Source: Neckera pumila (taxonomy: Eukaryota; Streptophyta; Bryopsida; Hypnales; Neckeraceae). Taken from it: 64,000 nucleotides of DNA. Position numbers and translations under genes: made by a program. The stretch lies in contig OZ018412.1 of NCBI GenBank assembly GCA_963969595.1, positions 28,334,339 through 28,398,338 on the forward strand, read 5' to 3'. Positions 1 through 64,000 of the stretch are shown piece after piece. Every line of letters starts with the position of its first letter. Position 1 is the first letter of the stretch. Below the pieces are notes generated by a model. That model searched no databases, was not told the origin of the DNA, and was given only the letters and a program-made list of their open reading frames with translations.

Positions 1-2040
1 ATATTTATATTTGTCTTTATACATATTGAAAAAAATAAATTATAATACAAGTATGGTTTTAGGTACTATAAAATGTATGGACAAAGAAAAGATGTTCAAC
101 TTCTTTATATTTTTTGTACCACCCACCCACCCACTAAGCCGATACTAAGTGTGTTAGAAGGGGATACTAAAGATTTTAGTTTAATAGAAATCACACCAAG
201 CCATGTAGCAACCAAAAATTAGTGAAGTTCACATTATTAAGTGAAACAAATCCACTGACCCTAAACTGGAGTACGTTTACAGTTGTTCCGAATATGTTAG
301 AAAACCTTAATCTTGAACTCAATGAACCTGAATGTAGAAACCTGAACTTTAAACTGGAAGTCTTGAAACCCTAAATCCTAAACCCTAAACCTTAACATTG
401 AATGCGAGCAAGGCACATGGCATGGAATAATTAAGTGTATGGTAACTCTATGTTGTCTTATGAATGTCTATGAAGACTGGTGGATGTGCTTTGTGAAGTC
501 ATTAATCTGTTTGTTTAGTATAATTGAACAGATTGAGTAAGTTAGTCTGCTCTTGTAGCAACCACGTAAGAGCTTTTTGTCAATAATGATGTCGAGGAAG
601 GGTAATTTCTTGAAACAGTTTTCAGTTAAATTTTTTACTTTCCAAATCGGATTGCTATGACTGTAAGCCAAGTTCGTTAATATGTCTTTGACCTTGGTGG
701 AATTCATTACAAATATTTGAAGTTGAAATGCATTGAACACTGAATCCAACGTCCTCCACAAATGTAAACGACAGATGTATTGCCGGAATGAAAATGTCAG
801 GGTGCGGCATCTTCAAAGTTAGAAAGGCAGTCGGTTTTTTCAAGATAGCACCGGAAAGATCACTTCAGCCTGCCAGCTTGAGTATTATTTCCTTTGCATG
901 AAAAATCCCATTGAACTGTGTCAAATGAATGGAAAAAAAGGAGTAGTCCGCATGCAATTATAGACGCAAGAATGCCAGTCAGAGTGGTAAATATTGAATC
1001 CGGTTCCCGAGAAATGCCAAGCTTGGAGCTTCAACGGGTCTTTGACAGCCGTAGTGAATGCTGCAGGGTTCTGGAATCCCGATTAGATTCGAATTCAAAT
1101 GCCGCACGTTTCTCCTTAAAAATCTCCCAGGACCCGAATTACATGCACATTAACTCAGGCGCGACAATTTTGCATTGAAGGAATCAAGATGAACGAGAAC
1201 ACAGTCAACATTTTGCAAATACGACCGCATCTTAAGATTCTACCTGGACACATTGGTGCACGGCTTTGAAGAGTGCACGTGTTAATGAATATGCAGGTGG
1301 ATCCTATCCAAGTGAAAGCAGGAAACAGGACCTCCAGCAATATCATGAGTCTCCAATCGACTTTCTTTGTTTTTCCCAGGCGCACGTGAACGAGCAGTGG
1401 TGGTCGAGGAGTCTGGACACCTATCTTTTGTTAATTGGCAGCGCTTGTGGATTGTATGGAGCTTGCGGATCTGTCGTAGTCTTGCATTTCCTCTAGGTAT
1501 GAATTCTTCAAATCTTATTACCCGCGATTCCGACTTTCACAAGCAGTTCAGTGTTTTCAGGGCAATATAGAAGTTGTGAAGGAATAATGATCGGGCAAGT
1601 GATACCAGCAGTGAGGAATGGCCGGAAGGTCACCTTCTACAATGATTTGACTGTCCACACATCAGGTCCTTTGAGTTACTTTGATACTTAAGCATTAGTT
1701 GCGTATCACATGAGTGCTAATTGGTGAAAGAGGATAAGTACCTGCAATGCCGAAGTAGTGTAGAATGTGCGCAGAACAGTTTGCTGGGCACAGTGCTGTA
1801 AGCAGCGCTGTGCATACCGCTAGCAATGGTAGTTTACAATGTCGTTTTCTTCAGTGAAGGACGGTCCTGGTCACTCCGTCAGTGGCGAAAGCAACAAAGT
1901 CGTAAGCCGTAATAGTGTAGTCATCTGCCTCTTGTACTGTATACGACCGTAGACTACAAGTACAGACTATAATACGTAGTGAATGCTGTATACCGGAGCC
2001 GTGCAGCTACAACAATTGATAATCTCCTGTCTGTCGTTCA
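1..2040. other. No supported gene; scattered short ORFs
   Basis: No reading frame longer than about 100 codons is convincing here. Two overlapping minus-strand frames (about 468-843) could be the remnant of one decayed exon, because the translation continues across several stops, but no family was recognised. A near-palindrome built on CAGTGCTG and CAGCGCTG lies near 1789-1812. The stretch most likely flanks the transposon-like unit that begins near 2.04 kb. Confidence 0.4.
366..396 (+). repeat. Short interstitial telomere-like repeat
   Basis: About four degenerate copies of the plant telomere unit (CCCTAAA) lie in a row: ACCCTAAATCC followed by TAAACCCTAAACC. The tract is about 30 bp, far too short for a chromosome end. 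Such tracts also occur in plant promoters (telo-boxes), but no adjacent gene supports that use here. Confidence 0.45.
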
Positions 2041-2045
2041 AAACA

Positions 2046-2222
2046 TCGGGAAATATCCCGTTGTCAAGAACTTACTGATAGAAGTCATTTGTTGATCTCA
2101 ACGGGAGATATCCCGTTGTTTCCAGCGGGAATTATCCCGTTCCTCCCAGCGGGAGATATCCCGTTGTTCCCAAAGGAAGGTATCCCATTGTTCTCAGTGG
2201 GAGATATCCCATTGTTTCCATG
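2046..2222. repeat. 24-bp palindromic minisatellite at left edge of the DUF7869 unit
   Basis: One isolated unit (2046-2064) is followed by five tandem units of about 24 bp (about 2100-2222). Each is built on CGGGAGATATCCCGTTG, so every unit contains the perfect inverted repeat CGGGANATATCCCG. On the minus strand the array reads as repeated N-N-G-I-S-P peptides, which is a by-product. Single related motifs recur inside the unit (3960-3974 and 4132-4144) and towards its right edge (6270-6285, 6749-6760, 6903-6914, 7068-7077). This fits subterminal repeats of one transposon, possibly bound by its transposase. Confidence 0.7.
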
Positions 2223-2611
2223 AAAACATTTTAGTTGGTCAACAATGGATACTGTACATGGTAATATGTACCATTGCATCAAACCGATAGATAAAATTGT
2301 TCCGTGATGTGACCTTCCAATCTTGTCGATCGTTGGGTTCTCAAGTTCTATATTCCAAAAGACAATATTCCATTTGTATTCTATTTCATTCTTCTTTTTA
2401 TAACGTAGTAGTGCAACCCCACTCCACCTCGACCAAAGGCGCAAACTTCACATATGGCTAGGTCAAGGGATAAATCAACGCATCTCCTTTCCCTATCGAA
2501 GTCCAGACATAATTACAATGTGGACTGATATTCTGGAATTTCCGTCTTCAGGTTCATTCTTCATTACGTTTTTGCCACTATAAGGTTCTTGGATTCAGTG
2601 CGTCAGAGACA

Positions 2612-5600
2612 ATGGATTCATACTCTGATTCATTTCATGATGCCATCACTCCATATTTTGGAGAATCAGCCGGGGACGCTGGTTCTCAAGAATCTACTGC
2701 ACGGAATGCTCCGCTAAGCGATGGTGACGTAGTGAGGCTTTTCCTACTGGATTTTGGAGAAGTTGGAGTGGGTTCTGTTGTGGAGGCCCGTCTTTACGAC
2801 GAGTGGTTGGGTGTGCCGATCCCGGTCGAGTTGTGGGTATTCGTTCTCGTAAGGCCTTCATTGGTCGTCCCAGAAGTTCAACATATCAGGCTCTCTCCCT
2901 GCCAGAGAGGTCTACGTACGCTGGGGGAAGTTCAAAACAGAACCATGTTGTGGAGGGCAGCCGATGTGGTGAAGGTCACTGCGGATCCGCATGTGGATGG
3001 AAGCCCATTCATTTGTCAAGAAGATTGGATTGGCCTAGAGATGCATCAACTAGATTCCTTTGGTGTTCTTCAATCGTTAGGTCAAATTACTTGTTGGAGG
3101 GCGGATGATTATTTCCAGAGTTCTACCCTCGGTGAAGGCTACATAGGTGTGACAGTCCTTGACGTCTTCGTGGGTAACCCAGACACAATTATGACCCATG
3201 CTCGGTGGCCCCTTTCCAATTGCTGGTTCCCTAGTGGTCGGTGCTTGAAGGATATAGTCGACTACTTCTTCACCTTCCCTGATGTATCAGATCCCCTAGC
3301 CTATTTGGGTGGAAGACAGAAGGCGCCCTATCGTTTCATAGTTTGTCAACCCTCCCTCAGTGAAAAGGAGACACAGTTCACGTGGAAAACGACGGACTTC
3401 GAAATTCAGAAGATAAACTCGCAGAACTGCTGCGATAGTCATTGCTGCCAATTGTTTCCGCCTGAGAAATCGCTGAAGGTTAGGTAGAGATACTTCTCGA
3501 AACCATTTGAAGAGCGTTGAGAGTATGGAATTGCAGTTGGTGGACAATTGCATACTGTGGAGTGGACACGGAAGTAGAAGTACATTACGCTGGAAGAAGT
3601 TGAAGTCTGTGCCACAGCGTGGTACATTATTCACGGAATATCAAAGTCGACCTATCACAATTACATTGACAAGTACAAGGAAGGCATTCTTTCATCTATA
3701 CACGGGAACAAAGGGGTTAAGCAGCCTCGACTTTGAATGGTGCAAGTCACTGGTACAATGAAAGCGATCATCGACAACACTGCTGATCAGATGCCGCACC
3801 AAATGCGGTGCATTGGAAATAAGAGAGTGGACACGCTTAAGTTCTTGCCTGCTGGGAACAACTGGAAGCGCGTTCATGTTGATGCCAATGAGGTAGTTCC
3901 ATGAACTGTCCTTCTGTTGTTTTTTATTATTGATGGATTTGTCGGACTGCTACGGCAACAGGATATATCCCATTGAACTTCTGTATAGGGCCTTCACTAA
4001 GTTTTTTCCCTCTGCTGGACATCTCCATGACACAGTACTCCATGGGTACTTCATTTGGATGGTTCTTTCATTTGAATACCTCTTCATACGTTTCGCTGTA
4101 GGACTTGAATGCAGTCATTTTTTCAGCAGGATATATCCCGTTGTTGATCCCTGTAATTGAATGTCCTCATTGCTGCTGTTCTCTTTGCTCCTGTTCGTTT
4201 ATCAGTTCTCAAAGTATTACTGCCTCCACAATTTGTGCTTTTGTTTTTTGGAAATCGCAGTTGAATGTGGAGTATGGCCTTCCTCTAGTGAGCCAAGCAA
4301 CGGTTAGTAGAATAAAGAAAGAGCACTTCAACAACGTCTCGATTAAGCTTGTTGGTAGCTCTTTTGCAAAGTGTACAAAATGCAACGAATTGCAGCAGTT
4401 CATTCTGAAATCACCAAAAGGAAATTTGGACTTCGTGGAATTCATGAAGCAACGAATTGAACACATTAATCATCAAGCATCCTGCCGTCGCCTGTATGCT
4501 TCGTGGCATGAGGAATCCAGGAGGAACCCTCAAGAGCTACTGTGCATTATTCATGACAAGATGGACACAAGGAAGACGGCTCTCCTAAGAATGTGAATGA
4601 CGACAAAGGCTACACAAGGTTTGGGTTAGCTTCCCATGAGTATAACTGGAATGGTGGCTTATGGTCATGTCGATGGTGCGTATGTGCATTATGCACTAGC
4701 CTGCTGGCCGGGCGACTCAAACTTCACCATTTCATCGCTGGCTAGACTGTTCAGGCAACTTGAAGGTCCACCAATTCGGGAGACGGGCGACCTCTTTCCC
4801 TATCCACCTGCAAATGCAATGTTTAACGCGCTACTCAAAGGAAAATCTCGGTGTATGGACGCCTTGAAATTGATTCCACAGGAAGTTTGGCGTGGATCTA
4901 ATGCCCTTCCTAACAAGCTCTATCTTCAGCTTGACAACTCTGCCAAGGATAACAAGAACCAGTACCTCATGGCGTTTTTGTCTTTGCTTACTGCGAGAGG
5001 AGTCTTCAAGGAAATTCAGGTCGGTTTCCTTCTAGTCGGACATACTCACGAAGATATTGATGCGTATTTTAGCCACTTCTCGAAGGCTTTAAAGAGCAAG
5101 AATACATTTGTTGTCGCGGACCTCATGAAGTCGTTCATGGAGTCCCAGGAATTGTCATTCATGCCTGAATTCATCCAAGAGGTGGCGGATTTCAAGTCCT
5201 TTGTCAAGGGATACCTATGCAGTGGCATGGCTAAACTAATTGGTTTGAAGGAGATGCACCTTTTTTGGTTCTACGTGGATAGTGATGGAATCCCCGTCAT
5301 GAAGTACAAAAAGTCTGCAGTAGATTCGCAGTGGCTACCATCAGATACACCTTCTCGATGCCTGTGGAAGAAAGACCGCGTGGGTCATGCGACACTCCCT
5401 CGAGGTTGCCCTAAGCCTGTTCCTTTCAAGCCTATGTGGGGTAGCGAAGTTGCGGAAGCCACGGGAAATCAAGAGAAGGCAGTGGAGGCAGCAAGGAAAG
5501 AGACCTTAAGCAAGGGTTTGATTCTGTTAGGAATCGAGAAGTACATTGAGTATTAACGAAACGGAATGTCCAAATGCGAGGGGTTTGCGGCCACCTTTGC

Positions 5601-6190
5601 GCTGTACGTCGATTACTGGAAACGTGTGTTGCGGGAGCTCAAGGAGTCCCTTCCTGACTGCCCTTCGGAATTGATGGAAGGCTTTTGGCCAAAGTATGAT
5701 TGGAGGTTGCAGGAATCCGCTTGCCAGCGGCCGACCATCAACCCTGTTGACATGGTTCCAGAAGAAGAGGAATTTGAACCTTATTGCGGACCCACAAATG
5801 AGACGCCAAGGGAAAGCTTTAATCCTTAGGTTGATATTCGACCGAGTTCATGGGTTCTGCTTAGACCTGAGGACCCCTCAGTATGTGCTGTCTGGCAAGG
5901 AAGAGCACTGTCCGATGTCTGCAGAGAGGAAGGGCATGAGAACAATGGGAAGTTCATGCTCCAGTATTGGCGACCAGATAATTCTGAAAGTAACTTGGAA
6001 TTGATGTACCAGAATTGTTGGTACGAGAAATGGGTTGTGAAGAACAGGCCTCCCACTTGGGTGGATGCATCTTGTGCATTGTACGCCAATTGGTCTGAGA
6101 AAGTGAACCCAAAATCACGTACTATTCCTAAGAAAAGCAGAGAGGCTGCCCAGGCGAATTTGAATAGGGTAAACAAGGTGGACCCCTGAT
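2612..6190 (+). pseudogene. DUF7869-type transposon-associated gene, decayed
   Basis: Recognised as the DUF7869 family, which occurs in repetitive, transposon-like genes of plants, oomycetes and animals; its biochemical role is unknown to me. Evidence in order: a cysteine-rich segment with C-C-x3-H-C (about 3430-3460); a helix-turn-helix-like region with G-I-S-K-S-T (about 3640); a segment A-K-C-T-K-C (4366-4383); then the long frame 4636-5556 with the family signature L-D-N-S-A-K-D-N-K-N (about 4930-4960) and G-H-T-H-E-D-I-D (about 5038-5061). The last part continues to 6190 (5566-5829, then 5830-6190 in the same frame). It is broken. The first frame runs through in-frame stops at 3485, 3518, 3575 and 3734, then a probable intron (about 3895-4255, which contains two copies of the flanking palindrome motif), further stops around 4594-4620 and 5554, and a TAG at 5827. 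It is therefore very unlikely to make protein. The start at 2612 is the first Met of the open stretch. Confidence 0.7.
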
Positions 6191-6264
6191 CGACTAACGT
6201 CTCGTGGTCCACCACGACTACCAGGAGATTTTCCGATGCTTTTCTTTGTTCACTGTGACCATGG

Positions 6265-7100
6265 CAGGGCTATCGGGATATCTCCCAATGGTTTATTTTG
6301 TCCGGCTTCATAATGGCACAGTTCATTTCTTTGGTAAATTGTTCTCTATGTCTTTTACAGAAGTTACTAGTGCTGGCAGTGGAAGCTGATGTGAGTAGGA
6401 TGGGTTTATTTTATTCAAGAATATCAGAATGTGCGGTTCTTGTTATAATTCCTAGAGGGCACCTCCCAAATCCCATGTCGTAGTCGTAGCAAATGTCCAC
6501 GCTCTTTTCTTTTGCTATTCTTTCTTTTCTTGTACTTGATCTCTTGTGGGATTACTACAATGTTGCAAGATTTTTTTTCATTGCCACTTACTGTTGTCAA
6601 TATTCATCTTCACTTGCCACCTTTGGAACCTGCATTCAAACTTGGAGCATCATTCAAAGTTCATATTGTCCATGACATATAAGTTTGAGTGCAATTGACC
6701 TCTCGGAGGTTTCACAGCACACTTAGGTGCTTAAACTTCAAGGTATCTGGATATCTCCCGAAGTTATGCCTACCATTATGCATCACAGGCTATATACTGA
6801 TCCGTATTTACATTTTATGTATATCCTGAGATGCATGTTCATGGGCTCTCATTGACCTCTTGGGGCATGTGAACACCCTCAACAAAATGAACTTCAATGT
6901 ATCTAGATATCTCTCGATGTTTTGACAAACACCACGCAGCCATTCGAAGGCTATGTACTTCACATTTGCAGTTCATGTATATCCTGAGATCCATATTGCT
7001 GTGCGTCAATGGACCACCCGGAAGCCTTCCAACGCCTTCACAAAAATAAACATAATTGTGTACAGAAATCTCCCGGTGTATTCCCTAACACCATGGATTG
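6265..7100. repeat. Right-hand subterminal repeats of the DUF7869 unit
   Basis: From about 6690 to 7100 there are three diverged tandem units of roughly 160 bp. Each opens with (C/T)ATTGACCTCT or TCAATGGACCACC, has the motif GGATATCTCCCG or a decayed form about 55 bp in, and (in the first two) ends with ATGTATATCCTGAGAT. The GATATCTCCC core is the same motif as the left array, in the opposite orientation. The unit bounded by both arrays is about 5 kb (about 2.04-7.1 kb). No terminal inverted repeat or target duplication was fixed. Confidence 0.55.
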
Positions 7101-7265
7101 GGAGATTTTAAATTCTGGACTTTGAATAGTCCAAAAGTAATTAAACATGGCATTTGTACAAAAATTCTGTAGATGTCACCTTACTTTCTAAATGGCACAG
7201 TATTATACATGGAACATATTTAGAGAAATGTTGACAGAATCAACATAATTATTTTGTAATGCAAT

Positions 7266-7430
7266 TACTAGTAGAAAATAGGCCATGAATAACTTGTCCA
7301 CAATAACAATAACAGTCATTGTTGCAGTCATTTAGGACAACAATGACTACAAAATGACTGCAAAATGACTGCAAAATGACTGTTGCAGTCATTATAGACA
7401 AGTCATTTAGGACCCTGTTTTTTACTAGTG
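7266..7430. mobile_element. CACTA-type foldback MITE, 165 bp
   Basis: The left end reads (T)ACTAGTAGAAAATAGG and the right end, reversed, CACTAGTAAAAAACAGG. This is the terminal pattern of CACTA (En/Spm) non-autonomous elements. A 3-bp duplication AAT flanks it (7263-7265 and 7431-7433). The interior is rich in repeated AAAATGACTGC and its complement GCAGTCATT, so most of the element can fold back on itself. Confidence 0.65.
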
Positions 7431-7433
7431 AAT

Positions 7434-8819
7434 GGGCTTGATCCAAAAGGCAAAATGTGTGAAGCATTAGATGACATTTGAGGCCTCTAAAAGACTGCAA
7501 ATTATTCTGCGTTCCCAAACCGAGGGAATGTAGGGTAACTGCTAGCTGATGTGGCAAAGACCATGCCGCGTCATTTTCAAAAGAAAAAAAAAATTGCTTA
7601 AAATGATATTTGGAAAAAATAAAATTTGAAATTTTTTTTCTAACAGCCCGTACTGGCTGTTTGAAGAATCAAGCTAGATTTGGGAACAGGCCTAAAATGG
7701 CCCTCCAATGCCCTCAAACGTCATCTAGTAAGACACTTAGTGCAGGTGCTCTTAAGCAAGTGTTCCAAACTAAAGGATTCACTTCGTGCCTCTATTCCTT
7801 TCCATTGATTTGGATTGGCAAAGTTTCTTCAATTTGGCAAAGTTTTGCTCGATTGAAACTCAAATCTTAGAGACCTTTCTTATTTACCAAAGGAAAAGCC
7901 TCATTTTTGGCAAGATTCAATCATAAGGTTGTGAATGTATTGATGATTGTATTTGTAGGTGGTACAAGTGGAAGTGAATTGAATGGAGCTTGGACATGTC
8001 ACTTCACATGTCACTTGGTTGTTTCCAAAAATCTAGACCTCTATCTCTTTTTACTCATTGGAGGTTGAAAATGATTAAATGTTAGTAGCCAAATAGGCCC
8101 TATGTTTTTATTGTGACTTTTTTCACTCACCTTATGTTTTGTCTTTGTTTCAGGGAGTAAAAAACAACAGGGTTCACAGTCTAAGTGTTTGTGGAAGGCT
8201 AGTTTGAGTTGGGCTTCCAAAGTAGAAGTTTTTGACTTTTTGTGAAGGTGTATGTGAAGGCAACAATGAAGATACTCTTTTTAAACCAAGCGTGTGGATC
8301 TTGTTGCTATTTTTGGGGCCCTACTCTTACAAGTTAACTAAAGGTCTCCTCTCAATTGCCACTAGTTTCATTTGGGATTGTAGTTGTGGGTACTCTTCTT
8401 TGGTTTAGTTTGCAATTTGCATGCCAATTCCGAGATCTCTTCCAGTCAAATTTCTTTTCCTCTATTTTGAATTTCTTGGGAATCAGTAGCTTGCTAGTTA
8501 GTACGTATTGGTGATAGTTGTACACATTTGGTATGGCATGACCACATATTTCGAACTCTTCTCTTTGCTAACCTCAGATGGTGTTGTTGTGTAGTATAAG
8601 AGCATTGCTAAGAAGCGAGCGGGAAGCGGGGAGCAACAAGCAATGAGCGGGAAATAGTGAGTTGTGAGTGTAGATTATGAAAGAAGAATGAAAAAAACAT
8701 ATATATTTTGGAATTTTTTTGGATGAAAGTGGGTTAGATTTTGGATGAAAGAGACTGAAATTCTGGAAATTATTTGGAAACATTCCCAAAAAATTTAGTG
8801 GACGTGGACAAATTCTTAG
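7434..8819. other. Gene-free stretch
   Basis: No supported coding region. An AGC-rich tract (about 8612-8680, repeated GAGCGGGAA-like words) resembles another at about 55640-55710, so both may be ends of the same unrecognised repeat family. Confidence 0.4.
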
Positions 8820-9480
8820 ATTAAAAGATAAGAATGAGGAAAACCTTTGGATGGAAAAAGTGGATGAAAGTAGATGAAATAGTGGATGAAAAGTATGAAA
8901 TGTTGATTGAAATTGATGAAATATTGGATGAAAAGTGATGAAAAGTGGATGGAATTTTAGACAACAATAAATGAAATCTTGGATGAAGAGTACATGAAAT
9001 ACTAAATGAAAGAAGACGAAATATTGAATTGATTCATAGATGAAATACTACATGAAAGTAGATGAAATATATATTGGATGAAAATGTATGATAAAATATT
9101 GGATGAAAAGTACATGAAATACTTGATGAAGTACAAGAAATAGTGGATGCAAGTGCATAAAATATTGGATGAAAGTGTATGAACTACTAGATGAAAGTAG
9201 ATGGAGAATTGGATGAAAGTAGATGAAATATAAGATGAAAATAGATGTAATATTGGATGAAAGTAGATGGGAAATTGGATGAAAGTAGATGAAATATTGG
9301 ATGAAAGTAGAAAAAATATAGGATGACAATTGATGAAATATTGGATGAAAAGTACATGGGATACTGGATGAGGATATCAAATACTAAAAATCAAAGTAGA
9401 TGGTCTACTACATGAAAAAAGAGGACACTTCGGATGACAAGTAGATAAAATATTGGATGACATCATATCCAATAAGAATT
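8820..9480. repeat. GATGAAA-type AT-rich minisatellite, about 660 bp
   Basis: Dozens of degenerate units of about 10-20 bp built on TGGATGAAAGTAGATGAAA and TGGATGAAATATT. Unit length varies and no spacer-repeat pattern exists. The minus-strand open frame here (9048-9380, Ser/Phe/His-rich) is a by-product of the repeat. Confidence 0.85.
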
Positions 9481-9989
9481 TTGACATTCTGAGGAAAACA
9501 AGGTGACAACGCTATGAAGATAAAAAAATGAGTGACATAATTACATATCCCAGCAAAAATGAATATTTGTAGAGGATGGGACTTATTACCGCGAAAATAG
9601 GGGACCTACGACCGCAGTTAGGGTCACTTTGTGTGCATGGATTAGTTGAACTAAAATATACCTATTACCTTGGAAATATAGAGCAACTTGGAGATAGACC
9701 TCTGCGTTTGTCATAGGTTTTAACCAAAATTCAAATTTGTACAATACATCACTTGTCCTGTGTGTTGGCCTCTAGGTTCAAGGTGATGGCATAATACTAG
9801 ACACAAAAGGAATTAAACATATCATAGATATCACTTCATGGAGGGGAACATTATGCATAGTAAAATGATGCTAGAAATAGTTTTTGAAGGGGTGGGACCC
9901 TGTTCAATAAAATGTAAATACTGGCCCTTTTAATCTCAGTATATATTTCAACTCAACAAACATAGACAAGTTTTGGAATGCAAGAAGAC
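9481..9989. other. Gene-free flank of the MULE/SWIM gene
   Basis: No coding region seen. This is probably the 3' flank of the minus-strand MULE-like gene that ends just above 9990. No terminal inverted repeat could be assigned. Confidence 0.35.
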
Positions 9990-9998
9990 AAGCTAACT

Positions 9999-10843
9999 TC
10001 ATACCAAATGATTTAATACCCCGCTAAGAAGCACTTGCTTCACTTTGTTGAAACTGAAGCTCGGCGCATGAATGAAAGTTTTTGATGCAGATTCCAGATT
10101 GCAGATAATAATGAAAATAAAATAAAGATGCTTACAATTTGCCCATATTCCCCGCTTGCCTAAGCACTTCAGCTTCATCTCTTTGAAATTTGGACAGATC
10201 CAATCCGGGAATGAAGATACGGTGAGCATGTACGTTTCATGTCGAGGCTATACACCAAAAATGAGTGGCACTATACAACCAAATCCAGGGTGGGGAACCA
10301 TTGTCACTCTTTCAATGCGTGCATTTAGAGTTAGGGCCGATGCACAATTGTTTTGATGTTTTATAGTTGGAGCCTTCGGATTGCAACAAACGACCTTCCC
10401 CGCTTGAGTCGTTGGATGTTCATCTGGTAAAGACAGAACAGGATTGGCAAGCACAATTTGTATCTCCGCCAAATAGTCTCCTAGGCAAAATGACTTGATG
10501 TTGCGGAAGTTGGAAGCCTACGCCTTCCAAGGCCAAAATCTCCGCTTGCAACAATTTGATGCCCAATTTCACTGGCCAAATTGATGGAATAGCTAGTACT
10601 GATAACACCCACTTCTTCTGGGTGCCTTTCACACATCTTTCAATGTCGTCGTTGCAGAAGAAGAATTGCATACGATCATGTTGATTTCTCTTGTAATTCA
10701 CCATCATACCTGTATATGTTGGCGCTGCAGTAGCAATGTTGTTTTGGACTATTTAGGCTGTGCATTTCTTCTTTGTAATAGCTTGCAATGCAAAGCATGC
10801 CTTTGCTGATGTTTTCAATAAACGTGCTATATGCCATTGGCCT
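9999..10843 (-). pseudogene. MULE-like transposase, 3' part with SWIM finger (A1)
   Basis: This is the C-terminal part of the gene whose 5' and middle parts lie at 19996-21763 and 14409-16102. Near 10600-10680 it encodes a segment with D-D-I-E-R-C-V-K-G-T-Q-K-K-W, matched in copy A2 (57311-57556) by D-D-V-E-Q-C-V-K-G-T-K-R-K-W. At 9999-10229 it encodes a decayed SWIM-type zinc finger: the terminal C-K-H is present (N-C-K-H-L-Y), but the first C-x-C pair seen in A2 is damaged. SWIM fingers are typical of MULE/FAR1-type transposases and bind nucleic acid or protein. Several stops and frameshifts separate the blocks. Insertion T1 interrupts the gene at 10844. Confidence 0.7.
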
Positions 10844-13800
10844 TGTCATAGCACAAAAAAACAAAACCCCTCTAGTAGACGTTCCAATGTATTTAAATTG
10901 CCCTTAGGATGACTCATGCATCGTTCCTACAGAGATCTAGTTTGTACATTCTATAGTGATGACCGGAATAGGATGCGGAAGTCACAGCAACCACAAGTGA
11001 TCCGGATTCTAGAATGGAAAGCTTAAAATACCTAAATGATTGCTTTCCATTCAGTTGGACTATCCCACTTTAGTCCCAATCCGTGAAACAACAACAAGAA
11101 AGTGTCTAAACAATATATCACTCCCTTTTCTACTGATAAAACTCTGACCCTAGGATTTAGAATCAGAACCGGAAGGAGTGTTGTTATCCTGTGCCTCTTC
11201 CTGATTCCGCTTTCGGATCCTCAAACTTAGTAACTGTTTAGAAGTTTAGCCTCTATAGCAAAGGGTCCAGCGTATTGTAATTAAAGAAGGCTGCGTGAAT
11301 TCCTACCCTTCAAGGTTTATAGTGACAAAAGTTCCACTAAAAGAAGAAAAATAACAAAAGACAAAAAGAAGTTTCTCCTCACAACTAACCCAGAAGCTAA
11401 TCCGGACCAACAAGTCACTCAGAAAACCCCTACAATCCCTACATTACTACAATGACAGGTTCTTCTGACCCAAGTTCCTAATAAGAGACGCTACTTCCGA
11501 AAACCGGATACAGGAAACATCTGGGGGCAACTCATCTTCTCCAAAACTTGTAAACACAGCTACCCGCACGAAGTAATGGTTCTAGCATTACCGGCATACC
11601 AACCTAATGTTAAGACTTCTCAAACCAACACTTAAGAAGTGAAAATCAGAATATTTTGCAATGGAAATGAAAAGAACAGAAGTATAAGATAATACTATCC
11701 TATCATGCCCAGGATTGAAACTAATTTCAGCCCCACTAAATACCAAACACATGGGCACCCAAAAGGTCCCATGAGAATCCTAACTACAGATCAGAGAATG
11801 ACACGTGTCATTTCCTTAATCCCCAAATCCCTGCTTTGACTTCCTAATAGCCGGCCTTTCCACAAAAAGTGGATCTCAGATCCAAGAAATCTAGATCCAG
11901 CTGTCCAGGTGCATCCGACCAGAAAGCAACTAGAAAGCTGCTTTCTACCTATCAAAAACTTGAGATTCACTAAGTCCCTAGATATGTTCCTACAAACTCT
12001 CTACCTCCTTTTTTTTGCCCCTTGGATGGTGTTGGTGCTGTCTTGATCACACCTTTCCTTGCTGGCTATTGTCGGCTTCCAATAGGTTTGCCTGACTTAG
12101 TAACTTTTCCTTTTGGAGGAGTTGGAGGTTTATCTTTTCCTTTTTTGCGCGCAGGTTCCATTTTTGTTTTTGAGTCTTCTTCTTCTTCCTTGGACTCTTC
12201 CCCTGATTCTAACTGACTCTCCACCTTCTTAGTGGTCTCTGGTGTCTCATCTTCCTCAGATTCAAGATCAATTGTTGGTAACGCCTCCCTACTCCTCTTG
12301 ATGTTGATCTTCGTTTGGCTGAGGCTGGCTTGGGTGACTGACCAAAAAGGATGCTCTGTGGAGTGCCCAGATCTAGTTCCACATTCTTACTCTGACTGCG
12401 GGTCTGGAATTCGGGTGATAATCATTTTCCGGCTCCCACGGCAATCCTCAGCTTGGAGTGGCTGGCTGGTGTGGTCTTTTCTTTTGCGCCTCCCTTTGGC
12501 TTCCAGTCGATTGAACTTCGCGACGGCATTGCCTTGGTAGGAGTCTCCTCCTTCATCTTTTTTTTGGCCTTTGCCAGTTCCGATTCCAGGTGCACATCAG
12601 CATTCTCCATGACTTCTCTCAACTCAAACAAGGTATGTTCCATCTTCTCATGATAGGACGTCAGGACTAAAACAACCTTGGGTCCCATCAGAAATCCCTC
12701 CTTGAGTATCTTGGCCTCAAAAAGTTTGGCTTCATTAATTACGTTGCCTGGATTTCCAACAAACTTTTGGATTCGCTTAAGGGTGTCCATGGTTTCTGTT
12801 AAGAGCTGCCTACCCTCACTCTTAGGCTTTTTCCCTAACTCCTCTTGCAGATCCTTTACTTGTCCAGTTAGGCTAGCTATCCTGTTTTCTAACTTCCGGG
12901 TCACCTCCTTATCACTCATCATTTTTTCTCAGATGCCCTTCAATTCATTTCTAACCACCCCAAGAGGGTCAGCTGACTTTGCCCAAACCAAAATCCTTAC
13001 TAGTCCCCTCTCCAGCTGCTCCCTTGCCTTTCTTTTGAGGAACTTCATGTTCCTCTTCTGATTTTGACTCATCTACTGATGCTTCTTTCTTCTCTTCTGG
13101 TTCCGGATCCAAACTAATGTCAAACTGTAGCATCACATCTGCAGACTTGTACACAATTACCTCCTTTCTTCTTAGTAAATTGTTATGCTCATAGGGGTGG
13201 AAGAGAAAAGGAGAGAGACAAGAGGGTCTGGACTTGCTTACCATTGAGACCATCTTAGTCACTACTTCCTTCAACACTAAACCCCAACTCACCTTCCTCT
13301 CTCCGGTCAGTGCACCAAAAATTATATTTGCTATGGTAAGGGTGGCCTGAGTAGGAATCTCCAGATTCAAGATTGGAACTAAAAACTCTAGAACTCTCCT
13401 ATGCCTTAAGTTCAAGCAATCCATCACTGCATATCCATCCTTGGGATTGACATGGTTGCAGAAATTACCATTGGCGAACTCGTCTGTCCACCCAGCCATA
13501 CCTTCTCCCTCCTTGGGACAGTTGTATACCTCTCCCCACATTTCCAGAGTCCATCTGGTTGGTTTTGCCCAATTTGTCTTATGCCACTCGCTTGACTGGT
13601 TTGCGAGAAGCTCCCCCACATTTGTCTCGTTCTTCAAGTTCCAGGGCCTTTGCATGAAGCCATTGCATCCGAGACTCATCAAGTCCTCCCACAAGAGTGC
13701 CTTCTCCTTCAAGTTCTTGGGCAGTCCTGGCATTACTGACTGAAGTTTGACTGAAAGCGGCTCCTCACTCACCTCAGCCTTCATTATGGCTCTCAATTAC

Positions 13801-14408
13801 TTGGAGTGATTTACAACCTCTTGACTTCCTTTCCTCTAAATAGCTGCTACCCACTACTGCTCTTTTTCAAAGAGACAAGCAATCTAACAACCACTCAATA
13901 GAAACCGGAATCACAAAGCTCACACTCTTCTTAGTTCTCAGCGCCACACTTCTTTGAAAAATACACACTCGCAATCAAAAAACACCAGAATGAGAATATG
14001 GAATGAGGAGACTGCTACAGGATCCCTTTTTCTTTGTTGCCCATCCAGTTTTCCCTACCGTTGGAAATGATTGTTCTCTTCTTCATTGGAAAATAGCTCC
14101 CGTTCAACGGCTCTCCTAATTTTCCGATAGTGACCATTAGCTCTCGGTTTCTATTTCCAATACAAGTTTGACCAATCCTGAATACTTGGAATTCCTGTAA
14201 GTATCCCATATTGGTTTCCGGTTTCCGGTCCAAGACAGAAACAATAAAGATCCGTCTTAACCATTTTATCTCTTTTAAGAGATCCTATGGTTGCTAATCT
14301 AAAAATCTACTAAACTTTGTACTTCTTTTCTAAAAACAACAACAAAAATATGCAGATAAAATGTCTTTAACCTAATTCTATTACTAAGTAATAGAATTTG
14401 GTATTCCG
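10844..14408 (-). mobile_element. T1: 3.57-kb solo-LTR-like insertion with an ORF
   Basis: A member of the same family as T2 and T3, inserted in the MULE/SWIM gene in the same orientation as that gene. The 3' end (low coordinate) reads, reversed, ...TATGACA and matches the other copies (TGTCATAGCACA on the plus strand). The 5' end starts near CGGAATACC, apparently lacking the first three bases. The flanks GGCCT (10839-10843) and GGCTT (14409-14413) are a 5-bp target duplication with one mismatch. No terminal direct repeats and no reverse transcriptase or integrase are visible. It is the most diverged of the three full copies. Confidence 0.65.
12010..13796 (-). pseudogene. T-family ORF in T1, diverged and broken
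   Basis: The first frame (13796-12969, 275 codons) carries the family's N-terminal globular region, resembling the 'putative plant transposon protein' domain: G-C-N-G-F-M-Q-R-P-W, K-D-G-Y-A-V-M-D-C, and the T-x-A-N-x-I-F-G-A-L-T-G-x-R-K-V-x-W-G motif. Later frames give a coiled-coil segment (12922-12422), with the same S-Y-H-E-K-M-E-H-T-L block as T2 and T3, and an acidic-then-basic tail (about 12300-12010). A stop after the first block and later frame changes mean it cannot make the full protein. Function is unknown. I infer a nucleic-acid-associated structural or accessory protein from the basic tail and coiled coil only. Confidence 0.65.
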
Positions 14409-16102
14409 GGCTTCCACAACCCTCATTGCACATGGTCTCTTGGATAGCTGACACATGAGTGGAATTTGGAGTAATAGTTTGGCCTCCAATGTTTCCATAT
14501 GACATTGCCATTGGGGGCTCAACATCCACACTATGAGAAACATCCTCCAGAAGTGGGTTCAATGTAGATGCACTACTTGTGCCTCTCCACGACCGCATCT
14601 GGATGCGAGGATGAAAGAAGTTCACTTTGTCTGGTCTATGCAAGTCATATTCGCATCCAAGTGGCATGTCTACCTTCCTTGTCTGTGATCTAAACACCTA
14701 TTTACCTTCAAGATGAGGCTCTCTATTAAAGAATTCTTCTACACCTAGAATTTTTGAAATAGCTTTTGCGAGCGTCCTAGGATTTCCCGTTCGTTCTGCT
14801 GAACGCTGAGCCACGTGGAGCATTAGCTCTTCTTTTCCTGGTCCCTTCTCAGCTTCATTTCCCTTTAGGTATTGGTAATACCGCATCATTTGCATGAATG
14901 CTCTAACAAAATTGTCTACGATGGCAATATAGAGATCATTACCCCAATTTCCAGACTATTGAAGCCACTTGTTATGTACTGTCTTGGCAAGGTTGCAAGA
15001 CGGCATTTTGGCTAGCTCTGACTCACTAAGATCCTGATAGAAAATCATCCATATACCACAATTAATTTCCATTGTCCGCAAATCTACACTGAAGTTCTGA
15101 TTACGGTTAAGGAATTTCAAGATCAAAACCCTATAATATTGTCAAGTGGACACGCACCACTTTCAAAAGGATACATGTATGGTTAAAGAGAGAGCTGCCA
15201 AAGTACCCCTCTTGGTACCGAGAGGGCCTTTCTAGGTACCAACGCATGCATTAGTTGATCATACCAAGTAGTATAAACCTAAACTGTTCAAAGGATAATG
15301 ACAAAGTTTCCAACTATACAAGTAAAAGTATACTCCTCACGGATTGCAGAGGACCCATCAAGGGACAAATAGAATGCATCACTCATACATTATTGCTTAA
15401 TGCGGAACACAGTCTTCCTCCCAGTGAAAGTTAAATGTGTAAGAGCCACAATTACGTCATTAGACCCCTCATGGTATCGAGAGGGGTCTCCAATGTCTTA
15501 ACGTTATGCAACACTCATACACCGTTGTGTTCCAAAGTGAACACACATGATACATATATTAGTATATCACCAAAGAAGGTATTCTGCAAAGCACCCCTTG
15601 GCATAGAAAGGGATGTAATACATGACCAGTTGGAATGGAGAGCCTTATTAAATCTAGCAATAGAAGTGGAAGGATAAGGAGGACAACAAAAAATAAGTTT
15701 AGGTATAGAACCTTCTGATTTAGAGAAATGAAAGGCAGGAGGGATGAAGGCTTACTATGAATCCGCCCCACTCATGATATCAAAAATGCCAAAAAGAAAG
15801 CTAGAGCTCCAATTGATGCAAACCAGATTCCGTGGCCTTAATGATAACCACCATGCTCTAATGGCCAGATAACGAGTCTCGGATTTTTTAGAAGTAGAGG
15901 CATTGTTGTATTGCTTACAAAGTAGCTGATGCTGATCTTGTAAGTCGGTGCGAATGGACTCCTTTATTTGCTTTTCCATGGATTGGGTCCAGTGAAAGAG
16001 GCATGTTCTTTCACGGTTTTCCACTGGTACGTTACTGTCTTCAAATCCGCAGACCTTCTACACAACATTCCAATTAGCCTATGCACTATCTGCCATGAAT
16101 CC
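14409..16102 (-). pseudogene. MULE-like transposase, middle part (A1)
   Basis: This is the segment between insertions T1 and T2. Reading down from 16102 the frame gives G-F-M-A-D-S-A then a stop (CAG to TAG) then A-N-W-N, the block that holds the second acidic residue of the DDE site. It continues to R-E-R-T-C-L-F-H-W-T-Q-S (about 16020) and R-Y-L-A-I-R-A-W-W-L-S (about 15870-15840). The blocks at 14895-14698 and 14697-14400 match copy A2 at 58171-57737, sharing R-K-x-D-x-P and L-x-x-P-D-K-V-N-F. A probable intron between about 15.75 and 14.9 kb contains the hairpin repeats listed separately. Confidence 0.75.
15205..15612. repeat. Three hairpin-bearing repeats in the A1 intron
   Basis: Short palindromes recur at 15205-15227 (CCCCTCTTGGTACCGAGAGG), 15463-15490 (CCCCTCATGGTATCGAGAGG) and 15592-15612 (CCCCTTGGCATAGAAAGGG, decayed). 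The last two are preceded by similar text (ACTCATACA..., AGTGAA..). They look like about three copies of a small tandem or foldback unit. Nothing coding is seen across them. Confidence 0.5.
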
Positions 16103-19100
16103 TGTCGTAGCACAGAAAGCACAAAATCCTTCCTTAAGGCCTTAGTGGACCCTAAAGTGACTCGTGTATCGTTCCGCAGAGATCTTGATGTAATTCTCCT
16201 AATTGGCCGGAATGAAGTGAGTTAATATCCCAAAACAAACCCCAAGTACTAGTCTAGACCGGTTCCAACTCTAGTAATCCGGAACCGGAAACTCCTTTCC
16301 CACGTATATATCTATCCGGTCTAAAATATTTAACTATGTAATAAAATTCGAGTTTAACCTTTGGACCAAGAGGGATCTGCAACTTGGGTTTCAGGAAGGA
16401 CGCTTAACTCCTACCCTCCGAGTTTTAACGTGTCAGAAGATCCACGATGTAAACTTCAAAAGAAAACCTCGACAAAACGACGAGAAAGAGACTTTCCTCA
16501 CAACTAGACCGGATTGACTACTCAGGTTAGCAGGTCACGCAAGACAGTCTGGATTCTCCTAACAATTACTACAACGACAGACCACAAGACAATCCACGGC
16601 CTAGGTAGAGAAGGGGCGTCAGGAAAACATAGGAGAGCTATGATACTTCTTGACAAAAGCAAGTTCTAATCCTTGCAAGGAAATCCTGTGGTATCCCGTC
16701 TAACACACAATCTCTCCAGGGACCGGATACTTCTTGTATCCGGGTATCACTTCCTCCTTACCCACTCTGCACAATCTCACTGCTCTCACAATAACACGGA
16801 CAAGTGCTAAAAGGTACAGCTCACGGTTTGTGAATTGAATAACTTTAATGGCATTTGCAGAAAAACTGGGAATACAAAGTATGAAAATGCTACCCGGATT
16901 CAACCTAAAATCCGCCTTCAAATACTAAACTGCCCTTCAAACTCAAAAAGCGCCTAAGGCCCAAAACAGCAAGAGGAATGACACGTTTCATTCCTGACTT
17001 CCTGTCAATTTTAGGCAACCTAAGCTACAATCAAAAAGTTTCCACTTAATGTGGATCTTAGATCCTAAAAATGCGGACTCAACTACTTGAGTCCTAACTC
17101 CTTTTACTAAAAATATTCCTACTTAACTACTTGTCAAGAAAACTAAGCATGCAGCCCCACGATCACTGCCAGAATCTTCACCTACTTTCTAGTCTTCTTA
17201 ATTGGAGAGAATCCTGCTTTCGCTGGTACCTTCTGGGCCACGGGCTTCTTTCCGGTCTGCTGTCTCGCCATCTGCTTAGATCGGGCTTTGGCCTTCTCCC
17301 TGGCCGCCTTCGCTTTTGTTGCTCGGGTCTCTGCCAGAGCCTGATCAGGATCTAAATATGGCTCAGAATCCTCATCGGACTCTGATTCCTCTTCCTCATC
17401 ATTGGAATCCTCTTCGTCTTCTTCCTCTTCCTGAGCCCTAATGAATTTCTTCTTAGCCGACGGTGGCTCAGGCACCTTTCTCTCCTGCGGGACTGGAGCA
17501 GGTCTGGCCACCTTGCTCTGAGGTGTTGCCTCTCCTCCAACCGGTTTCCTGATCATACCTTTACTGGGTGATCCTGATGAAGTCCCGCGATCGGCTCCAG
17601 TCTCCGTCTTCACCACGGACTGCATCAGAGTCGTCATCTTCTCGGCTTCACCGAACTGTACCTTCTTCCCCGGAGTCTTGGGAGAAGACTTGGAAGGGGA
17701 GAGACTGCTGATATTCTTCGTCTTGGTTCCCTCCTCTGGAGTAGATCCTCCTGGTCCGGTTTCCAGTCCCTGTGCCTTGGCTGGATCCGGTGCCGTCACC
17801 TTTGTAATCTCCAAATCGTCATCCTCAGGAATTGGGTCGAGTACCTTGGTGCTTTTCACCTCAGTCTGCTGCTCCTAACTCGTCTTGGTTTCCTGGTGCT
17901 CCTCAGGTACAGGTAAAGCAGGTTGTTCGTGAGAAGTCTCACCTTTACCCGTATCTACTGCTGCCGACTGCTGAACTGGCTCTTGATCTGGTTCCGGTCT
18001 CGGCGCAGGCACACTGTGAGGATTCACCTCACGCATAACTTCTCGCAGCTGCTCCAACGTCGACTCCATCTTCTTATGGTAAGTGATCATCGCCAATAGG
18101 AGCTTTTGGTGCAGTTGTCTTCCCTCCGTCATCACTTGTTGATCAAACAAGTTAGCCTTGTTGACCACTTCACCCGGATGGGTGATAAATTCCCGGATTC
18201 AGGAAAGGGTATACTTTGTCTGCTTGGAGAACGTCCTCTCCAACTCCACCTCTTCCGTTTTCTGGCGCAACTCTTGTTTAAGAGCGGCCACTTGGCCGGA
18301 AAGTTTCACCAATTCCTCCTTATTCTCATTCTTCTCCTTCTCCCGGTTGAGCCGGATCACCTGAGTCAAGGCTTGTGCTGGGTGGTCAACGCCCATCGTC
18401 TGGCAGATGGCCTGCATTGCACCTTCTACCACCGCGTATCGTTTTCTAAAATCACTCAGATCTCTGGTGATCCTGTCCAAAGGCTCTTCTCCCCAGACCG
18501 GATCGGTATCCTTGGTCTGTTCTCTCTCTACCGGATCCTTTCCTCTCGTTTCCTCACCCTTATCCTCAGCTTCACTCTTGTCCTCCTCTTCATCAGACTC
18601 ATCCTCATTGTCCTCATCGGAGGACTCTTCCTCGTTTCCGGTCTCCTGATCTAAGTCAGGGACCTCAAATTCTACTAATGCCGCGGCTGCCTCATACTCT
18701 ACCTCTTCCTCTTTTGTCATCACCTCCTCGGAATTATATAGGTGATAAAGGAAAGGACAGATGGCGGAAGGCTTAGCCTTCCCGACATTGTTGACCATTT
18801 TTAATACTTGGTCCTGAATTACTAAACCCCAATCTACCTTCCGGTCTCCTGACAGCGCGCCAAAGACTGTGTTGGCGAGTGTCAGAGAGACCCGGCTTGG
18901 CCTTTCCGGGTTAAGAATGGCCAAGACGTAATGCAGTAGACGCCTCTCTCTCTCATTGATACAATCGGTAACCGCGAACCCATCCTTCTTGCTAATGGGG
19001 CTATGAAACTTACCCACTGTGAATTGGTCCTTCCGGGATGCGCTGCCTTTGCCCTCCCGATCGAACCGGTACACCTTTCTCCACATCTCCGCCGTCCACT

Positions 19101-19995
19101 TCTTGGGTTTCGCACGGATCGTGTTCGCGGCCTGAGATGGTGCTCCCGAGCTCAACTCCGCCACTATCGCTTCACTCCGGAAATCCCACGGTCTGATCAG
19201 GAAGCCGGCGCATCCCATTTGTTCCAAGTCCTCCTTCAGATCCACCATCTCCTTGTCATCCTTGGGCAATCGCGGCGTCACGTAGCGCAGCGAGATGGTT
19301 GCTCCTCCGCTGTGACTTGCGGCCATATCTCCCGTCGATCAAAGAAAACCGGTCTACTGTTGGGTATCTGTACGACTAGTAATCCTCACGGCTCACTCCC
19401 TCTCTCTCCTTTCAGATGGAAGGTATTAACTCTAAGCTCCGGCACCAACAACCTTCTCTCTCTCTCTCAATAACCTCCCAGCACTCTCGCCTGTAGTCGC
19501 GTTAACTCAACACACCAACACTACCTCTCAGACCGGAAATCAGTAATCGCGTACGCTGGATAATTCTCCGTCAGGGCAGGAAATCACAAGTAACCAATCT
19601 TTGGACAGATAGGATCTACAAGAGCCAATCTCAACAGCTCTTAGTAATTACCCTAATTAAGGCCTTGCCCGTTAATCCTGCCCATTTAGGCTTCCCGTTA
19701 ACTAATGATTAGAACGTGTCCCTTGTTCCCTAGGGCTAAGTAGGTCACCATTGGATGGCGGCGTCCTGTTTTCCCTTTCCTGACCTGGTCTAAGCAAAGT
19801 ATGATTCCGGTTCCTTGTTTCCGGTACATTCAATTAGCCTTTACTCTAATTCCTGATCAGTCCATTCCCGGTTTCCGGTTCTAAACATTAGACGGTCTAC
19901 AACTATCGAAAAATCGAAAAAATTTACTACTAAGAAGAACATTATTCCTTCATTTTTATTTTAATATAGTAAAACTAGATTTTCATGTTCCGACA
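16103..19995 (-). mobile_element. T2: 3.89-kb solo-LTR-like insertion with an ORF
   Basis: The boundaries are exact. The plus strand reads AATCC then TGTCGTAGCAC at 16098-16113, and CCGACA then AATCC at 19990-20000, giving a perfect 5-bp target duplication AATCC. In gene orientation the element starts TGTCGGAACATG and ends GCTACGACA, so it has TG...CA ends with a short TGTCG/CGACA inverted repeat. Just inside the 3' end is a tail (GGAACGATACACGAGTCAC) like the U5 end of plant gypsy LTRs. No direct terminal repeats, primer-binding site or polymerase genes are inside. Removing it restores T-T-C-A-A-G-G-G-A-T-T-C across the host gene. Confidence 0.8.
17182..19326 (-). pseudogene. T-family ORF in T2, about 714 codons, two nonsense codons
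   Basis: The best-preserved copy: one continuous frame from ATG at 19326 to the stop at 17182, broken only by TGA near 18196 and TAG near 17872. Residues about 1-200 form a globular region (G-C-A-G-F-L-I-R-P-W; K-D-G-F-A-V-T-D-C; T-L-A-N-T-V-F-G-A-L-S-G-D-R-K-V-D-W-G) resembling the 'putative plant transposon protein' domain. Next come a long acidic tract (about 225-275), a coiled coil (about 340-380), a second helical block (Y-H-K-K-M-E-S-T-L-E-Q-L, about 420), a Pro/Ser-rich stretch with S-P-S-K-S-S-P-K-T-P-G-K-K-V-Q-F (about 545), another acidic run and a Lys/Arg-rich C-terminus. No protease, RT, RNase H or integrase motif is seen. A sense-orientation CT/GA-rich leader precedes the start. 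Its role is unknown. Confidence 0.75.
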
Positions 19996-21763
19996 AATCC
20001 CTTGAACTGCGGCTCTCTCATACACCATGTTTTGCAAGAACAGAGTTTATTTTCTTCCAAAAAAGCATTTGAGCCTCTCCATCTTTAGATTGCATGTCAC
20101 AAACAACAATGGACATTACACAACAATACACGGAGTCATACACGTGACACGCCATGGTGGTCCACCCATTCACGTGTTTGACATGATCGAACATTATCCA
20201 GGCATTCTCCAGGTCACCTCTACTTTGCATTTGTTCGACGAAGTCGACTCCACTTCTAGGTCCTACTTCAGACATCTTAATACAAACACTTTATCTGTAT
20301 CTATTCCTTGACCTGGGAATTTACTTTCCTGAACAAATGCCCATGTGCTTGCTCTTTTCAACTTGGTAATATTGTCAATCACACAAATCTCCTTAAATGC
20401 TTGAATGATGTTATCTCATTTCAAATACCTGGAGAGCTAAAGTATTTGCATTTGTCTAGCACTGGGACTAGTTCATCAAAGTCTAGAGTCTTGGTCTGCT
20501 CTCCATTCGGACATAAAATAAGCTCGTCCAATAGTTCTTTCATTGCCTCCATGACAATTGAGGAATTCATGCCACTGGTTGTTTTCTCCATCTGCTCTCA
20601 AATTAGAAACCGAGTTCTATCCTTCATGTCGTGTAGTTCACCATCTTTCATCGGATGATTGTGAGTACCCAAATGTATAAAAGCACAAGTTTGCGTCTCA
20701 TTCCTGGTGACATAATAGACCATCACACTACACCTAGCAATACACGAGGGAGGCTTCTTGCATAATATACAAACAAGAAATGACTCTGGAGGGTGTATGT
20801 CACCCACAGCAAGTGGAGTAGGTGACAGCCCTTCCCATTCCATTTTGTTCAAGGCCTTGTTTTGGTTGACATGAGTCACACGACTAAGGAACTCACGGGA
20901 AGAGTTAGTGCAACAAGGATGATCTAGACAAAAAGCTGAGTGGAACAACAATCCCATTGGATTTGATATATTTGTGGTCACCATCTTTGACCAAATGTGA
21001 CCATCACACCGCCTGTCCATACCAACCATATTCTTTGTTTTTTGTTGAGAAGGATATGGCTCAAGTGGCAATAACTCAAATATCACATTCCATTAAACTT
21101 TGGAGGCAATGTCTCCACTCTCTTGATGGGAATAGTATTGTAATTCAGTTTCGACAACACATTTCTACATCCTTTCAATGTACAAAGTTCCCTCAAACTT
21201 TGAATCACTGATGAATCTGAGATTCCGATTGCTAGTGTACTGATTCTGACTGGCGGGGTCAATATAATTGGGATTGGCAATGTCGACTGAGAAGGAATAT
21301 CCGCGTTCCTGTCGTCCTAAGGTGTATCAACATTGGAATCATCTCTTAGAATAGTGACATGTTCCAGAAGCGCCTCTATCTTAACACAAGTCAGGGGTGG
21401 AGTCTGATATGATGACAACAAGGATCGATAGGATGTGAAAGTGTTTGTAGAAGCCATACGACATGATTGAAGTTCTCAATACACCCTATATTTTCTAGGC
21501 TTCAAATGCTAGTACCTATCATCACCATCTGAGGCAGATTCATGTCCTACACTATAAGTGATCAATCCAGTCTTGCCATCATATATGTCTTCGTCAACGT
21601 AAATTGACTGTACCTTGAAATTGAACCTGACACTCAATCTAGAAGCTGAAACAAAAGCCAATCCATCTTGGCCTACTGGAAATAAGATTGGAACATCATT
21701 TCCAATTATGCTTAGCACAATCATTTTTGTAAAGTCTACCATGGCAAACAAAAGGTATTTCAA
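19996..21763 (-). pseudogene. MULE-like transposase, 5' part (A1)
   Basis: The N-terminal half includes a zinc-finger-like block with R-C-D-G-H-I-W-S-K (about 21010) and C-x10-T-H-N-H-P near 20690-20650, the usual DNA-binding module of MULE-type proteins. The start of the catalytic core follows: I-M-F-D-H-V-K-H, then V-C-D-M-Q-S-K-D-G-E-A-Q-M-L-F-W (20275-20040). In-frame stops and frame changes lie between 20600 and 20280 and at about 21083. The gene runs into T2 at 19996 in the middle of the F-K-G/F-M-A-D-S-A motif. The upstream frame 21763-21509 may be an earlier exon. The true start codon was not identified. Confidence 0.7.
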
Positions 21764-23700
21764 AATTAGGAAAAGAAATAGTGATATAATAGAAGGATCG
21801 CATGCAAAGACAGAGCATGTATAACATTGGGGTGCAAACTCTACAATAACAAGGAAAGGCTAACTCAGACACAAATGGCAACTATGCATCATTGTGAATG
21901 ACGGCCAACTCCAAATTAGCAATATGTCCGCAACAATAAAGAATTTTGCACAACATGATAGAACCACAGATGGAACTATCTTAAGTAGAATTCCCCCAAT
22001 TCCATGTTGAATTCATATTGACGGCTTTGAAAATGGTACAGGTGCAGCAAAGAAAGTCACTGACGTCACTGAATTAAAGTTATGGTGTCATTGCCAGTTA
22101 TTGAACTGTTCTAAATCATACAGTAGGTGATCATCTATATTGAATGCCGAATTCAAAATAATTTGTTAAAGATAAGCTGTTCAAAATATAAATGAATAAT
22201 AGCTCAAAAGATACAATGGGCACCAATTCTGATTTCAAATAGTGCTTTTTATTATAGTCCGGTCCCCTAACACCTGAACCCAGATGAAATTGGACAAACT
22301 TCTTGAACCATAAATTCAATGTCCTATTTAACCCCATTGAATTTCCACAGTACACGACAATGTAATTTCTATTAACATACAAATTCAGATACCCACAAGC
22401 ATAGGGCAGTGAGAAACAACAATACACTTCAATAAATAAAATTGCTTAAACCTAACGATAGATGAACAGAAATCCACTCAGCCGATAAATGTTTCTGACC
22501 CAGCCCCAGGCATGTTTTCAAATCAGCCCAAGTCATGTTTCCAAATGATCCCTCCGAACTAGGTCCACGTATGAGCCGGCCAACCAAAATGTTCAAATCA
22601 CCCCGCCGAGCCAAGTCAATGAAGCAACCCGCCGAGACCAAACCCAATTTGGCGAAGCAACGTCACCAAACCTAAACTATCGGCGCCTGAACTGAAGGAC
22701 CGTCCTCTAATGACGAGCTCCGAAGACCTAAACATTCATTTGGACTCTTCAGTGTTGGCGGCTGCTCCTTCAGCAATTCTTATTCAAACTTGTCGCGATG
22801 TACATTTCTTGCAGCCGTGAACTTTCTCTTGTTGCTTTGTCAAATGTAGCAATTGTCTATGATGTCTTCCATTTAGTTTTATGTTCTCCGCTTTTCTGAC
22901 CAAGTTCTTAAACCCTTTCTTATTGGCTGCCAGCCTACACAAGTTTAGGGGCTCAAGCTGTCTTCTGGTCAGTGGAAATCAAATGATTCGAATCACATGG
23001 TTTGTTTGAGGATCCGCCTCAATTTTGGATTCACGATTATAGGCATCTCTTCTCCAATTACAATGTCACCTTTGCATATAAATTATTTGACTAATTCTAA
23101 TTCCTTTTCAATGCAAATTGGATGTCATGAATACATTTTGTCATATAAGTACTTCAACTGAAGAATGTGTGGGTGGGCTGCTGACACTTTTTCATCATTT
23201 TCATCATTTTCATCAAGTTCTTCTCTTTTTTAAGGTCATTCTTGATTTCTCGGCTATAAATTTGTCCATCTTTCACGTAATTGTCCATAAGTAGTTAAAT
23301 ATGGGTTATTGATGTATATTGTGCTTAATTCAATTTTCTTTCTTCCTCAAATTTGGGCAAATTGTAGAAATTTTAGTTTATAGTACAAAATTCTATCCTA
23401 AAAAATAGCATTGGTATCCCATGCATTCTTGAATACAAAGAATTATGCAAATGCTTTACCTCAATCAAATGAAAGGCCAAATTAAGTTTGAAAGCTAAAC
23501 TACAATTTGGGTCTTAGGCCTTAAGGTGACATGGCATTGGATGTAAAAACTAAAAAGTATATTTAGAAAGAGTGAAGTTTTCATTATTCTCAAAATTGTG
23601 ACTGCCCGTTGTCATGTAAACCTCAAACAACTAGGTATTTTTTATTTTTCCTTTTTTGTGACTTTTTGAAGTAAAGAATGTGTAAATAAGTTTTACCTTT
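21764..23700. other. No supported gene; 5' flank of A1
   Basis: Minus-strand frames at 22131-22647 have no recognisable similarity and may be 5' non-coding parts of the MULE-like element. A short (TCATCATTT)n-like run lies near 23189-23215. Nothing else stands out. Confidence 0.35.
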
Positions 23701-23918
23701 CACTAGAAGAAAATTGCGTTGGAACGTAGGAAAATACGTGGGATTGATTTTGTTGAGTTCCTAGTTTCTAACTCAGATTTTTGCGTTCCAACGCGTTTCT
23801 ATGTTGGAATTGCAACACAAAAACGCATTGGAATGCAAAAATCTGTGTTAAAAACTAGGAATTCAACAAAACCAATCCCACGTGTTTTCCTAGGTTCCAA
23901 CGCAGTTTTCTTCTAGTG
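23701..23918. mobile_element. CACTA-type hairpin MITE, 218 bp
   Basis: Starts CACTAGAAGAAAATTGCGTT and ends with the complement (...TTTTCTTCTAGTG). Flanked by TTT on both sides (23698-23700 and 23919-23921). The two arms of about 90 bp are near-perfect inverse complements (GTTGGAACGTAGGAAAATACG against CGTGTTTTCCTAGGTTCCAAC), so a transcript would form a long double-stranded stem, a typical source of small RNAs. The open frame 23719-23916 inside it is a by-product. Confidence 0.8.
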
Positions 23919-23929
23919 TTTGTGAATGG

Positions 23930-24060
23930 ACGCGCAGTCGCTCCACAAGCAGTCTTCCTAGGTGCAGTCTCCCTATGTGCAGTTGCCCTACGCGCGGTCT
24001 CTCTACGCACAGTCGCTGTTCTCGGTGTCGATTTGCCCTTTTGGCTTGCGTGGTCGCCCA
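23930..24060 (+). repeat. GCAGTCGCC-type minisatellite upstream of B1
   Basis: Seven to eight degenerate units of about 15-17 bp built on (G/C)GCAGTC(G/T)CCCTACG. The same motif, in the same orientation relative to the gene, lies upstream of the related gene B2 (34.48-34.89 kb). This suggests a subterminal repeat belonging to the B element rather than random local sequence. Confidence 0.6.
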
Positions 24061-24195
24061 TACCCATTGTCTCCCATTTTATAAATGTGAAGTAAAATAC
24101 ATATAGATTTTAAGACTTGAACAATACAATTTTTGGCTTGAAATAGTTGGTTGGGTGACTACGTAGACTAGTATTGGAGACCCAAAGTAATAGCT

Positions 24196-25565
24196 ATGGA
24201 GGACGAGGGTCATCCACTGTTGCCTACAAAATCCAAAATGTTGAGTTGCTCGGAGAAGAAGGCGCTTCAAGACAAGCTCTGAAAAAGGGTTGGTAAAATC
24301 TGCAAGAAGCGGGTGGCCATCTTGATCTATCCAAAAATGAAGGCTTTCTTGGGTTGAAGGAATGAACCAGAGTCTTGGAGTTATGAAATGGTGAACAAGT
24401 ACGTGGATTGTTGCCACATCGACAAATTGTTTCCACTTTGTCGTCATAAGCCACATGTGAAGAACAACAAGTTAAATCTTGGTTATTGCAAGCGGGTAGA
24501 TTTTCAACAAAGATGCCTAGAAATATGGAAGCAGATCTATTTGGAGGAGACCCCTCATAGAAACGACAACTTCTGTTTCTTTCTTGTCCAAATGGTCTAT
24601 GCTAAAGTTGTATTGAAGAAAGAGGTGGATTGGACAACCCTGAAGGAGCTCCTTGTTGGGGACCATCCGTCTACTCCTGCAATTGTGAAGGAAGATGTAC
24701 CAATTGATGTCAATAAGTTGTTGACATTGACGAAGCCTGGGAAGTGCTTAATTCCAGATGAAGAGGTAGTGTGGTTAGCTACATCTAGCTATGATGAACA
24801 CACTCATGAATATGATAGGCACTCTTTCCACAACAACAATGAAGATGTTGTCATGGAAGACGAAAAGAAAGACTTGGAGGTAGGAACTGATAGGAAGGAG
24901 AAAAAGAAATTGGAAGATTCCAATCCAATGTTGAACATTTACAAAGGAATGATGGGAAATGTGGAGCCTATGGACGTGGACCATGCTATTAAAGTGGGTG
25001 ACAACAATGGAAGCTTAAGCAATTCAGAAGATGATGAACAACTGTTGCATGTGAAGGTTCAAAGTGCGAGAATGACTTTACGCAAAAAGAATTTGGAACT
25101 CCGGAAATTAAAAGAAGAGGAGCCGTCTACTAAGGTGACCGCAACTAGTACAATAGATGTGTTGAATAAGGTGTTATATGCTGTAATGAATGACATCGAG
25201 TTGAATACCAACATACACAAAAAGTTCAAGATTATTATTTGAAGAAGTTGAAAACCGAGGTTGTGTATCTATTTGATGAGTGTGCGGTACATCAAAAGAG
25301 ACTCAAAACCCTGCAATGCAATCATCGCCACTTGGAGATCCAAAGGCAAACCCTCAATAACAAGGTTGGTGAGCTCAAAAGACAATATTATGATGCCATA
25401 AAACCATTAGCTCCAAATGTTTTGGCAGTGGCTCTTGAGTATGGTAGCACACCTGAAGAATTAGCAACTCTTCAAAAGTTATTGAAGCTTCATGAGCAAA
25501 AAGAAATAATGCTGCAAAAAGAGTACCATGCATTGAAGTGCTTGTCTAATTATCATTGGGCATAG
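24196..25565 (+). pseudogene. Family-B gene copy B1 (unrecognised, coiled coil)
   Basis: Not assigned to a known family. From ATG at 24196 the frame meets TGA near 24289, then a frame change near 24370. The longest frame (24388-25242) has C-H-I-D-K-L-F-P-L-C-R-H and N-L-G-Y-C-K-R-V-D-F-Q-Q-R, matched in B2 by C-H-I-R-K-L-F-P-E-W-C-H and N-L-K-Y-C-K-S-P-T-F-L-Q-R. An acidic, lysine-rich middle and a coiled coil follow. A one-base frame change near 25225-25240 separates the last block (25239-25565), also coiled coil (K-K-L-K-T-E-V-V-Y-L). B1 lacks the RING-like finger seen in B2, so it is either 3'-truncated or a different subtype. The early TGA lies at the equivalent codon in both copies. Confidence 0.55.
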
Positions 25566-26094
25566 AGAACTTGGGCCCGTTTGACTACAATTGCAAGAAG
25601 TCATCACAAATTTGAAAGTGCGGGGCCGGAGCCAAATGAGACCGACTTTGAGGTCCCTTTCTGATAGAAGCATCATATAGGAATTTTTTGGGAATTTTAC
25701 TTTTTCCCACACCTTTTTGAATGCTATCGTTTTCAATTAAATAAAATTTACAATTTTCACTCATTCCAATTTTCAGAGTATAATAGTTTACTTGTAGTGC
25801 CATGCATGTGAAGACTATGCAATTTGCGTGATGCCTCATAAACTCATAATGCATGTTGAGTTGTTGATCCTTAAATAGTTAATACTTAACTGCATCATTT
25901 TCATCTTTGAAAGGAATAATTTCAATACTCTTACTAAAGTTACAAGTATATTACTTTTTTCTTACAATCATTATAGGCTTCACCTTTGCAAATTGTAATT
26001 AACAAAAATTTACCCCTAAATGTTTGGACTATGTTTTTGCCCTTTCACGTTATAAATTTGCCATCTCTGATACAAAAACCAATTTGTAGATAAA
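25566..26094. other. Gene-free AT-rich stretch
   Basis: No supported coding sequence between B1 and the first R repeat. The minus-strand frames at 25479-25854 are low-complexity or antisense to the end of B1. Confidence 0.35.
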
Positions 26095-26740
26095 TGCATT
26101 TTGGGACACATGTAACCGTAGGTTGTAGGATCTGTTAGTAAACTATTTAGAGAAGATGTGACCATAAATTCGGATTTTTTCACTATGTACATTTCAAGAT
26201 TTTAATATAATTAGCAAGTATCCATTTTTTAATCTTGTAAAGTGTAAAAATACGAGCAAGTACACTTCACAAGGTCACATTTGTATGAAAAAATGGCCGA
26301 AATGATAGTTATCATTTTGGAATCATTCTTGAAGGCAAGTTAGCTACATGCTTGAAGATTTTTAGATAACTTGGAATGTAACAACAAAAAGGAAAGAAAT
26401 AGTAAGTAACAAGAGGTAAAATATCCAAAGCAATTAAAAACACTCAGTTGCTAAGAGTTTCATTAAAAAATTGAAAAATTCCAATCCAAACGGTGGAATT
26501 TAGTAATAACAATCTGCGTCATATATATATACTTCATACAATATTCAAAATTGAATTAAATTAAGGACTCCCAAGTTTATATTTTAGTAGGGAATTCATA
26601 AGTACCTATCATTCGCAAACTAGAACACCTCATAACTTTCATCTTGTAGATCAAAATGGAATGATTCAAATCTTTCCACGTATGAATAAATGTAGAGAGC
26701 CAATTTTTTATTTCTATTTTTGTGGAAAGTAAATTATCTA
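26095..26740 (-). repeat. R-family AT-rich repeat, copy R1
   Basis: Diverged copy of the ORF-free repeat at 59.0-59.9 kb, in the same orientation. Shared landmarks in order: GGGACACATGTAACCGTAGG, a CTTCACAAGGTCACATTTGTATGA block, the words GGAATCATTC...GCAAG, then CTCATAACTTTCATC...GAATGATTCAAATC and TGTAGAGAGCCAAT. No open frame is conserved between copies. Confidence 0.6.
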
Positions 26741-27956
26741 ATTTAATTTTGAGTTGTCTATTGATCGTTGAAATTTGTTGTGCCTTAAATGTTCAAAAAT
26801 TCATTGTTATATAATTTGTATGAATGTTGAAGACAATAGTCCTAAAATGGAAGTTAGTATCCTTTTGGATATCCTTCACATTGGAAGTGTAGCCCAAAGC
26901 TCCAAATTGAAATTATCGTTTCTATTTTCACCATCCACATGACCACATTTAATAAAAATATAGTGAAGGTAGTATATGGATGATTGCAAGAAATACTTGT
27001 CCTATTTCTTGTCCTTTTGGTCTTCAACAAGTGGATTTTGGCTATAATTTTCACATAATATGTCCTTTTCCTATGAAATTGGAAGTAAAGGTATACATAG
27101 AAGTATTAGAAATTCCAAATTTTTTTTGCATTTTTCAAATTTAATTTATTATTTTTAAATTGCCCCTGATTTGATGTCTACTTTAGCCATTTGGAGGATT
27201 TTTAATACTATTTTTGACCCTAAAATAAAAAATTGAAATTGTAAATTGAGAGACAAGGAGTTCTACTAAAATTACACAAGCCTACAAAGATATTTTTGAA
27301 AAATGCTAAAAATTCCACCTTCCCCATGTGCTCAAATTGCACTACCTAAGTACATGTGGAAGGTACACAATTTGTATTTGCCAAAAATAAAAAATAGTTA
27401 AAAAGTAGAACCTACAAGTAAGTAAAAATGACTATTTTTCATTGAATTCTCTGAATTGTTTTATTATTTTCCAAAAATAAACTCAAAAATATCTATTTTC
27501 TTCTATTTCCTAGGCCTCTTTTTTGGTACATAACTTTTAGAGAAAATTTTTTCTAGACTTGAATTTTCACACACATATTTTTTTGAATGCTTTACAAATT
27601 ATCCATGTTTTATTTTATTTAAATTTTTTCTATTCCAAATGGTCATAGTACTCCATTACAAAGGTCATTTTGTCTTGAAAATGGCAGGTGTTTCTTGCAA
27701 CTACGCATACATTTAAAAACAAAGCAATATGAAATTGCTATACATATAAATAGTAGTCTAGTAGATAGCCATGGAAGCGGGACCAAAGAAGCCCCAAAAT
27801 AACAATAAATAGTACTCGGAAGTGGGAGGCTGGGAACATAAATGCATAGATATAGTATTATAGTATGACCATATATTATGTGACGTACATTGCATATACC
27901 AACCTAATACCCTAAGAAATGCAGTTCAATTGGGCAATTCTAAAAATTGTTTAACT
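26741..27956. other. Gene-free AT-rich stretch
   Basis: Very AT-rich, no coding pattern. Parts may be further decayed R-family sequence, but landmarks are too weak to call. Confidence 0.35.
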
Positions 27957-28612
27957 AACAACATTTGGAACATTCCTGGAACCACTTCCTTCACCATGTT
28001 CATAATTGGATGACTCACCACCCTCGAGCTTCCGCTTGGCACGAGTCCGTGAAGCTGGTCTGTCCATAGTCAAAATAGATTCCAAGATGTTCAAGTCCTT
28101 GAGAGCTTGGAGGGTCCTTGTTGTTTGTGGAGAGTGTTTTTCTAATAGCTAGTTGAGTGCTTGACTTTGATAATAAGGCCCGTACGCTGAGTCCAGATAT
28201 TGCATTGAATTCAAATCTTCTAAGGAATCACTTGCATCTTGATTGGCCACCTTCTGCCTATGTTGATTCCAATGGTGACCTTGAGGATGAGAACCCCATT
28301 TGAAGGTTCCAGAGTTTTTATTGAAATGTCCACCAAGGCATTGGAAAAAGAAAGCTCTCCTCCCTTTGTTTTGAGGACCTTTTCCCATAAGTTTGGATGC
28401 AACACGTGCAGTTTCTGTTGGGTCAATTTCCCAGTTCAATTAATAGCTAGCTGTTCCCTTCTCTTGATCATGTTGTCCCTGTCGTCAACTCCAAAGTAAG
28501 TCTCAACCCCAAAACTTGGTCTCTAATGTTGTGTATGCGTTGTATTCCCAAGAAGGTGGCATGTATGTCATCAACTTGAACAAGGCATACAAGCAATCAT
28601 GGAATGGTGCTG
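27957..28612 (-). pseudogene. Family-B gene copy B2, 3' part
   Basis: Continues B2 after insertion T3. It begins with P-F-H-D-C-L-Y-A-L-F-K, which completes the RING-like finger, and then T-E-T-A-R-V-A-S-K-L-M-G-K-G-P-Q (about 28420-28370). A stop (TAG at about 28149, likely from CAG) is followed in the same frame by L-L-E-K-H-S-P-Q-T-T-R-T-L and a basic nuclear-localisation-like R-T-R-A-K-R-K-L-E-G. The reading ends at TAA near 27957. The function is unknown. Confidence 0.6.
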
Positions 28613-31600
28613 TATGGGAACCTGGAATCCCTATCTTAGTAAATATAATTATAGATAGAAGGATAATATTCCTCTTTGCAATAATTTTTTTCATTTTGTA
28701 AAGTAATTATAGACCGTATAGTGATTAGGACCGGAAACCAAAAGTTGGCTGATCAGGAATAGATATAACAGCTAATCATTGGTACCGGAAAAATCAGAAC
28801 CGAAACCCAGATTAGCCTATACAGGATCAAGAAACCGGAATCAGGAACTGAAACCCCAACGGTGACCTATCTAACCCTAGGGGGACGTTCTAATCATGGG
28901 CGAACGGTAATAATTAACGGGCTGGGTTAACGGGCAAACCCTGAATTAAGGGAATCATTAGGAAGGAATGTGGTTGGCCCTCTTAATGGATCAGCTGTTC
29001 AGATATTAGCCATCCAAATTTCCCTGCCCATATTGTAAACTTGGAGAGAGTATATGCTTCCTATTTCCGGTCTCCAGTTAGTATCGACGCAGGACAGCGC
29101 AAGTACAGAGAGAGAGAGAGTTTGTGGAGAGCTTTAGTGCGAAGGGAGGATCTGCAAGCAAAGAGGTTTTGTGGTAAAGTTTGTGCAGCTTAGAGAGAGA
29201 GAGAGAGGCATACTCCTATTCCGGGTTGTAAATTTTAGACCGGTAGCATCCAGCCACAGTTAGAGATGGCCTCGACTCAAGGAGAAGGATCCGCGGTTGC
29301 TTTACGATTTGTGACGCCTCCATTGCCAAAGGATGAGCGGGAGAAAGAGGAGTTACGGGTAGACCTGGAGCAGATGGGGTGCGCCGGATTCCTGACCCAA
29401 CCATGGAGCTTCAAGAACAAGGATATGGTGAAGGAACTGTCGGGCAAGTTGGCGAGCCGACACAATAAGACCATTTGAGCTTAGCCGGCGAAGTGGACAG
29501 TGCCGATGTGGAGGCAGGTCTACCTTTTCAGTGAAGAAGGTGAGGGACTCACGTCCCGGAAAGATCATTCCGCATTAGATAAGTTTTGGAACCCTCTCAG
29601 CCGCAAAGATGGATTCCGGATCAATGACTGCATAAACCCAAGAGAGAAGAGGTTGTTGCAATATATCCTTACAATCCTTAGTCCAGAGAGGCCGAGTCGA
29701 GTTTCCCGGACCCTAGCCAACACCATCTTTGGTGCGTTAGCAGGGGACCGGAAAGTGGATTGGGGAGTGATCATTCAGGATCAGGTAGATAAGATGGCAA
29801 AAGCCAAGAAGGCTAAGCCATCCCCTATCTGCCCCTTTCTCTATCATCTTTATTAATCTGAGGGAGTATTGACAAAGGATGAGGAGGTAGAGTATGAAGC
29901 CGCATCCACCCTCGTACAGTTTGAACTTCCGGACTTAGAACCTGAGATTGGAATGGAGGACAAGTCCTCAGATGAGGAAGATGAAGAGGAAGAGGGTAAG
30001 GATGATCTGAGTGAGTCAGAAAGGGAAGGCGACGATGAGGGAAAGGATACGAGAGGAAAGGATCAAGTGGAAGAGGAACAGACCAAGGAAAGTGATCCGG
30101 TCTGGAGAGATGAGCCCCTCGAGAGGATTTCACGAGAGCTAAGTGACTTCAAGGACCGGTATATGAAGGAAAGGAGAGTGGTGCAGACCATCTGCACCAC
30201 TGTAGGGGTCACTCACCCAAGCCAAGCCTTAACTCGAGTAAGCCGGCTTATTTGGAAAAAAGAGAGTCAAGAAGGAAAGGCAGAGCTAGCCAAACAGGCT
30301 AGCCAACTAGCAGCCCTAAGGCAAGAGCTGCGGAAGAAGGATGAAGAAGTGGAGAGGGAGAAGAAATTCTCCATTCAGACCGGGGATATCCTATCCCAAA
30401 TCCGAGACTTCATCAAACATCCGGGAGAAATGGTAAACAAGGCCAACCTCTTCGATGAACTGTGATGGAGGAGAGTAAGCAGTTGGTCCCGAAGTTGGTT
30501 TTGACAATGGTAACTTACCACAAGAAGATGGAGTCTACGTTGGAGCAGCTTTGAGAAGTAATGCGCGAAATCAGACCACAAGATGATCCTGTATCGAGAC
30601 CGGAACCGGAAATCAAGCCAGCTTCACAGCCAGCCAAGGAAGATAAGATCGAAGGAAAGACTCTTCAGGTATTACCTAACCCACCTATTTTGGAGGAGCA
30701 CCAGGAGGCCAAGACCAACCAGCCGGAGGAGACCAAGGTGGAGATCACCAAGGTCACCGAACCAGAACCCAATATGGTGGAGATAACGGGAGTGACTGCG
30801 CCGGATCCAGCAAAGTTACAGGGACCGGAACCAGCAATCGGTCCAGGCAAGTCAGTCCCAAGGGAGAGCGCCAAGACCAAACAACTCAATACCCTCTCAC
30901 CTTCTAAGTCTTCTCCTAAGACTCCTGGAAAGAAGGTGCAGTTTGGAGAAGAAGGAGGGATGACTAGCCTGATCCATTCCATTGTCAAGACTGAATTGGG
31001 AGCCGGTCGCGAGCAGTCATCAGGATTGCACAGGAAGGGAGTAATTCGGAAGGCAATTGGAGGTGAAGCAACACCTCAAAGCAAGGCGGTGAAACTTGTC
31101 CCGATGGTGCACAAAAGGAAGGCTTCGGAACCTCCGTTGGCCAAGAAAAAAGTGGCCCGGATTCTGGAGGAGGAAGAAGAAGATGACACATCAGATGAGG
31201 AGGAAGAAGAGTCCGGGTCGGAGCAAGAGTCTGAGCCTTACTCTAATCCAGACCTGGCATTGGCAGACACTCGAGCAATGAAGGCCAAGGCAACCAGAGA
31301 GAAGACCAAACTCCAGGCCCAACGAGCTGCCAGGCTTCAGACTAGAAAGAAGCCGTTGGCCCGAAAGGAACCAGCCAGGACGAGCGATTCACCGGCAAAG
31401 AAGAATAGGAAGTAGGTAAAGGACTGTAGCATAGACAGTAGGGCTGCAAGCCTAATTTTGGCAGTAGGAAAGTTTTAGGCAAGTAGGAGTTAGGACTCGG
31501 GTTAATTCTGGAATTATAAGATCTAAGATCCACTTTTGGTGGACACCTTTTTGGACTGTAGTTAAGTTAACTACTCTAGCAGTCCGGGAAGGAATGAAAC

Positions 31601-32481
31601 GTGTCATTCCCTTGGCTGAAATTAGACATAAGTACTTTTTGAGTTAAATTGGTAGTTTAGTATTTAAGCTCGGATTTTTGATGTGATCTGGGTTCATTTC
31701 CATACTTTGTTTTCCCAATAGAATATCTGCAAAACCCATTGATATTTTCCAATTCACAATTGTGTGCTGCACGCTTTTGCACTTGTTTGTGTTTTTGTTT
31801 AAGTAGTGTGATTGCAGACTTGGGTAAGGAGGGAGTGAGCTCGGATGCAGGAAGTATCCAGTCCCTGGAGAGATTGAATAGCAGACAAGATACGGTAGGA
31901 TTTCCTTTGAGGATTAGAGCGGGCTTTTGTCAAGAAGCACTCACTACTCTCCCACTATTCCTGACTCTCCTTCTCTACCTAGATCGTGGATTGTCCGGTA
32001 GTTTGTCGTTGTAGCCTTTGGTAGGAGAACTCAGACCGTCTTGTGTGACCTGCTAGCCTGCGTAGCCCTTCCGGTCTAGTTGTGAGGAAGGTCTTGTTCT
32101 TAATGTTCTTTTCCAAGTTTTCTTTTCCAAGTTTATTTTGTGAAAACTCTTGACACATTAAAATTGGAGGGTAGGGGTTAAGCTTCCTTCCTTAATCCCA
32201 AAGTTGCAAATCCCTCTTGGTCCAGAGGTTAAACTTGAGTTTAAATATATATAGTAATTACCCTAGATCGGCAGTATAATCAGGAAAGTGTTTTCCGATT
32301 TCTAATTATTGGAATTGGATCCGGTCTAGACTAGTACTTGGGGTTTTGTTTTGTATACCAATTAGTAACATTCCGGTCAATTAGAAGAAATACAACCCAA
32401 ATCTCTGTGGAACGATACACGAGTCACTTTAGGGTCAATTTAGGCCTTAGAGAAGGATTTTGTGCTTTCTGTGCTACGACA
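28613..32481 (+). mobile_element. T3: 3.87-kb solo-LTR-like insertion with an ORF
   Basis: Flanked by a perfect 5-bp duplication TGCTG (28608-28612 and 32482-32486). It starts TATGGGAACC, which aligns base for base with TGTCGGAACA of T2, so the canonical TG has mutated to TA. It ends GTGCTACGACA like T2. The U5-like tail CTCTGTGGAACGATACACG lies about 80 bp from the end. Inserted opposite to its host gene, between the codons C-S-A and P-F of B2's RING-like finger; excision in silico restores the frame. There are no terminal direct repeats and no polymerase genes. Confidence 0.8.
29266..31415 (+). pseudogene. T-family ORF in T3, broken
   Basis: Colinear with the T2 ORF over its whole length. 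Breaks: TGA at 29476 (equivalent to an Arg in T2) and TAG at 29482; TAA at 29854; TGA at 30463 with a frameshift in the same place; TGA near 30552; then an intact 284-codon run (30561-31415). That run holds S-P-S-K-S-S-P-K-T-P-G-K-K-V-Q-F, an acidic stretch and a Lys/Arg-rich end. The ATG at 29266 aligns with that of T2. GA-rich tracts (29104-29116, 29195-29206) in the leader mirror the CT-rich leader of T2, so they are likely ancestral 5' leader or promoter features. Confidence 0.75.
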
Positions 32482-34340
32482 TGCTGAACAAATCACGCAA
32501 CGTCGTCTAATCAGACATTGTGTGATGAGACATTGAGGATGGTACATGTGTGCATATGATCCAAGTGCCCAACCATCTTTGGGGCCAAATTGCTCGAGAC
32601 AAATAGGGCATCTCGTATGATCCAAGACAAAAGCTGTAGGCTTCGGCCACAACAACTTCCTCTTTGCCTCTTCAAAGTGGCTGGACATTTGATTTTTGTG
32701 GTCCCAACCATTTGAAATCCAATCTATTAAATCCTTTTTTGGCACACTTTGCATAGGCATGTCATCGGGAAACATATCCTCCAACAATGCCCAAGATGTA
32801 AGTCTGTTCTCTCACTTGGGGCATTTGCAACAAAGATTTTGGAAACTTTCTCCAACTCCTGGGCGACTTGTTGTGATTTGTCCACAGAGAGAATACATGC
32901 AACCTTTCAATGATAGTATGTAGCTATCAACATTGACAATCGAGCTCAGAGTGATTTGTTTTTGTCTTAAAGGTTGGATTTTTGGAACAGCTGGATGGGA
33001 TGTGGAATTATCGGAAACAAAAGAGAATCTTGTGTCTTTTGGAAGTCATTCGTGTCACGCATAGTGTCTTCCGTGATGGCAGGAAGAGGTGTAGTCGAAA
33101 TAAGAGAAGTCCGCTTTGTACACTTGGCAGGAGGAGAGTGATGTTGAACATCAATAGTGAGGTCTCCTACAAGCTTGTCCAAATGATGTGGATCATGGTC
33201 AACAAAGCCTTCATCCATGTCTGACAAAGTAAAAGTCTCATGCTCTTTTTCTCGAAGGCATAACAATTCTTTATATTGTTGAGAAATAAGGGCATTTTTC
33301 TTTTCACAATCAGATCGCAATTTGGTCAATTGATTTGTAATGAAGCAATTGTGATGTCTTTGGTCTTCAACAGGTCCAAAGCCTTTACTAGAGTCAAAGT
33401 ATTGTCAATCCGACTTGCTTAAGGTTGAGGAGTAGAATTGCACAAAGGTACTTCCGTTGGTGTGTTATCATTTGGACCAAAGTCAAAGACATTAATAGGG
33501 TCCTGCGGGGTCAATTGTGGATTTGCAATTGCTGATGAGATTGATGCTGGTCAAGACCGCATGGTTGAATGGCGCACCTTGGGAGGCCGTTTTGTTCTTT
33601 GTCCTTGTGATGATGAAGCTTCCACTGGAGTAGGAGGCTCAACTGCCATTTGGAAATCATTGTCATTATGCTCTCTCATTTGTGCTATCTTTGGCACTTG
33701 TGGGCCATCGGAATCGCCATCTTCTTTAGATTCCTCAGTGACGTCTTCATGAGATTCTTTGTTTTGAAGTACTCAAAAAGGTCCAAGTCCACCCTTTGGA
33801 AAAGTCAAAAATCCTCTTGGTATTAATCCAATGACTGGATGTTCTACATATGGGCTTTCTTTGATGGTGCTCCAATCGACTTCTTTGTTAAGGGCCACCT
33901 CAGCACATGCTCCTCTAGCAATGAAGAGAGGGACCTCATTTCTTTCTACGAAAGGGATTTTATAAAGAACCTGTCACAATTCCAAGTACCTTTGAAGGAA
34001 AGTAGGACTTTTGCAGTACTTTAGATTTGCCTTGTTGTTGTATCGATTGTAATAATGGCACCATTCAGGAAAGAGTTTTCTGATGTGGCACCATTCAATG
34101 TAACCTTCGCAAATTTGCATTGTCCATGACTCTGGCTCCTCATTCCACCTTTTAAAAGCGAGGTGGTTTTCGCTCTTCAACACGTGCCATTGCTTTCGAT
34201 GGATGGTACCCCTTCGCTTTCAAGTCTTATCTTTGGCAGCCTTTTGGATTCACTTGGAGTACGTGCACTTTGCTGGAGAAGAAGTGACCCCTTGTTGTTT
34301 CCTCCAGTAGCCATGAAATTTGTCACTATCAAGAACATGA
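32482..34340 (-). pseudogene. Family-B gene copy B2, 5' part with RING-like finger
   Basis: Reading down from about 34300: a block ending H-L-A-F-K-R-W-N-E-E-P-E-S-W (about 34150), C-H-I-R-K-L-F-P-E-W-C-H (about 34090), a long Gln/Ser/Pro-rich middle with several stops, a coiled coil with L-R-S-D-C-E-K-K-N-A-L-I-S-Q-Q-Y-K (33329 downward), and at 32787-32482 a RING-like finger: C-P-I-C, then H-M-Y-H-P-Q-C, then R-R-R-C-V-I-C. Such fingers usually act in ubiquitin transfer or protein binding. Here the finger is cut by T3 just after its last Cys pair. Stops near 34232, 33766, 33576 and 33421 show it is dead. Confidence 0.6.
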
Positions 34341-34479
34341 GACAAGCCCAAATTGGATGAATTCTGTAAAAAGTAAGTATTCAACACATGGATCATGTAT
34401 GCAGCCAATGAAAGATGCAAGTCAAAGAGCCTCAATGGAAAATGAAGGTGACAATGACCATTTGGGCGAGTGCATTTAT

Positions 34480-34890
34480 AGGTGAGGCAAGCACAGGTGA
34501 CAGAGGGCGCGTGCGGACAGGCGACCACGGGTTGTACAAGGCGCATGCAAATCACACATCTAGCGACCGCGTCTACTATAGGGCGCATGCAGATCCTCGG
34601 AGGTGACTGTGGGTCCTAGGGGGTGACAGCGGGCAACTGCGGGTCTTCATGGGCGACTATAGATTTAGATTTGGGCAACTGCGGGTCTTCAAGGGGCGAC
34701 TACGGATTCAGATTTGGACAATTGCACATTCGGGTTGACTTTGGGTCCCTGAAGCTAACCCGTAGTTGCTGTATCCGCTATTGTTGTACATGTGGTTGCC
34801 TCAACACGTGGTCGCCTAATCCACAGTCGCCCCTCTTAGTTGTCGCCCTAAGCCACAGTTGCCAATATCTGTTTTATTTGCAGTCGCCCC
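34480..34890 (-). repeat. GCAGTCGCC-type minisatellite upstream of B2
   Basis: On the plus strand, 34480-34740 carries repeated GGGCGACTGCGGGT-like units and 34755-34890 carries the inverse (CACAGTCGCCCCT), so the two halves form a large imperfect inverted repeat. It corresponds to the array upstream of B1 and probably marks the end of the B element. Confidence 0.6.
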
Positions 34891-35299
34891 TGAATGTCCC
34901 ATGCGGAGGATACATGGCATCCAGGTGGCCTATGTAAATAGGGGGGTATTTTTTTAAAAGCCAAAGGTAAATTTGACTTTATTGGACGTCGCAGAAGGTT
35001 CTACTAGATGTCGTGTGACGTTCGTCTATCGCGTTGTCGCCCTGTCCAGAAAGACAACCCTCTTTCGGTCAATTTGGGAATTGAGTAGAAACTTTCGGCG
35101 AAAAAGGCCTCCATAGGGATTCTTGGCATCTAAAAAGATGCTTCTAGTTTTATCTTCCAATCTTATCCTGCTGTTGTGGTCAGTTGCTATGATTCAAATT
35201 TTTCCCTAATGTGGTGAACTATTATTGGAATATGAATCGATTACTATTCCGTCAAAATCCCTAATCGGATTCCAATTCATCAAATTAGTCTTGAATTTG
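34891..35299. other. Gene-free stretch between B2 and T4
   Basis: No coding region. The last CGACGTC/GTCGCC words of the B2 minisatellite decline near 35040. Confidence 0.35.
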
Positions 35300-35432
35300 C
35301 CCCTCTGGAATTATTTTAAGCATTTTCATGCTTCTTACAATTCTACACTATTCTGATAGGGACTTCTACCAAATATAGCGTGAACACTCTTTTTATATCT
35401 TTTTTGCAAATATTACTATAAAAATAAGCAAA

Positions 35433-37554
35433 ATGCAAAAAAATTTAGATCATGAGATCCAAGTGACATATACAAGGCTCACAGGTGTCCGCACAGAAAA
35501 GTATTCAATGGACAAGTTCCGGAACCCAGCAGATCCAAACGAGAAATACGCCACTTGTGACTGTACAAGTCTCCGGGATCAGCAACTATTAGAATTCTTG
35601 ATCCCCATTTTGTATCTAGAAAAGCCCACCCGGATTACAATAACGATGGAAAACGTGATCTCTGGACCTATAGGGGATAGGAAAAGTCTGGCTCCAAGAC
35701 CCGTAAGTTGGGGTGTAATCATCTATTGTATAGTGGATAAATTAGCGGGAAACATTGTGGGTAGGAAGTCTAGCCCAATTAGCCCCTATCTTTTCCTCCT
35801 CTACCATCTGCAAGAGACTCTTAGTGAACCGGAGCAGATTGATCACGTATTGGAAGGGGGAGAACCTTCTCAAGTATAGACTCGCCCCGGATGATGTACT
35901 GGATCTAGATTTGGAAGAGAAGGAGGACAAGCTGAACCTAGGGCATGTTTTGCCGGACAACTCCGGAACCCGCCGGAAGTCCATTGATCTAGGTTCATGC
36001 GGAAAGCATGAAGCAGGAGGATCCAAACCATCTCGGAATCCGATTCCAGAACTGGATCTCTTTGAAGCCGCCATCAACTAGTTGAGGGTCACCAAGGTGT
36101 CGAATGAGAGAAGGACTTCCCTGATCTGGAGCATATGCGAGAAGTTGGACGTGATGGAAGAAGCTCAGGTACTTGACACCCTCAACTGGAGGCCTGATCC
36201 GGAAGAAGTGCGGCAGTTGCAAGAGCAGCTCCGGAATATGGAGCAGGAGTGGAACCATTTTTGTGATCATGCTAGATGGACGGAGGGGAGATGAACACCG
36301 CAAACAAAAGGGCAACAAAAGCCATGGATCTTGTCCGAAAGTTGAGAAAGGTAGTTGACCTACCTACCGACGTGATCTCGAGGGCCACCATTTGGAATTC
36401 CCAGATGATTAGTGAAGGCTACATTGTCGGAATGAAGGTCGTCACCATCCTAGTCAACTTTGAAGCTCGGATTGAGACAACATTGAAGGAGATGCGCCAA
36501 TTGCATTAGAGAAAAATTCAGCCTATTATAAGGTTGTTTGAAGTTGATATGCCATGCTATTCTTTGTATGGCCTGTCAACTTCAAAATTGCTCTTGGTGA
36601 GCAGTTAGAGTCTCTGATTGCTCGCCGAAGCAGTCAAGTCTCGCACTATTTATTTATTTATTTATTTATAAATATATATTATTTTTTAATATTTTTAATA
36701 TTAATTTTTATTTTTTTTAATATTTTTTTATTTGGAATTTTTGGTTCTTGCACCATTGCTGCTGTAGTTTTAGCAAGGCGGAAATAGGAGAAAACGATTT
36801 TTTAGCAAAATGATAGCAAGTTTTAGGGTACCTAGGAGGATTGTGGAGCAGTCTTCCAGAGGCCTGAAATTTCCTCTAATGATAGGGATTCTTGATCTAC
36901 TTCTAGGGCTAGACCAGGAAATGTTTGCAGATCTGTCTGGCAAAGCTTTTCAAGACGCTCCGGCCCAACCACATCCAACCCCACAATCCGTACCCCAACT
37001 AGGGTCCCCCGCCTAATCATCATTAGCTATGAAGAGGAGTGCGGAAGTTAAGAAGATTTCAATTTCTAGACCGAATCTGGGAAGGACGCCGAAGACAACT
37101 CCGGTGCGAACATTGTTTCCCGTTTTGCCTTCCGGACGTCAACTTGTAGTAAATCTCTTCCCACCTCTTCCTCCTATTCTAGCTACGGCCGGACTTGTTC
37201 AACAAACGAAAAGCTTACAGAACTTGGCTTGGACCAATTTGGAAAGGTTTAGCCACATGCGACAACCAACGCCTCCTCATCTACAGCCGATGGATTTCAT
37301 GGACCTAACAAGGCACAAAACAGCACGGCGGAAACATAGGTAAAATTGAAGCTCCGTTGGAAATTGACGTGACTGAGGAAGAGTCAGCGAAAATGCACTC
37401 TTGGTCAGAGTCGGAGGATGAGTTGGATCCTCCCATGACTTGGACCTGGTCTGCAACAAAGAACACTCCGCCCAAGAAGTTGAGTCGGAAAACATCTGGG
37501 CGGCAGCCAAAGGCGAGACTTCAGCAAAAAAGCTGCGGAAGGATAATTGACTAG
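35433..37554 (+). pseudogene. T-family ORF in T4, N-terminally truncated and frameshifted
   Basis: Begins inside the globular domain: M-D-K-F-R-N-P-A-D-P-N-E-K, then C-T-S-L-R-D-Q-Q-L-L-E-F-L and E-N-V-I-S-G-P-I-G-D-R-K. Frame changes near 35850 and 36285, TAG at 36079 and further breaks follow. The helical block V-I-S-R-A-T-I-W-N-S-Q-M-I-S-E-G (36369-36416) aligns with V-N-K-A-N-L-F-D-Q-Q-V-M-T-E-G of T2. The basic C-terminus (K-K-L-S-R-K-T-S-G-R-Q-P-K-A-R) ends at 37554. The acidic tract is reduced compared with T2. Confidence 0.55.
36643..36740. repeat. Simple AT-rich tract inside T4
   Basis: A run of TTTA repeats followed by TATTTTTAATATTTTTAAT-type sequence, interrupting the T4 coding region. 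Probably a microsatellite expansion or small insertion. Confidence 0.6.
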
Positions 37555-38850
37555 GTCAGTAAGTCTGTTAGTTAGGATTTTATTTGGTTAGTTGTGTCCA
37601 GATCAAGTAACCCAGATGTGGGGCCCAAGGTTCCGGACTTTTAGAGTGTGAATGGCTTTCTCATTTTCTCGAAACGATCAGTAGGACCATTAGCCGGGTT
37701 TTGTGTTGGCCGTTTGGCCGCTATTTGTTGGTTTTTAAGGGCAAGCTGGCTTGCTGGCCTCCCATTTCTTTCCTTGTCATTTAATTTGAGCATTTAGGAG
37801 ATCACCTTGGGGATTATTTTCTTGTATATTGCATCTATGGTCACTTGTATGCTGGTGTGTAAGTGAGAGTGTGCAAGGAGGGGAGTCCAGATTCTTTGAA
37901 AACTGGATTAGACTAAGTGTGTTTTGCAGAGGAGTTTAGATTTGCAAGTGAAGAGCTGTGCGTGTTGCCTTTAATTTGCCGGAACGGTGATCCAGTGGAG
38001 GCCCTGAAGGGGCACGGATGCAAGTCCGGAATTTGAAGAGCATTTCCGTGCGGAAGTAAGAGACCGTCAGAGGAATATTTCCACCCATCAGAAGGTCTGC
38101 CAACCTGAGGAGCAGTCAAAAGCTAGGAAGTCAGCCCTTAGTTCTGGAAGTCGTAGATCCATTGTTGTAGTACGGAGGACCTAACGCGTCCCTGCGTAAC
38201 CAACTTTCTGAGTGTTTGATCCGGAAGTTGTGAAGGAGCCACCCTCTTTGCTCGATTGGTTATTTCCTTGGGTTGTTTTTGGTTTAATAGAGGAGAGATT
38301 GTGTTAGGATTTGGAGTGGTGAAATTCCCTACCCTCGGAAAGAGCAAGTGCGGACCCTCTGAGGATAAAACAGAGGTATCAAAACCCACCAAGTTGTATA
38401 GTTAGACCCGGAACCAAATCAAGCCGATTTTGGGTTAGATTCTGGAAAGAAAGAACTTCCAGAAGATAGTTTGTGAGTTGGACGGATCACTCTCCAGGTG
38501 GTCAACTTCCGGAAACTTCCAAGTTCCGGAAACCTAAAATTGAGATAACATTTGGAATTCCCTGGGACAATATTTTGTATCATCTTACCACATTTTTGTG
38601 TAAGGATACTTACGCCTAGATTACGCATATGACAATTTGCTAAACATTTGGTTTATAAAGAGTTGAATGAAAATCTAATTATGAAATTATCATAATTATT
38701 ACCATTTCTATTGTAAATTGTATGGAGCTATAGCAAATGCAATTGAGGTAGTTGTAGACAATTGTATTAATCAATATTATTTGGGGGTTATTTTGGTCAT
38801 GTACCATATGTGAAGCTTACAACACCAAGAAACCTCCTTTATCTATATAA

Positions 38851-39056
38851 CACTAGAAGAAACCCGTGTTTAATGTGACAAGCTTGATTTTTCTTGATGG
38901 ATTTTTCTAAACATCCACAGTAGCCAAAACCATGTTTTCATGTTACAGTGGATGTTATAATTGACATAAAAACATGGTTTTGGCTACTGTGGATGTCTAG
39001 AAAAATCCGTCAAGAAAAATCAAGCTCGTCACATTAAATACGGGGTTCTTCTAGTG
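38851..39056. mobile_element. CACTA-type hairpin MITE, 206 bp, near-perfect
   Basis: Starts CACTAGAAGAAACCC and ends GGGGTTCTTCTAGTG, flanked by TAA (38848-38850 and 39057-39059), a 3-bp duplication. The arms of about 90 bp are almost exact inverse complements (AAAACCATGTTTT against AAAACATGGTTTT in the loop-proximal part; ATCCACAGTAGCC against GGCTACTGTGGAT). The loop is only about 25 bp. High arm identity suggests a recent insertion. Confidence 0.85.
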
Positions 39057-39269
39057 TAAACTGACCAGCCCAATGTTTTATCTTCATAATTCCGCTTCTA
39101 AATTAACAATATGCAAACCACAAGCACATTTCTTTGATGTGTTGTTTTAATTGGCTACACTAATTAAAATTATAAGTTCTTCAAAAGTGTGTCTTGAAAT
39201 TTAGAATCTTACGGACTTGTTGCTATAAACTAAATATACTTTGCAATAGTGAATTTGTCCTCCCTCCTA

Positions 39270-40225
39270 ACCACCAGCCTCCATATCTTAACCCCTAAAG
39301 GACCAACATCCGTTTTTTGGATGTATAGAAATTTTGGGCAGGTACGTGTGACTAGAGAGATCCATACGTGAGGCTGAAATTTTAATAGAAGATGGGGGCG
39401 AGGAATATCTTCATGTGTACCAAGTTTCATAACATTTCGAAATACGAGTCAAAAGTTGTGACCTGATATGTTACTTTTTTTCGTAACCGGGCAGTTTGGG
39501 CAGATTAGAAATGATCATTTTTTCCGGATTTTTTTTTTTGAAATTGGTTCTCTACATTTATATATACTTAAAAAGCTTTGAGTCACTCCATTTCAATCAA
39601 TGAGTCAAAAGTTATGAGGGTTTTTGAATTGCAGGCAGTTATGGATTCTCTACTCTAAAAAAAACTTTAAAGTCGTTTATTTAACTCAATTTTCAAAAAT
39701 TTTGGAAAAAAATAAAATCTTAGGATGTAGATTGATTATTACAACACTACAACCGTTGGGATTAGCATTTTTAAATTCCATGATTAAATTTTTAACAATT
39801 TAGTATTTTGAGTCATTTTCTACTTCTTTCTACTTACTATTTTTTTCCTATATGTTGTACAATTCCAAATGATGTGAAATTTTTCAAGCATATAGACAAC
39901 TTGTTTAGGAAACTGAATTCAAAGAAGCAACACCTTTATCGGCATTTTTTCATTGAAAAGTGAGCTTGTAAGTGCAGCTGCCCGGTTTTTCGCAGGATTG
40001 AAAAAATGGTTTTCAAGACTTTGAATGCTTATATCTTATGATCCACACGGTGGAATTTTCTGAAATTTTTACCACATGTTTTCAAAATATCATACTACAA
40101 GATCCGTTGGTTACATGTGTCAAAAATTGTTTTTTTCCAAAAATTTGGTAGTTGTATTAGAAATGGCAGTTTTGGAGCGTTTTTGGTGATTACATAGTCA
40201 TGAAACTTTAGGGGTTAATTCCAGT
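39270..40225 (+). repeat. R-family AT-rich repeat, copy R2
   Basis: The inverse counterpart of 59.0-59.94 kb over nearly its full length. Shared landmarks: AGAAATTTTGGGCAGGTAC, GGAATATCTTCATGTGTA, TGATATGTTACTTTTTTTCG, GTTGTATTAGAAATGGCAG and TTTTGGTGATTACATAGTC. No conserved frame and no poly-A tail are seen. It may be a non-autonomous transposon or a decayed 3'/LTR fragment; its class is unknown. Confidence 0.7.
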
Positions 40226-40399
40226 GCACTTAATAGAGAAATAATATTTCTCCATGCTGATTTTGAACATTCAACAATATTTTGAACATTCAAATATTGT
40301 TTACGGTTTATATATAGGAATTAAGTACTGCTCTAATTGTAATTCATAAACCTCTACATGTACAAACAAAAATGCATATAGAAATAACTCAATTTTTCA

Positions 40400-41075
40400 A
40401 TATTTTTTTGGAAAAAATAAAACTACTGGATGAAGATTGTTGATTAAAACAACAAATCTATGTTGAAATTGGTTTATTAGATTTATATGTTAGTAAAAAG
40501 CTTCAAATCATTCCATTTTGATCAATGAATCAAAAGTTATTAAAAACTTTAGTTTATGGATAGTTGTAGAACATCTATTCTAAAATAAACTTTGAAGTCC
40601 TTTATTTGATCCAATTTTCAATATTTTTGAAAAAAAGATAAATAATGATTGTGGATTGTTTATTATAATATTCCAACCATTGAAAATTGACATTTTTCAA
40701 TTCTAAAACTAAATTCTTAACAATTTAGTATTTTGAACCATTCCTACTTCTTTCTATTTACTATTTATCCCGTGTATATTGTACAATACAATTTCAAATG
40801 ATTTGAAGTTTTTCAATAACATAGACAACTTGCCTCACAAAATGAACTTAAAGGAACACCACCATTTTGGACATTTTTCTATAAAGATGTAAGTTTGGGA
40901 AGTGCAAAAGCTCAGTTCTCGTAGAGCCCCCTAAAAGGATTTTTTTCACTTCAAATGCTAATATCTTGCAATCTATTCGGTAGAAACTTTTGAAATTTGT
41001 CCCACGTTTTTTAAAACTAGCTCGCGTAGTACAAGATCGTACTGTTACATGAATCTAGATGTGTTTTTTTCTTTT
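40400..41075 (+). repeat. R-family AT-rich repeat, copy R3
   Basis: A second, more diverged copy directly following R2 in the same orientation. It repeats GAAATTGGTTTATTAGATTT..., CATTTTGATCAATGAATCAA, TTTAGTATTTTGAACCATTC and CTAATATCTTGCAATC in the same order as R2, about 900 bp later. A tandem duplication or nested insertion could explain this. Confidence 0.6.
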
Positions 41076-43238
41076 TCTTTTTCTTTTTTCAATCTCCTTA
41101 CTCTTAAGCAATTTCCAAAAAGTGATCTTCTTCAATATTCTTCCTTTGTTTAGAAATTACCTTGTATGAGTCTCTAATTTGAGCGTCTAAAATTACAAGA
41201 TTGTCTTTGTAACAAGTATTGAATGCTCAAAGACTACAAAACCAACATCCAAACTTATGGCTATTCACCTAACTTTCAATTACAATCAGCTTCTAATATG
41301 GAATTTTCAATAATCAATATAATTAATTATACTTAGCACCATTTCTTCATCCTTGCCCCATTTTTTAGGTTATTTTATTTCATCCTTTTTGTAAATTATT
41401 TCCTGCAGGTTTGTAATTTGAAACCATTCACAATAATTAAAGACCATTTCTAGACATTTTATAAGGGCCATTTGAAGAGCATTGGTAATTTTTGATTCCC
41501 CTACTATAATCCCTAAGGCCTTAAAGTCCCAAGGCCAATTTCTTGCCCCAAACCACCCTAAACTGCCAAGTTTGTTACATTTGCCAAAATAAATAAATAA
41601 GAACATTTTTTCAGAATCTAACCATAGGATTTTGTATTTAACTTGTATAAGATCATGTGATAAAAATTTCATAAAGTTTGACCACATAGATTGCAAGATA
41701 TAAGTATTCAAAGTTGAAAAAATAATAATATAAACTTTGATTTGCAAATCCAAATGACTTTGACTTCCATTTGTAGAAAGATTTTGACTACAAACTTTGA
41801 ATTAAGAAAATCTTGTGTTGAAAAATTGAATTGAGAGTCTTGGAATTAATTTTACAAAAGAAAATATTTGATTTCCATTCTCTAAAATTCTTCAATAGAA
41901 GTAGGTTCAAGATTGAAAAAGAACTAAATCATTAATAACTATGAGATGAGATTGAAATGCAATACTCTTAACAGTGAGATTATTCTAGCAACCAAATTTA
42001 ACCCCGCCCAACAATTTCTACTAAAAAATTGTGAAAACTGCATTGAAAAATGAATCCTACAAGGGCTTTTTCTAAGAAAAAGCTCTAATTGCCTATATAT
42101 TAAGATCGTCCATAATTTTTGCATAATATGTCAAAATGAGATGAATCAAAGCTTTACATTTAGGAAAAAATATAATCTTCTAGAATTTAAAAAAAAATAT
42201 ATTTTGATTTTTTGTGATTTTTTTCATATTATTGACCGAATTCAATTTCAAGCTTTGTGGTATAACTTTTATTCCCAAGTACCAATTGTAATAGAAATTA
42301 TATTCCCACAAAGCTAATCACTTTTATCTATCTTATGAGAAAGTTTCAAAAAGTTTAATAAAAAATTGAGTTATAGGAACCTATCCAAAATCCATTTTCT
42401 TCTCTGAGAAGACAATAGAGTTTCTAGGGGTTGATAGGATATAAATCAGTTTAACAACAAACTTACTTGTCACTTAATTCCTGATAATGGATTATTTGCC
42501 AAAATGGAAGAGCCTATAACACATAAAAATCTCTCAACAAAGCACTTCAAAAATTGAGTGCAAATAAGGCACCTACAGCGACAAAGACAATCCAATCCAA
42601 AAAATATAAGAAGAATTGAAGGAAATAACAACAATCTTTAAAGTAACCTGAACTACAATAAAATTACATCCGAAGTTCAAAACTATTTATTTCTCTTGAA
42701 CTTAGAGCAACAATATACATCTCATAGACTATTATCATTTAGCTACAATAATAATTTCCAAAATTCACACTAAGGCAAGGACCAAAAATCAAGTTACCTA
42801 ATTATAAGCACAAGAGCTGCACTCAGAGAATAGACTTGCAATTGAGAAAAATTAATTGTTTGCATGGCCTACTTGAAGGACTTTCAAATATTTGTTTCAC
42901 ATACTTCCTATTGAAGTCTTGAAAAAGAATCTTTAGATTTTGATGGAAGGATAATTACTATGTGATGGTCCAATGGTCAATTTTCCATCCTTAGGCTTTG
43001 TATTCTTTAAAAAAACAAACCTCTATGAATACCCAAATGCACAGATAACAAACTCTATGAATACCCCCTTCAAGTCATTTCCAACCAACACAATTGTTTA
43101 CAATCTAATCAACATAACTATATTTGCAAACGATGACAAATTACAATGAAAATTTCAGATTACAATTGAATGCAAAAATCATGGTCAAGAGATTCAGATA
43201 AGAGGATAGCCAACAATTTGTCAAAATTGCCAACCGCA
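41076..43238. other. Gene-free AT-rich stretch with an R-family fragment
   Basis: At about 41640-41730, ATCATGTGATAAAAATTTCA and GCAAGATATAAGTATTCAAAG match R4 (59150-59215), in R4 orientation, so a fragment of the R family is present. No genes are seen. The last few hundred bases are the decayed 3' flank of the PPR-A pseudogene. Confidence 0.4.
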
Positions 43239-45933
43239 TCACCAATAATCACCACAAGAAGACACCCCATCTTGGAAGTGGTGAAAGCGACTAGCATCCC
43301 TTACAACAATATCTCGCTCAATGGCCTTTGAGATAAACTTGGTTGCTGTATGGCATTCTAAACATACTCGAAGGTTCTTGAACACCCAAATTGGCTGTCT
43401 AGGGGGTATCCGCATCAGTCCGTAAGCAATAGCCAACTTCTCGCTGTGGGAACAAAGAGTAAGGTCTTTCTCCTCCTCATCAATGTTCTGCAACACTAGC
43501 CGGGTGTCAGGAAAGTAGCCTTTGACCTTAATTGTCTCACTCAATCTCCTCAGCTCAGCATAGATCTCCTTCGCTTCTGCGTGAGAAGTGTTTCCTACGA
43601 CGAAGTCATGGACCTTGTTATCAACTTCAATCCAACTACGCCCTGGCTCCTTGCGTATGCCTCTCTCCTGCATCATAGTGCGCACCCACAACACTTCCTC
43701 CCACTTCCCAGCTGCAGCATAGATATTCGAGAGAAGCACGTATGCAGAAGCATCCTTCGGTTCCAACTTGAGGAGCTCGTTAGCGGCAAGTTTGCCCAAC
43801 TCCACATTACCGTACATTCTACAAGCGCCAAGCAGGGCTCCCCAAGTTGCACCATCTGCTTCCACCGGCATGTTGCCAATCAAGAGCTTTGCTTCCTCCA
43901 AGAGTCCTGCTCGACCAAGGGCATTCACCATGCAGTTACAAAGCTCCACAGTAGGTTCGATGCCATAGTCTTGTGTCATAGCCAATAAAAGTCTACGGCC
44001 CTCATCCACAAGGCCTGAATGACTACAAGCTGACAACAATGCAACGAATCAGATCTCATCAGGCTTCACACCGGCTGCAATCATAGATCTAAAGACTTCC
44101 AGGGCTTCATGCCCACAGCCATATTGAGCAAGTCCTCTAATCATCACGTTCCAAGTAATCACGTTCCGCTCCTCCATCTTGTCAAAAGCCAGGCGCGCAT
44201 CATCGATATTGCCACACTTTGCATACATGTGCACCAGCGCACTGCCCACACGCACATCGGACTCGAATCCGGCTTCACGGCCATGCCTGTGAACCTCCTT
44301 CACCCACTCCAAAGCCCCTGCGCTTGCACATGCATTCAGAATGCTAGCATAAGAGACTGCATCCGGCTTAAAGCCTTCCCGTTGCATTTGCTGAAACAGA
44401 TCATATGCTTCGTGCCCACAGCCATGTTGAGCAAGTCCTCCAATCATCACGTTCCGCTCCTCCATCTTGTCAAAAGCCAGGCGCGCATCATCGATACTGC
44501 CGCACTTTGCATACATGTGCATGAGCGCACTGCTCACACGCACATCGGACTCGAATGTATAATCCATGTAAAAAAAAATACACCTTTTTCAAGACTGTAT
44601 AATTGAACTTTAAAATGTTGTTGAGAGCGCAAAGGAGCGAGAGACGACGCAGCTGCTGCGACCGCTGGAGGACTCCGAAAGCGGAAGAACCTTTATAGTC
44701 TCTTCAACCTATAAATCGCGAAAATGAATTGTCATTATGATTTAAATGACCTTTAAATCCGGCTTCACGGGCATGCCTGTGAACCTCCTTCACCCACTCC
44801 AAAGCCCCTGCGCTTGCACATGCATTCAGAATGCTAGCATAAGTGACTGCATCCGGCTTAAAGCCTTCCCGTTGCATTTGCTGAAACAGTTCATATGCTT
44901 CGTGCCCACAGCCATGCTCTGCAAGTCCTCCAATCATCACGTTCCAAGTAATCACGTCCCGCTCCTCCATCTTGTCAAAAGCCAGGCGTGCATCATCAAT
45001 ACTGCCACACTTTGCATACATGTGCACCAGCACATTGCCCACACGCACATCGACCTCGAATCCGGCTGCACGGGCCTGCGTGTGAACCTCCTTCACCCAC
45101 TCCAAAGCCCCTGCACTTGCACATGCATTCAGGATACTCATATAAGTGATTGCGTTTGGTTTAAAGCCTTCCAGTTGCATTTGAAGAAACAATTTATATG
45201 CTTCGTGCCCACGGCCATGTTGCGCAAGTCCTCCAATTATCAAGTTCCATGAGATCACGTCGTGCTTCTTCATTCGTCCAAAAACTACTCGGGCATCATC
45301 GATACTGCCACAATTTGCATACATGTGCAGAAGCGAACCGCCAACACGCACATCTGATTCAAGCCCAGCATGTCTTACACACGCATGAACTTCTTTGCCC
45401 ACTGCAAAGCTGATGGATTGGCGTAAGCCTTCAGGACGCTCGAGAAAGTAAACGCATCTGGCTGGACCCCTTTTTGGAACATGTGATTGAAAAGTTCCAT
45501 TGCTTTTTCGGCACGCTTGTGCTTTGCATAACCTCCAATCAGGATGTTCCAACTGAAGACGTTCTTCTTCACAAGTTTATCAAACACTCCACGTGCAGCC
45601 TCCAAGTCTCCACACTTGATATACACGCTCACTAGGTTGTTTGCCACATATGTAATCTGCTCCATTCCACTCTGGTTGATGTAGTCGTGAACCTGCTTCG
45701 CCAAATTAACTTTAACGTTTTTCTCCTTCAAGCACCGTCTCAAAACTTCAACATACATATCCGAGTTGATGGCCAAGCCTTGTTCTAGTCGATTCTTCAA
45801 ATTACCAATTGCTTCAATCGTGTTTCTTGCACTTTCCATGGGCGTACGACCGCCACCAACATGTAGAATATGCCTCGACTCTCTTGCAGTACTAGACACA
45901 ATGCGTCTTTTTCCATTGTGGCCCTCCGATATC
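43239..45933 (-). pseudogene. PPR-DYW editing-factor pseudogene (PPR-A)
   Basis: The inverted paralogue of the gene at 52.5-54.7 kb. Several PLS-type PPR triplets of about 101 residues are followed by E and DYW domains (H-S-E-K-L-A, C-L-E-C-H, ending S-S-C-G-D-Y-W). Four lesions: a one-base loss near 45394 that shifts the frame at the codons W-A-K/E-V-H; a 190-bp insertion at 44559-44751; a 15-bp deletion after M-E-E-R-N (about 44455); and TGA at about 44049 where PPR-B has a Ser codon. In addition, the first Cys of the terminal C-x-C is Ser. The exon starts at 45933 right after an AG acceptor. An in-frame stop sits just upstream of that acceptor, so the exon had no start codon of its own before M-E-S-A-R-N (about 45840). 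Confidence 0.85.
44559..44751. mobile_element. About 190-bp insertion inside PPR-A
   Basis: Compared with every other repeat unit, the text between G-F and E-S-D-V-R-V is interrupted by about 190 bp. In gene orientation the flanks share ATT (GGATT before the insert, ATTCGAG after it), a 3-bp duplication. The insert has a T-rich run near its end (GTGTATTTTTTTTTACATGG) and no clear inverted terminal repeat. Class unassigned. It is not an intron, since no AG precedes the resumption. Confidence 0.6.
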
Positions 45934-46258
45934 CTGATTCATCAATACAGTCTCATTAGAAAAGAACTTAGAAAGAACATTGAAATGCAAAGTGGAAAGG
46001 GTGCAAGACCACTAATGCCCTGTACTCGCATATCTTAATGTGAACAAAATTGCATCCATCCAATTTATTTCTTGATATCTCTCACATACATAGCAATTCT
46101 TTGAAAATCATCCCACTCTAAGTGCATCCAATAACCCCAAAGAAAGAACAAAGCATATTGCATGAACAAGAATCCTCAAAATCACTCAAAATCACATATT
46201 CCTAGATGCACCTACTCTCATCACTAGACAAGGGAGCTAACGCAGTTCCTAAAGTTAC

Positions 46259-47019
46259 CTGTTTCCTTGTGTTGTGTCTTGAGAATCTTCGCTACGATAA
46301 TCATCAAGTGGCTGCAGTTTGCCCTTAGTTACCAACTTGAGCATTGCCTTCACCCCTGGTGGAGTTGACCAGCCATCTATCCAAAGCGCTTTCCTTGCCA
46401 CCTTATGTCTAAAGTCAAGTGATCTTGGATTCCTCTGTAGGCGCCACAACCCATGATCAGATCCTGAAAACCTGTCTCATGCTCATTTTGCATCCAACAA
46501 TCAACATTCAAGGAATATTTGTTGTTGATATTGCAATGATCTGAGCAATTTTCAGTGCACTCTTGGACAGCAAACAACGCGATTTCGCACTTGGTGCTTT
46601 ACTAAGTGCCCATTGCCTTGTACACGCAAGAAATATCCCCGTCACTTGTTGACCCGAGCATTGTATCCACTTTCATTTATCAAATAGTCAAACCTTATCG
46701 CCTCTATTGTCCCACCACTGCGTACGATCCGCAAAATACTCTTCCCAAAGTTCTTCAACCGACTGTGGTTCACCTGAATCCCCCGCAACATGCTTCGTCC
46801 ATGTCAGTCACATTCTCACCAAGAGGGGCAAACTCTTTCAGTGAAAAAGGGCATGTGATACATACCTGAAACATTGGAGTTCGAAGGTGGTCTCTTCCAA
46901 ACTGATGAAAATGATGAACACCTATTTGGTCCACTCCTTCGTATGGGAGAGGACAAGGGCAAGGATAAAGAAAGATAGAGTGGCCATGAAGACCTGAAGC
47001 CTGTGATTGCACAGACATC
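46259..47019 (-). pseudogene. OSB-type PDF-motif exons upstream of PPR-A
   Basis: Three exons are supported by comparison with the plus copy: 47019-46866, 46773-46694 and 46434-46259, each with AG/GT borders. They encode Ser/Pro-rich text, then W-E-E-Y-F-A-D-R-T-Q-W-W-D-N-R, then N-P-R-S-L-D-F-R-H-K and L-W-I-D-G-W-S-T-P-P. This is the pattern of the C-terminal PDF motif of plant OSB proteins (organellar single-stranded DNA-binding), here with the Pro of P-D-F changed to Leu. The last exon is 176 bp and ends at codons G-N-R in a GTAACT donor, matching the plus copy. Spliced to 45933 it stays in frame with PPR-A. No OB-fold was recognised upstream. Called a pseudogene because the downstream PPR part is dead. 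Confidence 0.55.
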
Positions 47020-49080
47020 CTGGGCTCACAAATGTCAACACTCTGTCAATGAGCAACTTCGTACCATTTAAAGCACACTCTCCCCATCAATACCGGGGCT
47101 TAGGGTTCGGTGAACCATGTTCATATCCGGTTACGTTTGCAAAAATGTGACTACGTCTATATCGAACATTGCTGTAAAGGAAACCCATATTTCGACGCAT
47201 TTGTTGCCAACATGACGACAATAATCCATGTCACAAGTCATCCAAGCGCTAAATTTACTCACCTGAGCACCAGCTAGTCCACGCACCAACAAAAAGCTTC
47301 TCTGTTCTCTCCCAAACTGCAATTGTTGTCTACAATCTAAATCCCGCAACACCAATTGAGCTGGCAAACACATCACTATCTGCCTGCATTACGGAGACCA
47401 CTCATTGACTGTTACTAAGAAGAACGCACAAAGACTAACGCCGGAATGGACCTGTGAAGAGAAACACATCAAATTCAGAAGAAAATTAAGGGAGTGAAAA
47501 ATCTGCTACGAACTCCAAATCCTTAAATCCCTAACACACAATAAATTAAGTCCACAAACAAAACCGCATTCCTGACGCTTCCGACGGCCAAATGAAGCAA
47601 GACAAGCTGCCCAAGAACGGCAAACCTCCACTGCAGCTTCAGGAGGAGCAGCTCCGTCCACAGGATCAATCAATTGCTGAGGCAAGAATTCAAGATCCAC
47701 CCATTGACTAGCATACAACCCCAGTCAGTCAATTGACTTGTCACACCCCTACTCTGACATATGACGATACCTTGTATTGGGTGAATATGACTGGAATCAG
47801 CATATATGGCACCGATTTGGCCGTTTCCAGCACGTTATTCAAATGTAACGCAAGAAAAGGTGATGGCGGAGTCGTTTCTGACCCTGTAACAACAATTATT
47901 TCTGCCATGAATTTGCTAGAAACCAAAGTGTGAAGAGGAAAGCTTAACCTGAGTTTGAATTGCTACTCTAGCGCAATCCTACGAGAGCAACATACCCAGA
48001 CAGATTTCAAGCACCAAAATGGAACCCCCCTTCTACTTTTTCCCCTATCTCAGATACGAGACGCCCGTCTTCTTCTAACACTTTGCTACTCCACATAGTC
48101 TATAAGATTCGAAGGCACAAATGTTCGAAGATTCCAACACGTTATCCCCAAAGCAACCTCTCTACCCTCACGCACTTAAAATTTTAGCTACAAATTAGCT
48201 ACAAACAGGATCCCACACAAGATCATTGCCCCAGACGCTTGCCCAATTTTCAAGCCCCCACAGTACGAATCAAATCCTCAAAAGGAGCAACAGAGATTAC
48301 ACAAAAATCTGCAGTACTACTACAACTAAAGCTTCTACTACTACGGTGAGCAATCTACAACAAGGGGCCACTGCACGCAGCAGGGACAATTACAGCTAGT
48401 GCCAGCTTGATTTGAGCTTTCGTTCGTCCTTGCAACAGAGAAATCTCTCCCCCTGCAATCCAGTGGCGAGAATTCGGGACCAAATTGGGTGAGCAACTAA
48501 CCACAAACAGAGGAACGTGCACATGATCAGCGCAAACCCGCAAAGCTCCTCGCGCTATCATCACCAACCCTGCGTAATAGTCTAGGTTTGGCCACAAGAA
48601 GCTCCAAGCTCCAAGCGTGCATTCGATTCACAATTTCAAAACGGAAAGCAATCTGGATTCCAAGGATCATCCCCAAATGAAAGCGTACTCGCCCTTTGCA
48701 ACAAACGTTCAGAGAATGTGTGTAGTAACAGCGATTCCTTGCGACAAGAATCCCAGAAAACTAATGGACGCAGCAAACAAGGACTAGGGGATTTAAGTTA
48801 TCTTGTTCAACAGAGCAGGACGGACTCCAGCAATTGCAGGATCCACTGGCTTGATTGTAACTTACTTCTTCGCGTCGACGCCATCGGACAGAGCCTCCGT
48901 CAGAATTGTAGGACTTCCGATCCAACGGAAGAACTAGCAAACTGACCACGGCCGCTCTCACCACGAAGAAAACTAATAAGGAGACCACGAAGAAAACAGA
49001 CAAGCTCACTGGTGGTGGACACGGAAGAAGGATCAAACCCTAATCTCTCGTTGTCGCGAATTCTCGTTCGATTTAGATCT
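47020..49080 (-). other. Possible 5' exons and promoter side of the A gene
   Basis: Minus-strand candidates are 47376-47266, which ends in a strong donor (GCTCAG then GTGAGT), and a frame at 47718-47506. Neither resembles a known domain. Around 49000-49080 the minus strand carries an AGATTAGGGTTTGATC leader-like sequence typical of plant 5' UTRs. The head-to-head arrangement puts a likely bidirectional promoter region near 49.05 kb. Nothing here is firm enough to call a CDS. Confidence 0.3.
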
Positions 49081-49649
49081 GGGGTTTGAAGTGATCGGTT
49101 TTAGTCTTTACTTAGGATGCGGCTGAGGATATCCGAGGATGTCAGGTTTTCGGGTAAACAGGGGTGAATGGTTTTGTTGCGGGCCAGACACCATTTCGAG
49201 GGGCGAAGAGGATTGCTTAGCCCGTGGATTTTAGAACTTCCAGTTCTGGTGTCACTCAAGGCCTGAAGGGTCCTTGGATTCTAAAAGTCGAACTGTCTGC
49301 CTTCATCAACAACAGCTATCTTGCCCGAGGCTCCTGAACAAGATGATCAGAATCCTAAAACACCGTTGCAAAGTGCGACTTGCACTGCTCAACCTCGACT
49401 GTAGAAATCGGGTCTTAGGGACTTAAAGGTGGTTGGTGAGGCTGACGCCTTTGGTGTCTCGCCATGTCCTCTTGCTGCACCAGATTGACCTGTTCGCTCA
49501 TTGAGTATCCACTGCCAGGTAAACCAAACTCTCAGAGCATAATTCCTCCCTGCTGCAGATGATCCTTTCTCTGCAGGATAGTTAACTTTGAAGCCCTTTG
49601 CATATATTGAGAGCTCGTGGGTTCTCTTCCTGCTTGGAGGTTTACTCGA

Positions 49650-51000
49650 TTAGGGTTTAGCAATTGGGAGGGAAGCGCGGACAGAATTGGAAGTTGCTGA
49701 ATAGCTCGAGGAGAGCGATTTTTGCATGATACTTTGAGTGTAGATCGAAGTCAAGGTTGCATTGGCTATGGATCCTATGGAGCTGTTTTGAGGGAGCTAT
49801 TCTTTCTGTAGTTAGGGTTTATCAATTTGGAGCTGAGAGCAGAACAGCTCAAAGGTAGCTCCAGAAGTCGCAGAGATTGATTCATGTATGATGGTCTGAG
49901 GTTAGAGTGAACTTAGATTACGGAACTTGTTGCATATATCGGGCGTTGTTCATGTGAAGCTGTCTAGGGCGATTTATTCTCCATAGTTAGGGTTTGGCAA
50001 TTCGGTGGGTAGAGCAGACGCAGTTGCAACGGGAGGAGCATATTTAAAAAGGTTGATCTCACACGATGCTTTGCGTCTAGATTGAAGTCAATTTTTTGGA
50101 AGCTCTCAGATATTGGGGTTGTTCATGTGGAGATGTTGTGGTTTATGTTCCTTGCTCTTCACAAGTTGCAATTTTGAGTAGAATTTTCAGCAGAATATTG
50201 TGTCTGTGCAAGTGCCGGTATCTGTTGCAGGGTTCTTGTAAGGGATGGAGAATCTTAGAGATTGATACTTTCACAGTTGAACTTTCCCCTGTCTAAGTTC
50301 CAGTCAAGTTTTATGAGGCTGAAGTCACTTGAAGTTGTTCATGTCGATGTCAAGCTGCTGCAGTTGTTTCTTCCTCCGTGCTTGGTGGTCTGAGAGTTCA
50401 GGGTTGAGCAGTGTGGAGAATCGAACAGACACAGATGAAAGAGAGCCTTATGCTATATGATAATTTGTTTGACTGGTGGAGCTTACTATTAAGGCTCCAT
50501 ATGTTGTTGGTGGTTGATGCAGGGAACTAGTGAGTCTTTTTTTCCCTCAGAATCCTGAGGGTTGAGCCATTTTGGAGGGAGTTCCAGAAAGCAGTTTACA
50601 GTTAACGGGGAGCGGTAGATCTGAAGAGAGGGATTCGTACTTGGAACTTTTGTGTGCGGACTGAATTGAAATTCTAGTCAATAATTTGGAAGCGGCAGAC
50701 CTTGGAATTATTGGTGCTGAAGGCCGAGAAGGAGGTATAAAATCAGACAAGCAATTGAACAGTCACACATAATATTGTGTGTCTGCTGAAGTCTAGTTTT
50801 GAAGCTTGTGTTGTGATCATTGGACGTTGCTGATGTTGAGGTTGGGTTGGTGACCCAAACTAGAATTTCTCTTCCTGCCTAGAGGTTTAGCAATTTGAAG
50901 AAGAGCAACGAACCCAGTTGAAGGGAGCTGATTGATACTTATATGCTATTTTTTCAACTTTTACTCAAGGTTTCAGACATTGCATGGATATGGAGGAGGA
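49650..51000 (+). repeat. Degenerate tandem array of about 170-bp units
   Basis: Unit starts are marked by AGGGTTTAGCAATTTGGAG-like text at about 49652, 49814, 49989, 50400, 50567 and 50882. Each is followed by AGCGNGGACAGA or AGCAGAC..., then GATTGATTCATGTATGATG-like and GTTGTTCATGTGGAG-like words. At least six diverged copies are visible; the stretch 50170-50400 is too decayed to phase. No frame persists across units. It lies in the 5' region or a long intron of the plus-strand gene and has no counterpart in the minus copy. Confidence 0.65.
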
Positions 51001-51535
51001 GCTCTTTTCAACTGGCTGGGGACGTACACTTGAAAGGGGGCCAAAGAGTTGAGGAGATTCATTCATATACTTTTTCTGATTAGGAAGTTGGATTTCTATC
51101 TGTGGTGTTACTCTGTTGTTGAAGAGGAACCGGTAGAAGCTTGTGGACACCGAGCCACAAGATGTCTGCATTAATGCACCTTTTATTGCATCATAGGCAA
51201 CAAACGAGAAGCTATTTGGGGCTTGGAGTTGGTGCACGGGTGAGTGAGTGTTGACTTATGACCATACACCTGTTCTACGGAAGTAGTTGGATGACTTGTG
51301 ACTTGTTTAAACTGAACTACCCTGGTCATGTTAGCAACTTATGTTTCCCATACATTTAGGTTCCTCGATAGCAGTATATTGATCAATACGGACTTACGCT
51401 TCTCCCAAACTGACAGGACGTGAACTTGGTTGGTTAGACGTTAAACATTCAATATTAGTACCAATGACTATCTGATGCCCAAACTGCTACCAATTGAATG
51501 TGTTTTTTGACAGACTGGGGAATTTGTGTGACCAG

Positions 51536-52268
51536 GATGTCTGTGTGATCACACTCTTGAAGTCTCCAAGGCTTATACACCCATGTTTATTATTTGTCTC
51601 AGCCTCCCATGGAGGAAGGAACAACGGATCAATTAGGTGTTCATCGTCATCAGTTTGGAGAAAACCCGATGCTTCAGGTATGTTTAATGTGGCCGCTCTC
51701 ATGTACAGAAGCGGGTGCTTTTTGTCGCTTAGGAAGAACATGAATGACATATCTGAAGTATTTAACAGTTGAATCAGGCAAAGTACAGACAATTGAGCAA
51801 GATTGGGAGGAGTATTTTGCGGATCCTTTGCAGTGGTGGGACACCAGATTTTACAAGGTATCACTAGGAATATATCTAAGGCTACCAATTAGTTGATGTT
51901 AGATATTTGTGAAAAGACATTGAGAGGTTATTTATTGCTTGTATAAGGTCTTGGGCAGGTAAACAAGAAGCGTATTACATTTTGATTGGGTTTTGAATTG
52001 AAGTGAAGGCTAATTAGATCACTCCAATGCTTAAGGACATGTGTTCTTTGATTGTTTTTTCACATTGGATTGTGGGTTGTTGGTGTGTATAGATGAATCC
52101 CAAATCACCAGACTTTAAACACAAGGTGACAATGAAAGTGCTCTGGGTAGATGGTTGGTCAACCCCACCATGGGTGAAGGCAATGGTCAAATTGGTGACT
52201 TTAAGCAAATTACCTTCTGGTGGTGGTTATCATACCAATGATTCTCTAGAGATTGTACAACTGAATAG
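51536..52268 (+). CDS. OSB-type PDF-motif exons upstream of PPR-B
   Basis: Exons 51536-51677, 51769-51857 and 52093-52268 have consensus AG/GT borders and mutually consistent phases. The translation is a Ser-rich stretch, then W-E-E-Y-F-A-D-P-L-Q-W-W-D, then N-P-K-S-P-D-F-K-H-K and L-W-V-D-G-W-S-T-P-P-W-V-K-A-M-V. W-W-D followed by P-D-F-x-H-K and L-W is the PDF motif of OSB proteins, which bind single-stranded DNA in plant mitochondria and plastids; only this motif is seen, not the OB-fold. The third exon ends at codons L-N-R at a GT donor. Spliced to an acceptor at 52532 it is in frame with PPR-B. Without that splice the frame stops at 52323. The real first exon and start were not found, so expression is uncertain. 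Confidence 0.6.
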
Positions 52269-52509
52269 GTATTGGCATGAGCATGAGTTGTCTTCCTTTG
52301 TAACAAGAATTGGGTGCAATTGACTTGCTATAGATGATGCTCACACATTGAAGGTGGATGTAATTTGTAATTTGTAATATGTTTTGTTAGGTGTAGTGTG
52401 AAGTATTGTGCTTTTAAGCAGTATAAAGACTGCATACATGCATCCAAGTATTTTTAAATTGATGGAGCAAAATTTTTCACAGTACGAAGTATGAAGGTTT
52501 TTCTTATGA

Positions 52510-54732
52510 ATGGATGGGTATGGATGGGTCAGGTTACCCAAGGGCAATTTTGGGAAGAGAATCACTTTGCCCACTAGTGCCAACGCGCCAAGCCAAGCTT
52601 TTCAAGTTAGTGGTGCAAGTACGTGCTTGCAAAGCGTAACATCCGCTAGTGAAGCAATTGATCTTTTGAAGCACCGACTACAACAGGGCATTGCAGTAGA
52701 CTCGTACTCCTATGTTGAAGTTCTGAAGCGGTGCTTGAAGCCGGAAGACCTTCCGGCAATAAAGCAGGTTCATAAGTGCACCGTTGAGAGCGGCATGCAG
52801 CAGAATACTTTTTTGGCAAACAACCTATTGAATGGATACATCAGATGTGGCAGACTGGAGGATGCACGCAAAGTGTTTGATGAACTTGTGGAGAAGAATG
52901 TTGTTAGTTGGAATGTCATGATTGGAGGTTATGCTCAGCACAGTTGTGGTAAAGACGCCCTGGAAGTTTTCCATCGCATGAGAAAGGAAGGTATGCAACC
53001 TAATGCAGTTACTTACTTGAGCATCCTGAAAGCCTGTGCGAGCCCATCAGCCTTGAAGTGGGTCGAGGAAGTTCATGCATATATCAGAGAGGGTGGGTTC
53101 GAATCAGATGTTCGTGTGGGGACTTCGCTTCTTAAAATGTATGCAAATTCTGGGAACATAAAGGAGGCAAGGAACACTTTTGCTAAGTTGGCGAGTCGCA
53201 ATGTGATTACTTGGACCGTGATGATTGGAGGACTTGCGCAACATGGCTGTGGGTCTGAAGCATATCGACTTCTTCTCCAAATGAAACGGGAAGGTCTCAA
53301 ACCAGACGCCTTTACATATGCGAGTATCCTGAATGCATGTGCAAGCGCGGGGGCTTTGGAGTGGGTCAGGGAAGTTCATAGCCATGTCCGTGAAGCCGGA
53401 TTCGAGTCAGATGTGCGTGTGGGCAACGCGCTGGTGCACATGTATGCGAAGTGTGGCAGTATCGATGATGCGCGACTAGCTTTCGACAAGATGGAGGAAC
53501 GGGACGTGATTACTTGGACCGTGATGATTGGAGGACTTGCGCAACATGGCTGTGGGTCTGAAGCATATCGACTTCTTCTCCAAATGAAACGGGATGGTCT
53601 CAAACCAGACGCCGTTACATATGCGAGTATCCTGAATGCATGTGCAAGCGCGGGGGCTTTGGAGTGGGTCAGGGAGGTTCATAGCCGTGTCCGTGAAGCC
53701 GGATTTGAGTCAGATGTGCGTGTGGGCACCGCACTGGTGCACATGTATGCGAAGTGTGGCAGTATCGATGATGCGCGACTGGCTTTCGACAAGATGGAGG
53801 AACGGGGCGTGATTACTTGGAACGTGATGATTGGTGGACTTGCAGAGCATGGATGTGGGCATGAAGCCCTGGAAGTCTTTAATACTATGATTGCAGACGG
53901 TGTGAAGCCCAGTGAGATCTCATTCGTTGCAGTGTTGTCAGCTTGTAGTCATTCAGGCCTTGTGGACGAGAGCCGTAGACATTTTTTGGCTATGACACAA
54001 GATTATGGCATCGAACCTACTGTGGTGCTTTGTAACTGCATGGTGGATGTTCTTGGCCGAGCAGGACACTTGGAGGAAGCAAAGCTCTTGATTGACAACA
54101 TGCCGGTGGAACCAAATGGTGCAACTTGGGGAGCCTTGCTTGGTGCTTGTAGAACGTACGGTAATGTGGAGTTGGGCAAACTTGCCGCTTATGAGCGTCT
54201 CAAGTTGGAGCCGATGGATGCTTCTGCATACGTGCTTCTCTCGAATATCTATGCTGCAGCTGGCAAGTGGGAGGAGGTGTCGTGGGTGCGCACTATGATG
54301 CAGGAGAGAGGCATACGCAAGGAGCCAGGGCGTAGCTGGATTGAAGTTGATAACAAGGTCCATGACTTTGTCGTAGGGGATACTTCTCACTCAGAAGCGA
54401 AGGAGATCTATGCTGAGCTGAGGAGATTGAGTGAGACAATTAAGGCCGAAGGTTACATTCCTGACACCCGGCTAGTGTTGCGGAACATGGAGGAGGAGGA
54501 GAAAGAACTTGCTCTTTGCTCCCATAGTGAGAGGTTGGCTATTGCTTATGGACTCATGCGGACACCCCTTGGACAACCAATTCGGGTGTTCAAGAACCTT
54601 CGAGTATGTTTAGATTGCCATACAGCAACCAAGTTTATGTCGAAGGTGACTAAACGAGATATTGTTGTGAGGGATGCCAATCGCTTTCACCACTTCCAAG
54701 ATGGGATGTGTTCTTGTGGTGATTACTGGTGA
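52510..54732 (+). CDS. PPR-DYW organelle RNA-editing factor (PPR-B)
   Basis: Predicted site-specific C-to-U editing factor for plastid or mitochondrial transcripts. PPR repeats (about residues 60-510, PLS type, period 101 residues per triplet) bind RNA one repeat per base, and the DYW domain is the cytidine deaminase. Visible marks: repeated N-V-x-S/T-W-N-V-M-I-G-G and A-L-V-H-M-Y-A-K-C-G; the E region with G-A-T-W-G-A-L-L-G-A-C (about 537); the PG box P-G-R-S-W-I-E-V (about 606); the deaminase residues H672-x-E674 and C700-x2-C703-H; and the terminal C734-x-C736-G-D-Y-W740. All catalytic and zinc residues are present. The Met at 52510 is the first in the frame, but conservation with PPR-A begins only at 52533, directly after an AG, so the N-terminus may instead come by splicing from the PDF exons. 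If 52510 is used, the Ser/Thr/Ala-rich first 50 residues could be a transit peptide. Confidence 0.9.
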   Translation: MDGYGWVRLPKGNFGKRITLPTSANAPSQAFQVSGASTCLQSVTSASEAIDLLKHRLQQGIAVDSYSYVEVLKRCLKPEDLPAIKQVHKCTVESGMQQNTFLANNLLNGYIRCGRLEDARKVFDELVEKNVVSWNVMIGGYAQHSCGKDALEVFHRMRKEGMQPNAVTYLSILKACASPSALKWVEEVHAYIREGGFESDVRVGTSLLKMYANSGNIKEARNTFAKLASRNVITWTVMIGGLAQHGCGSEAYRLLLQMKREGLKPDAFTYASILNACASAGALEWVREVHSHVREAGFESDVRVGNALVHMYAKCGSIDDARLAFDKMEERDVITWTVMIGGLAQHGCGSEAYRLLLQMKRDGLKPDAVTYASILNACASAGALEWVREVHSRVREAGFESDVRVGTALVHMYAKCGSIDDARLAFDKMEERGVITWNVMIGGLAEHGCGHEALEVFNTMIADGVKPSEISFVAVLSACSHSGLVDESRRHFLAMTQDYGIEPTVVLCNCMVDVLGRAGHLEEAKLLIDNMPVEPNGATWGALLGACRTYGNVELGKLAAYERLKLEPMDASAYVLLSNIYAAAGKWEEVSWVRTMMQERGIRKEPGRSWIEVDNKVHDFVVGDTSHSEAKEIYAELRRLSETIKAEGYIPDTRLVLRNMEEEEKELALCSHSERLAIAYGLMRTPLGQPIRVFKNLRVCLDCHTATKFMSKVTKRDIVVRDANRFHHFQDGMCSCGDYW
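53200..53805 (+). repeat. Near-identical 303-bp tandem repeat inside PPR-B
   Basis: Two adjacent 303-bp units (about 53200-53502 and 53503-53805) differ at only a handful of bases. Each encodes one 101-residue P-L-S triplet (W-T/N-V-M-I-G-G ... M-E-E-R). This points to recent unequal crossing-over or gene conversion, which changes the number and order of RNA-reading repeats. The pseudogene PPR-A shows the same unit repeated. Confidence 0.85.
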
Positions 54733-54847
54733 CCAAGTTGGCAATCTTGACTAATTTTTGGCTACCTTGTTTTCTGAATCTCTTAACCATGATTTTTGCA
54801 TTCAATTGTAATTTGAAAATTTTCATTGTAATTTTTCATCATTTGTG

Positions 54848-54853
54848 AATAAA
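54848..54853 (+). terminator. Possible poly(A) signal of PPR-B
   Basis: AATAAA 115 bp after the stop codon, in a T-rich context. The corresponding place downstream of PPR-A reads CAAATATAG, so the signal has been lost there. Confidence 0.45.
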
Positions 54854-56310
54854 TTTTATTGTGTTGATCATTGATTGAAAACAATTGCTTCGTTGGAAAT
54901 GACTCTTAAGGGAGGTATTCATAGAGGTTGTTGTCTCTGCATTTTCTTCAACAATGATTTTTGTGAAGAAGCTGAAATGAAAGGATGACAAATTTTAGTT
55001 AGAATTGGCCAAAGCCCCCCCTGTCTTTACAATATGCATCTTTTTGTTGGCAACTTTAAAATGTATTGAGGAGACTATTTACAAAAAAAGTGTCAAAAGT
55101 TAGAAAGATTGTCTCTAACCCTAAATCCTAACCTTTAAATTTGCTTTTGGGGTTTAGGGTTTAGGATTTACAATTGGGATGGAAGTGTATTGCTAATCAA
55201 AGCAAAAAAAATGGGATAGGTAAATGGGGATTATTAAGTTGGGATGGACATAGGTATATAATCCAAGAGAAAATGGTTACCAATTTTTTTATAATGACAA
55301 GGAAGAGAGAATTAAAAGACTCCAAATCAATAACACAAATTACCATTAAGGTTTAAATAAGGTAAGTGTGTTACGAGGTAACTTACCTTGTAAAGTAAGT
55401 TAGAAAATGGAAAAGGAAGAAAACTTTGTCATTGAATTGGATTAGGAGTGCTTTCCTAATCAATGATAAAAAAAAGTAGGCAAGGGAATAAAATGTCAAT
55501 GGGTTGGAAAAAAGTGAATTTTAGATCAATGATGAAAAAATCAACAAAGAATTTATGTTCAAGAGTTGGGATGGAAGAGTTTTGCTAACCAAGCAAAAAA
55601 GGAATGGCATTGGATTTAGGATGAAATGGCAACGACGCTAGCGTGCGAGCTTGGAGCGGTGAGCTTGTGAGCTGCGAGCGTGGAGTTTGTGAGCTTGGAG
55701 CCACCAACACACACATACACCCAAAAAAAATACAAAAATATCCCTCCAAAAAAATAAAATATAAAAAAAGAGGAAAAAAATTGCTATTTATAGTATTTTT
55801 TGGGTACCTATGATCCCTATCCCTATAACCATGGATTTAGCTTAATTTTTGCTGAAGTGTGCTAATTTCTATTTTCCAATAGTTCTAAGCTAGGATGTCC
55901 ATAAATCGCTCATTTATGAGGTGGAACTGAATTTTGGGGAGGTGAATTTGTGATTGGTAAATTCAAGAAATTTTCTTGGAAAGAGAAGTGGAATTGGCAT
56001 CTAACCAAAGTCGTTTAATATTTTTTTGGAGCTTTTGTAGAATGAAATACTATATTTTGAAGTTGAAATGTCATAATGCTCTAAAATCGGCCACTTCCTA
56101 AAATGTACACTATTTGTACATTGTTGAAGGCTATATAAAAGCAACATGTATAGGTACTGTACATTTGAGGAGTTGGTCCATTTTAGAGCCTTATGCGCTT
56201 TTAGAACCTCCTACTTTATACATTGGACCTTGTGTGTATTGAAGAACATGTACATATTAGTGTAGACCATGTACATTCAGCTTTAGGAGTAGCATTAGTC
56301 ACTTAGTTAG
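54854..56310. other. Gene-free stretch with inverted telomere-like words
   Basis: At 55116-55172 the words CTAACCCTAAATCCTAACC and GGGGTTTAGGGTTTAGGATT face each other across about 20 bp, an inverted pair of short telomere-like tracts. An AGC-rich tract (GAGCTTGGAGCGGTGAGC) lies near 55650. No coding region. Confidence 0.45.
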
Positions 56311-56588
56311 TGTTAGAGTTCATTCGGTATTGCTCATAGTCAAAGGCAGCCCATAGTGGTTAGTTATCCCACATGGTTTGTGGATAACTAGTGAAAGGCT
56401 TCTAGTATGAGATCAGCCCACTCATGGGTCTTTGTATCTTCCTACCATCTAAGTAAAGCCTTTCTTCCATTCACTACATTGTAATCTCAATAGTGTGCAT
56501 AGTTATTCACTTTCATCTAGCACTACAAGTCCACTTCATACAATTTTAGTTTTTTGTAATACAACAACTACAAAGACTTTATCTAACA
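56311..56588. mobile_element. Probable copia-type solo LTR, 278 bp
   Basis: Starts TGTTAGAG and ends TCTAACA, the inverted TG...CA ends of an LTR. It contains words common in plant copia LTRs, such as TTAGTTATCCCACATGG and GATCAGCCCACTCATGGGT. No partner LTR or retroelement genes are nearby. A clean 5-bp target duplication was not found (flanks GTTAG and CTACT). Confidence 0.5.
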
Positions 56589-56797
56589 CTACTTACCAAA
56601 AAAATGGTAGGCAATATTCAGCATGTACTACTCAGTAAAAAAAAAAAAAAAGGGAAATGAATACACGAGTACGTAAACAATGTCCATTCCCAAACTTCCA
56701 AATGTTTCCAATCTTAAAAAATGTAAATGAATACATTACGAATGAAGTACACCACAACATGTAGATTTTCCTACTCCACGAAACTGATTATCTCTAC

Positions 56798-58900
56798 TCA
56801 AATTAGAAATAACTGCAATTCATTGAAGCTGTAACCCGGTGCATGAATGAATACGTCATCATGCACATCCATCTTGCAGAAGTACCTAAACAAATAGTAC
56901 AAATGCTTGCAATTCACATATTGCTGACGACCTCCAATTGCGGAAACAATCATGTCCACAAAATCCGGACATGTACAAGTGGGATACATACCCACTGTTA
57001 TGCAATACACATTTTTATTGGTGTTTGCCCTTGTCTCCAATGACACTATTGCACCCAGGCCCGAAAAAGGAAGCAACGTCACTTCTACAATTTGTCCTTT
57101 GACGTTGCTTGCGCTCTCCCACTTGTTCCTCTATTCCGATGTTGGAGCATTTGCAAGTTGGCATATGCTTCTATTGTTTTGAACCGTTGGATACTGAGTC
57201 GGATTTGATGTTGGTAGTTTATCATAAAGAATAGTCTTGAATACTTTTGACATGTTGAAGAGCCGACGTGGTGACAACGCAGGTCTCTCTTGAAGACGGA
57301 ATCCAGCATGCTATAGTAGCAAAGTTTCATCCCTAGTGAGATTAGTCCCCGTCAAAATAGGCCAAATCTCCGGAATCTCAGGCCAATCGATGACCCACTT
57401 GCGTTTTGTGCCTTTCACACATTGTTCAACGTCATCCCAACAAAACCAAAAGTCCACCACTACCTCCTGCTTACTTCCATAATCTTCTTTTCTCCCGCAA
57501 TAGGTGGGAGCTAGGGTTCCATTCTGTCCCTTTGATATTTTTGCAGTGCACTTCATGTTTGACCCCCATTGCTAAGCTTGACATCTTGTGCTTGATTTGT
57601 GGTTGATTCTTGCAATGTTCCACTTTGACACGTTGCAGTCACTTCCAAAGGCAATGCTGACATGCTGACAAGTGTTGGGTGCAGGCTGCTGACTTGTACC
57701 ACCCGAAGACCCAGCTAGAGCTAAATTTGACCTTATTCAAACATGCGGTTGAGAGAAATTCACCTTGTCTGGTAAGTGTGAGTCTCTGGCATTGCTAATG
57801 GGTACGTCCAACTTCCTCTTTGTGCTTCCAAAAATTTCCTCGCCTTCCAGATGTGGTATCCGAGTTCTCACATCCTTCGATTCAGGAAGTGTATTCAACG
57901 CTTCTGCAAATTTCTTGATATCTCCGCTTCGTCTAGCCGCTCTCAACCTCAATTCTCCCTTTGATGGACCGGATCCAGACAAATTTCCTCTCAAGTATGC
58001 ACGATAATTTGTCATTTGCATCCATGCCCGGATACTATCATCGCAAATGGCATCAAACAAATTATTTCCCCAATTCCCGGACATTTGAAGCCACTTGTTA
58101 TGAATTGTTTTTGATAAGTTGCACAAGGGCACATCAGCCATCTCCTCCAAACTCAACCCCTGCATAATCAATCAGCCATGGAATATCAATTACCATGTGA
58201 AATTCTTTATGTCAATCAATACTAACCTTAAACATTCATGACTGCTAGAGCATAGGTCAAATAACAAAAATATGAAACACATTCACCACTATATTAATGA
58301 AAATGTGGAACTCCTACACAAGCACCCTTTGCCTATAATTTATACTAATTCTTTTACAAATATCCAACTACAGGCATTGCCATTTCTTTAAAAAAAATTG
58401 GATTTTAAGGTACCAAAAAGAGGAGGTCCACCTGGTACCACAAAACCTTTGGTTGGATCCGACTAATGGCTAAGTGGTACCAGCTTGACCTCCTCTTTTA
58501 GGCACCCTTCACGGAATTTCTCAAATCTTTTAGGAAATTCATCTAAAAAATCTAATTTAGGCTAATTTCTTTACATCAAAAAGAAAATGCAATCATGCAA
58601 CCAAAAAATAAATTTCCTAATTTCACAAAGCACATTTATCAAATTATAATACAACTACACTTTGTTAGAATTCAAGACTACTTACCATTTGCATAAAACC
58701 TCCCCATTGCCGATAGCAAAAATGCCAAAATGCTAGCCAATGGTCCAAGTGATGAAGTGTTTCTTGACTTACAGCCCCCGATGACAACCACCATGATCGA
58801 ATTGCAAGATAACGTCTCTTTGCGAGATCAATAGTATCGAATCTTTGTATTGCTTGTACAGTCTGCTCACTCTGGCTCCTTTCTTCTTGAAGATAGATAC
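56798..58900 (-). pseudogene. MULE-like transposase with SWIM finger, 5'-truncated (A2)
   Basis: Second copy of the A family. It starts within R-Y-L-A-I-R-S-W-W-L-S (about 58820) and, after a probable intron (about 58690-58170), gives N-K-W-L-Q-M-S-G-N-W-G-N-N-L-F (58090) and the block ending P-D-K-V-N-F-S-Q-P (57740). Then come D-D-V-E-Q-C-V-K-G-T-K-R-K-W (about 57430) and an intact SWIM finger at 57000-56890: C-T-C-P-D-F, then N-C-K-H-L-Y (pattern C-x-C-xn-C-x-H). The catalytic core and N-terminal finger are absent; the copy is cut close to the R4 repeat. Stops near 57720, 57560 and 57310 show it is not functional. Confidence 0.7.
58407..58509. mobile_element. 103-bp foldback element in the A2 intron
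   Basis: Two arms of about 35 bp (ACCAAAAAGAGGAGGTC ... GGTACCAC and GTGGTACC ... GACCTCCTCTTTTAGG) are inverse complements with a few mismatches, around a loop of about 32 bp. It looks like a tiny MITE; a target duplication is not evident. Confidence 0.55.
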
Positions 58901-59009
58901 ATTTTTGTCAATTGTACGTTGGACTTGATGAAATTTCAGGAGCTTGAGGTATCACTCCCCCATACCGGTGTAGTACCCTCAGTGTCGACAATAAATTTCA
59001 AAATCTCCT

Positions 59010-59940
59010 AGATTTTTAACCCCTAAAGCTCCATGACTATGTATTCACCAAAAACGCTCCAAAACTGCCATTTCTAATACGACTACCAAATTTTTCGAAT
59101 TTTTTTTTTGACACATGTAATCGTAGGAGCTTGTAATATAATGTTTTAACAACATGTGGTAAAAATTTCAGAATATTCCACCATGTGAATCAAAAGATAT
59201 AAGCATTCAAATTCATCAAAATCATTTTTTCAATCCTTCAAAAAATCGGGCAACTGCACTTTACAAGCTCACTTTTCAATGAAAAAATGTCAAAAATGGT
59301 GGTGCTTCTTTGAATTCTGTTCCCTAAACAAGATGGCTATATACTCAAAGAATTTCACATCATTTGGAATTGTACAACATATAGGAAAAGAATAGTAGAT
59401 AGAAAGAAGTAGAGAATGATTTAAAATATTGAATTGTTAAGAATTTAATTATGGAATTAAAAATGCCAATCCTAAGTAATAATCAATCTCCTAAGGTTTT
59501 ATTTTTTTCCAAAAACATTGAAAATTGAGTGAAATAAACAACTTTAAAGTTTTTTTTTATAGTAGAGAATCCATAACTGCCCGCAAACTAAAAAACCTCA
59601 TAACTTTTGACTCATTGATTGAAATATGATTCAAAGCTTTCCATGTGTATATAAATGTAGAAAACCAATTTCAAATTTTTGTTTTTGAAAAAAGGGATTT
59701 TTTTTATCTGCCTAGACTGCCTAGTTACAAAAAAAAGTAACATATTAGGCCATAACTTTTTACTCATATTTCCAAATGTCATGAAATTTAATACACATGA
59801 AGATATTCCTTGTCCCCACCTTCAATTAAAATTTCAGCCCAAAATATGCAAATTTCCAATTACAAGTACCTACCCAAAATTTCTGTATAGACAAAAAATG
59901 CATTTTGGTCCTTTAAACATCATATTCATTATTTTGAGAG
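59010..59940 (-). repeat. R-family AT-rich repeat, copy R4
   Basis: Inverse counterpart of R2 (39.27-40.22 kb), with the same landmarks in reverse order: CATGACTATGTATTCACCAA, ACTGCCATTTCTAATACGAC, ACACATGAAGATATTCC. The frame at 59679-59951 is not conserved in R2 and is not supported as a gene. Confidence 0.7.
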
Positions 59941-60760
59941 TTTTCCAATGAAATGAGACTCTTTTTTCAATAATATGGTAATTGGAGCCATGCAACCAAT
60001 AAACAAAGAAGAATTTGAGCCCTGTAAACACGTAAAAAGCAATGCAATGACATCCAAAACATGTTTGTATATAAAGAATTCAAAAGTAACATGCAAATAT
60101 TGCGTTATACATTATTATTAGAAGAAAAAGTCACCAAATATATACATATTGGATAAATACATTGCAAAACAAAATTTACTATTGATTTCTAAAATCCTAA
60201 ATCCGATTGTTTGTTGAGCGATTCTATAAGTGTTGTCGGCTATAGCACCTATATAATGAAGACTTGGTGACAACAAAGTCTTGAAACTGTTCAAATAAAC
60301 AATAGAGACAAACTCGAGAATGAAAAGCACGGAAACTACAGAACCATACTCTGGTATTCTCCTTGAGAAATACTCTCATACACCGCACTGCCCAGAATGC
60401 AGTCTATAAGGGTACTTCTAAAGGAAGACACCAGAGTCTGGTTCTATAATTTCCGCACTTGTACATTCCCTAAGTTTGTCTACAATGTTGATTTGATCAG
60501 TTCCAAGACTAGATTGTCACTTTAGACCAAGATATTCTATTTCCAAATAGTCTACAAAGATGTACTTCACTAGCAAGACTGGAACAATTTATAATTCCTA
60601 GTGCTCTTAGCAACTTAATTTTGGTCATTTGCTACAAAATAGTATAGTCCCAAATTTTCATGAGTTCTAAAGCACTCCATACTAGTTGAGTGATACACCC
60701 AAATCCTATGTGACTATAATGGGGAGAGTGGGATGTCCTCCATGGATTTCAAACTACATA
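59941..60760. other. Gene-free stretch
   Basis: No supported coding region. It is downstream of the phosphatase-like gene on the minus strand. Confidence 0.35.
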
Positions 60761-63105
60761 CTATGAGCGTGATTTACTCTTCAGCTCCTTCAACTTCTTC
60801 ATCTCCTCTAGCTTCTTCAGCTTCTCCACTGCCGCATATATCTCTGGTCCTTGACTGTACTCATTAGTTTTATGGGAGTATGACTTCATATCTCCTGCCT
60901 TTGTGCAGCCAAGGACCTCTCTTCCCAAGTGTCCCATGGTTTGCGAGTAAAAGAAAGCGGTTTAAGAACAGTACCATGTATCTTTGATTGGCATGGCATA
61001 ACTCCAAGTAAACTGCATCGAGGCAAAAGAGATCAAAGAACCTTTGGTGTCTTAGGCCCCTTTTTCAAATTGACATTTGCAAGTGGCAAACCCTCCAAAT
61101 TATTGCTGCCTTTAGCAACAGACTTAGCCACAATGTCTCCACCCTGCCAAGTCCATTGAAATTATAAATTTGCAATTCTATTCAGTTGAAAAATAAAAGT
61201 TCCATAGCAAAATCAAGACATGAAAACTCCCATACCTCGAGGGTGGGCAGCACACCCATTTGTTCATCATAGAGTTTTTATTGTGTCTCAGGATTCATCC
61301 TAGAGCAATCTTGGGGTGAAGTTGATCTATGACAAGATTTCAATGGAGAAAGAGAACTAATAGGCATAGTGCACTTTTCGCCATTTGGCGGACTGTCAAC
61401 AATCCCATCATCAACAGGCATAACGGAAAAGTCCATTGTGGATTGCTTTGTCTTTGTTGAAAACATGATGTGCTCCACGCCACTCTCTGATATTGTAAAT
61501 TGATCGTAGTCAGAAAACAAATAATGAGAGGCAGTAGACTTCCCACAACACTCAATATTGGGGACCAAACTATTGAAGCAAGGCTAGCTTACACACAAGT
61601 GATAAAAATTTAGCAAGGTAGGGAAGGTAGTCTTATATTTACAAGAAATATTGACTTATAAAAAGCAACCACTGAAACACAAAAAAATTGTAGCCTTTAT
61701 AAAAGAAGAAGCATATGCACTATAGCACCTAATAATCACCAATCATCTACAGGTGGTAGACACAGCCGGAACATAATGTCTTCTATATCAATCTCCTTGC
61801 GCTGCAATTTGCCTTTTCTTTGTAGAGACACATAACGCCTACGAGTTTTTTGTGTCCACTCATCGATTAAAAAATTGGACACCTCAAGTGCCCTTGAGAG
61901 CTCTTTATACTTGCTTTGGACTGGTTCGTGCGCAAGGTGGAGAATATCCATTGGGTTGTCTCTCCAAAAAGGATACACCTCCCAAGGCCTCTCTGTGTAC
62001 AGTTTCCGAATCCACAGGAGAAGATGACTTATGAGAATCTGATCTCTTGCCCCACATCCTTCCACTGACCATGGATCAAAGAGCACCACATTCACGGGGT
62101 TGTTCAAGAAGTGCTTTTGTGGACAATCATCCACTATAATGGTGTTATGACTTGAGAAGACGGGATCCCTCAAGTTGAATAACTTCTCCAATGGCTTCAA
62201 TAACAACTCCTTGTTTGTTCCCCTCAACTTCAAGTTAACTAAGTTCCCGTGATTTCCCATTCTATACTTCAAAACATTGCATTGTTCTTGTCCAAGGACA
62301 TACAATGGAGGTTCTAGACCATAAAAGAGGTATATACAAACATTTTCAGCATGCAACCTCTTTATGGAGCTCCACACCGAGACAATTGCAATTTGGATTA
62401 CCGCTTGTAGGAATTCCTTGAGATGCGGTCAACTAGTGACCCTGTTGATCTCAACCATAATGTGCCATAGCTTAGGATCTACCTCATGGGGAGAGCACAG
62501 TCTTTTTTCATCTACATTATAAATGACATCCTCACATTTGCATAATAAGCCATTCAAATGCAGGACGACATCGAGCCATTTCTTCCCTGTCATCCTAGAC
62601 ATGAATGAGAGAAGAACCTGATCGTCCTCCTCACCTATTGCACTCCTTCTCTCACGGCTATTATGTTTAAAGTAAACAGGGAATATTTAAAAAAAGTCCA
62701 ACCCAAAAACATTCGGCTATATATTCAACAAACAACAAAAAAACACTCATTACATCTACGACAAGCACAATAGCAAGAAGACTACAAATTACATGCGGGG
62801 AGGAAAACTCACAGCATCCGACTTCGCGCAAATTGTTGAAGGAACCACTGTAAACGCCAACGTCTGAGATGGAGGAGTATTCGTCTTCACTATTGCATTG
62901 CCAAGATTGTTGAGCAAGGTCTGGTCCTTAGAAGTAGACGGAACAATGTTGTGCAATCTTGGCAAATCAAGCAATACCGGAGGAGTTGCAACTATGTCTA
63001 CCATAGAAGTCTCTTGTATGGACAATGATAGAGTGCACACATTCCGGGGACTAGCAAGACGGTAAAAATCAATAGCCACACTTTTGAAAGGTACAGAGCC
63101 TGCAG
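60761..63105 (-). pseudogene. FCP1/NIF-type phosphatase-like gene, decayed
   Basis: Exon 63105-62813 (AG acceptor, GTGAGT donor) leads to a block from about 62650: K-K-W-L-D-V-V-L-H-L-N-G-L-L. In active members of this HAD-type family the motif is L-D-L-N-G or D-x-D; here the nucleophile Asp is His. TGA near 62427 follows T-S and precedes P-H-L-K-E-F-L, likely from CGA (Arg). The frame to 61736 has T-I-I-V-D-D-C-P-Q-K-H-F-L-N (about 62140), the second conserved acidic motif. Downstream pieces (61568-61278; 61145-60761) include S-F-T-R-K-P-W-D-T-W and end with a helical, Lys-rich K-L-K-K-L-E-E-M-K-K-L-K. Family members dephosphorylate proteins such as RNA polymerase II CTD; this copy lacks the catalytic residue and is interrupted. 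Confidence 0.6.
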
Positions 63106-63302
63106 CTGTGAAAATTTTACACGAGGACAATTTGTTAAGGATTTTTTTTAATTACAAAGTTTCAAAACAAGAATTAAATTCTACAATTATATACAACTTC
63201 TCAGCCTTCTACCACCTATCTAAGCGTAACTACGCAGTGGATCATAATGGAACGGACAATAATCATTGAGCAGGTTCAACTTGGATTGAATTGAACGAGA
63301 GA

Positions 63303-63710
63303 TCAGGCAAGGTCTTGGAAACCATTTAGCTCAATGTCTTCCAGTGCATTTGCGGATTGGCCCAGAGGTTCCTCAGCCAAAACCTCATGGTCCTCATCCG
63401 CATCATCCTGGTCCTCGGCCCCCACTCCTAGGTCCTTGGCGACCTCATCACGGTCCTTGACCACGTCTTCCTGGTCCGTGGTCAAGTCTTCTTGGTCCTT
63501 GGCAAACTCACCTAGGTCCTCAACCACCACCGGCTCAATTTCCTTTAAGTTTGGCACACCGTCTGCTTCAAGGTGGAGCGCGGGAAATTCTTCTTCATCC
63601 TCAGCAACGTTGGGCATGTCCTCAGCCTCCTTGTATTGATCATGAGCTTCCTCCACTAGAATTCTCACCTTAGCATCACGGACCTCCGACACTAAGTCAA
63701 GTGTCGGCAC
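63303..63710 (-). CDS. Acidic repetitive ORF, possible 5' exon of the FCP-like gene
   Basis: Open for about 135 codons and strongly acidic. It contains an imperfect 7-residue repeat of the type K-D-Q-E-D-L-T / T-D-Q-E-D-V-V / K-D-R-D-E-V-A, from an 18-21 bp DNA repeat (about 63391-63520). It may be a 5' exon of the gene below or a separate fragment; no family recognised, and no ATG start is clear. Confidence 0.3.
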   Translation of the reverse strand: MPTLDLVSEVRDAKVRILVEEAHDQYKEAEDMPNVAEDEEEFPALHLEADGVPNLKEIEPVVVEDLGEFAKDQEDLTTDQEDVVKDRDEVAKDLGVGAEDQDDADEDHEVLAEEPLGQSANALEDIELNGFQDLA

Positions 63711-64000
63711 TAGAATACTTCTTGTCGGTTGGATTGTAGGTCAATCCCGCTCCTACCTCACGTTATCTTTCGGTAGCTGCTTTAGCCCATGTGGAATCCG
63801 GGTCTTAGGGGGAGGTGTGGCAAAGGTTGCCTGCTCTCTCTACACACCCAGTCCAAAGTCCAACTCCACGAATGCATTCTTCACCAAGCTGTGCATGAGG
63901 AATCCGGGAGGGGCTCATCAAAGAAGAGAAAGGGATCTTCCAAAAGGAAGACAAAATTTGAGAGGATTTAGTGTGAGCTCCCAATTCGTCACTTGGGACT
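63711..64000. other. Window end, no supported feature
   Basis: A plus-strand frame (63789-63971) ending in a Lys/Arg/Ser-rich tail has no recognised similarity. Cut by the window edge soon after; not called. Confidence 0.25.

Follow-up and report, generated by a model that had tools for sequence, protein, structure and literature searches.

PPR-DYW proteins of the PLS class are C-to-U editing factors, and HxE and CxxC are the signatures of their DYW deaminase. These editors are generally described as a PPR array followed by E and DYW domains, with nothing ahead of the array. Extra domains reported in the P. patens PPR catalogue are RRM, LAGLIDADG, SMR, NYN, CBS and SAP, and the word PDF does not appear in the main text of that catalogue (PMC9459714). 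DYW genes are reported to number ten in Physcomitrium and nine in Funaria (PMC11770019). Expression of P. patens DYW-type PPR proteins in E. coli has been reported (PMC6397227). Organelle DNA is the site of action of OSB proteins, and these contain PDF motifs; the PDF of OSB1 is reported to be sufficient for ssDNA binding (PMC6963530). OSB1 is also reported to limit R-loops (PMC8330923). Here we analyzed a 64,000 nucleotide stretch of the moss Neckera pumila (contig OZ018412.1, positions 28,334,339 to 28,398,338; the window) in which an OSB-type PDF motif appears to be joined to a PPR-DYW editing factor. The original prediction had put the combination forward as one not known to have been described, and a search of open-licence PMC articles found no paper on PDF-PPR proteins.

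A predicted five-exon gene encodes a leader, a PDF motif and a PPR-DYW editor

The plus-strand gene of the window has five exons (51162-54732) encoding 891 aa and every intron is GT-AG. The encoded order is a putative targeting leader, an OSB-type PDF motif, a PLS-type PPR array, E/E+ and an intact DYW deaminase (Table 1). The PPR array was matched by PF13041/PF01535 with four S-P-L units readable, and PF20431 and PF20430 (E/E+) and PF14432 (DYW) were above cut-off. The E-to-DYW part aligned with the PPR-DYW chains 9kfx, 7o4e and 7w86. As no matching Pfam PDF model was found we built our own PDF profile from hits, and the match of the plus gene to it (7e-27) is no independent test of membership because the seed included such hits. 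The PDF motif had no convincing match among PDB sequences (best E 0.63). In the predicted model of P0091 the PDF fold was of low confidence (pLDDT about 47-61) and the linker between PDF and PPR was disordered (pLDDT 23-37).

Table 1. Features of the plus-strand gene and its inverted paralogue in the window.
Feature	Position	Strand	Description
Exon 1	51162..51239	+	ATG and basic, acid-free leader MSALMHLLLHHRQQTRSYLGLGVGAR; donor gtgagtga; putative targeting peptide (by eye)
Exon 2	51536..51677	+	Remaining leader; phase 1 at end
Exon 3 (80 bp)	51778..51857	+	Phase 1 at start, phase 0 at end; PDF motif, first half, ...DWEEYFADPLQWWDTRFYK
Exon 4 (176 bp)	52093..52268	+	Phase 0 at start, phase 2 at end; PDF motif, second half (MNPKSPDFKHK...LWVDGWSTPPWVKA), and linker
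PDF motif, residues 83-134	51804..52194	+	Intron 51858-52092 inside; 7e-27 against own PDF profile, seeded with such hits
Intron 4	52269..52532	+	gt...ag; connects PDF exon with PPR exon; donor read-through stops at 52321-52323
Exon 5	52533..54732	+	Linker, PLS-type PPR array, E, E+, DYW, stop codon
DYW deaminase domain	54451..54729	+	PF14432 1.3e-42; HSE, CxxC, CSCGDYW end
Inverted paralogue	43239..47373	-	Exons 47373-47263, 47019-46866, 46773-46694, 46434-46259, 45933-; PPR-DYW broken

The original prediction had placed the PDF in a single 176 bp exon present in both inverted copies. This length was correct for both copies (52093-52268 on the plus strand, 46434-46259 on the minus strand), but the exon covers no more than the motif's second half, the first (DWEEYFADPLQWWDTRFYK) being encoded by a separate exon (51778-51857). 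Two further exons, 51162-51239 and 51536-51677, belong to the plus-strand gene. The sequence at the junction was confirmed as described. Both 176 bp exons end in Asn and two bases of Arg before a GT (AAT AG/gtattggc on plus, AAC AG/gtaacttt on minus, the slash marking the exon boundary). The next exon starts directly after an AG, at 52533 on plus (AG 52531-52532) and at 45933 on minus (AG 45935-45934), and the phase-2 junction restores AG/G, Arg, in both copies, joining the frames. In the minus copy an in-frame stop (45941-45939) lies one codon ahead of the split Arg (TGA ATC AG/G), leaving the PPR exon with no upstream start, as had been stated, though internal Met codons are present. An ATG in the PPR frame of the plus copy lies within intron 4, at 52510.

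The minus copy has its first exons as in the plus gene and a broken PPR part. A frame shift in the PPR part leads to a first stop at 45377-45375, about 0.2 kb is inserted near 44557-44754, a TGA lies at 44051-44049 and the terminal CSC reads SSC, one Cys being replaced. The two copies are 64-74% identical in exons and 49-63% in introns, a difference that argues against chance similarity.

PDF exons lie upstream of most DYW loci in the genome

The genome contains 116 DYW loci, fragments included, of which 87 have an open frame of 600 aa or more. A PDF exon lay upstream on the same strand within 7 kb of the DYW at 84 of the 116, a lower bound because 150 of the 161 PDF candidates were scored. 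Among these 150 PDF matches there was no opposite-strand or downstream placement relative to a DYW at distances up to 7 kb, which rules out chance neighborhood of PDF and DYW. By position, PDF-bearing genes are thus the larger DYW class of this genome. About a third of the family copies lie near contig ends, and stand-alone PDF reading frames occur elsewhere in the genome (four read).

When 89 DYW genes were read as DNA, both PDF exons were found in 72 (70 loci besides the window pair). The remaining 17 had no PDF, so DYW function as such does not depend on the motif. Among the 72, AG precedes exon 4 in 71, GT follows exon 3 in 70 and one PDF has an internal stop. The exon-4 donor was taken as the phase-2 GT closest to 176 bp, which makes the GT, and not the donor letters, a matter of construction; exon 4 was exactly 176 bp in 67 members, with donor letters gtaact in 40, gtattgg in 21, others in 10 and none found in 1. 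In 24 of the 72 loci the search pattern for the exon-5 acceptor gave no placement, and a PPR acceptor with the same PPR-exon start was placed in 46 of the 70 further loci. A stop and no Met stand ahead of the acceptor in 46 of the 48 placeable members, the plus copy being one of the two exceptions. Upstream sequence was sufficient in 16 PDF genes (14 retrieved and 2 in the window), and all of them have a homologous exon 1 followed by GT; two (L012 and L020) have no Met at the aligned position. An exon-2-like stretch was present in the same 16 of 16, and the donor could not be placed in one (L010). By the PPR code, 189 of 196 S/P code pairs, taken from 15 members, were canonical.

Similar proteins in Ceratodon and Diphasiastrum

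The original prediction had proposed looking for PDF, PPR and DYW together in moss proteomes, and a protein search found such an architecture in Ceratodon purpureus. Annotated M758_8G001900 (1122 aa) has PDF then PPR then DYW with the junction NR/LPxGNFGRR, and its PDF region is 76% identical to that of the window gene. KC19_6G098400 (696 aa) has PDF then PPR and ends before the DYW; its PDF region is 59% identical to that of M758_8G001900. Their database names are hypothetical or PPR-containing proteins. Beside these two Ceratodon sequences the search gave 86 PDF-PPR sequences from the clubmoss Diphasiastrum complanatum (81 gene names, counted by hand), with an N-terminal PDF (first 341 residues) then PPR and a DYW end in 24 of the 86. 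One PDF was present in 39 of them, two in 42 and three in 5. Because the search depended on exact words in common, it does not show such proteins to be absent from other plants. In a quick PDF tree of 58 columns including 67 PDFs from 40 Diphasiastrum proteins, the moss and Ceratodon fusions, two stand-alone PDFs among them, were apart from Diphasiastrum (SH-aLRT 95); this tree does not decide between one fusion event and more.

The PDF exons likely descend from an OSB-type gene

The PDF motif of the window gene is also present in the OSB gene of the Neckera genome, where its intron lies at the same site and in the same phase (K/xxPKSPDF, phase 0) and the preceding boundary is phase 1, as in the window gene. 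This common position and phasing makes it likely that the PDF exons descended from an OSB-type gene. Our PDF profile also matched two Cuscuta proteins, one of them listed with an SSB domain. No SSB-type OB-fold was found before the PDF: the first 184 aa of the window protein had no match to Pfam at E values up to 5. PF00436 gave five matches across the genome (C1:33.99 Mb, C3:40.34 Mb and, weakly, C10:14.56 Mb) and none in the window. With the OB-fold of OSB absent, we read the predicted protein as a PPR-DYW factor with a captured PDF and not as an OSB.

Selection on the PDF

Over 1828 non-independent pairs dN/dS was 0.37 in the PDF and 1.19 in the adjoining linker. In the window pair it was 0.33 in the PDF, 0.97 in the linker and 0.35 in the PPR. 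Identity to Ceratodon was likewise 81% in the PDF versus 58% in the linker. By these values the PDF is constrained by purifying selection, unlike the linker encoded in the same exon.

Proposed function and alternatives

Fusion of the PDF to the PPR-DYW editor by splicing, the central claim of the original prediction, is well supported by the comparative evidence, that is the family loci, the Ceratodon junction, the selection, the OSB intron and Diphasiastrum. Sequence comparison has shown the predicted five-exon structure, its conserved junction, the selection on the PDF, the OSB-shared intron and the PDF exon at 84/116 DYW loci, and from it we infer an RNA that spans the PDF-PPR junction. We consider it probable that a single nuclear gene is transcribed into a single spliced mRNA and that this encodes an organelle-targeted leader-PDF-PPR(PLS)-E-DYW protein, in which the PDF would be an accessory single-strand-binding module. 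In such a protein the PPR array would pick an organelle transcript through the PPR code and the DYW domain would deaminate one C of it to U. The PDF, on its flexible arm, would act as a sequence-independent single-strand-binding module, keeping the RNA open or tethering the editing factor to ssDNA of the nucleoid and to nascent transcripts, which would allow fast, co-transcriptional editing. Its role would thus be that of a single-strand grip or a nucleoid tether. The gene probably arose from the two terminal, PDF-coding exons of an OSB gene, which, without the OB-fold exons, acquired a donor and came to be spliced to an intronless PPR-DYW gene lying downstream; later duplication with gain or loss of whole PLS triplets would have produced the large family. 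The PDF binding reported so far concerns ssDNA, and RNA binding by the PDF is a proposal.

We regard it as unlikely that the PDF, without binding RNA, brings the protein by protein contact to OSB proteins or to the nucleoid of the organelle, a reading that overlaps the tether part of the preferred explanation. It would fit the occurrence of PDF motifs in OSB proteins acting at organelle DNA (PMC6963530) and the limiting of R-loops by OSB1 (PMC8330923); there is no direct counter-evidence, and the OSB1 PDF itself is reported to bind ssDNA. Two products from one gene, with intron-4 retention giving a short leader-PDF protein and splicing giving the full editor, would be compatible with the preferred explanation and seems distinctly unlikely. 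Read-through stops at the donor itself in the examined gtaact loci, the donor of 40 of 72 members, and about 18 codons on in the plus copy, and the genome contains stand-alone PDF frames, but chance alone predicts an early stop in a retained intron. A farther-reaching and improbable version of the fused editor would be a distinct class of nucleoid-tethered, sequence-programmed deaminases, in which the PDF grips organelle ssDNA or, at R-loops, the nascent RNA and the strand displaced by it, and the PPR array picks the site. This class would have become large in Neckera and Diphasiastrum as genes and whole PLS triplets were rapidly gained and lost, perhaps in conflict with organelle sequences that were themselves changing, and some members might act on DNA. 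Such conflict is known from restorer-of-fertility PPRs. That the PDF is a passenger without a role in the editor, the OSB gene having provided promoter, leader and introns, is quite improbable; the 17 of 89 DYW genes that manage without it would fit, but the dN/dS and Ceratodon identity of the PDF versus the linker (0.37 vs 1.19 and 81% vs 58%) and the one to three PDFs per Diphasiastrum protein argue against it. A short leader-PDF gene ending at 52323 beside an independent intronless PPR-DYW gene starting from ATG 52510 or an internal Met is extremely improbable, as the in-frame ATG and the possible continuation of the exon-4 frame to 52323 in the plus copy, and the four stand-alone PDF frames, are set against the stop and missing Met before the acceptor in 46/48 members, the 176 bp phase-2 exon kept in 67/72, the Ceratodon annotation that crosses the junction and the 84 same-strand pairings with none otherwise arranged.

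Comparison with known systems

The PDF at 84/116 DYW loci in one moss and the 81 clubmoss gene names would make a second nucleic-acid-binding module common in these plants. A PDF-PPR-DYW class raises the possibility that editing is coupled to the organelle nucleoid, and makes it testable why there are 116 DYW loci here versus the ten reported for Physcomitrium and nine for Funaria (PMC11770019). The PDF may also be a natural accessory module for engineered PPR editors. The window protein resembles OSB proteins in its PDF motif, whose intron matches that of the Neckera OSB gene in site and phase, and differs from them in that the OB-fold is missing and a PPR-DYW array is present instead. With PLS-class PPR-DYW C-to-U editing factors such as moss PPR56, Arabidopsis At3g63370 and DYW1 it shares the PLS units, E/E+ and a DYW deaminase with HxE, CxxC and the DYW end, and the window gene differs from these known factors by its N-terminal PDF motif and its five exons.

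Structure of the gene pair in the window

The plus-strand gene encodes an 891 aa product with no internal stops, and its introns are all GT-AG. A PDF profile matched residues 83-134, a domain search assigned the remainder after the PDF to PPR, E, E+ and DYW, and alignment with solved PPR-DYW chains indicated that the HSE, CxxC and CSCGDYW elements are all retained in the DYW domain. Judged by eye, residues 1-74 look like a putative organelle-targeting leader. The PPR-DYW part of the inverted minus copy is disrupted by a frame shift, a ~0.2 kb insert and a stop codon. The coordinates of the original prediction are correct to within one base; the PDF motif in fact extends over two exons, 3 and 4.

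Coordinates of the window genes and of stand-alone PDF loci (G000, host genome; C1, C3, C8 and C9, its contigs)
Feature	Location	Strand	Description
Plus-strand gene	51162-54732	+	five exons: 51162-51239, 51536-51677, 51778-51857, 52093-52268, 52533-54732
Minus copy	47373-43239	-	exons 1-4 and junction as in plus copy
L096	G000:C3:34106000		stand-alone PDF
L097	G000:C1:6174200		stand-alone PDF
L098	G000:C9:6383200		stand-alone PDF
L099	G000:C8:11421500		stand-alone PDF

Between the two copies identity was 64-74% in exons and 49-63% in introns. Nei-Gojobori dN/dS between them was 0.33 for the PDF (bootstrap 0.13-0.69), 0.97 for the linker (bootstrap 0.48-2.08), 0.35 for the first PPR part and 0.56 for the leader. 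The 3' parts of the copies (43035-44556 versus 54944-53400) were 88% identical compared with just 64-74% for the 5' exons, which suggests gene conversion in the PPR-DYW part. Other inverted repeats are found flanking or next to the pair (39296-40218 / 59915-59016, 83%; 16103-18918 / 32481-29674, 72%), as if a larger segment had been duplicated in inverted orientation.

PDF-DYW genes across the host genome

The host genome (339.5 Mb, 18 contigs) was searched with PF14432, giving 120 matches that merged into 116 DYW loci with fragments counted, 87 of which have an open frame 600 aa or longer. The exon-4 peptide gave at least 150 PDF matches (150 of the 161 candidates scored). By position, at least 84 of the 116 DYW loci have a same-strand PDF exon ending 0.75-5.3 kb ahead of the DYW, and none of the 150 matches lay within 7 kb of a DYW locus on the opposite strand or downstream. 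We read 89 of the 116 loci as DNA (87 fetched plus the two window genes), the remaining 27 being mostly short fragments. Both PDF exons were present in 72 of these 89 genes and absent from 17. Among the 72, AG precedes exon 4 in 71, GT follows exon 3 in 70 and exon 4 is 176 bp in 67; one locus, L078, has an internal stop in the PDF. Exons 1 and 2 were also found in all 14 long-flank PDF loci and both window copies, with Met missing at the aligned exon-1 start in two of these 16 genes.

The PPR acceptor could be placed in 48 of the 72 genes, and in 46 of these a stop without a following Met lies ahead of it. The plus copy, with its ATG at 52510, is among the two exceptions. Set against the 46, that ATG seems to be accidental and local, and the PPR exon would normally rely on the splice unless an internal Met serves as start. 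In a further PDF-PPR copy, L100 (G000:C6:8797500-8800300), the PPR part is disrupted and a DYW match is lacking, and two PDF exons similar to its own lie nearby on C6 (8680604 and 8845028).

Selection and family dynamics

Across the family (1828 non-independent pairs from 71 genes) dN/dS was 0.37 in the PDF versus 1.19 for the final 18 codons of exon 4, and at nine PDF positions (W, D, W, K, H, K, L, W, P) conservation reaches 97% or more. This suggests that the PDF is maintained in its own right.

PDF-DYW genes cluster towards contig ends: of the 84, 27 fall in the terminal 250 kb of the ten large contigs, zones that make up 1.5% of the length of these contigs, compared with 5 of 32 other DYW loci (examples are C9:36-88 kb, C6:10-212 kb and C5:28.38-28.45 Mb). 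The lengths of PDF-linked PPR frames follow a ladder of 101 residues, one PLS triplet, with 63 of 71 falling no more than 8 residues off it versus 5 of 15 frames without a PDF (chance 17/101). By the PPR code, canonical kinds account for 189 of the 196 S and P code pairs in 15 members, and their order differs in most of these members. Ranked by entropy, code position L5 was third of 101 and the others ranked 25 to 64, so that apart from L5 the code positions do not stand out as variable. This fits a kept RNA reading with differing targets and falls short of proving fast target change.

PDF-PPR proteins in other plants

The original prediction held that one mRNA encodes both parts. At the level of database prediction this is supported by Ceratodon purpureus M758_8G001900 (annotated, 1122 aa), which crosses the proposed junction unbroken (window IVQLNR/LPKGNFGKR, Ceratodon IVQANR/LPEGNFGRR). 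It was one of two hits among 51 candidates in a database search with the PDF region (76% identity across 97% of the region), the other being a Diphasiastrum protein. A second Ceratodon protein, KC19_6G098400, is also predicted to carry PDF and PPR. The window gene shares 59-68% identity with the Ceratodon proteins and 44% with the Diphasiastrum protein.

A search with Diphasiastrum protein P0002 found 89 proteins among 147 candidates, 86 of them Diphasiastrum sequences (81 gene names, hand count). The other three were two Cuscuta proteins, one with a tabulated SSB domain and one with no listed domain, and P0088, a JGI metagenome protein from a 3.4 kb contig with PDF and PPR and 63% identity to the query across 40% of its length. 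Ahead of the first PPR core the 86 sequences carry one PDF (39), two (42) or three (5), and 24 have a C-terminal DYW. In a quick tree of PDFs, the fusions of this moss grouped with those of Ceratodon and Diphasiastrum stood separately, compatible with one or two fusion events.

Origin of the PDF exons

At C1:33.99 Mb, SSB-type OB-fold exons (PF00436) are followed on the same strand by a weak PDF match, and we read this locus as a true OSB gene; a second SSB-type gene (PF00436) lies at C3:40.34 Mb. The PDF intron of the OSB gene (WWDNRAKK/PSPKSPDF) and that of the fusion (WWDTRFYK/MNPKSPDF) are both in phase 0, and the preceding exon, exon 3 in the fusion, begins in phase 1 in both. The agreement in position and phases at both boundaries points to an OSB-type gene as the source of the PDF exons in the fusion. 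In the four stand-alone frames read, L096-L099, the PDF is without interruption. These frames of ~120-230 aa have a C-terminal PDF and no PPR or recognised OB-fold, and about 60 more PDF matches occur in the host genome; together they apparently represent a PDF-only protein family scattered through it.

Proposed function and relation to known proteins

We propose that the PPR array would select the transcript, the DYW would deaminate it and the PDF, on a flexible arm, would give a single-strand grip or a nucleoid tether. In the predicted model of database protein P0091 the PPR array is well folded (block pLDDT 81-95), the linker disordered (23-37) and the PDF of low confidence (47-61). The PDF of OSB1 is reported to suffice for ssDNA binding (PMC6963530) and OSB1 to limit mitochondrial R-loops (PMC8330923). 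We infer that a PDF may bind RNA.

Ten DYW genes are reported for P. patens and nine for F. hygrometrica (PMC11770019), and the extra domains listed for P. patens PPR proteins in a published catalogue include no PDF (PMC9459714). Searches of the open-licence literature brought up no description of a PDF-PPR protein. Compared with PPR-DYW factors, the fusion is a PPR-DYW protein with a captured PDF. Unlike OSB proteins it is without an OB-fold, none being found by domain search of the window gene product, and for this reason we do not class it as an OSB protein.
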